Source: a virus
Virus record (IMG/VR): IMGVR_UViG_3300013103_000028
Span: 1-37,597 of that record
Reading direction: 5' to 3' (one strand)
DNA: 37,597 bases
Below are positions 1 to 37,597 of this stretch, one piece after another. Numbering within the stretch: position 1 is the first letter of the stretch; each line of letters starts with the position of its first letter. Position numbers and translations under genes: made by a program. The notes below the pieces were generated by a model. It was not told the origin of the DNA, did not search any database, and worked only from the letters and a program-made list of their open reading frames with translations.

Positions 1-186
1 AAGGAAGCCATCTTTATCACAAACTGTTTCCATATGAGACCGTGGATTATATTCTGGTCTAGCTAACAACACCGCCCCGGAGCCGAAAAATGGCTCTATA
101 TAATGCTTAGGCTGACCCAATGCTTTCCATACAATTTTAGCAACAGGCAATTTTCCACCAAAATATGGAAAGGGAGCTTGTAACAT
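1..186 (-). CDS. D12-class (Dam-like) N6-adenine DNA methyltransferase, N-terminal fragment
   Basis: The 62 visible N-terminal residues continue past the left edge of the window. They carry PFPYFGGK near residue 5 and EPFFGSGAVLLARP from about residue 31, which are the N-terminal S-adenosylmethionine-binding motifs of the D12 (Dam/DpnM) adenine methylases. The expected DPPY catalytic motif would lie outside the window. The start is ATG at 186, with AGGAAG six bases upstream. It is the last gene of the leftward series. The specificity cannot be read from this fragment; many family members methylate GATC, and GATC is strongly concentrated at 35.3-35.9 kb. The family call is secure and the specificity is unknown. 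Confidence 0.85.
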   Translation of the reverse strand, partial: MLQAPFPYFGGKLPVAKIVWKALGQPKHYIEPFFGSGAVLLARPEYNPRSHMETVCDKDGFL

Positions 187-198
187 TTTAAACTTCCT

Positions 199-227
199 AT
201 TATTTTCACCAATCTTTTGAAAAGCAA
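199..227 (-). promoter_or_regulatory. Candidate sigma-70 promoter upstream of the methylase
   Basis: On the minus strand TTGCTT is followed after exactly 17 bases by AATAAT, 13 bases ahead of the methylase start. It lies in the roughly 106-base gap between the Rad50 C-lobe gene and the methylase, so it could give the methylase its own transcript. Both boxes differ from consensus, so this is tentative. Confidence 0.3.
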
Positions 228-292
228 TTAATCATAGCTTGCTTTGTTCTCATTAGGATTATTCCTAACTGGCAGGGTGTTGTTTTTATATT

Positions 293-961
293 CTATACAT
301 TAACAACCCCGCTTACACCCCTAGTTTTCTCAATTCTGAATACCTTATCCGCGTTACCAATTATTTCCTCAGATTCATCTTCACCAGTTATCATAATTAT
401 TTGTAAATTCAATTTTTCAGAAATCAATTGTAACAATTCACTTACTTTTTCATGTGCACTACGGCTATGAAGAAAATGAAATGGTTCATCAAGCAACAGT
501 ACAGGCCTTGTAGATTTTGATAGCGACCACAAAGCAACACGCAAGGCAAATGCAACCACATTTATCAAACCACCACCTTCAGAATCAGAAGGTTTAATTA
601 AGTGGCCATCTTTATTAATTAAATACATATCTGCCTCAGTTCTTCCCCTCCGTTGAGTAAATTCCAATTTAAATAAATAATCATCATTTGGGAAAATTGC
701 CTCAATCGCAGCCGATACCATATCATTAATATACCATGATAATTGCTGTTGAGTTTGTTGTGCTACATTCTGAATGATTATTTGCGCTTGCTCAATATCT
801 GATCTCATTTCCATTAATGAATCAAGTTTAGCAAGCTTATCTTGTTTATTCCGTATTATGTGCTCAAATTTGCCTTTTTCTTGCTCAAGCTTCTGGCGAA
901 TTTGATTGATTTCACCAGTAAGTTCCCTTGTAGCCTCCCACTTCCCAATTTCAGTCACCAA
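293..961 (-). CDS. Rad50/SbcC C-terminal ATPase lobe as a separate protein
   Basis: This 222-aa protein is the C-terminal half of a Rad50/SbcC-type ABC ATPase. Residues about 10-75 are predicted coiled coil, DSEGGG at 126-131 occupies the place of the ABC signature, and VLLLDEP at 154-160 is Walker B with the catalytic glutamate. It has no Walker A, which lies in the separate protein at 2079-3161. It should pair with that N-lobe and the Mre11-like nuclease to process DNA ends during recombination-dependent replication. The start is GTG at 961, overlapping the stop of the upstream 78-aa gene in GGTGA, with GAGG about ten bases upstream. The C-lobe assignment is firm; the complex is inferred from gene order. 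Confidence 0.85.
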   Translation of the reverse strand: MVTEIGKWEATRELTGEINQIRQKLEQEKGKFEHIIRNKQDKLAKLDSLMEMRSDIEQAQIIIQNVAQQTQQQLSWYINDMVSAAIEAIFPNDDYLFKLEFTQRRGRTEADMYLINKDGHLIKPSDSEGGGLINVVAFALRVALWSLSKSTRPVLLLDEPFHFLHSRSAHEKVSELLQLISEKLNLQIIMITGEDESEEIIGNADKVFRIEKTRGVSGVVNV

Positions 962-1191
962 CCCAATTCCTCTTTTATAGTTTTAATACCGAATTCAATT
1001 TCTGATTTTAATTCGTCAATTTTTTCAGATAGTTCATCAATGTATTCTTCAGCTTCTTCATCTGAGGAGCAACCAAACTCCTCGGCACGTTGTTTTTGCA
1101 ATTGCTCAATTTGCCCCTCAACTCGACTAGCCTCAGTTTTCATTGATTCTATTTTATTTTTCAAATTGAGCAATTCTTGGGCGATATCCAT
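955..1191 (-). CDS. Small coiled-coil protein of the split Rad50 operon
   Basis: This protein has 78 residues and is almost entirely heptad-like and acidic. Two helical segments flank a turn around FGCSSDEEA, so it may fold as a short coiled-coil hairpin. It lies between the Mre11-like nuclease (one base away) and the Rad50 C-lobe (overlap of seven bases), so the three are probably translationally coupled. A reasonable guess is that it supplies or caps part of the Rad50 coiled coil that is missing from the C-lobe protein. No family is recognised. Confidence 0.6.
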   Translation of the reverse strand: MDIAQELLNLKNKIESMKTEASRVEGQIEQLQKQRAEEFGCSSDEEAEEYIDELSEKIDELKSEIEFGIKTIKEELGW

Positions 1192-1192
1192 G

Positions 1193-2110
1193 TTAAGCCT
1201 CCAAACATTTCCAAATTAACTCTTTGACTTCTTTCTTTACCGAATTTGCTTGAAAAAACATTTCCAGATTTTTCTCAAAACTCAATGATGCTTCCCACTC
1301 ATCATTCAAACCATCAACAAAAGCCATTATTCGCTCATCTTTTTGTTTTGTTGTGTTAATCTCATTCAGATCAAATACATCATCATCAATTGGTAATAAT
1401 ATTTGTTCAATTTTGTCACTTTCATACTTATAAACGCAAGGTTTATGATCAAACTGTGAAATAGTCGTGCGCATTATACTTCCAGGATTAATCAACCAGC
1501 AATTTGGCATCATTCCTTTCTTTTTCACAACATTAGTAAATGTTTGATGATTATCACCAGTAACAATCAAATTGAAAAGTTTCCCATACTTTCTGAGAAT
1601 CGTTGTAGCTTTATCAGCTACTTGCCCAGGCCAAAGAGGCTTTTCATTAATTACCATATGATGCCAGAGCAATATTCTTTTCTTATCATCCCTACCAAAT
1701 TTTATATCTTCTGGGGGAAATTCCCCATAAGGAACTCCCACAATAGTGTAATTAGATGATGATTGACAGACACCTAATGATTCACCAAGCATTAATTCAA
1801 TTGCTCCAGCTGCACATAGAACCCCTAAACCTGAATCCTGGATTCTTGCTAAACTGTGGCTTGGTAAATCATGTTGCCCAGGGACCACGATAGGCTTGAC
1901 TTTATATTCATTAAGCAAATTGATTATCCATTGCTCCAAAAAGGGCCCAGGTTTAGGGTGGTGAAAAAAATCCCCTGCCACAAGTAGTGGTGGTGACTTT
2001 TGTGCTAGAGTTAAAATGAATCTTACTTTTTTCTCCATTGAAGAGAAAAAATTATCAACTCTTGCTCTTGGTGTTGTTCTACGCAGGTGCCAATCCGCAG
2101 TTAATATCAT
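1193..2110 (-). CDS. Mre11/SbcD-like metallophosphoesterase nuclease
   Basis: This 305-aa calcineurin-like phosphoesterase has the Mre11/SbcD motif series: TADWHL at residues 4-9 (Asp and His metal ligands), GDFFHH at 46-51, GQHD at 78-81, a WHH motif in the middle and GDNHQTF near residue 185. These ligands bind two metal ions for exo- and endonuclease activity on DNA ends. It corresponds to T4 gp47 or bacterial SbcD. Its start lies 32 bases inside the end of the Rad50 N-lobe gene and its stop is next to the 78-aa coiled-coil gene, so it sits between the two Rad50 halves. All visible catalytic residues are present. Confidence 0.9.
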   Translation of the reverse strand: MILTADWHLRRTTPRARVDNFFSSMEKKVRFILTLAQKSPPLLVAGDFFHHPKPGPFLEQWIINLLNEYKVKPIVVPGQHDLPSHSLARIQDSGLGVLCAAGAIELMLGESLGVCQSSSNYTIVGVPYGEFPPEDIKFGRDDKKRILLWHHMVINEKPLWPGQVADKATTILRKYGKLFNLIVTGDNHQTFTNVVKKKGMMPNCWLINPGSIMRTTISQFDHKPCVYKYESDKIEQILLPIDDDVFDLNEINTTKQKDERIMAFVDGLNDEWEASLSFEKNLEMFFQANSVKKEVKELIWKCLEA

Positions 2111-3161
2111 GTTTCAAAACACTCCCACACAGAGGACAAATTGGAGGCATCAATTGGTCTAGCTTTTGTTCTAATTGTTTTATTGCAGTTGTTTTTTCAT
2201 TAAACAAACTCTTTGAACTTGATATTTTCTCATGCAACTTCTTCAATTTCACTAACATCTTTTTGCTCTGTTGATAATCACTATTCTGTTCTATTAACAA
2301 ATTAATATTTTCTGATGAAATCAATTTTGACTTGATAGATGATTTTTTGTTTTTGAAGCGTAACAAATCTGCTTGGATTTTTCGCAATAGATGAAGCGTG
2401 TACTCAAGCTGCTCAAGTTCTGATTGCTTTTGAATTAATTCAGTTATCCTTGGTTCAATATCTGGTGGTAGTACAATTCCTTCTAACTTCACTCTTGCTT
2501 CATTCAATCTTGACTGAATTTCATTAATTTTGTTACACTTGTATGATAATTCCTTGAATTTGTTTTGTTGATTTTCTAATTCAACCACATACTCTTCAAC
2601 AGCTACCAAATCTGGGAACTGTTCGATTAACTCATTTAACTCTGAAATCAATGAATTACAAGTTTTGATTTCTTGCTCATTTCTCCGCCTCGCACTAGTA
2701 ATATTAGCAAGTGCAACATCTATCAAATCAATATGAACAATCTGATTCAAAAAGCGAGCAACCTGACCTGGGCTGTCAAATAAAAGAAAGGGTGAATCAA
2801 ATTGTAATTGTAAGTTGATTTTTGATAGATTCAAAACTTCTGATATTGGTTTTGGTACATCTTGTCCAAAACCAGAAAACACTTCCCCATTTAATCTGTA
2901 AATATTATCAGAGGAATTTTTCAAACGGCTTATCGTTTCACCAGAGTACAATTCCAAATCAGCACAAGTTGGCTCTTTCTTTGCCCAACTACTCTTGAAT
3001 TCATCACCAGAGGGTCTATTTTCAATCAACCACCTTAAAGCACGGAATATAGAGGTTTTCCCATGCCTTGAAGGACCTATTATCACATTCACTTTTTTTG
3101 AAAAGTTAAATTCTGTATCTTTATGTGATTGAAAATTTACCAAATGTAGTTTTTTTATCAT
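2079..3161 (-). CDS. Rad50/SbcC N-terminal ATPase lobe ending at a zinc-hook-like CxxC
   Basis: This 360-aa protein begins as an ABC/SMC ATPase (MIKKLHLVNFQSHKDTEF) with Walker A GPSRHGKT at 29-36 and a Q-loop region near 117. Residues about 150-335 are helical and coiled-coil, broken by proline-containing turns. It ends shortly after CPLC at 342-345, the CxxC pattern of the Rad50 zinc hook. No Walker B or signature motif is present; they are in the 222-aa protein at 293-961. In normal Rad50 the hook is central, so this gene looks like the first half of Rad50, with the Mre11 gene following. A split gene rather than a sequencing frameshift is likely because other genes lie between the halves. 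Confidence 0.88.
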   Translation of the reverse strand: MIKKLHLVNFQSHKDTEFNFSKKVNVIIGPSRHGKTSIFRALRWLIENRPSGDEFKSSWAKKEPTCADLELYSGETISRLKNSSDNIYRLNGEVFSGFGQDVPKPISEVLNLSKINLQLQFDSPFLLFDSPGQVARFLNQIVHIDLIDVALANITSARRRNEQEIKTCNSLISELNELIEQFPDLVAVEEYVVELENQQNKFKELSYKCNKINEIQSRLNEARVKLEGIVLPPDIEPRITELIQKQSELEQLEYTLHLLRKIQADLLRFKNKKSSIKSKLISSENINLLIEQNSDYQQSKKMLVKLKKLHEKISSSKSLFNEKTTAIKQLEQKLDQLMPPICPLCGSVLKHDINCGLAPA

Positions 3162-3236
3162 GTATCACAACCTAGAAGAATTTGACAACCTGTGGAAAAT
3201 TATGCAAAAACCAAAGTGATATCCACATTCACTTGA

Positions 3237-3265
3237 CCACTTCTAACCCAGAAATCTAGAAGTGG
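3237..3265. repeat. Small inverted repeat in intergenic gap
   Basis: CCACTTCT and AGAAGTGG form an 8-bp perfect stem around a 13-base loop. They lie in the 113-bp gap between the small 71-aa gene and the Rad50 N-lobe gene. No T-run follows on either strand, so it is not a standard terminator; it could be an operator or a processing site. Nothing else is recognised in the gap. Confidence 0.35.
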
Positions 3266-3274
3266 AATACACAT

Positions 3275-3490
3275 TTATTCCTCAATTACTTTCATTACAG
3301 TAACATCCACATATGGCATAGATTTGAAATCAGTTTCTGTCAAATTGATAACATCACAAACAACGACACAATCAAATTCTGTGGTAGCCGTGTGAATAAG
3401 TTTGTTTAAATCATCAGTTGTCTTATTTATTTGCATAACTAATTCATTTATTTTCAATTCGACCCCTCCAATCAAATTTTCTAAAATCAC
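3275..3490 (-). CDS. Hypothetical protein, 71 aa
   Basis: No family is recognised. The N-terminal half is helical with regular hydrophobic spacing and the C-terminal half alternates as beta strands (CVVVCDVINL, VDVTVMKVIEE). The start is ATG at 3490, and GTAAG about six bases upstream is a weak ribosome site. It lies upstream of the split rad50 genes with gaps on both sides. A small structural or accessory recombination protein is possible but unsupported. Confidence 0.5.
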   Translation of the reverse strand: MILENLIGGVELKINELVMQINKTTDDLNKLIHTATTEFDCVVVCDVINLTETDFKSMPYVDVTVMKVIEE

Positions 3491-3565
3491 TTACAGACAA
3501 TCACCATAGTAGTATCCACCCCGAAGACGTCAATCACCCAAGAACTACCGATATTGTTTCTGCGG

Positions 3566-3997
3566 TTAGTCATTTCTCACCCGATAATTCTCCAAACTCC
3601 AATCCTTTTCTTTGCCAGAAGGAAGTGGAGGAGGAAACTTTGGGGGATATCTTTCAGGTTCACGCTTGAACAATTTCCATGCCTTCATTAAGCTGTCCAA
3701 ACTATTCATAATTTTATAGAAACCGCCTCCAGGAATATGAAATTCTATCCAATTGGGCCCATTTGGTGGCAATTCACTAGAAAATGAGTAAAACACTTTC
3801 AACTTTTCAGGGACTAAACCTCCAGCATTGGGATGGTTCACTATCGCCTTGGATATTTGATTAACTGCAAACTGCATTTGTTTCCTGAATTTAGATTTGG
3901 GTTTAGTCCTTGGAATAGTTAATTGATGAGTAAGTTCTGGAATAAGTGGTCTTGCCTTAGCAATTCTTTTCTTTATTGAGTTCCCAAAATTCTCCAT
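3566..3997 (-). CDS. Hypothetical protein, 143 aa, basic
   Basis: No family is recognised. The N-terminal third is very basic (KKRIAKARPLI, RTKPKSKFRK), a strand region around WIEFHIPGGGFYKI follows, and the C-terminus is proline-rich (KFPPPLPSG). GAGGTG lies five bases before the ATG at 3997. The start is 41 bases inside the end of the nuclease gene, implying coupled translation with nuclease and RecA. The basic N-terminus makes nucleic-acid binding plausible, but this is inference only. Confidence 0.6.
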   Translation of the reverse strand: MENFGNSIKKRIAKARPLIPELTHQLTIPRTKPKSKFRKQMQFAVNQISKAIVNHPNAGGLVPEKLKVFYSFSSELPPNGPNWIEFHIPGGGFYKIMNSLDSLMKAWKLFKREPERYPPKFPPPLPSGKEKDWSLENYRVRND

Positions 3998-4517
3998 GAT
4001 TACACCTCACAACACAACCAAAAAAAGCCTCACCATCAATTACAACAACTGGTGGAATTCTGTTTTTTCTTAAGCGATGTGGTCTATCCAATATAACCAT
4101 CCAATTTGTATTTTCATACAAATTTGCCTTGCACTGTTTTATCGCTTCAGGCAAATTCCAATGCTCACCAGACTTGCATTCAATAGTAAAAGGGAACAAT
4201 TTTCTAACTTCAGATGACATGCGAACATCTGGACCTGATTGACCCATTTCTCTGCTAGCAATTTCCTCATCCTTTCCCCAAGGTTTACCAGTTACTTCAC
4301 TTATTTTTTGACATGCCCATTGCTGTAAACTTCGAGCGATTCTTTTGGCAGAATATAATTTGCGACTTTTTGTGAATATTGAGCTAAGGAATTTACACTT
4401 CTGCACAATGGTTTTTGGATTCTTACCAGTTAATTCCTCAATAATAGACCAATGCTCATCAGTTAGAATATTATTCAAATCACTTATTAATTCACCCTTC
4501 TTCTTTTTCACGTTCAC
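3957..4517 (-). CDS. PD-(D/E)XK-fold nuclease, possible recombination endonuclease or resolvase
   Basis: This 186-aa protein has the PD-(D/E)XK signature: GPDVR near residue 94 supplies the aspartate and FTIECKSG near 110 supplies the E-x-K pair, with a following helix QCKANLY that fits the fold. An upstream REMGQSG glutamate could be the additional helix residue seen in such nucleases. The start codon overlaps the RecA stop by four bases (ATGA), indicating an operon partner of RecA. A role in Holliday junction or recombination-intermediate cleavage follows from context; a lambda-exonuclease-like role is less likely at this length. The fold is likely, the substrate unknown. Confidence 0.7.
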   Translation of the reverse strand: MNVKKKKGELISDLNNILTDEHWSIIEELTGKNPKTIVQKCKFLSSIFTKSRKLYSAKRIARSLQQWACQKISEVTGKPWGKDEEIASREMGQSGPDVRMSSEVRKLFPFTIECKSGEHWNLPEAIKQCKANLYENTNWMVILDRPHRLRKNRIPPVVVIDGEAFFGCVVRCNHGEFWELNKEKNC

Positions 4518-5659
4518 CTTCTTATTTTTTCTTTTCTTAGCACTCTCACATTTTTTTCCAACTCATCCCAAACATCAACCACCCAATCTTTTATATCCTG
4601 CTCTAGGTTATTGTCCTCAACATACTTAATTGCAGAATCCAACGCTCCACTTGGCATGTTTTGTGGGAAATATTTGTTACCGACGACATAGCCAAGCGCT
4701 TTTTTACTTGGTTCAGTCGGGTGCTCAGACATCGCTCCAACTGATTTGAGCCACTCTAAATTAGCCCCAATATCATCAACACCATAACCGAATACTAATC
4801 TTATCGGTGCAGTACGCCATTCAATATCGCATGAATTCTTATTGATAAAAGCCTCAATGTTTTTGCCGATAATATGATTACCCCTCATGATTTTACCAAC
4901 AATACGCAATTGTATTCTAATGCTAGCGTAGAATGGAATAGCATGTCCACCAGGCGTTATCATTTTGGGAGCAAATGGACCTGCATCAACATTTTCACGC
5001 AATTGGTTAGTGCAAATCATTAATATGTTATAATTTTTTATGTGTCTGGCAATAATGCGCAATCCTTCTGATAATTCTTTGGCCCGCCGTTGGCCCATTT
5101 TGTCGCCTTGATCTAGCTCCATGCGAGTTGATAATGCAGCTAACGAATCGACCCCCTCACAATTAATAAAATCAGGGTTAGGACACCAAGCTTGATCATG
5201 ATCCCGCTTGGTTTTACCACCCTTGATTACAAGAGGCCCAATTATTGATTCAATCACATCCGTTACTGTATCAGGACGAAAATAATATTCCTGATCGAAT
5301 TTTACACCCATCTGAAGACAATAATCTGGATCAAGCCTAGCCTCAGGGTCTTTTATTCTTACTTCACCCCCAATTCTTTGCACTGAACCAACGACTTCAG
5401 CCATAATAGTAGTTTTACCTGAACCTGGTGGGCCAGATATTTCTACTAATATGCCTCCTGGCAATCCACCATATCTACATTTCAAACCAGAGATCGCTTT
5501 GTCAAGCAATGTGCTGCCAGTGCTAACAGTTTTTGACCAATCTATTGGTTTGTCAAATTGTTGAGGAGCAGTCATAGCAATTCCTTTAATTTGCTCAACG
5601 AGATCATTCACCATCGTAATGATATCAATTGCCACTCTATTCAAGACCGGAGTGGCCAC
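4514..5659 (-). CDS. recA: RecA-like recombinase
   Basis: This 381-aa RecA/UvsX-type strand-exchange ATPase has Walker A GPPGSGKT at 76-83 and a RecA-like DPEARLDPDYCLQMGV segment. It also has a Walker B region around INCEGVDSL, and the block CTNQLRENVDAG...TPGGHAIPFYAS matching the RecA L2 loop region (NQ...GG.AL.FYAS). The C-terminus is helical and acidic, ending with a basic tail. It would form filaments on ssDNA for recombination-dependent replication with the neighbouring SSB, UvsY-like mediator and nuclease. The GTG start at 5659 lacks a clear ribosome site, and starts at GTG or ATG 21 to 45 bases downstream are possible; the family core begins only near residue 40. The family call is firm. 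Confidence 0.92.
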   Translation of the reverse strand: MATPVLNRVAIDIITMVNDLVEQIKGIAMTAPQQFDKPIDWSKTVSTGSTLLDKAISGLKCRYGGLPGGILVEISGPPGSGKTTIMAEVVGSVQRIGGEVRIKDPEARLDPDYCLQMGVKFDQEYYFRPDTVTDVIESIIGPLVIKGGKTKRDHDQAWCPNPDFINCEGVDSLAALSTRMELDQGDKMGQRRAKELSEGLRIIARHIKNYNILMICTNQLRENVDAGPFAPKMITPGGHAIPFYASIRIQLRIVGKIMRGNHIIGKNIEAFINKNSCDIEWRTAPIRLVFGYGVDDIGANLEWLKSVGAMSEHPTEPSKKALGYVVGNKYFPQNMPSGALDSAIKYVEDNNLEQDIKDWVVDVWDELEKNVRVLRKEKIRR

Positions 5660-5682
5660 GGGCTAGGTTAGAAATATGGCGA

Positions 5683-6792
5683 CTATTTCTGTGGCCGTCT
5701 GGGTATAGGTTTCCGAGCCTTAGGCTTGGGCTTGGGTTGTGGAGGGGCCAGTTCCAGTGGTTCTTCATGTGTTTCTTCATGTGTTTCTTCCAACCTCTTT
5801 TTGGCCTCCTCACACGCAACCCTAAATTCACAGTTCTCACATTCTTCCCAAGTATCAAAGGATTCACCCAATACTCCACCATAATTAGCAAAAGGACACT
5901 TAGTTTCAGGTGTGCCGAAAACTGGCTGCGTTTGAGGCCCTTCCCAAAATGGGACCTCTGAAATTACTGGGGCTACAGTTGCACCAGTCGGTTCTCCCCC
6001 AATTGGGTGTTGTAAACCAGCTTCAATTGCATCTTTGACCTCTTCATAAGTCGGTATATGAAGCAAGTCACCTAGTGTGTAAACACTACTAAGAACATGT
6101 GGTGGTATCGGTTCATTGCGAACTATAAAATCATGCCCTTTATAGTCAAAAAATTGCCCTTTCTGAACCACCTCAAATTTCACATGCCGGCCACCTTGTG
6201 GACCCGCAGTTGGCCACATATAATTAATATAACCGGTAGGATTGTCAGGGGTAACCATCGGTTGCTTTGCACGACTTTGCAAGTGTGATTCCATAAAAGC
6301 ATTATTGATATCCCAAACCATTACTGGTTCAGACCAAGTGATTTGATTTGGATTTAGGTGATGGATTATATTGTAAATCCCAATAGGATATTTCCCTGAT
6401 CCATAAACATTTGCTGCTTCTTGTGTCACATTAGGATCAGCCATAAGTTTATTTCTCTGCTCACAAGCTGGACAAGCCTTGCCATAAGTTCTCGCCAAAC
6501 ATATGAACCAATCCTGATTAGGGCCAATACCCTTGTGAACATAAACCCAGCACATGTGAGTCAACTGTTCTGGTCTTAACTTCCCAGCTACAACAAGAGG
6601 ATGATGTTCACCAGCTGGTGCCATAACAATATCAATCACATGAACCCCAATTGATGGTTTGAAACGTGGCACATTCTGAATTTTCGCCAAATCAAAAATA
6701 CTTCTGCCACCTGCACCATCCTTGATAAGATAAGATTCCCTAGCGGTAATCTCTGCATCTTGGACATATCTTGAGTAATCAAATTGATCCAT
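5683..6792 (-). CDS. gp32-like single-stranded DNA-binding protein with Cys-rich tail
   Basis: This protein of about 369 aa carries, in its first third, a zinc site spaced His-x11-Cys-x8-Cys-x2-Cys (VYVHKG ... FICL ... ACPAC). This is nearly the arrangement of T4 gp32 (His64, Cys77, Cys87, Cys90), so an ssDNA-binding OB-fold protein is likely. A C-terminal segment CPFANYGG ... EECENCEFRVAC adds a second Cys cluster, then THEETHEE repeats and a proline- and lysine-rich basic end; gp32 proteins usually end acidic. The start at 6792 is chosen because GGAGG lies five bases upstream; an in-frame ATG at 6804 contains that site. It lies between RecA and the UvsY-like gene, the expected recombination partners. 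Confidence 0.72.
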   Translation of the reverse strand: MDQFDYSRYVQDAEITARESYLIKDGAGGRSIFDLAKIQNVPRFKPSIGVHVIDIVMAPAGEHHPLVVAGKLRPEQLTHMCWVYVHKGIGPNQDWFICLARTYGKACPACEQRNKLMADPNVTQEAANVYGSGKYPIGIYNIIHHLNPNQITWSEPVMVWDINNAFMESHLQSRAKQPMVTPDNPTGYINYMWPTAGPQGGRHVKFEVVQKGQFFDYKGHDFIVRNEPIPPHVLSSVYTLGDLLHIPTYEEVKDAIEAGLQHPIGGEPTGATVAPVISEVPFWEGPQTQPVFGTPETKCPFANYGGVLGESFDTWEECENCEFRVACEEAKKRLEETHEETHEEPLELAPPQPKPKPKARKPIPRRPQK

Positions 6793-6955
6793 CATTACCT
6801 CCATCTTTTTTCATTCTCTTTTTTAATTCTTGATAAAACTCAAGCCGGCTGAAATAATAGGCCTTGAATAACAAACGCAATATAAACCACCAACCAATCA
6901 AACAGAGAAAAAATACCCCAAGCCATGCTAATGGTTTTATTATAAAATCAAACAT
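6779..6955 (-). CDS. Small membrane protein, 58 aa
   Basis: The ATG overlaps the stop of the UvsY-like gene by one base (TAATG), and the 3' end overlaps the SSB start. It has a hydrophobic tryptophan- and phenylalanine-rich helix at residues 4-30, then a basic amphipathic tail with KKRMKK. One transmembrane segment with a cytoplasmic tail is predicted by inspection. It might tether the recombination apparatus to the membrane, but no family is recognised. Confidence 0.6.
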   Translation of the reverse strand: MFDFIIKPLAWLGVFFLCLIGWWFILRLLFKAYYFSRLEFYQELKKRMKKDGGNDGSI

Positions 6956-7641
6956 TATTTTCTCAGTGCTGAACGTTTTGGAGTTGGTTTCCGATAAGAT
7001 TTTTCTGTGATGATTTCTTCACCACCATCAGGGAATTTTTTAACTATCATGAAATCATTTTGAGGAAGTTTCCCTGCCTTTTCAAATGCCTCTTCTTTTG
7101 TTGTGTAAGGCCCAGCGATATAACCGTCACCATTTGCTGGTTTAACACAATACATTGGCGGTGGTTGATTTTCAATAATTGACTTTTCTGTTGCTTTTTG
7201 TGATGCAGCCGCTTTCATTTTGGAATCACCTTGAACATGCGGTTCTGACCAATAACTACTCAAATACAATTTTACCAAATCCTCTAATATTGGCCTCCTA
7301 GCATTCATCGCCATCACACCAGCAAAAGTTACATTTACATCATGTTCTGCCTCACGAAGCCTTTCTTGTGCCTCAATATAATTTGGAGAAGTCTTGATTT
7401 TGCTGTCGATCACTGCCTCTGTAAACTTTGATCCTGATGCTGATAACTCTGTTCTTATACTTTGATCAAGCTCAGCTTTTGTTATATCCAAGGCTTGTTT
7501 AGCCTTATCTCTATCAAGCTGAGCTTGCGCATGAGCGAGACTATACCTCATCATTTTTTGCGCTTGCAATAACAACTCCTCATCTAATTTGTGTTTATCT
7601 ATTGCAAGATCACTTTCATAATCAAATTTCCTTTCAGACAT
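6955..7641 (-). CDS. UvsY-like recombination mediator (helical)
   Basis: This 228-aa protein's N-terminal 130 residues are a charged helical region (LDEELLLQAQKMMRYSLAHA, then DRDKAKQALDITKAELDQSIR, then a TEAVIDSKI helix and MNARRPILEDLVKLYLSSYW). This layout recurs widely in phages beside ssDNA-binding protein and RecA genes and is often called UvsY-like. The C-terminal region, with GYIAGPYTTKEEAFEKAG, resembles a short SPOR-like strand-helix element and ends in a basic tail. The predicted role is loading RecA on SSB-coated DNA. GGAG lies eight bases before the ATG, and an upstream TATAAT at 7670-7675 may mark a promoter. The function rests on resemblance and context, not a catalytic motif. 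Confidence 0.55.
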   Translation of the reverse strand: MSERKFDYESDLAIDKHKLDEELLLQAQKMMRYSLAHAQAQLDRDKAKQALDITKAELDQSIRTELSASGSKFTEAVIDSKIKTSPNYIEAQERLREAEHDVNVTFAGVMAMNARRPILEDLVKLYLSSYWSEPHVQGDSKMKAAASQKATEKSIIENQPPPMYCVKPANGDGYIAGPYTTKEEAFEKAGKLPQNDFMIVKKFPDGGEEIITEKSYRKPTPKRSALRK

Positions 7642-7670
7642 ATTGATACTCCTTTGTTTATTTATATATA

Positions 7671-8600
7671 TTATAGCTTTCTCGTCACTAAATAACTTGC
7701 CAACACCAAACCAGCCAAACCAGAATCATAAAATGGTTGACTGAATGATTGAATAACCCTAGCCGCTTGTGGATTCGGTCGTTCGCTAAGCAAAACTTTG
7801 CACATATATGATAAAACTGCATAACGTATTTTTTCAGCATCAACCTTATTTGGCAGGGCATTCAATTGTAATCTGCAATGACCCCAATCACTAGTTAACA
7901 AAGCTCTACACAAATCAATAATTGATGCTTCTGTTATCTCAATTTTCCTTATCACTTGAATAATTTGATCCAAATTATCCATATCTACGATTTGGTCCAA
8001 AATGCTCAGAGCGATTCCTGGACTACCATTAGATGATTTGATTATCTCAGAAATTATTTCTGAAGGGTAATCTTCAACGTTTACATTTTCTTTTGCTAGT
8101 GCAGATAACAAAAAAGCTGTCATTTCTTTATCAGTAAGTGGCTTTACTTCAAATTGATGACAACGCCGTTTCACTGTAACTTTTAATTTCTGTGGATCAG
8201 TTGTGCACAGTATGAAGATAACATGTTTTGGAGGCTCCTCAAGTGCCTTTAACATAGCATCCTGAAAAAAGTCATTGGCCTTGTGAACCTCATCCATACA
8301 GTAAACCTTGATTTTGCTAGAGAATGGAGCGAAATGAAGATTTAGTTTGATACGCCTTGCATCATCAATACCTCTCGTATCACCGATATCAAGTTCATGG
8401 TAATCTCTATCAGAACAACCTATTTCTTTAGCAATAATTCTAGCCAAAGTGGTTTTCCCACAACCTGATGGGCCCGTAAATAAGTATGATCTTGGTTGAT
8501 CCTTTCTTGACAATATTGTTTGTAATGATGCTTTTATGCTTTCGTTTCCAAAGAAGTCCTCAAGTGACTTCGGTCTGTGATCAAGATGAAGAGGGGACAT
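7671..8600 (-). CDS. Clamp loader ATPase (DnaX/RFC small-subunit type)
   Basis: This AAA+ ATPase of about 309 aa starts MSPLHLDHRPKSLEDFFGN, as clamp loaders do. It has Walker A GPSGCGKT, Walker B VYCMDEVHKA, sensor-1 ILCTTDP and the RRCHQF segment corresponding to the SRC arginine-finger motif. A C-terminal helical domain follows. It would open and load the divergent sliding clamp at 14389-15414. The start at 8600 is preferred over an in-frame TTG at 8618 because TTGGAG lies seven bases upstream of it and the family begins there. No zinc-binding module of bacterial DnaX is present, and only one loader subunit is found, so a homomeric loader is likely. Confidence 0.9.
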   Translation of the reverse strand: MSPLHLDHRPKSLEDFFGNESIKASLQTILSRKDQPRSYLFTGPSGCGKTTLARIIAKEIGCSDRDYHELDIGDTRGIDDARRIKLNLHFAPFSSKIKVYCMDEVHKANDFFQDAMLKALEEPPKHVIFILCTTDPQKLKVTVKRRCHQFEVKPLTDKEMTAFLLSALAKENVNVEDYPSEIISEIIKSSNGSPGIALSILDQIVDMDNLDQIIQVIRKIEITEASIIDLCRALLTSDWGHCRLQLNALPNKVDAEKIRYAVLSYMCKVLLSERPNPQAARVIQSFSQPFYDSGLAGLVLASYLVTRKL

Positions 8601-8662
8601 TAGTAAACTCCAATCCAAGTTTCAGTGACATCTGTATGATATTCACATAAATATAAATCATA

Positions 8663-9757
8663 TCAGAACACATTTTTGACTCTCCCATAAAATGAATAAT
8701 GTAGATGATACCTTAAGGCAAGGATAGGGTCCCACATGGCTCCAGTGCATGATAAGGCAGCATCTGCCCCCAAATCCAAAAGGTCCTGGAAATCTTGAGG
8801 TGTCAGGATACCCCCTACAGCAAAAATCTTAAAGTCATAGTGCTCTTTTTCTCGCAAAGCAACTAAGCGGCGGGTGAAATCTCGGGCTAAATACTTTAAA
8901 GCGTAACCGCTAACCCCGCTCTGACTCCGACCAGCACCAGGCAACACCTGCTGCCCTTGTTGGTCCACCACCCTCAATTTCAGAGAATTTATTCCTACCA
9001 CCCCATTGATATCGTTGCTGACGGCGGATAGCAGACGGGCCAAGTGGCTATCCTCACTAATATAACTGACTTTTATAAGAAGTGGCAGATCCTTAACTTG
9101 CTGGCGTACAGCTCGGGTTATCTGAGCAGCAAGTTCTGGTGCTTCATAAATATGGCCTTCTTCAACAGGGCTGTTAGGGCAAGAAAAATTTAGCTCAATG
9201 ACCTCAGCCCCGGCCTCGGCCGCCAGAGCCGCAGCGCGGACAAAATCCCGCAGGAATCTATCAAAATGATTGTTTTCCGCAGTGCCCACGACGCTAACAA
9301 TCAACATCTGACCTTGTTGCAAATAATCCTTACTTTTAGCGATATCTGGCTGCCAGACTTCAGGTGACTGGAGGTCTGGAACACCCAGTGAATTGGTCAT
9401 ACTAATCTTGGTGATTGAGGTGTAAGATTTCGAAGTCTTAACATAGTCTGGAATAGCCCCAGGTAACCAAGGTTTTGTAGCCTCTACAAGCAAGCAATTT
9501 GGGTAGGGGTGCTCAGTTTGACGCCTAGTGCGAACTGTTTTATAGGTCAAGATATCAAAGCCTAATTGAGAATAAAGGCGAATCCACCGTGAGTCAAGCA
9601 ATAGCCCAGCTGGAATCCCCAACTGAGAGCTTAACTTTTTTCCCCAAAAGGGATATTTTGCTTGGCCGATTATTTTAAAAGGAAGGGATTCTGGCGATAT
9701 GCTGGGTCCATGCTCAAAATTATATTTAAAGGTCTTTTTAATATCATATACTGGCAT
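8663..9757 (-). CDS. Dihydroorotate-dehydrogenase-like FMN oxidoreductase
   Basis: This 364-aa TIM-barrel flavoprotein of the DHODH superfamily includes FDILTYKTVRT, NSLGVPD, and ELNFSCPN with the cysteine used as catalytic base in class 1 enzymes (class 2 has serine). LLIKVS, AGRSQSGVSG, FAVGGI and SCTGAMWDP follow at the FMN phosphate site. The known family reaction is oxidation of dihydroorotate in pyrimidine synthesis; reduction of another pyrimidine-like ring is possible. The gene is visibly more GC-rich than its AT-rich neighbours, suggesting recent transfer. The start could be ATG at 9757 or 9766; 9757 has AAGAAG ten bases upstream. It sits between the clamp loader and a putative DNA glycosyltransferase. 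Confidence 0.82.
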   Translation of the reverse strand: MPVYDIKKTFKYNFEHGPSISPESLPFKIIGQAKYPFWGKKLSSQLGIPAGLLLDSRWIRLYSQLGFDILTYKTVRTRRQTEHPYPNCLLVEATKPWLPGAIPDYVKTSKSYTSITKISMTNSLGVPDLQSPEVWQPDIAKSKDYLQQGQMLIVSVVGTAENNHFDRFLRDFVRAAALAAEAGAEVIELNFSCPNSPVEEGHIYEAPELAAQITRAVRQQVKDLPLLIKVSYISEDSHLARLLSAVSNDINGVVGINSLKLRVVDQQGQQVLPGAGRSQSGVSGYALKYLARDFTRRLVALREKEHYDFKIFAVGGILTPQDFQDLLDLGADAALSCTGAMWDPILALRYHLHYSFYGRVKNVF

Positions 9758-9823
9758 TGTTAGCATTCTTCTTATGATTATGACATCATTTGTGATGCTT
9801 AATAACTGCATGTAATCATTTTC

Positions 9824-10669
9824 TCAATCAATCAATTTCATTCCATAATTGTTAACGCCCCTTGGGATAACTAAACCTGGTTTCATAATCAATTTGTTTT
9901 TCTCAAATCCTTTATAAATTGGCGGTTTGAAATGTCTATAATCAACTGAATGCTGGTATCTATTCCATTTGTAAGTGATTTTGGTTACATCTGGATGTTG
10001 CTCAACTAATGATTCCGCCATTTTCTTTCTGCCTTCACCATGATACAACTCATCAGTATTTCCACCTTGCATTACCATAGTTGCAACCTTATCACATAAA
10101 AAAGCATAAAACAAAACTGTGCACCAACCATCCTTTAATACTCTCAAAGATAAATCAGTATCTTCATTGTATTTGCCCCTCCATCTATGTTTGAGACTGT
10201 TTAATATTAAAATACAAGAATATATTCTAGTGTTCAAAACAAATGGGGGATGCTTTGATTTCCTTGGCGTGAAGGACTCATATTGCATCCCAGCTAAGGC
10301 GATATTCTCATATCTATCTACAAAATCTTCTATAACTTTGAATATCGTTCCAGAATAACATCTATATTTCATATTTCTATTCAAGCGATAAAAATCCCTT
10401 ATGTTATCATCTAATATCCAATGTCTTTTAGCACCAGTAGAAATGGAGTGTTCCCAAATCCAATTCCTAGCGGGAATGGAACCTTGACCAAGATTGGAAA
10501 ATGGCAACACCAATATTTTAGCAGGATCAATTACTGAAACATAATTATCATATTCCTGCGGCTCAACCACGATATGGTAAGGAACATTCATTTTCTCAAG
10601 GGCCTTGCTCGTCAGTCTTGATCCCCACCTGCCCTTTGAAACTATATAAACAGGATATTCAGGATTCAT
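9824..10669 (-). CDS. TET-associated-glycosyltransferase-like protein (putative DNA base glycosyltransferase)
   Basis: This 281-aa GT-A-like glycosyltransferase has an N-terminal PVYIVSKGRW, a following VPYHIVVEP strand, NLGQGSIPARNWIWEH, and HWILDDNIRDF containing the DDN metal/nucleotide-sugar motif near residues 87-89. A later NEDTDLSLRVLKDGW segment fits an acceptor-side acidic motif. This pattern matches the phage TET-associated glycosyltransferase group, proposed to glycosylate hydroxymethyl-pyrimidines in DNA. No TET/JBP oxygenase or hydroxymethylase is visible in the window. The start at 10669 (ATG) is preferred to GTG at 10675; it overlaps the upstream small gene by 11 bases, indicating coupling. 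Fold assignment is good; the DNA substrate is inferred. Confidence 0.7.
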   Translation of the reverse strand: MNPEYPVYIVSKGRWGSRLTSKALEKMNVPYHIVVEPQEYDNYVSVIDPAKILVLPFSNLGQGSIPARNWIWEHSISTGAKRHWILDDNIRDFYRLNRNMKYRCYSGTIFKVIEDFVDRYENIALAGMQYESFTPRKSKHPPFVLNTRIYSCILILNSLKHRWRGKYNEDTDLSLRVLKDGWCTVLFYAFLCDKVATMVMQGGNTDELYHGEGRKKMAESLVEQHPDVTKITYKWNRYQHSVDYRHFKPPIYKGFEKNKLIMKPGLVIPRGVNNYGMKLID

Positions 10670-10913
10670 CAACACACTTCTTCCGTAGTAAATTTTCAGG
10701 TTCCAACTTTGGATACCAAATGAATTTTGTTCTCTCAGTTATTTTTTGTTTGACTAGTTTTGAAAATTCCAACATGTCCTCTTTAGATTTGAAATGAACA
10801 TGAATGGTTTTCCATGGTGTTTGTTCTTTTTGAATGAACTCTGGCATATTCTGCCAGTGCTCTTCCCAAGGCTCAGGCAAATCAAGCAACGATGATCTCA
10901 ATTTCTTAACCAT
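10659..10913 (-). CDS. Small conserved-looking phage protein paired with the glycosyltransferase
   Basis: This 84-aa protein has GAGG about eight bases before the ATG at 10913, inside the last codons of the polymerase gene, and its end overlaps the glycosyltransferase start. The C-terminal part reads as a helix (SKEDMLEFSKLVKQKI) followed by a strand TKFIWYP, preceded by a TIHVHF strand, giving a small alpha/beta unit. The tight coupling suggests it works with either the polymerase or the glycosyltransferase. I know similar short proteins from phages but no function, so it stays hypothetical. Confidence 0.6.
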   Translation of the reverse strand: MVKKLRSSLLDLPEPWEEHWQNMPEFIQKEQTPWKTIHVHFKSKEDMLEFSKLVKQKITERTKFIWYPKLEPENLLRKKCVDES

Positions 10914-13900
10914 CGCCAATCCTCTTTTGAAGCATGAATAGCACAATCCATCCACTTAGCACAGTCTATACACTCATCAAAATTATTATTATCAGGCTCA
11001 ACATCATAAACACAAGTAAACTCTGATCGACCGATAGGCCAATTTTTCCCTCCTATTCTTCCAAGAACATCAACAAAATTCTTGATACCGATTTCAAAAC
11101 TACTGTAATTATTATAGCTGTGTAGCACTGCCGCTGGATGGATGCACCAACAAATCCAGCATTTATATCTATCTGACCAAATCGTCGTGCCACTAAGTGT
11201 ACTTATGCCACTATTTCTTTCAGTAAAAAATTTTACACTAGTATTGCCAAATGCTAGTATGACAATCGGTGAGAGATTTGTGATTTCATCTTCAAGTATC
11301 ATTCGACAAGCTTCAATTTGGCCTTTAGTTGGTGTTTTGCCTTTACCTGGAAAACATTTTACAACGTTGGTAATGTGAAACATTGATGCTGATAGACCAT
11401 ATTTTCGCAATTCAGGCCACAAAATCTGATAACCAGCCTTACCAATAAACCCAATTCCTTTTTCATCCTCATCTGGGCCTGGAGCTTCTCCACAAATCAT
11501 AATATTGTAGCGTCCTATTGAAGGATTAACTGGGGCCCTACAAATTTCATGCAATTGGCATGATTTGCATTTAATTGGTTTATAATACTTCACTATTTTA
11601 ATGAGATTAACATCAGTGATTTTACATTGCAAAAGATCATCTTCAGAAAAGCTTTCCCAATCTCTATTTTCAAGTTCATACAAATGATTAAACCTATTCT
11701 TTTTGTCTGAAATATTGAATGAGAAATATTTTTGAATATCATGTGCCTCTTCATCAGTTAATTTTCTACCATCAGCACCAATTTTCAAAAGCATTTGATT
11801 CAGCGAATCTGATTGCTGCTGAATTGAGTTAATGTTGAAGAAACCTTTATTCAAACCAGATTTTGAAGCAATTTTTTGGGCTTGTGCCTTACCAATGCCT
11901 TTTATTTCAGTAAATGGTGCATACAAAACATCCTCATGTTTTGATACGAACCATTTATCAGCTAACGACAGACCAAACTTAGGCAGCTCGATTCTCAACC
12001 CCAAACGCCTTGCTTCATCAATATATGATGATTTGTTATCATCCCCACCATAAGTCAACAGTGATGCCATAAACTCTTTTGGGTAATTGAATTTCAACCA
12101 AGCTGTCCAATATGCAATGAGCGAATATTCAACTGAATGTGATTTATTAAAGGAATAACTTCCATGTGAAGATAATGCATCCCAAATTTGGGAAGCTTCG
12201 TGTAGTGTTAATGTATTCTGTTGAATACAACCATCAATGAATTGTTGCTTATATTTTCCAAACTCCTCCGAACCTTTTGATTTGCTCACTACTTTTCTTA
12301 CTTTATCACAAATTCCCCAAGACAAACCTGCCAACTCATACATCGCACGCATAACTTGTTCTTGGTAAACAATAATTCCTAGCGTTTCTTTGGTAAATGA
12401 TTCCATTTTAGGGTGGAGATACACTACTGGCTTATCTCCACGTTTTCTCATAATAAACTCATCAGTCATACCAGAAGCCAAAGGCCCAGGTCTTGATAAT
12501 GCATTAAGCAATACTATATCATCAAACTCATTAACACCCATTTCCTTGCTTAATCTTATCAGTAATGGTGTTCCCATTTGAAACACACCAACTGAATGCC
12601 CTAATGACATCTCATGAAATACTTTTTCATCATTAAGTGGAATTTTATCAAACTCTATTTCAACATTATGATTTTTCTTTATCAACTTTCTTGCATAGTT
12701 TAGCATGGTCAATGATGACAGGCCCAAAACATCAAGTTTCATCATGCCCATGAATTCAGCATCATCTTTATCCCAATTAGCGACAAGCTTATTATCTCTC
12801 AAACAAAGATTACACCTCTTGCCGAATCTCAAGTCTTCAGATGATATACAAATAGCAGCAGCATGTTGTCCAACCCCACGCACTTGATCCTCAAGTTCAG
12901 TAGCCAATTGAAAAATCTCTGGATATTTTGCTTGGAATGACCTCAACTCCTCTGATTTCTTTAATGAATCTTCAATTGTATGCCCTGGTCGCACACCATT
13001 ATCAGGCTTCAATGCTATTGATTTGGCTGCTTTATCAACATCAATTTGATTTATTCCAAATACCCTAGATACATCCCTCAGGGCGCCTCTTCCCTTCATA
13101 GTCATAAAAGTTGAGATGCCAGCGACATTATATTCACCATAGAGCTTCTCCAAATGATCTCTTACCTCATGCCTACGCTCATCTTCAAAATCAATATCTA
13201 TATCTGGAAAATCAATGCGCTCTGGAGAAACAAATCTAGCAAAAATCAATCCATATCTAATCGGATCAACATCAGTAATTCTCATCAAATACGCGACTAA
13301 ACTACCTCCAACTGAACCACGTCCAGGACCGGTCATTATGCCTTGTTCATAGCACCAATTAACCAATTCCCAAACGATCAAAAAATATCTCTGAAATCCC
13401 ATCAAGCAAATTTGCTCAAATTCATCTTCTATCCTTTTACGATAGACGCTTGGTGGTGCAGCACTTGTATCCCGTTCTATCAACCCTTCTTCAATGATTG
13501 CTCTCAAAAGTTCAGTTTCATCTTTGTCTTCAAAACCACAAACTTTCGGCAATTCAACACTGTGCCGTTTTATTTTGTAACCGTTGCATAATTCCGCTAC
13601 TGCTATCGTATTTTCAATAGCTTGCATGTATTCAACTTCATCAACTATACCTTGCCTTTTAAAACCATCAATCACTTCCTGCTCTGACCACATGTGAAGC
13701 TGCCAATCTCTTATTGTAAATCTGTCTTCATCAGTCCACCTCTTCTTGTGTTGAATTGCCAATAACACCTCTTGTGTTTTGTTTTGATGTGGTAATGGAT
13801 AATGGCAATCAACAGTAGCTACCAAGGGAATATCATTTTCCCTTGATAGCTCAACCTTCTTTGCATTTACACTTTTCTGTATCTCCATATTATGAGGCAT

Positions 13901-14383
13901 AATCTCAAGACAGACCGTATTAGTGTGATTCAACTCAAGCAATAAATCGACACCACCAGGCATATTAATGAATGAACTCACACATGCTGATAAGAAAATC
14001 AAGCCCTCTCTGTGTTCCAAAAGCACCTTAGGACTAATGCGCGGTCTATGATAAAATCCTTCAAGATTGGCGATGGATAACATCTTTAGAATGTTTTCCA
14101 ATCCAATCTCATTTGTTATAAGCGCTACAAGATGATAGCGCTTCTCACCTCTAGTTCTTTTGAGATGATCAGGAACGATATATAATTCAATTCCCAATAT
14201 TGGTGTTATTGATTGTTTTAAACATGCCTTTTGGAATTTTATTAAACCATCAATATTACCATGATCAGTACAAGCCAGATATTGATGATTAAGTTCTCTG
14301 GCTCTCAGCACATACTGCTCAGCCTTGCCGCACCCATCCAAAAGACTGTACTCTGTATGAAGATGAAGATGACAAAAAGCCAA
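10898..14383 (-). CDS. dnaE: DNA polymerase III alpha subunit (DnaE type) fused to family-4-like uracil-DNA glycosylase
   Basis: This is a 1161-aa replicative polymerase. An N-terminal PHP domain (HLHLHTEYSLLDG, CTDHGN) is followed by the C-family polymerase core with TGPGRGSVGGS near 350, PDIDIDF near 393 (two catalytic aspartates) and MKLDVLGLSSL (third aspartate). KGIGKAQAQKI is helix-hairpin-helix-like. From about 935 it carries a uracil-DNA glycosylase: CKSC, CGEAPGPDEDE with FIGKAG, TNVVKCFPG with Cys-x15-Cys, and HPAAVL near 1081; all four iron-sulfur cysteines fit family 4. It ends with a Cys tail DECIDCAKWMDC near 1131-1152. No epsilon-type exonuclease is present, so the PHP domain may proofread. 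The fusion may link synthesis to uracil detection. Confidence 0.93.
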   Translation of the reverse strand: MAFCHLHLHTEYSLLDGCGKAEQYVLRARELNHQYLACTDHGNIDGLIKFQKACLKQSITPILGIELYIVPDHLKRTRGEKRYHLVALITNEIGLENILKMLSIANLEGFYHRPRISPKVLLEHREGLIFLSACVSSFINMPGGVDLLLELNHTNTVCLEIMPHNMEIQKSVNAKKVELSRENDIPLVATVDCHYPLPHQNKTQEVLLAIQHKKRWTDEDRFTIRDWQLHMWSEQEVIDGFKRQGIVDEVEYMQAIENTIAVAELCNGYKIKRHSVELPKVCGFEDKDETELLRAIIEEGLIERDTSAAPPSVYRKRIEDEFEQICLMGFQRYFLIVWELVNWCYEQGIMTGPGRGSVGGSLVAYLMRITDVDPIRYGLIFARFVSPERIDFPDIDIDFEDERRHEVRDHLEKLYGEYNVAGISTFMTMKGRGALRDVSRVFGINQIDVDKAAKSIALKPDNGVRPGHTIEDSLKKSEELRSFQAKYPEIFQLATELEDQVRGVGQHAAAICISSEDLRFGKRCNLCLRDNKLVANWDKDDAEFMGMMKLDVLGLSSLTMLNYARKLIKKNHNVEIEFDKIPLNDEKVFHEMSLGHSVGVFQMGTPLLIRLSKEMGVNEFDDIVLLNALSRPGPLASGMTDEFIMRKRGDKPVVYLHPKMESFTKETLGIIVYQEQVMRAMYELAGLSWGICDKVRKVVSKSKGSEEFGKYKQQFIDGCIQQNTLTLHEASQIWDALSSHGSYSFNKSHSVEYSLIAYWTAWLKFNYPKEFMASLLTYGGDDNKSSYIDEARRLGLRIELPKFGLSLADKWFVSKHEDVLYAPFTEIKGIGKAQAQKIASKSGLNKGFFNINSIQQQSDSLNQMLLKIGADGRKLTDEEAHDIQKYFSFNISDKKNRFNHLYELENRDWESFSEDDLLQCKITDVNLIKIVKYYKPIKCKSCQLHEICRAPVNPSIGRYNIMICGEAPGPDEDEKGIGFIGKAGYQILWPELRKYGLSASMFHITNVVKCFPGKGKTPTKGQIEACRMILEDEITNLSPIVILAFGNTSVKFFTERNSGISTLSGTTIWSDRYKCWICWCIHPAAVLHSYNNYSSFEIGIKNFVDVLGRIGGKNWPIGRSEFTCVYDVEPDNNNFDECIDCAKWMDCAIHASKEDWRWLRN

Positions 14384-14388
14384 TTTAT

Positions 14389-15414
14389 TCAGCTCTCAAT
14401 AGTTGCTATTACATGTTTGAAATTGTCACCATAAAAATAAACCAGCTTGTTGGATGTGTAAAAGGTTTTCGTCATCTTCACTATGCTTATAAAGTACCTT
14501 GGATTAATGTTAATTGAAACACCTTCTGGCCAACTTCTCTTTCCTAACTTAACTTTTTCCTTAATAGAACCATACTGGCGTTCACCAGTCACGATAAGAA
14601 ATTTCCCCTTTGGTTTTACATTGATATAATTAAGTCCAGAGTCCTGATATGACAAGATATCAGCTCTCTCCAAGGCTAATTCAAGCCCTTCTGGTAATTC
14701 ATAAATTTCTCCCATCTCGTCATCAGAAGGGAACATATTCTTCAAATTCTCATATGGAAATTCAGAAGCGATGAGACGAGTGCTAAAAACTGCACCTCCC
14801 GAACTCATAAAATGCCCCCATGATTCAGTAACAGCATACTGCTCCAAATCATCCAATTTCAATAGTTCCCTTACAGCACCACTAGGCAATGTAAATGTTT
14901 CTCCTAAATCACCATCTAGTGTGACCAACATAGCACGAAAATTATCTGAAGACACCACATCACTACCATGACAGTGAATACCAGTAAGCCCACCATGAAT
15001 CACATTACAACTAACGCTAGGAAGGCACAACCTCAGAGCCTCCATAAATCTACCAGGAAGATTTTTCCAATCAAGTTCATTAATTGATAAGTCATTCAAA
15101 AGATCTTCTATATCATATTCTATCAATTGCATGGACAATTCAGTAACACCATCAGTTACCAAAAGTGAATTATCTGAAATTGTTAAGTCAACTTCAGAAC
15201 CTGACATTTTATCCAACACCTTAAACAACTCTAGCGCCTTCACAGCACCATTAATACCAGTATCCAATGGATAAGTTACACTGATGTCATCATTATATGA
15301 TTGTATTAAACCATTGCGAAAAACGAAACTATCAGCCCCAGTAAACAACACATCACCTTTTGCAACACCAGGAATTACCGTTTTAAGTGCTGTAATCAAA
15401 TCAGTTCTATTCAT
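14389..15414 (-). CDS. DnaN-like DNA sliding clamp (divergent)
   Basis: This 341-aa protein is close to the length of bacterial beta clamps (about 370). Recognisable elements are GIHCHGSDVVSSDNFRAML, corresponding to the conserved G...TDG.RL segment of DnaN, and FSTRLIASEFPYENL, corresponding to SRLI.G.FP. Three repeated clamp domains are plausible from length. It would encircle DNA and tether the polymerase encoded immediately downstream, six bases away. AAGGAG lies five bases before ATG 15414. Its low similarity means paralogue roles cannot be excluded, but position and motifs support the clamp call. Confidence 0.8.
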   Translation of the reverse strand: MNRTDLITALKTVIPGVAKGDVLFTGADSFVFRNGLIQSYNDDISVTYPLDTGINGAVKALELFKVLDKMSGSEVDLTISDNSLLVTDGVTELSMQLIEYDIEDLLNDLSINELDWKNLPGRFMEALRLCLPSVSCNVIHGGLTGIHCHGSDVVSSDNFRAMLVTLDGDLGETFTLPSGAVRELLKLDDLEQYAVTESWGHFMSSGGAVFSTRLIASEFPYENLKNMFPSDDEMGEIYELPEGLELALERADILSYQDSGLNYINVKPKGKFLIVTGERQYGSIKEKVKLGKRSWPEGVSININPRYFISIVKMTKTFYTSNKLVYFYGDNFKHVIATIES

Positions 15415-15487
15415 TGTTTCTCCTTCCTAGTTTGCCAAACCTGCCTAAATTACAACAGGAATGGTTGGTCGCCTTTCCTCAACCATT

Positions 15488-15613
15488 TTATGGTTTTTGA
15501 TGCCTTTTTTCAGGCCATAACCAAGCCCAACAAATTAAACCCATCACGATCACTACGATCACACCTACCATGATAATCGCACATGCAGCTACAATATTGA
15601 GAAATTCCAACAT
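15488..15613 (-). CDS. Tiny membrane protein, 41 aa
   Basis: An ATG at 15613, just after the GNAT-like gene, opens a short frame. It encodes one strongly hydrophobic helix (residues 6-33, rich in Ile, Val and Met) and a short basic tail EKRHQKP. Its end sits in a small AACCAT/ATGGTT inverted repeat. It is one of several tiny single-span membrane proteins in this window. No family is recognised, and a weak ribosome site lowers confidence. Confidence 0.45.
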   Translation of the reverse strand: MLEFLNIVAACAIIMVGVIVVIVMGLICWAWLWPEKRHQKP

Positions 15614-15620
15614 TTTGGAC

Positions 15621-16418
15621 TCACTTTTCTCGTGACCAAGTGTTAACCACTCTAACACCAACTGGATTCATTTTATCTTTGAATGCCTTCAATTTCACAT
15701 TGTCTAGCACTCCCCCATCATTGACCAATTTGCCACTTCTTTGAATTCTCTCATCAGTGTAAAACAAAAAACGCATGTATTCACTTACAAACTCTTCATG
15801 CCTACAAATACACAAGCGATAATTTATCATTTTCCAGTTCTCATCCCAAACATTAATACCATATATGGTATCATTTAATATAAGTACTCGTCTATTTTTA
15901 CCACTGATAGCATACTTAATCATCACTTCAGCTTCATGCAATTCCCGTAATTCTTTGTTACTAAACCAATCTGAGATTAAATCCAATATCCCATTCTTAT
16001 GCTCTGAAGTTGGCTCCAAATATACTGAATCTGGATGCCTATTAGGAAACTTGCGACAATTTTTTCTAAAAACTGCCCAATCTTTCCCTTTCATATCCAA
16101 AAAAGATTTTGGATCATAAATGTATTCAAAATCAAGAAATGTTGAATGATAATTTAAACCAGGATGATATCCACAAAAATCAGACCAAAATTTACCAGCC
16201 CAATCAGAATCAACATCAACAGGACAAACACCCTTCATCACGTGTATGGGTGGAAAAACCACCAAAGAAGCATCAACATCCCATACGAAAACCCAATCCC
16301 CATCAGATTTTTCTACAAGACATGCCTTATCAAAATACTCATCAGATACCCAAAAATTTGGAGAGATTTTGAATCTTCTCAGCAATTCAAGATATTTACC
16401 GCTCAAGTTCAAGCCCAA
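15621..16418 (-). CDS. GNAT/DUF2156-like acyl- or aminoacyl-transferase
   Basis: This 265-aa protein has a helix KDWAVFRKNCRKFPNR in the middle, a strand pair around RVLILNDTIYGINVWDENW and NYRLCICRHEEF. The C-terminal VNDGGVLDNVKLKAFKDKMNP resembles the end of DUF2156/FemAB-like GNAT enzymes that move acyl or aminoacyl groups. GNAT-like transferases acting on DNA bases occur in phage hypermodification pathways, and this gene lies directly downstream of the radical SAM-PLP set. The start is uncertain: TTG at 16418 is used, overlapping a small basic gene by 23 bases. The fold assignment is moderate; the substrate is unknown. Confidence 0.5.
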   Translation of the reverse strand: MGLNLSGKYLELLRRFKISPNFWVSDEYFDKACLVEKSDGDWVFVWDVDASLVVFPPIHVMKGVCPVDVDSDWAGKFWSDFCGYHPGLNYHSTFLDFEYIYDPKSFLDMKGKDWAVFRKNCRKFPNRHPDSVYLEPTSEHKNGILDLISDWFSNKELRELHEAEVMIKYAISGKNRRVLILNDTIYGINVWDENWKMINYRLCICRHEEFVSEYMRFLFYTDERIQRSGKLVNDGGVLDNVKLKAFKDKMNPVGVRVVNTWSREK

Positions 16419-16554
16419 GCCCTATATTCTTCTCTTTTTCATGTTTCTCTTTTTCAGGCTTCTTAACACTCGAAAATTGCTGGTGGCTTCTTGATAGCAG
16501 CCTATCTATCAATGCCTTGCTCACCCCACCTGTTTTTCTACTTTTTCCTCCCAT
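16396..16554 (-). CDS. Small basic protein, 52 aa
   Basis: ATG 16554 has GGAGG nine bases upstream, inside the last codons of the 251-aa gene. The protein is highly charged (MGGKSRKTGG, KKPEKEKHEKEK) with a short helix SKALIDRLLS. It overlaps both neighbours in other frames (17 and 23 bases), which fits a translationally coupled operon. No family is recognised. It could be an accessory DNA-binding peptide, but that is only inferred from charge. Confidence 0.5.
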   Translation of the reverse strand: MGGKSRKTGGVSKALIDRLLSRSHQQFSSVKKPEKEKHEKEKNIGLGLELER

Positions 16555-17293
16555 CTGAAAGAACCTCCAATATTCCTAATTCATCATACACACACCAAGA
16601 GATAATGCCACTCATATTATTTGATTTAAGTAACAAGAACCCCTGCCTATCAACAGGGATACCAAACTCTATCAAATTATGAAATGAAAACAATGAAATG
16701 AAATCAGGAGTTCTTATCCCTATTGGCCCAAAATCACATTGTATTTTATCTGGTGAAGAAATTTTGAACCCCTGTGATTTCCTTGTCAAGGTTATGACTG
16801 TCCCAGAAAATATATCATGTTGTTTTATTACGAGTGATTGGTCAACTGAAGAGAATTCCAAATGTGACAAATTTCTCTCTATCAAAGAGAGTGATTTTTT
16901 GTGTATCGAAAATGAAGAACGAACAGGGACCTGAAAATTCTCCCATATTTTATTCACATCATTAAATGACAATCCAGGCGTTTTACAAGTTTTTAATCTA
17001 GTAAATTCATCATCAGACTTCCCTTCTAATTGGAAACAAACATGCCCATCTTTTTCATACAATTTCCCAGATTCATAATCATTAGCCTTAAAACTAATTG
17101 GCTCATGAAATTCTGATATATGTTTGGGAAGGTTAAATTTTAACAGAACAGTATTATCACCATTCATTATAAATATAGTTTTCTCAAAACAATATATAGT
17201 ATTCCTCAGCAATCCACTTTGGTCAAGTGCTGCAGCGATAGCAAAAATACCCTCAAGATATTGTCTTTGTTTTTTATCAGTAGTGGGATTCAT
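16538..17293 (-). CDS. Unknown 251-aa protein in the radical SAM cluster, perhaps clamp-like
   Basis: No family is firmly recognised. The protein is mostly predicted beta strands of about ten residues with short helices (TIYCFEKTIFIMNGDNTVLLKF, then SFSIHKKSLSLIERN, then GTVITLTRKS), and ends with GFLLLKSNNMSGIISWCVYDE. This repeated strand-rich layout and a closing long strand are reminiscent of sliding clamps of the PCNA/gp45 type, but no diagnostic motif is visible. It starts eight bases after the first radical SAM gene and so belongs to that operon. It could be a scaffold for the modification enzymes on DNA; this is speculative. Confidence 0.55.
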   Translation of the reverse strand: MNPTTDKKQRQYLEGIFAIAAALDQSGLLRNTIYCFEKTIFIMNGDNTVLLKFNLPKHISEFHEPISFKANDYESGKLYEKDGHVCFQLEGKSDDEFTRLKTCKTPGLSFNDVNKIWENFQVPVRSSFSIHKKSLSLIERNLSHLEFSSVDQSLVIKQHDIFSGTVITLTRKSQGFKISSPDKIQCDFGPIGIRTPDFISLFSFHNLIEFGIPVDRQGFLLLKSNNMSGIISWCVYDELGILEVLSDGRKK

Positions 17294-17301
17294 TCGATCA
17301 C

Positions 17302-18696
17302 CTAAATGAAATTTTTCAACATTTCCAAACGATAATCTGGCAAATTGTTATCATAACGCCAACGCCGACCGAACTCATCCATCCCTGCTGGAACAATATA
17401 TGGTGCCCAGTTTGGATGGTAGGCCGGGTTCCCACACAAATTCCAAAGCTCCTTTACCTTCTTTTCCAATTTAACACTAAGAAATCCACCATTGTCAGCT
17501 ACCATTCTATTATAATCACACCAACTGACAGGCTTATTAGATGACATTATGAATCTAACCATCAAAACCATGCAACCATAATTCCATCCAGAAGAAGTGA
17601 ACCAATCACCCACATTACAACAAATAGGATCATCATTGCTAGGCACATTCCCCATATCAAAAGTCGAACATTTTATTCCTTCCTCACGAAACAAATCCAT
17701 AAATTTTCCAAGCAACAATGAACCTAACCACTGACAATCACTCATGATTATGAACATTCTCTCAAAATCATAACCTTTATGATAAAATGCCTTTCGTATG
17801 ATAGGAGACCTAGCACTATAACTATATGTATCAAAAGTTATATGTTCAATTCCAGCTTCCTTTATGGTGTTTATATATTCAGAAACGTCATCAGGAGAAT
17901 CATTTATAAATGACATAAAAGGTTCTATTCTCGCTACCACCCTTACACCAGCAGATGATAATTGTTTTGAAGCGTATATTCTTTTTTTGAATGATGGTGC
18001 ACCAGGTTCTAATTTCCTATTTATTGCATCATTTGACGATATCATAGTAATATGAACGGCTGCACCAGCTGGATTGTCTGCCATAACTTTAACATAATCA
18101 TCATGACCAACCAAATCAGATTTAGTATTGATCATAACAGGATATGAATTCTCAGCTAAGTATCTCAACATCTCATAACTAATCCTCTTTTTATTTTCCA
18201 TTGGAAGAAAATCTTCAAATCTGATACCGAAACGCATAGGTATATTCAAGTTTATTGCTCTAGCCCTATCATCAACATTGCCAACCTTTTTCCCACGATT
18301 TTTGAAAAGTCTATCAAGCTCTGATTTATAATAATCTGGTTTGCAATGTCGTAAACCTATCGACTTTGGATTATCAAAAAGACCCGTGTAGAGAGAATAT
18401 CTGAAGTCATCTGCATAACAGTATATGCAACCATAACCACATCTCAAACCGTCCCAAACATCAAGATTAAGTGGCATCGGACAAGCTTGCGCACGCAAGC
18501 TCACTTCCAAAAAAGAGGTTATTTCTTCTGGGTTTAGTAAATGTTCATACTTATACCATTCTCGAGTTCTCAAATCAAACCATTGATAATTGGTTTTGCG
18601 CCCCTTCTCCTTGATTGAACCTCTTTCATTTTTTATGAAGCGAAGTTGCCTCGGAACCAATTTAGATACTATTTTCCGTAATTCCCAATAATTCAC
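17302..18696 (-). CDS. Radical SAM enzyme, SplB/COG1533-like (first copy)
   Basis: This enzyme of about 464 aa has a radical SAM motif CGYGCIYCYAD (Cys86-x3-Cys90-x2-Cys93) binding a 4Fe-4S cluster. A VMINTKSDLV strand follows, like the TKSDLL segment of spore photoproduct lyase-like 'DNA repair photolyases', then a RIEPFMSFIND strand. It would generate a 5'-deoxyadenosyl radical. The C-terminal third has more cysteines (PICCNVGDW, NYGCMV) and could bind another metal. The start is GTG at 18696, giving a GTGA overlap with the PLP gene stop; TTG at 18720 is an alternative. Its pairing with a PLP enzyme and a second similar enzyme suggests work on DNA bases, though its substrate is unknown. Confidence 0.75.
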   Translation of the reverse strand: MNYWELRKIVSKLVPRQLRFIKNERGSIKEKGRKTNYQWFDLRTREWYKYEHLLNPEEITSFLEVSLRAQACPMPLNLDVWDGLRCGYGCIYCYADDFRYSLYTGLFDNPKSIGLRHCKPDYYKSELDRLFKNRGKKVGNVDDRARAINLNIPMRFGIRFEDFLPMENKKRISYEMLRYLAENSYPVMINTKSDLVGHDDYVKVMADNPAGAAVHITMISSNDAINRKLEPGAPSFKKRIYASKQLSSAGVRVVARIEPFMSFINDSPDDVSEYINTIKEAGIEHITFDTYSYSARSPIIRKAFYHKGYDFERMFIIMSDCQWLGSLLLGKFMDLFREEGIKCSTFDMGNVPSNDDPICCNVGDWFTSSGWNYGCMVLMVRFIMSSNKPVSWCDYNRMVADNGGFLSVKLEKKVKELWNLCGNPAYHPNWAPYIVPAGMDEFGRRWRYDNNLPDYRLEMLKNFI

Positions 18697-19532
18697 TTGC
18701 CACCACCACCGATGTTCCAAAACAATATTGGTTTGTCTAATTTATTATAGTTATCTAAAGCAAATTTTAGGGCCTTTGTATCATAATATGGATTGCATGG
18801 GAATGGTGTATCAATGTCAACCTTGTCTATATACCCCAAATTCGTGTTTATCAATTCAAAACCAATCGTGTCAAGCAGCCTACCATCAAGCAGTCCTGCC
18901 TTTTGTTTGATAGACTTATATTTATTCATGCTTTTACAGCGACGACTCACAACTCCAATTATTGAAATTGACTTATTTGATTTCAATCCAGCAAGAATAC
19001 CTGAACATATGGTGCCGCTACCAACACAAACGACTATCGTCTTCACATCTGATAAATCAGTATATTGAACTTGCTTAGCAGTTTCAACTACCGTCTCAGA
19101 TAATGGTAAACCTAAGGGCAACACAGTTTCATCAGCATTGCAAAGCATTTTCCTAGCTATATTAAAATTAACTTTAGCCATAAGTGGTTTCATTGGAATA
19201 ACTATTGCTTCTAATTCATTCCATTTCACTCTATGGGACTCATGAACTTTCCTAGCCGGGTGTTTACCAGAATACTGTGGGTCAAATATAACTGATTTCA
19301 TACCCAATTCACGTGCAATCCAAGCCACTCCCCAACCAGCCATGGATATTGCAGTTTCTACATAACCGACTGTTGTTACACCAGACCGTTGCAATTTCAA
19401 CATATGCATGAACAACCCACGCATTTTACTAAAACAAGGTCCTGGTGGTGGGCATGATAAATCCTCACGTTTTACCAGAATACTCTTTCCATCAATTATA
19501 TGCCTTTCTACTGGCGTATCACTCAACCTCAT
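18693..19532 (-). CDS. Fold-type-II PLP-dependent enzyme (ACC deaminase/threonine synthase-like)
   Basis: This 279-aa enzyme of the tryptophan-synthase-beta fold has VKREDLSCPPPGPCFSKMRG with the expected Schiff-base lysine at 36, TAISMAGWGVAWIARELG, and a glycine-rich phosphate loop GSGT at 171-174. Such enzymes do beta-elimination, beta-replacement or deamination on amino acids. It is slightly shorter than the usual 300-340 aa. Its start overlaps the second radical SAM gene by four bases (ATGA), and its stop overlaps the first radical SAM gene in GTGA. This very tight packing suggests one pathway: the PLP enzyme may attach or cleave an amino-acid-derived group. The fold is secure, the reaction unknown. 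Confidence 0.8.
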   Translation of the reverse strand: MRLSDTPVERHIIDGKSILVKREDLSCPPPGPCFSKMRGLFMHMLKLQRSGVTTVGYVETAISMAGWGVAWIARELGMKSVIFDPQYSGKHPARKVHESHRVKWNELEAIVIPMKPLMAKVNFNIARKMLCNADETVLPLGLPLSETVVETAKQVQYTDLSDVKTIVVCVGSGTICSGILAGLKSNKSISIIGVVSRRCKSMNKYKSIKQKAGLLDGRLLDTIGFELINTNLGYIDKVDIDTPFPCNPYYDTKALKFALDNYNKLDKPILFWNIGGGGK

Positions 19533-20614
19533 AACAAACCCAAACCATTCAAACCAGCATCCTTTAACGTATAAAATTTTGAAGATTCACCTAGCAAGAC
19601 TCTCTTTCCCATTTCATAATCACCTATACCATCCCAAGTCAAATCAAGTATCTCATCTAATGCATAGCCACTTTGAATCATTCTAATCCAAGTGTGAGTA
19701 TTAAATGTGGTAGGATTTGGAACATCTACGCTACAACAGGTATTACAATTTTGATGATAATCTAAGCTAGCATTAACGAAATCCGGACACCCTAATATTA
19801 TATCATACTTTTCAGCTAAATCTATCAATTCTCGCAAAATAATCCTCCATTGAGCATCTTGATTATAAAACCAAATTCTTTCTATATCAATGCCAATTGA
19901 ATTCAATCGCCTTGCAACGAATGCATTAAAATGAAAATTATAAGTATTGTAACGATTAATCCCAAAAAATTTCAACATTTTCAGCATTTCCTCAAATTCT
20001 GAAATTTCATGATAACCTGGTATGAATGGTTCACCATTCACACCAACATACAACCCATATTCCTTCAATAATTGAAGTTGTTGTAATCGCTTCCATGGGT
20101 GAGTAGTTCTTTCCCTTTCCAATATTCGCCAATCCCTCTCGAAACCAGGACTAACAATTGGGACGATTATAAAATGAGCTTTATTCTCAACTATGATATC
20201 AAAATATCTCAGAAGGTTCTCTGTGAACTTCGTTTGAATGACAGTTGACCACTTAAACTTTCCTAGAATTGATAGAACTCTTCCACTAATACCATATTCC
20301 AAATCAGCTTCCTGAAATGGATCAGATTTGTTACCAAACCTAAGAGTTTTCTTTTTTGCTAAACAATGTGCTAATGATGACTTAGGATTTTTGTTTCTCA
20401 AACCATTAATAATCTTCTTTTCAAAGCCATCTATATCAAGAGGTTTTAATTCCTGCCCCCAAACATAATTAAGATTGCGAAAATAACAATGCCAACAATC
20501 AGTTAAACAATTCCCATAACTATCCAGACTAAATGAGAGGGGACAATAAAGACTGTCCCCTCTCACCACTAAACCATTCTTAAGATTTTGAGAAAATGAC
20601 TTTTTCACCTTCAT
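19529..20614 (-). CDS. Radical SAM enzyme, SplB/COG1533-like (second copy)
   Basis: This 361-aa enzyme has a radical SAM motif CLTDCWHCYF (Cys36-x3-Cys40-x2-Cys43). LRFGNKSDPFQ and TVIQTKFTENLL resemble the G..TDP.Q and TK..LL segments of spore photoproduct lyase-like enzymes, and GEPFIPGY is a barrel strand. A C-terminal CPDFVNASL ... NCNTCCSVDVPNP region supplies extra cysteines that could hold an auxiliary cluster. It differs clearly from the first copy, so it is not a simple duplication. The start is uncertain (ATG 20614 or GTG 20608, the latter with better GAGG spacing); it lies 35 bases within the end of the upstream gene. A DNA-modifying role is inferred from the cluster. Confidence 0.75.
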   Translation of the reverse strand: MKVKKSFSQNLKNGLVVRGDSLYCPLSFSLDSYGNCLTDCWHCYFRNLNYVWGQELKPLDIDGFEKKIINGLRNKNPKSSLAHCLAKKKTLRFGNKSDPFQEADLEYGISGRVLSILGKFKWSTVIQTKFTENLLRYFDIIVENKAHFIIVPIVSPGFERDWRILERERTTHPWKRLQQLQLLKEYGLYVGVNGEPFIPGYHEISEFEEMLKMLKFFGINRYNTYNFHFNAFVARRLNSIGIDIERIWFYNQDAQWRIILRELIDLAEKYDIILGCPDFVNASLDYHQNCNTCCSVDVPNPTTFNTHTWIRMIQSGYALDEILDLTWDGIGDYEMGKRVLLGESSKFYTLKDAGLNGLGLL

Positions 20615-21401
20615 TCCTCAGCAAACCAATGGTTGATAAAACATTAATAACTTGTTTTACACACCACAAGCTTTCTTTTATGTTGTTTCTACCTTCCTTC
20701 TCAACATAAAGTTTGTTTGCACTCTCCGCCAACTCATCCACAGAATAAGCCTTACCAGTTAATAAGCAATCTGCAACAGAATTAACCCTCGTATATTTCT
20801 TGAGTGCTTTCTTAGAAGTTTTCTTGGAGGTTTTCTTAGATTCCTCCACCTCTTCAGAAGCTCTTTTGGATTTCTCTGCATTGGCACGCTCAATACATTC
20901 CTTAATCCTACTGCAAACTTTGCAAGCTTCATCACCTTCTTTAGGGCCTAGCGCTTGCACGAATCCAGGACACTCCTCACCTTCAGCCAAATAAACATCA
21001 GAAGCAGGAGTCTGAGTTTCGGTCTGAACTTCTATAGGCTCTTGCTTTTGAACTTCAGTCTCAATGGTTTCCTGGTCATCAACAGATTCCTGTTCTTGAA
21101 CTTCAACAGGCTCCTGCTCCTGAACTTGTTCTTGAACTTCAACAGGCTCCTGCTCCTGAACTTGTTCAGAAATCAACTTCTCATATACAGATATGGTCTC
21201 ATGAGATAAATCAGCACATTTAGGATCAGTCCAGATAGGATTACCATTCTCATCCTCACCAATTCTTGATGCAATAGTCTCAACGATTTGCTTGGACAAA
21301 TTCTCAATTGAGGCAATGAAGTTCAATTTCGGTCGGGGATTAAGCGTCTTATTGATATCCTTAACCGCCAACTGAAGAGACCTGCGATCAGATTTTTCCA
21401 T
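20580..21401 (-). CDS. Glutamate-rich repeat protein with Cys motif and winged-helix-like end
   Basis: This 273-aa protein has a helical N-terminal part (to about 80), then a low-complexity segment repeating VQEQEPVEVQEQ-type units (about 80-130). Next is a Cys cluster ECPGFVQALG ... ACKVCSRIKEC, a basic KKTSKKTSKKALKK linker, and a C-terminal helix-rich domain (about 200-273) that reads like a winged helix (SVDELAESANKLYVEKEG, VKQVINVLSTIGLLR). AAGGAG lies seven bases before ATG 21401. The Cys cluster matches tails on the SSB and polymerase in this window. A DNA-binding or replisome adaptor role for the radical SAM cluster is plausible; function unknown. Confidence 0.6.
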   Translation of the reverse strand: MEKSDRRSLQLAVKDINKTLNPRPKLNFIASIENLSKQIVETIASRIGEDENGNPIWTDPKCADLSHETISVYEKLISEQVQEQEPVEVQEQVQEQEPVEVQEQESVDDQETIETEVQKQEPIEVQTETQTPASDVYLAEGEECPGFVQALGPKEGDEACKVCSRIKECIERANAEKSKRASEEVEESKKTSKKTSKKALKKYTRVNSVADCLLTGKAYSVDELAESANKLYVEKEGRNNIKESLWCVKQVINVLSTIGLLRNEGEKVIFSKS

Positions 21402-21439
21402 TTCTATCTCCTTGATTAGGAATTATGATCTTTAATTAT

Positions 21440-21445
21440 ATTATA
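21440..21445 (-). promoter_or_regulatory. Possible -10 element upstream of the radical SAM operon
   Basis: A perfect TATAAT lies on the minus strand in the short gap ahead of the gene at 21401, within GCTATAATATA. The same GCTATAATATA string occurs upstream of the UvsY-like gene at 7670-7676. No good -35 box is found at 16-18 bases for either, so these could be promoters needing a phage-encoded factor, or chance AT-rich sequence. Confidence 0.25.
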
Positions 21446-21456
21446 GCGAAAACTAC

Positions 21457-21798
21457 TCATTCCGATAAATTTTTGACACTCAAATAAGCAACCTTCTTGC
21501 CAAATTTCATGCACCGATTCCTAGTGGGCAACCAAATGTCAACACGCTTTTTCCACCTTTTATGCATTCTGTCCAAGAAAACAAATTTGCCGATTCCCTT
21601 CAAAATGATCTCATCACCGAATGTAACACCCAACTGATGCTCCAAATCACGTGATAGGGCAATACAGCCAACCCTAACAAGCTCACCACTAGCAGTCATA
21701 TTCTCACTCAAACAATAAGCAGTAACAGTAACAACCACTGGAGAGGGTGCATTCACATTCATACTAGACAACAATATGATGAGCAGTAATTTAATCAT
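21457..21798 (-). CDS. Secreted 3D-domain (double-psi beta-barrel) protein
   Basis: This 113-aa protein starts with a signal peptide (MIKLLLIILLSSMNVNA), then a 3D domain: VTVTAYC, GCIALSRDLEHQLGVTFGDEIIL, and FVFLDRMHKRWKKRVDIWLP, whose DRM and VDI give two of the name-giving aspartates, with a FGKKVAYL end. Such domains occur in cell-wall lytic transglycosylases and in Bacillus YabE/YocH-type proteins. The likely site of action is outside the cytoplasm on peptidoglycan, perhaps in lysis or DNA entry. The start is ATG 21798, overlapping the SIS gene stop in TGATG; an in-frame TTG nine bases upstream is less likely. Confidence 0.75.
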   Translation of the reverse strand: MIKLLLIILLSSMNVNAPSPVVVTVTAYCLSENMTASGELVRVGCIALSRDLEHQLGVTFGDEIILKGIGKFVFLDRMHKRWKKRVDIWLPTRNRCMKFGKKVAYLSVKNLSE

Positions 21799-22310
21799 CA
21801 AATCCAACTGCGCTGAGTAAACAAAGCCACGGCCAGAGCATTCCCCATAGCCAAAGTTGCGGTGGTACTAGCCATTGGGACTAAAGCCAGTGGGCAGGTC
21901 TCACGAGGCACGCTAACATCAATAATCACTGCGTTTGACTTCACTAGCATAGAGTCCAAACGATCAGCCAGGATGATCAAGGAAGCTCCTAGACACTCAA
22001 TATTAGAGAGTGTGGTATTCAATTTCTCAATCTCGCTACCATCAGATAAGACCAAAACAACATCCCCAGGTGAAACCATCAAACCATCATGCATCACTAA
22101 TGCTGGCGTGCCAGTAGAATTAAAGATTGTTGCCAGCTTGTGTGCCATGATTCCAGATTCATCAGCGCTGGCAACTATCAAGCGTCCTTTTGAACTAAGA
22201 ATCATCTCTACTGCCTGAACAAATTTGTTATCCAGCTTGTCAATCAAACTATAGATGCCTTCAGCTTCGATCATCAACCCTTCTCGGGCCAATTGCAAAA
22301 GATCACTCAT
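21798..22310 (-). CDS. KdsD/GutQ-like SIS-domain protein, truncated
   Basis: This 170-aa SIS-fold protein aligns by eye with arabinose-5-phosphate isomerase: AEGIYSLIDKLD, GRLIVASADESGIMAHKLA, STGTPALVMH, ETCPLALVPMASTTATLAMGNALAVAL. Compared with KdsD it lacks the HGDLG segment, has LSDGSEI where KdsD has ISNSGES, ends before SHPGGALG (a catalytic histidine region) and has no CBS pair. It is therefore likely to be inactive as an isomerase, or to bind another sugar phosphate. Its start overlaps the DnaB-like gene stop by four bases (ATGA). Phages use SIS-type enzymes in surface sugar metabolism, but no partner gene is seen here. Confidence 0.75.
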   Translation of the reverse strand: MSDLLQLAREGLMIEAEGIYSLIDKLDNKFVQAVEMILSSKGRLIVASADESGIMAHKLATIFNSTGTPALVMHDGLMVSPGDVVLVLSDGSEIEKLNTTLSNIECLGASLIILADRLDSMLVKSNAVIIDVSVPRETCPLALVPMASTTATLAMGNALAVALFTQRSWI

Positions 22311-23818
22311 AGGAATTTACTATCAACTACAGCTTGCCCTAAAGCCAAACATTGTAAAACCATTACTCTATCACTAACTGTCTCATCATCACGACCTACA
22401 CCCACTGAATAAACAGCACGTTGTGCCTTTTTGTCATCCTCACTCTGGTCAATTTTCAAACTTAGATCAACATGGCCTAATTTCCTGCTGTCTTCAGCTA
22501 CATCACTATCACGTAGTCGCTCTCTTTCTTGGGCATCTTTACCACCAGCTTGTGATGGGGCAATTAATAAACAATGCAATCTTTGTGATATTGAACCCAA
22601 ACGCTTCCAAAGCTCATCTATCTTATGGCGAGTGTCACCTGAACCAGACATTTTCATAATGTCAGGTTGATCAACGATAATTACATCTGGAACGAACCCT
22701 TCCAAATGTTGCCAAACCTGTAAAATTGCCTCAATATCATCAACTCCTGCACTAAATTTAGGCCAACATTGAATCTTCAATTTGGAACCCAAAGTTGAAC
22801 CACATATAGCCTGAGCTTTTTGCCAAGCAATACGCCAATCAAGAACTTCCCATTCCCTCTCCTCAAACCAAGTCTCCAATTTTAAATTATCACAAGCAGT
22901 ACAAGGCCTATAATCCTGTGGGGCATGATGCCACTCCGGTTTTTGATTTTTATCAACAAGCAACTTGACATGATTCGTGCGCAAAGGACTTGCACACTCA
23001 CCAACCTGATTCCAAAAGCAATCCCAAACAGGGAACAATAACCTATTATGTCTTGGTGGCTTCAGAACCATCGCGCAAAAACCCTGCGCGAATCTGCGCC
23101 GTAAACGCCTCTCACCTAATTCAAAATCAAACCAAGCGACATTAAGACCAGAATAGACCGCTTGCTGTGCAATATATTGGCATGTATATGATTTGGCACC
23201 TTTGTACTTGCCAACAATCATAACTAACCATTCACGCTCGAGTCCACCGACGAGCTTGCCCAAATCACCAGGTAATTCCAACAATGCATCTTTGCTTTCA
23301 AATGCCTCTCTAGTTCCCTCCATATCAGACAATGGCTCAAAACCAAGACTAACAAGACTATCAGGTGATGCAACGAACTGTGCCACAGCTGAACTGGCAG
23401 CATTAAGATTACCACCATCTAGATGATATTGCAAGTCATCACGTAATATGGTCAAACTGCGCTCGCGGAAATATGCTAATGCGGTATCAATACAAAGCTG
23501 CTCATTGAATCGTTCAGACTGCTCAAATTCACTAGATAGTGAAGATAAAAGTGATGCTATCAATTGTGCAGATTCTTGATCAAGACCATCACGGCGGCGT
23601 GCTTCAAACAGAACTTGTATATCTGATCTTGGTGCACAATCATATTTCTTTTGGTGTAAGATACACCACCTAGCCACTTCTCTGGAATAATCTGTGGTAA
23701 AAAATGTTGGTTTGTAAGCCAGACTGACAATTCTCAACACACGATCAGACATAATCATGCCAGTCAAAATGGCTCTCTCTATATTTGCATTTGATGAAGC
23801 AGCCTTCCAGATAACCAT
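22307..23818 (-). CDS. DnaB-like replicative helicase with Cys-rich insert
   Basis: This 503-aa protein has an N-terminal helical domain (to about 150) resembling the DnaB N-domain, then a RecA-like ATPase. Walker A is unusual (GKYKGAKS at 203-210, Ala where Gly is standard). DFELG follows, Walker B is VIIVDQPD near 379-386, and the Q-motif region LLIAPSQAGG and the SDVAEDSRKLGHVDLSLKI block fit DnaB motifs H3-H4. Between Walker A and B lies an insert with Cys267, Cys275, His297, His298, Cys306 and Cys309, likely binding zinc. It would unwind DNA ahead of the polymerase; primase and initiator genes lie just upstream. Confidence 0.87.
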   Translation of the reverse strand: MVIWKAASSNANIERAILTGMIMSDRVLRIVSLAYKPTFFTTDYSREVARWCILHQKKYDCAPRSDIQVLFEARRRDGLDQESAQLIASLLSSLSSEFEQSERFNEQLCIDTALAYFRERSLTILRDDLQYHLDGGNLNAASSAVAQFVASPDSLVSLGFEPLSDMEGTREAFESKDALLELPGDLGKLVGGLEREWLVMIVGKYKGAKSYTCQYIAQQAVYSGLNVAWFDFELGERRLRRRFAQGFCAMVLKPPRHNRLLFPVWDCFWNQVGECASPLRTNHVKLLVDKNQKPEWHHAPQDYRPCTACDNLKLETWFEEREWEVLDWRIAWQKAQAICGSTLGSKLKIQCWPKFSAGVDDIEAILQVWQHLEGFVPDVIIVDQPDIMKMSGSGDTRHKIDELWKRLGSISQRLHCLLIAPSQAGGKDAQERERLRDSDVAEDSRKLGHVDLSLKIDQSEDDKKAQRAVYSVGVGRDDETVSDRVMVLQCLALGQAVVDSKFL

Positions 23819-23821
23819 CTG

Positions 23822-24007
23822 TCACTTATTCCATTTTTCCAAAATCACTTCATCAATAGCAAACATAACTTCAGTCAAGAATTTTTTGCAGTAAAAACCT
23901 TTACCGATTTTGGTGATGGCAGCTAGCCATTGATGCAACCAGTAGAAAACGTAATCATTTTCACGATGATCACTGATCCAAAAATTGACAAGAACCAGAA
24001 AACTCAT
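23822..24007 (-). CDS. Hypothetical protein, 61 aa
   Basis: This short aromatic-rich protein (YVFYWLHQWLAAITKIGKGFY) lies between the initiator and helicase genes, with three and ten bases on either side. Its tight fit supports a real gene, although its ribosome site (TAGAGA) is weak. The position is that of a helicase loader or helper, but nothing in the sequence shows this. Confidence 0.45.
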   Translation of the reverse strand: MSFLVLVNFWISDHRENDYVFYWLHQWLAAITKIGKGFYCKKFLTEVMFAIDEVILEKWNK

Positions 24008-24017
24008 TGATCAGTCT

Positions 24018-26096
24018 CTACAGCAAACCATAAGCTTCTTTAAATGCTCGTTCACGCTCTTCTCTCTCTCGCTCTTCAATAGCTTGTTTAATTGATTCCG
24101 CCCTGGCTTTGGAATTGGCTTCAAATACCAATTCACTACGGAATCTCTTGTCAAATTCCAAAAAAGCATAACCACCAAATTTCAACCAACCAAAATGGAA
24201 GGGAGCATTTTCATCCCTTGCCTTATTATAGGTAAAACTCAAGAATTCATTTAGCCAATTTGGGAAACTTACATTGCTTTTCAATTGATTTGACAAAGGC
24301 AAAATTTCTGATTCATAATGCTTTTTCAAGTCTTTTATCATTTGCAAATTCCAGTTTTGCAAATTAAATTCAGGCAAATAATCTTTTATCAGTTTCTCAA
24401 CTTTTGCCAATTCCTCATTTGCAACTTTAGGTGTAGGCGGGCCCAACGCTTTCTTTTTTGGTGGCTTCAACCAAACCAACACAATACGACAGAAACCAAC
24501 GGAACCATAAGACCAAGCTGATTGGCTCAATGAAACTGTTTTACCCTTACCACCTTCATAAGCTGGTGACATACTATTCGACAATCTTTCATACAGTTCC
24601 AAACGCTCCTCTTTGGAAAACTGCTTCCTCAAAACCGCCTTAACATCATTTGGATCAAAACAGTTTGGTTTTGCTGAAAAATACCTTACGATGCAATCTA
24701 TTTGGTTATCATCAAGTATATTTGACAAGCCACCCGGCCGGCGCAATGCACTAACAACCTTGGCAGCTGTAAGCATTTGTTTATGTGTATGGTGTGTGGC
24801 AAGGTATCTATGTGGAAATACATGATTTTCTAACTCTTGCATAACAAGATTTGATATGCTAGGCAATTTCTTGGGAGGTTTATGATCCTTGCAATCGACC
24901 AAATACTTGGTATAATCAAACTCATCATCTTGGGGGAAATTATCATTTTTGCTAGATTCTCTCATGCTCTTCTCCTGTGAATTATTGGTACTATCGCTCA
25001 CATCATGCGTGCACATGTCATTATCACTAGATTGGTCGCGTGTGTGATGCTTAGAATTGTCACCATCTGGAGGATATTTGTATAAACCCAGAATATATTC
25101 TGGCATGCTAGGCATGCCTAATTCTTGGGAGGTGCTTTTTGTGAAAATCTCACTAGGCTTGAACATGCCTAGAACATATTTTTGGGGAATGTTTTCCTTG
25201 GAGGATTCCTTGGAGGAGATGATTTCTCTAGAATCACCCAACACATTACTAGAATTACATGATGTATCAGCGACAAAGTCGCTTAAATTTACGCTAGTAA
25301 ATTCTCTAGGGTCTAGTCTAGCTAGGTCTAGATCTAGACTTACTAGTACTATACCTAAGGGCTCTTTTTTAGTAGGTAGTATTCCGATAAGCAAGGGCAT
25401 TGCCCTATTAGATTGTGGCATTGTCCCACTAGAAAATTCCCCATGATGATTTTGCGCAGCCTCATCCTCATCACTTGCACTTTCCTCATCACTTTCAGCT
25501 TCACCATCTCCCGTTTCATGATTATGAGATTGGGAATTGGAAAAGTGATCTAGATACCCCTGCTTTTTTAACCATCTGAGTTCATATCCAATGCGGCTGT
25601 GTGATATACCCAAGTGTTCAGCCATCACATCCCTTGACATGTTTGGGAATGCAAGTTTGCATGCCAAAACAAATTTCTTATTGGTGGGTATGTTTAAATC
25701 TAAAATTTCGCGGCTTATGGTAAGGCCTCGTTCATCATTTACTTTTTTGTTGATTGTGAAACAGACAACGCTTTCCTGTTCATGTGAACTTCTGTATGAT
25801 CTTTTGATCCAACCCAAGCGTTCAAGCTGCCGGGCATATCTTGCAACACGATTTGGTGGACGCCGTCTTTTAGCATGAACAGGACTAGGCGTTATCCCCA
25901 TGATTTTATCAATTTCAACGTATGGAAGAGAATTTTGTTTGCTTACGATTACAAAGAAAAGTTTGTTGGATTGGGTTAATCCACTATCTCTCCCTCGGAT
26001 TCTGAGGATTTCCCAGGGTATGGTAATTCCTGTTCTGTAAGTATTGGCTTCTGATACCATCCCTTGCTCAATTTGAGTTCTTGCGTTTTCAACCAT
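24018..26096 (-). CDS. Large winged-helix replication initiator-like protein
   Basis: This 692-aa protein's N-terminal 180 residues hold two winged-helix-like units (IPWEIL ... LTQSNKLFFVIVSKQN ... RQLERLGWIKRSYR; then ISREIL ... NKKFVLACKLAF ... HLGISHSRIGYELRWLKKQGYL). A long acidic, low-complexity middle (about 190-440) follows, then a helical C-terminal half ending in a charged coiled coil (EEREREERERAF). This architecture fits phage replication initiators whose C-terminus loads DnaB, and the DnaB-like gene lies downstream. The middle segment carries a dense CTAG cluster that may be the origin. AAAGGAG seven bases before ATG 26096 supports this start although it lies 121 bases inside the upstream gene. 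Confidence 0.6.
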   Translation of the reverse strand: MVENARTQIEQGMVSEANTYRTGITIPWEILRIRGRDSGLTQSNKLFFVIVSKQNSLPYVEIDKIMGITPSPVHAKRRRPPNRVARYARQLERLGWIKRSYRSSHEQESVVCFTINKKVNDERGLTISREILDLNIPTNKKFVLACKLAFPNMSRDVMAEHLGISHSRIGYELRWLKKQGYLDHFSNSQSHNHETGDGEAESDEESASDEDEAAQNHHGEFSSGTMPQSNRAMPLLIGILPTKKEPLGIVLVSLDLDLARLDPREFTSVNLSDFVADTSCNSSNVLGDSREIISSKESSKENIPQKYVLGMFKPSEIFTKSTSQELGMPSMPEYILGLYKYPPDGDNSKHHTRDQSSDNDMCTHDVSDSTNNSQEKSMRESSKNDNFPQDDEFDYTKYLVDCKDHKPPKKLPSISNLVMQELENHVFPHRYLATHHTHKQMLTAAKVVSALRRPGGLSNILDDNQIDCIVRYFSAKPNCFDPNDVKAVLRKQFSKEERLELYERLSNSMSPAYEGGKGKTVSLSQSAWSYGSVGFCRIVLVWLKPPKKKALGPPTPKVANEELAKVEKLIKDYLPEFNLQNWNLQMIKDLKKHYESEILPLSNQLKSNVSFPNWLNEFLSFTYNKARDENAPFHFGWLKFGGYAFLEFDKRFRSELVFEANSKARAESIKQAIEEREREERERAFKEAYGLL
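25223..25352. other. CTAG-rich segment inside the initiator gene, candidate origin
   Basis: Within about 55 bases (25293-25346) CTAG occurs at eight sites, including tandem TCTAG units around a GATCTAGATC-like core, with further copies at 25228 and 25249. A perfect hairpin AGCGAC-AAA-GTCGCT lies at 25269-25283. CTAG is usually rare, and the encoded residues (DLDLARLDP) are low-complexity. Lambda-type phages carry their origin inside the initiator gene at the same relative place. Origin function is inferred. Confidence 0.4.
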
Positions 26097-26491
26097 TTTT
26101 TAACTCCTTTCACATTGTCCAGGAACCCTTCATCAAATAGTTCTCGCATGATAAAATATACACCACTCTCAAGCAATTTCAAATCCGGCTTCGCGAATGT
26201 AAGCCGTTTTACAGCAATTTCGTGCTCTTTTTGGTTGGATGGCCAATCCATTATGCCCACTTCCCAAAGCCAGGGTTGCTGTATCCCATAATCTATGATT
26301 TCTTGTTCGAGATCTAGTTCGGGATTAAGCAATGTGAGTTTTATGACATCATCGACCGTCCACCGGAAGGGATACAGTTCAAGGAATGATTCAATTATTT
26401 TTTGGAATTTGTTGCAAGGCCCGTAGATTTGCTTTTGAGCCTTTTCAGTGATTGGTATGTATTTGATTGGAAATAATTTTATGATAGCCAT
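25976..26491 (-). CDS. Hypothetical protein, 171 aa
   Basis: No family is recognised. The protein has amphipathic helices (ITEKAQKQIYGPCNKFQKIIESFLELY; VDDVIKLTLL), a tryptophan-rich centre (QPWLWEVGIMDWPSN) and an acidic end ESEGEIVD. It has its own consensus-like promoter (26524-26552), and its last 121 bases overlap the initiator gene in another frame. It may be an early regulator or replication accessory protein; nothing specific supports either. Confidence 0.6.
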   Translation of the reverse strand: MAIIKLFPIKYIPITEKAQKQIYGPCNKFQKIIESFLELYPFRWTVDDVIKLTLLNPELDLEQEIIDYGIQQPWLWEVGIMDWPSNQKEHEIAVKRLTFAKPDLKLLESGVYFIMRELFDEGFLDNVKGVKKWLKTQELKLSKGWYQKPILTEQELPYPGKSSESEGEIVD

Positions 26492-26523
26492 TTGAGATAT
26501 CTGTGTTCTTGAGGAATGGTCTT

Positions 26524-26552
26524 ATTATAGAAACTTTTATCTAAAAAGGCAA
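26524..26552 (-). promoter_or_regulatory. Sigma-70-type promoter for the replication operon
   Basis: TTGCCT, exactly 17 bases, then a perfect TATAAT on the minus strand, 33 bases ahead of the start at 26491 and downstream of the primase stop. It would let host RNA polymerase transcribe the 171-aa gene, initiator and helicase separately from the primase and SF2 helicase. Confidence 0.6.
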
Positions 26553-26566
26553 GAAAAAAATTAATG

Positions 26567-27472
26567 CTACTTAATTTTTTTGCCTAGCAGTTCTGATTTT
26601 AGTTTGTTGGCATCATCTGTAGCCATATCACCTGGATCACCTTCACTTAGAGATATATTTATTGATTCTACTCCTAGCAGTGATAACTGATCGGCTAGCT
26701 CTTTAGCCTTTTTTTGTGCTAGTTGCTCTGAATCAAACATTATGAAAACCCGCTTGAATTTTGACAATACATTAATTTGCTTTTTTGACACTGATGTGCC
26801 AAAAGTGGCACAAGTGTCATCACCAAGTCTCCACACATCAAATAAACCCTCCACCACTATGATTTCTTTTCTTTTGCAGTTATCAAGGTTATATAGTATG
26901 TTTTTGTGGTGTATTATTTCTAGCTCCTTCTTGCATGCTTTGTATTTTAGTGGGGTCTTACCCGTTATATCACGCCCTTGATAAGATACCCATTGGCCTT
27001 GGTAAAATATAGGTGCCATAATTCTCAATGCATATGGCCCCGCTGGTAGTGTCCCCATTAATTGATATTTTTGTGCTAGATAATCTGGATCATGATTTCG
27101 CTGGGCCAAATATGTTTTATGATATGATTGAAGATTCACAGTGCCTCTTGGCCATTCAAGCTTGTTCACCTTCTTTATTGTGTCTTGTCCTAGCGATGGT
27201 CTATAGATAAAATCATCATCATATTCCATATATATTTTGCAGGCTTCATTGTAGTCAACTCCTTCAATCTTCATGATGTAGTTTTCCACTGAGCCTATTC
27301 TGCAACCATGCCAACAATGAAAATAGCTTTTAGCTAAATTGAACCCGAGGTGCTTATCTTGACTATGGCAGAATGGGCAATAGGTGTTGACCCAACCTTT
27401 CGTGCATTTTGAACCTTCAGTAGAATAGTCTATATGTCTATCTCTGAAATAACGTATGATGTTAAATGCCAT
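26567..27472 (-). CDS. DnaG-like primase (CHC2 zinc finger + TOPRIM)
   Basis: This 301-aa primase is shorter than bacterial DnaG, as usual in phages. The N-terminal zinc finger has CPFC at 32-35 and FHCWHGC with Cys53 and Cys57. The TOPRIM domain has IIVVEGLFDV around 205 with the metal-binding glutamate and VFIMFDSEQLAQKKAKELA with the aspartate of the DxD-like motif. The RNA-polymerase core between is reduced, and no helicase-binding C-domain is seen. It makes RNA primers for the polymerase; the DnaB-like helicase is a separate gene four kilobases downstream. The family is clear. Confidence 0.88.
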   Translation of the reverse strand: MAFNIIRYFRDRHIDYSTEGSKCTKGWVNTYCPFCHSQDKHLGFNLAKSYFHCWHGCRIGSVENYIMKIEGVDYNEACKIYMEYDDDFIYRPSLGQDTIKKVNKLEWPRGTVNLQSYHKTYLAQRNHDPDYLAQKYQLMGTLPAGPYALRIMAPIFYQGQWVSYQGRDITGKTPLKYKACKKELEIIHHKNILYNLDNCKRKEIIVVEGLFDVWRLGDDTCATFGTSVSKKQINVLSKFKRVFIMFDSEQLAQKKAKELADQLSLLGVESINISLSEGDPGDMATDDANKLKSELLGKKIK

Positions 27473-27475
27473 TTA

Positions 27476-28879
27476 TTATCTCCCTATTGCTTGTGTTTTC
27501 GGTGTAGGTATTTGATCTTGTTTCAATAATTTGTTGTATGTGCGCATGCGTTCTTTGGCTGCACGCATTAGCACTGGAACATTAATATCCCAGTAATCAT
27601 AAACCTTAGCTGATGTTTTACCTTCAGCTGATCTAGTCACACGTCCAAGGTATTGAATAAGCCGGCCACTAAATTTTATTGGTGTGGCAAGGAACAGTGC
27701 AGTGAGATTTTTGCAATCAAATCCTTCACCTAGCAATTGTCCTGTCGCGACCATGACCTTAAGTTCACCTTCATTCAAGTTAGTTATTCTTTTTTCCTGG
27801 ATTGATTTTGGGATATCACCATGGCAGACTTCCGCTTTAATGCCTCTGTTGATTAACATTTCTGTCAGCATGTCCGCATGAGCTTTTCTGTCAGTCAACA
27901 CGATGCAAGGACCAGTCTCATTTGCAATATCATTAACTATCATATTATTTCTGGTATGATCTTCGACCAGCTCTTGAATGAGAATTGATCGTTGCCATGT
28001 TGGGTCTATATGTGGACTGGGTAGGAAGTTTGTTTTCCGAATAATTGGTTTAACAGGAACGATATCACCGTCTTTTATAAGTGTGCTTTTCGAGACCTCA
28101 TAAACCAGTGGTCCTACATACCAATATATTAGCGGCGTTAAACCATCACGCCTATCATGAGTTGCAGACAAGCCTAAACTGTAAACACAATCGAATGGTG
28201 TAATAGCTTGTGTGAATGTGCTTGCTGGAACGTGGTGGCATTCATCAACTACCAAGTGCCCGATTTTCGGCGCAATCTCATCGGCACACTTTCTCAACGT
28301 TTGAACCAAAGCAATTGTTAGGCGATTACCCACAGACCTTGAGCCTTGTCCGATTATGCCGATTTCCTGCTCGTTTATGCCAAGGAATTTGATCGCTCTT
28401 TCGACCCATTGTTTTGCTAAGGCAGCAGTGTGAACGATCACTAGCGCTGGTTGTTTGCGCTTTACAATGGCATATAACGCCATTACCGTCTTTCCGCTGC
28501 CAGTGGGCGAACAAATGGTTGTAAATCGTCTTGACAGAATGGTTCTGACGGCTGGCTCTTGAGCTGGTTTAAGCTCCCCCTTGAACTGGAGATCAATCGG
28601 TGTGAGTTTTCTGGTCTGGTCAAGATAAGGCAAGTTGGTGAATTTGATGATCTCAGATGCACATCCTCTTGGGATAATCAATTGATTGCCCTTTTGTAAC
28701 CAACCGCGTATGTATTTGGGCACATTACGTGGTTTGGCATCATGTTTCCCCATTGCTCTGAGGCGACGTAATGCTTCATCGTAGGCAGGATTCCGGAACG
28801 TGAATCTGGTCTTGATTTCATCAGCTACACCTTCGCTGATTTCAGACAAATTAATTTTTATGTGATTTGAAATTATCAT
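27476..28879 (-). CDS. SF2 DNA/RNA helicase, XPB/UvsW-like
   Basis: This 467-aa helicase has Walker A SPTGSGKT, motif Ia VIVHTAALAKQW, DEAH-type box DECHH, motif III SATHDRRDG, and a C-terminal lobe with VLTDRKAHADML, MVATGQLLGEGFD and the arginine-containing QYLGRVTRS motif. The pattern is that of the XPB/RAD25 branch, which in phages includes T4 UvsW, a branch-migration helicase that unwinds R-loops and resets replication forks. It sits three bases upstream of the primase gene, so it is part of the replication operon. All motifs are intact. Confidence 0.88.
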   Translation of the reverse strand: MIISNHIKINLSEISEGVADEIKTRFTFRNPAYDEALRRLRAMGKHDAKPRNVPKYIRGWLQKGNQLIIPRGCASEIIKFTNLPYLDQTRKLTPIDLQFKGELKPAQEPAVRTILSRRFTTICSPTGSGKTVMALYAIVKRKQPALVIVHTAALAKQWVERAIKFLGINEQEIGIIGQGSRSVGNRLTIALVQTLRKCADEIAPKIGHLVVDECHHVPASTFTQAITPFDCVYSLGLSATHDRRDGLTPLIYWYVGPLVYEVSKSTLIKDGDIVPVKPIIRKTNFLPSPHIDPTWQRSILIQELVEDHTRNNMIVNDIANETGPCIVLTDRKAHADMLTEMLINRGIKAEVCHGDIPKSIQEKRITNLNEGELKVMVATGQLLGEGFDCKNLTALFLATPIKFSGRLIQYLGRVTRSAEGKTSAKVYDYWDINVPVLMRAAKERMRTYNKLLKQDQIPTPKTQAIGR

Positions 28880-28881
28880 GA

Positions 28882-29460
28882 TTACACCTCTTCTAGTTCT
28901 TTGAGCATAAGCTTAATCTCATTGATGGCGGTGTTTATTGTTTCCCATCGCCAATTGTTGTTGTTGCGAAGATATTTTTTTGTATTGGTAATGGTTACCG
29001 TCACATGTGGTAGTGTGAAATCACACAATTCTTCGGGTGTTAAGAGTATTAATTTGATTATCTCACGTGCATCCTTGCTGAGGCTGTTTATTGCATTTCT
29101 GAACGAAAATGTTCTGTCAGGGGATGGCATCGTTTCATTTGGTAAGTTTTCATAATCATCAATATTTTCATGCAAGATAGATGGATTTTGTTTCTTTTCA
29201 ATCTTTCCCATTTGGTCGCGAATTGTCCACCAGAGGTGTGTGCTGAAGGCACTCTTGGTGGGATTCCATGTTTTTGAGGCAAGACAGAACGCCAAGTTAC
29301 CTTGGCCTACCAAATCATCATAATCCAAATCTGGGTTTTTCTTCAGTCTGCGCCAAGCCTCATTCCGAATCAAATCGACATAATCATTGTAATTTACCAT
29401 CATATGCTCCTCTGATTCCACTTTGGTGGTTTTAGTAGTCTGTGTGTGAGAAGTTCTCAT
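28882..29460 (-). CDS. Sigma-70-family-like transcription factor
   Basis: This 192-aa protein contains LDYDDLVGQGNLAFCLASKTWNP, then SAFSTHLWWTIRDQMGKIE, matching sigma region 2 (core binding and -10 recognition). The C-terminal half has SLSKDAREIIKLILLTPEEL, like region 4, though the recognition helix is not clear. It may direct middle or late transcription, perhaps recognising the GCTATAATATA strings. Two starts each have a ribosome site: ATG 29460 (AAAGGAG) and ATG 29400 (GAGGAG six bases upstream), so a shorter form of 172 aa is possible. Phage repurposing of such proteins as DNA-binding regulators is common. Confidence 0.65.
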   Translation of the reverse strand: MRTSHTQTTKTTKVESEEHMMVNYNDYVDLIRNEAWRRLKKNPDLDYDDLVGQGNLAFCLASKTWNPTKSAFSTHLWWTIRDQMGKIEKKQNPSILHENIDDYENLPNETMPSPDRTFSFRNAINSLSKDAREIIKLILLTPEELCDFTLPHVTVTITNTKKYLRNNNNWRWETINTAINEIKLMLKELEEV

Positions 29461-29505
29461 TTTTCGTTCTCCTTTGTGATTGTTTTAAAATGGTATTCGT
29501 TCGTT

Positions 29506-29697
29506 TTATTCCGTTGTTTTAGAAAGAAGAATTCCATCCTCTTTAAGGATCACTGATATTGGCACTGTTGAGTAATTACACAACAATTGCCTTATGTAGG
29601 ATTGATCTTTTTTTGGAATTTGCAAAAGGAATGTTTCTCCTTTCTCCAAATTGTGTTCTAACTTTTTTAGTATATCCTGTATCACTTTCTTGCCCAT
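29506..29697 (-). CDS. Hypothetical protein, 63 aa
   Basis: The start at ATG 29697 has GAGG six bases upstream; an in-frame ATG three bases earlier is closer to the site. The protein is a basic N-terminal helix (VIQDILKKLEHNLEKG) followed by two strands. No family is recognised. The 165-bp gap upstream holds two 18-bp direct repeats (29737-29754 and 29845-29862). Confidence 0.5.
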   Translation of the reverse strand: MGKKVIQDILKKLEHNLEKGETFLLQIPKKDQSYIRQLLCNYSTVPISVILKEDGILLSKTTE

Positions 29698-29736
29698 CAT
29701 TTTCCTCTTTGTGAAGGTTGCTAGGGAAATAGACAA

Positions 29737-29862
29737 TCTTCACCGTCATTTCCCACTACATGCACGCAGGAGTGTGTTTAATTGGCTCAATTCTGGATTG
29801 TGTCAATATTATACATTATGTCCATCTTTTAGACTAATGCATTTTCTTCACCATCATTTCCC
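29737..29862. repeat. Pair of 18-bp direct repeats in intergenic gap
   Basis: TCTTCACCGTCATTTCCC at 29737-29754 and the same with one change (A for G) at 29845-29862 are 108 bp apart. They lie in the gap upstream of the 63-aa gene, one just inside the end of the next gene. A spaced direct repeat here could be an operator pair; no protein is assigned to it. Confidence 0.4.
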
Positions 29863-30158
29863 TATGTGAGATTATTTTCCCTTTCCCATTCTGTTATGAG
29901 TTTGTGGTAAAAGTCCGTTTTGGAATAGGATGCACTTACCGTCATTCCAACTCTGACAGCACCATTGGGGCCCACGAAGGTGAAGATTCCAAATTTTTCT
30001 GTTGAGTGTGAGAATTTTCTGTATTTCGTTTTTGAAGGGTGCTCCTTAGCACCAAGCGCTTCTTCTAGAAAACGGATTACACGGTCTTGGAGAGTTTTTG
30101 GTTGCCCCTTGCGAGGGCCCGATTTGAAGACGTTATAGAGTTTGCTGGATTTTTTCAT
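29862..30158 (-). CDS. Hypothetical basic protein, 98 aa
   Basis: A good ribosome site (GAAGGAAGG) lies before ATG 30158. The protein is basic, with TLQDRVIRFLEEALGAKE as a clear helix, then a strand pair FGIFTFVGPNGAVRVGMTVS. Domain unrecognised; the positive charge and small size fit a nucleic-acid-binding early protein, but there is no motif to confirm it. Confidence 0.55.
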   Translation of the reverse strand: MKKSSKLYNVFKSGPRKGQPKTLQDRVIRFLEEALGAKEHPSKTKYRKFSHSTEKFGIFTFVGPNGAVRVGMTVSASYSKTDFYHKLITEWERENNLT

Positions 30159-30243
30159 AACCTTCCTTCCTTCTCGATCAGTTCATTTACTGATGATTCA
30201 AATGTTCATATTCTTTTGTGTGGATGGGTATTTCTCCATTTTA

Positions 30244-30327
30244 TCAGCCCCCAAATATCCACCACCAACAAAACCAACTGGTCATAATCACCAGAAAGAA
30301 GACTATGTCCAGAATAAAGTTAATCAT
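30244..30327 (-). CDS. Tiny membrane peptide, 27 aa
   Basis: AGGAGG five bases before ATG 30327 is one of the best ribosome sites in the window. The peptide is a single hydrophobic helix (INFILDIVFFLVIMTSWFCWWW). Its start overlaps the end of the 71-aa gene by eight bases. It could be a membrane toxin-like or holin-like peptide; this is not supported beyond hydrophobicity. Confidence 0.5.
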   Translation of the reverse strand: MINFILDIVFFLVIMTSWFCWWWIFGG

Positions 30328-30535
30328 GTTGACCTCCTGGTGCTACATTCAGGAACTCATCTACTAACATTTTATAATCATTGAAACTCTGAATATAGAG
30401 ATCAAACTGTTGCTCCAAGAACAGAATTCTTATCTGTAACTCTTGGATTTTCGCGTTAGCTTCTTCTGCAGGATACCACATCGGCTCAGCGATATGATTA
30501 CCATCAGCGTCGTATTTGTAGATGATATCAGTCAT
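30320..30535 (-). CDS. Hypothetical protein, 71 aa, helical
   Basis: The start at ATG 30535 is chosen because GGAGG lies seven bases upstream; the longer frame upstream is not needed. An N-terminal strand part YKYDADGNH and then a long helix EEANAKIQELQIRILFLEQQFDLY suggest a small coiled-coil protein. No family is recognised. Confidence 0.55.
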   Translation of the reverse strand: MTDIIYKYDADGNHIAEPMWYPAEEANAKIQELQIRILFLEQQFDLYIQSFNDYKMLVDEFLNVAPGGQHD

Positions 30536-30594
30536 TTTTAGACCTCCAATTTGGTTGCTTTTTGTTTTGCAGCCACCAGCTGGTAATTTTCTAC

Positions 30595-30699
30595 CTAGCC
30601 GTGGCGGAGATATGATAATAACCAATACTGTTCCCACTTCTCCATTTCTGGCCAAAATGGAGACTCTTTGAGTGTTTCCCAAATTTCTTTTCGTGTCAT
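30595..30699 (-). CDS. Very small protein, 34 aa
   Basis: GGGAGG five bases before ATG 30699, which overlaps the preceding tiny membrane gene in ATGA. The peptide is charged and tryptophan-rich (MTRKEIWETLKESPFWPEME). Coupling and ribosome site make it likely to be translated. The same reading frame is open much further upstream (see 30789-30987). Confidence 0.45.
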   Translation of the reverse strand: MTRKEIWETLKESPFWPEMEKWEQYWLLSYLRHG

Positions 30700-30788
30700 G
30701 GTTGCCTCCCATTCAATATTATCAGTAAACACATGATTAGTATTCCAAAAAAACCACCGATGAAAAAGCCAATGATAAATGATAGCAT
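30696..30788 (-). CDS. Tiny membrane peptide, 30 aa
   Basis: AAAGGAG seven bases before ATG 30788. One hydrophobic helix with glycine spacing (FIIGFFIGGFFGILIM), able to pack as GxxxG-type helices, and a polar end NGRQP. Its stop overlaps the next start by four bases (ATGA). One of four tiny membrane proteins in the window. Confidence 0.5.
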   Translation of the reverse strand: MLSFIIGFFIGGFFGILIMCLLIILNGRQP

Positions 30789-30987
30789 GTTGGGACTCCT
30801 TTCTTTGATAACCATAAAAGTGTGTTTTTAACAATCGCTCGCATAATGGACAATCATCTGGAAAATAAGGACAGTGTCCACTACCGTCTTTCTGGCAATC
30901 AGTATCACCATCACTATCAGATATATCATAGTTTGTTTGCGGCCATCATCAAAGTCCTTTCTTCGATGATGGCCAAATGATCGTCAT
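30789..30987 (-). pseudogene. Open frame interrupted by two in-frame TGA codons
   Basis: AAGGAGG ten bases before ATG 30987 starts a 12-residue peptide ending in TGATGA at 30951-30946. The same frame then stays open for over 110 codons, into the 34-aa gene at 30595-30699, and encodes SGHCPYFPDDCPLCERLL, a Cys-rich segment too patterned for chance. No start codon is found between the stops and that segment. It may be a broken small gene, a leader peptide with a following noncoding stretch, or a recoding site. Confidence 0.35.
30941..30974. repeat. Strong hairpin around double stop codon
   Basis: GGCCATCATC and GATGATGGCC form a perfect 10-bp stem that extends to 14 bp with one wobble pair; the loop is six bases. 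No T-run follows on either strand, so it is not a standard terminator. In minus-strand RNA its 3' arm contains the two TGA codons of the interrupted frame. Confidence 0.6.
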
Positions 30988-31016
30988 ACCAGATTAACCT
31001 CCTTAATGGTTAAAGA

Positions 31017-32108
31017 TCAATCAGCATTACTCTCTTGCAGCGTGTAAAGTCTATAGCTGCCGGCCGGTAAAGTTAATGTTGGGTGGCTGGTATGGTTTAC
31101 CACAATATCATGATCGGAAACTAGCCATTGTCCATTGCGGTTTAGACTAGGACTGGTTATCGTGTGTGACTCACGCACCGTCCACTCAGAAGGTTGTGGT
31201 TCTAGTCGAATTCTTGGTGGTATTTCAGCTGGGCAGAAGAGCAGATCACCCTGGCGGTGGCAGTTGGTCAAATTAGTCTTGGCAATCCCGAAGAGCACCC
31301 CCATAGCATCCTCTACAGTCGTATCATAGGCAATTGGAGGCCATGCGTAATCTGCATTCTGCGTGAAATCAACATAGTGCCCCCATTCATCACCATTGTC
31401 GTCAATCCCACATAGGTAGGCATGGCCTGTCGGTGTCAGAGAGTTGTACCCCAGGTAGTTGTCCAATTCGACCTCGAGGAACAAGGCTGCTCTCCAACGT
31501 TTACTGACGTCAGCTAAGTAATTTTTGGTAAAGGGTGGGTGGAAATAATCCTTTAGAAGATCACGGTCAACCTCCCAGAATCGGCCTTCAGCAAGAGCTT
31601 GGCGTTGGGCGGCTTTGGCAGCTCGGCAATTGGTGACGTAATCACTGTTGGCTTGGCGTAGCATAGGTAGGATAGTTTTCTGTTGTTCCTGCAAATCTGT
31701 AATTTGCTTTTTCGCTTGGGAAATATGGTGTTTTCTGGTAACTTTTCGGTAAGCTTCCAGGAACTCCTTAGCGACTTCGTTTTCAAAAGCTTCCTTGGCT
31801 TCGGCTCGGCGGATTGGGCCAGATTTGGTGCGGTTGCTGATCTTGAGCGTAAATCTTTTCTCATCATTGGCGAGTGTGGCGATGCTGTCAATTTTATTCC
31901 TCAAGAGTGAGAGTTGCCATCTGTGATTGCGTCCCTCATCTGTGAGCGCTTTAGGGTAATTAATGTGATCTACTGGTAAATCAATTTGCCAGTGAGCCAT
32001 CAGCCGTAATTCAGCTTGTACTGAGTTATCAATTATCTCAAAGCATGCCTTGACTGGTGTTTGCGACTCACAGATTGACTTGATTTTTTCTGATAATGAT
32101 TTTTCCAT
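31017..32108 (-). CDS. Hypothetical protein, 363 aa, with RQGD-type C-terminal domain
   Basis: The N-terminal two-thirds are helical: EKIKSICESQTPVKACFEIIDN, then a basic stretch with KKQITDLQEQQKTILPMLRQ as coiled coil. The C-terminal 110 residues hold HRQGDLLFCP, SHTITSPS and PTLTLPAGSYRLYTL. That sequence of strands resembles a small beta domain in phage and plasmid proteins with RQGDV, HTI and LP.G.YR motifs and no known function. Composition is more GC-rich than its neighbours. A TAA/TGA run at its end and the AAGGAGG of the next frame follow. GGAG lies eight bases before ATG 32108. Function unknown. Confidence 0.65.
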   Translation of the reverse strand: MEKSLSEKIKSICESQTPVKACFEIIDNSVQAELRLMAHWQIDLPVDHINYPKALTDEGRNHRWQLSLLRNKIDSIATLANDEKRFTLKISNRTKSGPIRRAEAKEAFENEVAKEFLEAYRKVTRKHHISQAKKQITDLQEQQKTILPMLRQANSDYVTNCRAAKAAQRQALAEGRFWEVDRDLLKDYFHPPFTKNYLADVSKRWRAALFLEVELDNYLGYNSLTPTGHAYLCGIDDNGDEWGHYVDFTQNADYAWPPIAYDTTVEDAMGVLFGIAKTNLTNCHRQGDLLFCPAEIPPRIRLEPQPSEWTVRESHTITSPSLNRNGQWLVSDHDIVVNHTSHPTLTLPAGSYRLYTLQESNAD

Positions 32109-32140
32109 GGTAATCTCCTTTTCTTCATTTTGTTCACTAC

Positions 32141-32461
32141 TTAGTTGGTAACTGCTGGTTTTACAGTTATCCAGTTTCTACCGATTTTCAGTGCGATGGA
32201 AGCGTGTTGGTCTTGGATAGCACATCTTAATTCACTCGCTATCCGGGCATCATTTACAGTTTCGTGCTTGGCCTTACACTCCATTTTATCACTATCCCAA
32301 TATTCACAATCGCTGTCGCTGCATTTTCGGAAAACTCCAAAAATCTCACAGTATTCATATTCTGCAGACGTCCCATATTCGATCATCCACTTCTTGCCTT
32401 TTTGGCTAAAGACTTTCCAGGTTCTGTGGCTTGAATAGTGTGTTTCGATCTTGATCTTCAT
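32141..32461 (-). CDS. Hypothetical protein, 106 aa, Cys-containing
   Basis: AGGGAGG lies six bases before ATG 32461; the frame further upstream is not needed. The protein has a basic strand region (MKIKIETHYSSHRTWKV), a central KCSDSDCEYWDSDKMECK with three cysteines, and a C-terminal strand pair ASIALKIGRNWITVKP. The Cys spacing may bind a metal. No family is recognised. Confidence 0.55.
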   Translation of the reverse strand: MKIKIETHYSSHRTWKVFSQKGKKWMIEYGTSAEYEYCEIFGVFRKCSDSDCEYWDSDKMECKAKHETVNDARIASELRCAIQDQHASIALKIGRNWITVKPAVTN

Positions 32462-32477
32462 AACAACCTCCCTGGTT

Positions 32478-32684
32478 TTATTTTTTGAATTCTGTGATGT
32501 GAATCTTGAGATTCGCACTAGGTAATTCCAGAATATTCCCATCCCACTGAGGGTGGTGTTCATTGGACGCGTGTCTGGAGAATTCAGTTTCTGCCACTTG
32601 GCGGGCAATATTCTTGTTTGCGAAAATCCCGCAAACTGTGGAATTTTCGCCAATTTCCTCATAAACCATATAAACTTTTTCCAT
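32478..32684 (-). CDS. Hypothetical protein, 68 aa
   Basis: AAGGAG eight bases before ATG 32684. The layout is strand-helix-strand (KVYMVYEE, NKNIARQVAETEFS, LKIHITEF), like the many small phage proteins of the 'VY.V......I.GIF..K..A' type. First gene after the terminator at 32744. No function is known. Confidence 0.55.
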   Translation of the reverse strand: MEKVYMVYEEIGENSTVCGIFANKNIARQVAETEFSRHASNEHHPQWDGNILELPSANLKIHITEFKK

Positions 32685-32743
32685 CTATTCTTCTCCTTGG
32701 GTAATCACACATTTTATTCTTTGAGCAATAGATTAGTTCACAT

Positions 32744-32791
32744 AAAAGAGAGAAGTTAAGACTTCTGATCTCGTCTTAACTTCTCTCTTTT
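32744..32791. terminator. Bidirectional intrinsic terminator
   Basis: A 19-bp perfect stem (core GAGAGAAGTTAAGAC with GTCTTAACTTCTCTC) and a 10-base loop, followed by seven Ts on the plus strand and four Ts on the minus strand. It closes the right-hand early operon after the gene at 32794 and separates it from the gene at 32684. Confidence 0.85.
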
Positions 32792-32793
32792 TT

Positions 32794-33129
32794 TCACATG
32801 TCGTCCACTCTCCAAAATCCATAATCTGCGCCATCACCTAGGTGAGCGCCGAAATAGTATTTTGGAGCAGCAAAATCATTAAGCATATCAATAAGAGTAT
32901 CCAGATCATAACCTGCTTGATCGGATTGAAAATACTCTTCTGTGTCCATGCGGTCACTTACCTCACGGACAAAATCTAAATATCTCTTGTTTCTCCTTGG
33001 CCCGTTGGCTCGAGCCAGACCCTCCAACTCCTCGATAAAGACTGGGATTAAATCCTCAGCGAGCGTGGTGCCACAACTGATGCTACCAAAATCATAGACT
33101 TTTCTTCTCATCTTCTTCTTTCCTTTCAT
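32794..33129 (-). CDS. Hypothetical early protein, 111 aa
   Basis: The start at ATG 33129 has GGAG about seven bases upstream; the in-frame extension further upstream overlaps the next gene and is rejected. An ATG 18 bases downstream is possible. Features are ISCGTTLAEDLIPVFIEELEGLA, a long helix, and FGAHLGDGADYGFWRVDD. I recall similar sequences (GT...DLIP.F) in phages, always without function. It is the last gene before a terminator. Confidence 0.6.
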   Translation of the reverse strand: MKGKKKMRRKVYDFGSISCGTTLAEDLIPVFIEELEGLARANGPRRNKRYLDFVREVSDRMDTEEYFQSDQAGYDLDTLIDMLNDFAAPKYYFGAHLGDGADYGFWRVDDM

Positions 33130-33181
33130 TTTCTTCTCCTTTCTTTCCTTTAGAAATTTTCCTAGTGGGAGGCTGATCGTT

Positions 33182-33418
33182 TCAAAACAACCAGGCACCA
33201 CAATTTCTGGGATCAAACATACCATACCAGGAACATGCCCCCATGTTGACCAAAAGGGGGCTGTCGCTTCCACTGATGATGATAACTTCTTCTTCATTGA
33301 GCTCAGCAAGGTAAAAATCTGCATCCTCAAGAGCTTCTGCTAGCTTCGCTTGGTGGATTCCACGAAGCATTTCCAAAACAACCTCACGGTCAATAATTCT
33401 TTCTTTTTTCAATTCCAT
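33182..33418 (-). CDS. Hypothetical protein, 78 aa
   Basis: GGAGAG about nine bases before ATG 33418. An N-terminal helix (REVVLEMLRGIHQAKLAEAL) precedes strands around EEVIIISGSDSPLLV. Part of the closely spaced early operon driven by the promoter at 34291-34319. No family is recognised. Confidence 0.55.
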   Translation of the reverse strand: MELKKERIIDREVVLEMLRGIHQAKLAEALEDADFYLAELNEEEVIIISGSDSPLLVNMGACSWYGMFDPRNCGAWLF

Positions 33419-33433
33419 CTTCTCTCTCCTTTC

Positions 33434-33688
33434 TTAGAACTTATCAGACAAAATTTGGTTAAGTCTTTTGTTGATTTCTTCTTTGTAGAGGGATAAGTCT
33501 TTCTTATTCTGGCTGATATTCCGACTAATAAGTTTTAACCGTTTACTCCTTTCCTCGTGGGATTCATACACTAAGGCCGCGATTAAATCCTCTTTGTTGT
33601 GTTTGATTGTTTTGACCAAGCGCTCGGTGTTTAAAAGGAGTTCGGAAATTTCCATGTCCTGAATTTTCTCCGTTAAGTCTTTTTCCAT
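33434..33688 (-). CDS. Hypothetical coiled-coil protein, 84 aa
   Basis: GAGGAAAG lies five bases before ATG 33688. The protein is almost wholly helical and charged, with heptad-like spacing (ISELLLNTERLVKTIKH, then SRNISQNKKDLSLYKEE). It is likely a small dimeric coiled coil. No function is recognised; it belongs to the early operon. Confidence 0.55.
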   Translation of the reverse strand: MEKDLTEKIQDMEISELLLNTERLVKTIKHNKEDLIAALVYESHEERSKRLKLISRNISQNKKDLSLYKEEINKRLNQILSDKF

Positions 33689-33697
33689 AAACTTTCC

Positions 33698-33889
33698 TCA
33701 TTCATAGGCAATAATGTTGATGTAGTCATGAACTTGGCCGCAGACACAACAAGCGGGATAATAATCCCATTCGTCACTCGCGAAGATAGGTGTGACGTCA
33801 TCATTATCGACTGTCACTCCAGATGGAAGGCAGTCAATGCAATAAACATCGTAATTGAATACAACTGCTTCAAAGTGATATGATTTCAT
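33698..33889 (-). CDS. Small zinc-ribbon-like protein, 63 aa
   Basis: AAGGAGAG lies seven bases before ATG 33889, whose start overlaps the upstream gene's end by four bases. CIDC near residue 18 and CCVC with a nearby histidine in ACCVCGQVHD near the end form two Cys pairs suited to one zinc ion. PIFASDEWDYYPAC lies between. Such small ribbon proteins are common in phages; partner unknown. Confidence 0.6.
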   Translation of the reverse strand: MKSYHFEAVVFNYDVYCIDCLPSGVTVDNDDVTPIFASDEWDYYPACCVCGQVHDYINIIAYE

Positions 33890-34071
33890 TTTTTCTCTCC
33901 TTTTTCTGCAATCTCTACTGGCCACATATTGGAGGAAAGTGTTTCCTCCACGGATAGAATTTTTGAGAAGTTACCCTTGGAAACTTCTCTCCATGCACTT
34001 TCCTCGCTTGTAGCCATGACTGTCCATACCTGCCGAGTAAGGTATTCAGTTGTTACTTGGTAAGTTTTCAT
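33886..34071 (-). CDS. DpnD/PcfM-like small protein, 61 aa (copy 1)
   Basis: Begins MKTYQVTTEYLTRQVWTVMATSEESAWREV: a strand, a second strand with a Trp-Thr-Val, then a helix starting with 'A...E.A'. This layout repeats in the proteins at 34095 and 36278. GAGGCAA lies seven bases before ATG 34071. The DpnD/PcfM-type label is from pattern only; no activity is known. Confidence 0.55.
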   Translation of the reverse strand: MKTYQVTTEYLTRQVWTVMATSEESAWREVSKGNFSKILSVEETLSSNMWPVEIAEKGEKK

Positions 34072-34094
34072 TTTTCAGTTGCCTCTTTAAGGGA

Positions 34095-34259
34095 TTATTT
34101 CTTGGGCGGCAATACCACTTCCACGCTGTAGGTAGTGTAGGTATGCCAATGGGTGGCTTCACCAAAATGAAATTTCGTCATGGCTTCAGCCTTATCGGAA
34201 GCTTCAGTAGTCCACTCTTCACATTCCACTTTTTTCACTTTTATAGTGTATGTTTCCAT
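34095..34259 (-). CDS. DpnD/PcfM-like small protein, 54 aa (copy 2)
   Basis: The start at ATG 34259 has AAAGGAGAG seven bases upstream. METYTIKVKKVECEEWTTEASDKAEAMTKF mirrors the strand-strand-helix start of the next gene downstream. It is the first gene after the promoter at 34291-34319 and so leads the early operon running to the terminator at 32744. Function unknown. Confidence 0.55.
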   Translation of the reverse strand: METYTIKVKKVECEEWTTEASDKAEAMTKFHFGEATHWHTYTTYSVEVVLPPKK

Positions 34260-34290
34260 TTGTTCTCTCCTTTCCTCTGTTTTTAATTTC

Positions 34291-34319
34291 CTTATAACAT
34301 AAAAAAATAATTTTGTCAA
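34291..34319 (-). promoter_or_regulatory. Strong sigma-70 promoter (repeat family, copy 1)
   Basis: TTGACA, exactly 17 bases, then TATAAG on the minus strand, with an extended TGT before the -10. The surrounding 35 bases recur almost identically at 34884, 36719 and 37364. It drives the operon of small genes from 34259 leftwards to the terminator at 32744. A host-polymerase early promoter is the natural reading. Confidence 0.85.
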
Positions 34320-34328
34320 GAAAAATTT

Positions 34329-34721
34329 TTAACCCATAGGTTTTAATTCTTTGATTGCCACAAGCGCATCTTTGCCGCAATATGGACAGTACTCCATTGC
34401 ATAATCACCAGGTTTTTCAAGCTTTACCCTGCCCAACCTCGTGACAATATAACAAGGAACGATACATGCATTAGTTTGGTGCTTGGCAGTGACACAATCA
34501 CACCCTTCATGATATATCATCCCTTTCCGGTGAAATGTCCATGTATCAGAATACCTAGCTTCCATGTAGATTTTATCTGATTCAATTAAGGCGGGTAAGA
34601 TTAAAGTGGTGTAAGTTTCCTTGAATTTCTTAAAGGTATAATTGTTAACTTTCCACCCCGTTAAAATTTCCTCTCCCTTACCATTACAAGCACTAATAAG
34701 AGTAGTGTTTACCTTTTTCAT
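34329..34721 (-). CDS. Zinc-ribbon-containing hypothetical protein, 130 aa
   Basis: The N-terminal part has helices FKKFKETYTTLILPALIESD and a following strand YMEARYSDTWTFHR. The Cys residues of HEGCDCVTAKH and the C-terminal YCPYCGKDAL could form a zinc ribbon. GGAAGGGG lies just before ATG 34721, and a 160-base leader separates it from its promoter at 34884. That leader holds three mini-frames of 3 to 8 codons, two with ribosome sites, which may be chance. No family is recognised. Confidence 0.55.
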   Translation of the reverse strand: MKKVNTTLISACNGKGEEILTGWKVNNYTFKKFKETYTTLILPALIESDKIYMEARYSDTWTFHRKGMIYHEGCDCVTAKHQTNACIVPCYIVTRLGRVKLEKPGDYAMEYCPYCGKDALVAIKELKPMG

Positions 34722-34883
34722 GCCCCTTCCCTTTCTGTAGTGGTTTTAACTTTAAAATACCTTTCCAGATATTTCTACTCTCCCATACCTATACACTTGT
34801 GTGTTGCCTAAGCATATCCTTTCTGGTCTGTTTGGTTTTTAACCCTTTTCCATCTTCTCTCTCCTTTCTGGTTTTTTTGATTT

Positions 34884-34912
34884 TTTATAACATAAAAAAA
34901 TAATCATGTCAA
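34884..34912 (-). promoter_or_regulatory. Strong sigma-70 promoter (repeat family, copy 2)
   Basis: TTGACA, 17 bases, TATAAA with TGT before the -10, nearly identical to the copies at 34291, 36719 and 37364. It drives the 130-aa gene through a leader of about 160 bases. It marks the left edge of the 1.3-kb noncoding block. Confidence 0.85.
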
Positions 34913-35029
34913 GAAAAAAAATTTAGTCTAGGGTGATTTTTCCATATTTTTTGAGATTGTGGACTCACTACCTTGTTGTGTGCGAATATTAGTGTATTTA
35001 TATGATAATTCCTGCTTAGATTAAGTGTG

Positions 35030-35234
35030 GGTGTGTTTGTGTGGGGGTGTGTTTGTGTGTGGGGGGTGGGGGGTGGTGCCCACACCCATGCTAGTGTTTG
35101 TTGTTGGATAACCAAATTAAGACTATTTACTGTATTTTTTTGCCCGTTTTTGCCGGTTCGCGAATCTAGTTGAAAGATCATTAAGTTTTGATATGGTTTT
35201 ATCGGTATGGTTGTGGTGGGTTGGGTTGGGTGTT
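35030..35234 (+). repeat. G-rich tracts with G-quadruplex potential
   Basis: On the plus strand 35036-35080 contains runs GGG, GGGGG, GGGGGG and GGGGGG separated by GT-rich loops of 11, 13 and 1 bases. At 35214-35232 GGTGGGTTGGGTTGGG adds shorter runs. Strong G/T strand asymmetry beside the iteron block is typical of origin or initiation regions. Structure formation is inferred from sequence. Confidence 0.45.
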
Positions 35235-35901
35235 CCGCTTCGCCTAGGGATAGAAATCGCTTATAGTCTAGATTCCTTTTGTGATCTATGCCATTTTATG
35301 ATCTAGGTTTTCCCTTTCCCCGCTCCGCCTAGGGATAGAAATCGCTTATAGATGATTATATTAGGATCTAGATCATTTATGATCTAGATCTATCTATGAT
35401 TATAGGTGGCCATTATTATATTAAGTCTATCCCATCGGTTCTGGTTTTTGGTGAATCTACTCCATCCAGGGAACCATTCGTGGACAATCACTTTATAGTC
35501 TAGATACCTTTTATGATCTAGATAGTTTATGATCTTTCCCTTTTATGATCTAGATAGTTTATGATCTTTCCCTTTTATGATCTAGGTTTTTCCTTTTATC
35601 CCGCTTCGCCTAGGGAGAAAAATCGCTTATAGGTAGTTATAATAAGACTTAGTATCAGCCAACCATCCAAAGAATTCTGCTTCGCCTAGGGAGAAAAATC
35701 GCTTTATAGATGATATTCTTTTGTTCTTTTACGATCTATGCATTTTACGATCTAGACTTTTCCCTTTTACGATCTATGCATTTTATGATCTATGCATTTT
35801 ATGATCTATGCATTTTACGATCTAGACTTTTCCCTTTTACGATCTATGCATTTTACGATCTAAGTTTTCCCGCTCTGCCTAGGGAGAAAAATCGCTCGGT
35901 A
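35235..35901. repeat. Five dispersed copies of a 32-bp repeat (iteron-like)
   Basis: Copies begin at 35235, 35320, 35601, 35677 and 35870. The shared core is CGCCTAGGGA then AAATCGCT, with CCGCT before it and TTATAG after most copies. Each holds a CCTAGG palindrome. Copy 4 has one extra base and copy 5 a changed end. Spacing is irregular (76 to 281 bp), unlike CRISPR. Repeated direct copies next to GATC-rich, AT-rich DNA look like binding sites of an initiator or partition protein. Confidence 0.75.
35283..35862. repeat. GATC(TA)-rich array, candidate origin or regulatory region
   Basis: About 19 GATC sites occur in roughly 580 bases, nearly all within (T/C)GATCTA, arranged as short units such as TTTTACGATCTATGCA and CCCTTTTATGATCTAGA. 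Random DNA of this size would have two or three. No gene is supported in the block 34913-36214; frames here are just repeat translations. A Dam-like methylase gene lies at the left end of the window, so methylation control is conceivable. Confidence 0.7.
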
Positions 35902-35962
35902 CAATTATTATAGTAAGACTTAGTTTTATCTCTGCATTTGGGATAGGTAAGGGGCTGATAGG

Positions 35963-36032
<70 letters not shown>

Positions 36033-36205
36033 GGTAGACTACCCAGCCCCTGGTAGGTAGACTACCCTGTCCTTGGGATAGACTACCCTGTTCCTGGGAT
36101 AGACTACCCTATCCCTGGTAGATAGACTACCCAGCCCCTGGTAGGTAGACTACCCTGTCCTTGGGATAGACTACCCTGTTCCTGGGATAGACTACCCTAT
36201 CTCTA
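36033..36205. repeat. Tandem array of TAGACTACCC units with 88-bp higher-order period
   Basis: Eight TAGACTACCC units of 20-25 bp alternate with AGCCCCTGG, TGTCCTTGGG, TGTTCCTGGG and TATCCCTGG. The four-unit block is repeated with a period of 88 bp (36035 and 36123). GGTAG-A-CTACC inside the unit is a small palindrome. Noncoding, lying downstream of a terminator. Confidence 0.85.
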
Positions 36206-36214
36206 GGGCAAATA

Positions 36215-36252
36215 AAAATCCCAGATCAGAAGTTTCTCTGATCTGGGATTTT
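36215..36252. terminator. Bidirectional intrinsic terminator
   Basis: A perfect 16-bp stem (AAAATCCCAGATCAGA pairing with TCTGATCTGGGATTTT) around a six-base loop, with A and T runs on both sides so that it works on either strand. It ends the two-gene unit 36278-36689. Its layout is repeated at 36920. Confidence 0.88.
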
Positions 36253-36277
36253 AAGGGGCTGGATGGCCGGCCAGCAG

Positions 36278-36457
36278 TTAGTCTTCGCTCTTACCCTCAG
36301 CCATCCAGACGATATCATATCTAGGCGAGCCGCTGTGGACTAGCTCGCCCATGCTCTCGAAATAAAATTTTTCTACAGCCTCCGCCAGATCGGTGGCCAT
36401 AACCTTCCGCACCTCATACGAGGTGCATCTAACTTTAACTGTGTAAACTTTTCCCAT
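36278..36457 (-). CDS. DpnD/PcfM-like small protein, 59 aa (copy 3)
   Basis: ATG 36457 has GGAGAG about eight bases upstream. It begins MGKVYTVKVRCTSYEVRKVM then ATDLAEAVEKF, the same strand-strand-helix pattern as the genes at 33886 and 34095. Base composition is more GC-rich than most of the window. It is the second gene of a promoter-to-terminator unit. Function unknown. Confidence 0.6.
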   Translation of the reverse strand: MGKVYTVKVRCTSYEVRKVMATDLAEAVEKFYFESMGELVHSGSPRYDIVWMAEGKSED

Positions 36458-36473
36458 TTTCTTCTCTCCTTTC

Positions 36474-36689
36474 TTAGTCTTTTCCTAAGACTTCGACCGC
36501 CCACACGAGGTTTTGGATTTCTCCCTTGATCTCCCATAACTTCTTACTCACCCTGAAAATTTCTTCTCTTTTTTCCTTGGGCGGGTCTCCAATAACTCCC
36601 AAAATTTCGATCGCATAGGCGAGATTCAAAGTCTCGTCTCTGACATCCCTTAATCTTTTGGCCGCCTTAAAAATTTCTTCTTTTTTCAT
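36474..36689 (-). CDS. Internally duplicated helical protein, 71 aa
   Basis: Two similar halves: EEIFKAAKRLRDVRDETLNL then AYAIEILG, and EEIFRVSKKLWEIKGEIQNL then VWAVEVLG, joined by VIGDPPKEKR. Each half is a long amphipathic helix, so the protein may be a helical hairpin. AGGGAGAAGG lies before ATG 36689, just downstream of a consensus promoter. The duplication is evident; its role is unknown. Confidence 0.65.
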   Translation of the reverse strand: MKKEEIFKAAKRLRDVRDETLNLAYAIEILGVIGDPPKEKREEIFRVSKKLWEIKGEIQNLVWAVEVLGKD

Positions 36690-36718
36690 ATCCTTCTCCC
36701 TTTCTGTTTTTTAATTTC

Positions 36719-36747
36719 TTTATAACATAAAAAAATAATCATGTCAA
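36719..36747 (-). promoter_or_regulatory. Strong sigma-70 promoter (repeat family, copy 3)
   Basis: TTGACA, 17 bases, TATAAA with TGT before the -10. Upstream sequence AAGATCACTTTTTTTC on the minus strand is shared with copy 4 and could act as an UP element. It drives the unit ending at the terminator 36215-36252. Confidence 0.85.
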
Positions 36748-36788
36748 GAAAAAAAGTGATCTTGGGGTAAATTTTTTTGTGTGCAGCT

Positions 36789-36905
36789 AGGTAGGTAGGA
36801 TAGACTACCTATCCCTTGCAGGTAGGTAGGATAGACTACCTATCCCTTGCAGGTAGGTAGGATAGACTACCTATCCCTTGCAGGTAGGTAGGATAGACTT
36901 CCCTG
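36789..36905. repeat. 31-bp tandem repeat array, four copies
   Basis: Units begin at 36789, 36820, 36851 and 36882. Each contains AGGTAGGTAGGATAGACTAC followed by CTATCCCTTGC; the last is altered to TAGACTTCCC, like the array at the right end. GGATAG-ACTAC-CTATCC inside the unit is a small hairpin. There are no variable spacers, so it is not CRISPR. Confidence 0.88.
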
Positions 36906-36919
36906 TCCCTAGGCAAATA

Positions 36920-36959
36920 AAAAATCCCAGACCAGAGAAGCTTCTGGCCTGGGATTTTT
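36920..36959. terminator. Bidirectional intrinsic terminator
   Basis: A stem of about 17 bp with one mismatch (AAAAATCCCAGACCAGA against TCTGGCCTGGGATTTTT) and a six-base loop, flanked by A and T runs. It ends the 111-aa gene at 36996 and is preceded by GGCAAAT and followed by AAGGGGCTGG, exactly as at 36215. Confidence 0.85.
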
Positions 36960-36995
36960 AAGGGGCTGGGAAGGTAAACTACCTTCCCAGGAAGT

Positions 36996-37331
36996 CTACT
37001 CGGCCTTGGGGTACTCTCCAAAGCCAATTGTCTGCAGAACCTCGACAGTCCAAAGTGGGTGAGCTCTTTTGAGCTCGTCCGCTAATTCCTGTTGGTAGCG
37101 CCTAACTTCCTCCACCACGGCTTCGGGAAGGTGCTCACCGAAACCGTGGTAGTTGGCCGCCAGAATTGCCCATTCCCTAGTCGGGAAAGGACCGTGGGCG
37201 CAGTACTCGCCGGATCCGAGCTCGAACCCGGCATACCAGCCGGGATTCTGGCCGGTATAATACCGGACGAGATAATAACCTTCCGAGTTCTCCTTGTAGC
37301 GACTCCAAACAACCTCTCCAAACTTTTCCAT
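36996..37331 (-). CDS. Hypothetical protein, 111 aa
   Basis: AAGGAGAG lies seven bases before ATG 37331. It has an N-terminal strand part rich in Tyr and Trp (YYLVRYYTG, PGWYAGFELG), a central PTREWAILAANYHG helix, and a long C-terminal helix EAVVEEVRRYQQELADELKRAH. It is the single gene of a promoter-to-terminator unit and is more GC-rich than the window. No family is recognised. Confidence 0.6.
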   Translation of the reverse strand: MEKFGEVVWSRYKENSEGYYLVRYYTGQNPGWYAGFELGSGEYCAHGPFPTREWAILAANYHGFGEHLPEAVVEEVRRYQQELADELKRAHPLWTVEVLQTIGFGEYPKAE

Positions 37332-37363
37332 ATGCTCTCTCCTTTTCTCTTTTTTTTAATTTC

Positions 37364-37392
37364 TTTATAACATAAAGAAATTAAGATGTCAA
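37364..37392 (-). promoter_or_regulatory. Strong sigma-70 promoter (repeat family, copy 4)
   Basis: TTGACA, 17 bases, TATAAA on the minus strand, 33 bases ahead of the 111-aa gene. It shares the upstream stretch with the copy at 36719 but has three changes in the spacer. It isolates the gene with its own terminator. Confidence 0.85.
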
Positions 37393-37459
37393 GAAAAAAG
37401 TGATCTTGGGTAAGTTTTTGGGATAGGGAGACTAGTAGACTTCTCAGCCCCTGATAAAT

Positions 37460-37597
37460 AGGTAGGTAGACTTCCCTGTCCCTAGTAGGTAGACTTCCCT
37501 GTCCCTAGTAGGTAGACTTCCCTGTCCCTAGTAGGTAGACTTCCCTGTCCCTAGTAGGTAGACTTCCCTGTCCCTAGTAGGTAGACTTCCCTGTCCC
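37460..37597. repeat. 23-bp tandem repeat array running off the window
   Basis: Six copies of TAGACTTCCCTGTCCC begin at 37467, 37490, 37513, 37536, 37559 and 37582, with TAGTAGG linkers. The window ends exactly at the end of a unit. It belongs to the same repeat family as the arrays at 36033 and 36789. The true array length cannot be seen here. Confidence 0.9.

Follow-up and report, generated by a model that had tools for sequence, protein, structure and literature searches.

We describe a gene module of an uncultured phage, contained in a window of 37,597 nucleotides, that probably serves for clamp-tethered, post-replicative hypermodification of a DNA base, likely thymine, and that combines a new enzymatic core with known tailoring enzymes. 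The initial annotation of the window had proposed an amino-acid-derived modification on a DNA pyrimidine. Amino-acid-derived modification of a DNA base is well supported by homologues of phage M6 gp52 in the window and of phage PaMx11 gp47 in sister loci, and by a second clamp near the replication genes, and we strongly infer that DNA is the target; a pyrimidine, in particular thymine, is suggested by analogy with the M6 and PaMx11 enzymes. The clamp and the link to thymidine pathways had both been missed.

The operon and its recurring core

All module genes lie on the minus strand, with coordinates unchanged from the initial annotation. The features of the region are as follows.

20580..21401, minus strand: Lys-rich low-complexity protein with a conserved C-terminus; homologues lie directly upstream of rSAM1
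19529..20614, minus strand: rSAM1, radical SAM enzyme (NF033668, conserved cysteines)
18693..19532, minus strand: PLP, tailoring enzyme in a variable slot, a fold-type II PLP enzyme of the gp52 family of M6 (PF00291, phrog_7093)
17302..18696, minus strand: rSAM2, second radical SAM enzyme (PF04055, NF033668)
16538..17293, minus strand: clamp2, predicted PCNA-fold, sliding-clamp-like protein of 251 aa (AF2 and Foldseek)
15621..16418, minus strand: GNAT/DUF2156-like transferase (PF09924, AF2 and Foldseek)
14389..15414, minus strand: clamp1, replicative beta clamp lying immediately downstream of the module (profile A7 against the PDB)
10898..14383, minus strand: DNA polymerase III alpha (PHP) with a C-terminal UDG-superfamily domain (Pfam domains)
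10659..10955, minus strand: 98-aa protein travelling with TAGT; a homologue lies directly before TAGT in loci L149 and L048
9824..10675, minus strand: TAGT-family DNA glycosyltransferase (PF20691)
7671-8618: clamp-loader gene

The reported four-base overlaps between PLP and the two SplB-like radical SAM genes on its flanks are exact. The 3' end of rSAM1 reads TTATGA and the start of PLP (to 19532) lies inside it, giving the overlap ATGA, while the PLP stop codon TGA (18695-18693) and the GTG start of rSAM2 (18696-18694) share GTGA. Since this GTG overlaps the PLP stop and the homologues begin at the same 'MNYWELR', we place the rSAM2 start at 18696 (464 aa) rather than at the mechanical ORF start, a TTG at 18720. 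The genes for clamp2 and then the GNAT-like protein follow rSAM2. The small basic protein, which had been placed after the others in the operon, is instead the Lys-rich protein that precedes rSAM1, its upstream partner in many loci. A clamp and a polymerase do lie downstream of the cluster as annotated; the former matches PDB beta clamps with profile A7 (E=3.9e-15), and the latter carries PF07733, PF17657, PF02811 and PF03167 (UDG superfamily, residues 960-1090, E=1.1e-20). A DHODH-like gene (8663-9811), present in the window only, was rejected as a part of the module.

Alignment-based scans of viral contigs with rSAM1 and clamp2 found the core, rSAM1, rSAM2, the 251-aa protein and GNAT, in the same order in about 40 non-redundant, divergent contigs of uncultured phages, and for this reason we believe that the grouping exceeds chance. 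All 38 rSAM1-centred loci have rSAM2, clamp2 and GNAT; around clamp2, rSAM2 is present in 38/38 loci and GNAT in 40/40. The initial annotation had suggested looking for co-occurrence with polymerase genes, and in the six genomes compared the module adjoins DnaB, the beta clamp, the polymerase and the clamp loader. It had also pointed to no named system with this combination, which agrees with our searches: in 50,697 isolate phage records, tblastn gave no match to rSAM1, clamp2 or GNAT and only three weak partial matches to rSAM2, the module had no match at the DNA level in isolate phages, and no description of the combination was found in the literature searched.

Both radical enzymes are nearest to the PA0069/Rv2578c family (COG1533, SplB-like). 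They match NF033668 (E=2.6e-17 for rSAM2, E=2.9e-14 for rSAM1), but the scores of the pair, 62.9 and 52.8 bits, lie far below the cut-off of 360, and by this measure neither belongs to the PA0069 family proper; rSAM2 also matches PF04055 (E=2.5e-5). A profile comparison (hhalign probability 98.5) indicates that rSAM2 is a paralogue of rSAM1. The cluster motif CX3CX2C (C36, C40 and C43 in rSAM1) is invariant in alignments A3 and A4 and present in 54/56 and 59/63 homologues of the pair. In A3 the cysteines of rSAM1 and its C-terminal CC motif, 'NTCC', are likewise invariant. Median identity is 48% among the 59 aligned homologues of rSAM1 and 48-54% for the radical enzymes, higher than the 28-30% of clamp1 and DnaB. 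PDB sequence searches with the rSAM, PLP and clamp2 profiles gave nothing useful.

A predicted second clamp and an aminoacyl-transferase fold

Structure prediction, which had been suggested for the 251-aa and GNAT-like proteins, gave a fold for each. The strand-rich 251-aa protein, formerly an unknown, is predicted to be a second sliding clamp with a two-domain PCNA fold. Its AF2 model has a mean pLDDT of 82.7, the best 50 Foldseek matches in the PDB are all sliding clamps (PCNA, bacterial beta and 9-1-1; best E=1.8e-9), and the matches in a viral library are mostly clamps as well. Similarity to true clamps reaches a TM-score of only 0.5-0.6, which makes ring formation uncertain. Simple regular expressions found essentially no clamp-binding motifs in the enzymes. 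A resemblance to the helical protein M6 gp55 (E 0.17-0.23) was dropped once the fold was seen to be that of a clamp. The T4 alpha-glucosyltransferase, which binds gp45, is a precedent for coupling a DNA-modifying enzyme to a sliding clamp (PMC13216743); T4, however, uses its replicative clamp with a glycosyltransferase, whereas here a second clamp lies inside the modification operon.

The annotation of the GNAT/DUF2156-like transferase is borne out by a match to PF09924 just under the cut-off (E=6.4e-6; 25.9 bits against 27.5) and by its predicted fold. With an AF2 model of pLDDT 94.8 and Foldseek matches to 2hqy, MprF/L-PGS/A-PGS, Sbb17 and FemX (E 6.6e-12 to 2e-5), the protein is modelled with the aminoacyl-tRNA-transferase fold of MprF/DUF2156/FemX, and its donor would most likely be an aminoacyl-tRNA. 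MprF/L-PGS, FemX and Sbb17 share this fold, but their substrates are lipids, peptidoglycan precursors or antibiotics, whereas we propose DNA as the substrate here.

Exchangeable tailoring enzymes and the known thymidine pathways

Hypermodified thymidines occur in M6-like phages, whose cassette includes PLP and radical SAM genes (PMC9476957). The PLP enzyme of the window (PF00291, E=2.3e-12; phrog_7093, E=2.4e-44) is, judging by 36% identity over 99% of its length (E~1e-43), a homologue of gp52 from the 5-NedU cassette (gp51-gp58) of the Pseudomonas phage M6 (Yuavirus), and the Lys of its 'FSK' is conserved. Threonine dehydratase, the name this gene bears in phage records, was rejected (30.7 bits for the IlvA equivalog against 421). 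Across 40 complete loci the core is constant while the slot occupied by PLP changes: it holds PLP in 20/40, a methyltransferase with an aldo-keto reductase (AKR) in 8/40 and an FAD enzyme with an AKR in 3/40, and 7-8/40 have no recognised tailoring gene. The FAD enzyme, absent from the window and found only in the sister loci L048, L052 and L062, belongs to the gp47 family of the Pseudomonas phage PaMx11 (Abidjanvirus; E=1.9e-32 for the L048 protein), whose FAD-dependent cassette spans gp46-gp51; in L048 and L052 it fills the place of PLP. TAGT scores 163 bits with PF20691, well above the cut-off of 27.5. In L149 a homologue (50% identity) lies directly after GNAT, in L048 one is found upstream of the module, and TAGT is a probable extra tailoring enzyme of this phage.

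To our knowledge, every characterised amino-acid-type thymidine hypermodification begins with 5-hmdU together with a DNA kinase and an amino-acid:DNA transferase (ADDT). We saw no sign of this front end in the 11 to 50 contigs scanned for each family. ADDT (PF18724) had no match in 50 contigs including the window, the 5-hmdU kinase (HMUDK; PF18748) none in 11 and its helical domain (PF18723) none in 46, although all three M6 controls were positive (E=2.3e-48 for ADDT). For the dUMP hydroxymethylase, of thymidylate synthase (TS) fold, there was no PF00303 in the window and only 3/46 contigs had a TS-like match, of which one reads as a canonical TS; TET/JBP dioxygenases, as a source of hmU, had no match in 46 contigs, the positive control being silent too. 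All of these contigs come from uncultured phages and are possibly incomplete, and a divergent front end could escape such searches.

It is conceivable, if unlikely, that the module follows the classical 5-hmdU pathway of M6 and PaMx11 with a front end that is undetected, divergent or supplied by the host, PLP corresponding to gp52 and rSAM2 to gp53. The PLP and FAD homologies are consistent with this, as are the weak similarity of rSAM2 to gp53 (E~2e-5, 23% identity) at the same place after PLP, the UDG-superfamily domain of the polymerase together with a weak UDG-like match in M6 gp48, and TAGT, since glycosyltransferases of its family act on hydroxymethylated pyrimidines. M6 resembles the module further in having replication genes close by. 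However, besides the failed searches for ADDT, the kinase and its partner and the scarcity of TS matches, the cassettes themselves differ. M6 has a single radical SAM gene together with ADDT, kinase, helical partner and hydroxymethylase, none of the four being found here, whereas our module has two paralogous radical enzymes, clamp2 and the DUF2156-like transferase. In the PaMx11 cassette, ADDT, kinase and hydroxymethylase are present but the radical pair and a second clamp are lacking; it shares a GNAT-superfamily protein, which is a small acetyltransferase. The module retains known tailoring enzymes, but in place of the whole front end it appears to use the two radical SAM enzymes, clamp2 and the aminoacyl-transferase-like GNAT protein.

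Proposed route and alternative targets

We infer clamp tethering, an aminoacyl donor, the order of steps and a protective role for the module as follows. Clamp2, a purpose-made second clamp, would keep the enzymes of the module on freshly replicated phage DNA. There rSAM1 and rSAM2 would activate the base, most likely at the C5-methyl of thymine, and build an amino-acid-type side chain, linked through carbon or nitrogen. From the DUF2156/GNAT protein either the base or an amine exposed by tailoring would receive an acyl group, probably an aminoacyl one, and the amino-acid side chain would be decarboxylated by PLP, the role proposed for gp52 on the way to 5-NedU. Since the carboxyl removed by PLP would also be the one needed for aminoacyl transfer, these two enzymes have to work on separate groups or at separate points of the route. 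In sister phages the PaMx11-type FAD enzyme with AKR, or the methyltransferase with AKR, could take the PLP slot, and in this phage TAGT may add a sugar. The modified product would shield phage DNA from host nucleases.

A bolder and less probable version is that the route is independent of 5-hydroxymethyluracil altogether: the clamp-carried radical pair would attack the methyl of ordinary thymine in finished DNA, the aminoacyl-tRNA-dependent transferase would add an amino acid to the base, and tailoring enzymes of known pathways would be interchangeable. If the module does pair known tailoring enzymes with a new core, it offers an unprecedented means of functionalising the bases of intact DNA and an unusual example of a clamp dedicated to DNA modification, and the roughly 40 sister loci are naturally occurring sets of tailoring genes for which different products are predicted. 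Synechococcus phage S-B43 carries an amino acid on a pyrimidine of its DNA, 5cxmC-glycine, made by CmoA, CmoX and CmoY (PMC12783734); that system differs in its cytosine target, its ATP-dependent ligase and its enzymes, which are unrelated to those of the module.

We consider it improbable that the module acts on tRNA, a peptide or a protein such as the clamp, with clamp2 serving late transcription like T4 gp45. Radical SAM, PLP and DUF2156 enzymes elsewhere do act on tRNA, peptides and lipids, the clamp fold is also found in a viral late transcription factor, and RtcB lies inside one module (L086); the window, however, holds no tRNA gene and no obvious precursor-peptide gene, the module sits inside a replication operon, and the loci encode M6- and PaMx11-type enzymes. 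Least probable of all is DNA repair, in which the SplB-like pair would reverse photolesions or other damage, recruited by clamp2, amid unrelated accessory genes: the radical enzymes are nearest a 'photolyase-like' group and clamp recruitment is common in repair, but PLP, FAD, AKR and methyltransferase tailoring genes lie within the operon, two of the exchangeable enzymes have homologues among established hypermodification enzymes, and no part in repair is known for the invariant GNAT.

Finally, returning to the hypermodification module itself, pairwise-distance correlations between its genes are moderate only (0.06-0.62), and it has therefore probably been reassorted in part.

Organisation of the module in the window

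Every module gene in this 37.6-kb uncultured virus record lies on the minus strand:

19529-20614, minus: rSAM1, a radical SAM enzyme; 3' end overlaps PLP by ATGA
18693-19532, minus: PLP, a fold-type II PLP enzyme; overlaps rSAM2 by GTGA
GTG start at 18696, minus: rSAM2, the paired radical SAM enzyme; start set by the GTGA overlap
16538-17293, minus: clamp2, a 251-aa protein, downstream of rSAM2
15621-16418, minus: GNAT-like protein, downstream of clamp2
14389-15414, minus: clamp1, the beta clamp (profile against PDB beta clamps, E=3.9e-15)
10898-14383, minus: DNA polymerase III alpha, downstream of clamp1

The initial annotation had correctly noted both four-base overlaps and the position of the cluster upstream of the clamp and polymerase genes. 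Because the PLP/rSAM2 overlap is GTGA, we place the true rSAM2 start at GTG 18696, which agrees with the N-terminus of its relatives. GNAT and the 251-aa protein follow rSAM2 as described, whereas the small basic, Lys-rich protein lies upstream of rSAM1. Between DnaB and the Lys-rich protein, 21798-22310 encodes a protein with a SIS domain (PF01380) and 21457-21807 a small protein that looks secreted (phrog_24247), and a dihydroorotate-dehydrogenase-like FMN protein (PF01180) is encoded at 8663-9811; homologues of these three were not found in the related loci.

A conserved core around a variable slot

IMG/VR was scanned with PLP (15 loci), an rSAM1 alignment (57) and an alignment of the 251-aa protein (56), and neighbours were counted on non-redundant loci with sufficient flank. 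rSAM2, clamp2 and GNAT were all present in 38/38 rSAM1-centred loci. Around clamp2, rSAM2 lay upstream in 38/38 and GNAT downstream in 40/40, while rSAM1 was present in 35 of 37, a different radical SAM paralogue taking its position in the other two; in L095:4540-6536 and L100:3024-4993 this paralogue is preceded by a DUF362 protein. The usual order is DnaB, Lys-rich protein, rSAM1, variable slot, rSAM2, clamp2, GNAT, clamp1, polymerase region and clamp loader. The identical order, PLP included, recurs in a contig from a Thioalkalivibrio MAG bin, where a DNA glycosyltransferase (TAGT) directly follows GNAT. The core families and the replication genes occur together in 6/6 genomes compared. PLP was found in only 20 of 38 loci. 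Median identity is 48-54% for the radical enzymes compared with 28-30% for neighbouring clamp1 and DnaB, and none of 50,697 isolate phage records gave a tblastn match to rSAM1, clamp2 or GNAT.

The two radical SAM enzymes are paralogous (hhalign 98.5%), and both have an invariant CX3CX2C motif and a C-terminal CC; their closest families are the PA0069/Rv2578c proteins, at scores far under those cut-offs. The rSAM1 homologues at L142:5408-6502 and L144:3888-4982 carry CX2CX2C instead. Intein-like inserts break rSAM2 in L090:10783-13619, L056:9481-11879, L084, L016:6616-8135, L062 and L085, precisely at the CX3CX2C cysteines in the sequences read (L090, L056, L016); in L090 and L056 one insert is divided over two overlapping ORFs, the second opening with the endonuclease-like part.

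PLP is 36% identical over its full length to gp52 of phage M6. The hypermodified thymidines of M6 come from a cassette in which a radical SAM and a PLP enzyme are encoded (PMC9476957); 5-NedU is the M6 product (PMC6449724). Two sister loci, L048 and L052, instead have in this slot a homologue of the PaMx11 FAD enzyme gp47 (E=1.9e-32 and 3.2e-24, respectively), followed by an aldo-keto reductase (AKR), and further loci have a methyltransferase-like protein, with or without AKR. PaMx11 carries 5-NmdU, and a cited title concerns Nalpha-GlyT and 5-NmdU biosynthesis. Lee et al., NAR 2022, are said to have described radical SAM isomerases, PLP decarboxylases, flavin lyases and acetyltransferases sculpting amino acids on 5-hmdU.

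Slot content in 40 complete loci
PLP: 20/40
Methyltransferase and AKR: 8/40
FAD enzyme and AKR without PLP: 2/40 (one additional locus has both with PLP)
Methyltransferase alone: 2/40
DNA methyltransferase only: 1/40
None recognised: 7/40

Thus relatives of enzymes from two known thymidine pathways share one slot within a single new core.

Predicted folds of clamp2 and GNAT

The strand-rich 251-aa protein, initially called unknown, has no match in Pfam, PHROG or NCBIfam. All top 50 PDB matches of its AlphaFold model (pLDDT 82.7) are sliding clamps (best E=1.8e-9, TM 0.5-0.6), and its viral structure matches are mostly clamps as well. Given these matches, the module's predicted products include a second protein of clamp fold in addition to clamp1, the replicative one. 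For GNAT, the model (pLDDT 94.8) matches the DUF2156/MprF catalytic domain, as had been proposed, together with L-PGS/A-PGS, FemX and Sbb17, an aminoacyl-tRNA-dependent peptide synthase whose fold it resembles; these matches are mostly enzymes drawing amino acids from charged tRNA.

The 5-hmdU alternative and a proposed pathway

The module could instead belong to a classical M6/PaMx11 pathway starting from 5-hmdU. Searches took in contigs up to 172 kb, none of proven completeness, and found ADDT (PF18724) in 0/50 (the M6 positive control matched in the first search; the second had no control of its own), 5-hmdU kinase (PF18748) in 0/11 and its helical partner (PF18723) in 0/46, the M6 control matching in both latter cases. 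Thymidylate-synthase-fold enzymes occur in 3/46 contigs, one of which (L075) reads as canonical TS. A UDG-superfamily domain (PF03167, residues 960-1090) is fused to the C-terminus of the window polymerase (10898-14383); in other long genomes it is a conserved separate gene, for example the UDG-plus-exonuclease protein L030:7057-8274. The hmU phage SPO1 has a comparable fusion, and this parallel would favour the 5-hmdU route, as a lead only.

The module is most likely a variant form of phage DNA hypermodification, and there is a realistic chance that its core chemistry is new; the amino-acid-derived pyrimidine modification first suggested is supported in direction by the gp52 and gp47 homologies and the second clamp, and is sharpened. 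We propose clamp-tethered, post-replicative base modification. Clamp2 would bring the enzymes to DNA, for which the binding of T4 alpha-glucosyltransferase to gp45 is a precedent (PMC13216743). The radical SAM pair would construct a side chain on a base, probably thymine given the M6/PaMx11 relatives, which PLP may decarboxylate or the FAD or methyltransferase enzymes may change, as their homologies suggest. GNAT, from its fold, would move an acyl, probably aminoacyl, group, and TAGT may glycosylate. Since aminoacyl transfer consumes the carboxyl group, GNAT would less probably take the first step than act later, on an amine that tailoring has exposed; but GNAT is equally invariant in loci without a visible tailoring gene, so the steps may run in another order.

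Additional genes lie within the module in further loci: L010:8357-12509 has an inserted DNA methyltransferase with second GNAT-like, deaminase-like and nucleotidyltransferase-like proteins, and L082:11409-12227 encodes a weakly TAGT-like glycosyltransferase between clamp2 and GNAT.
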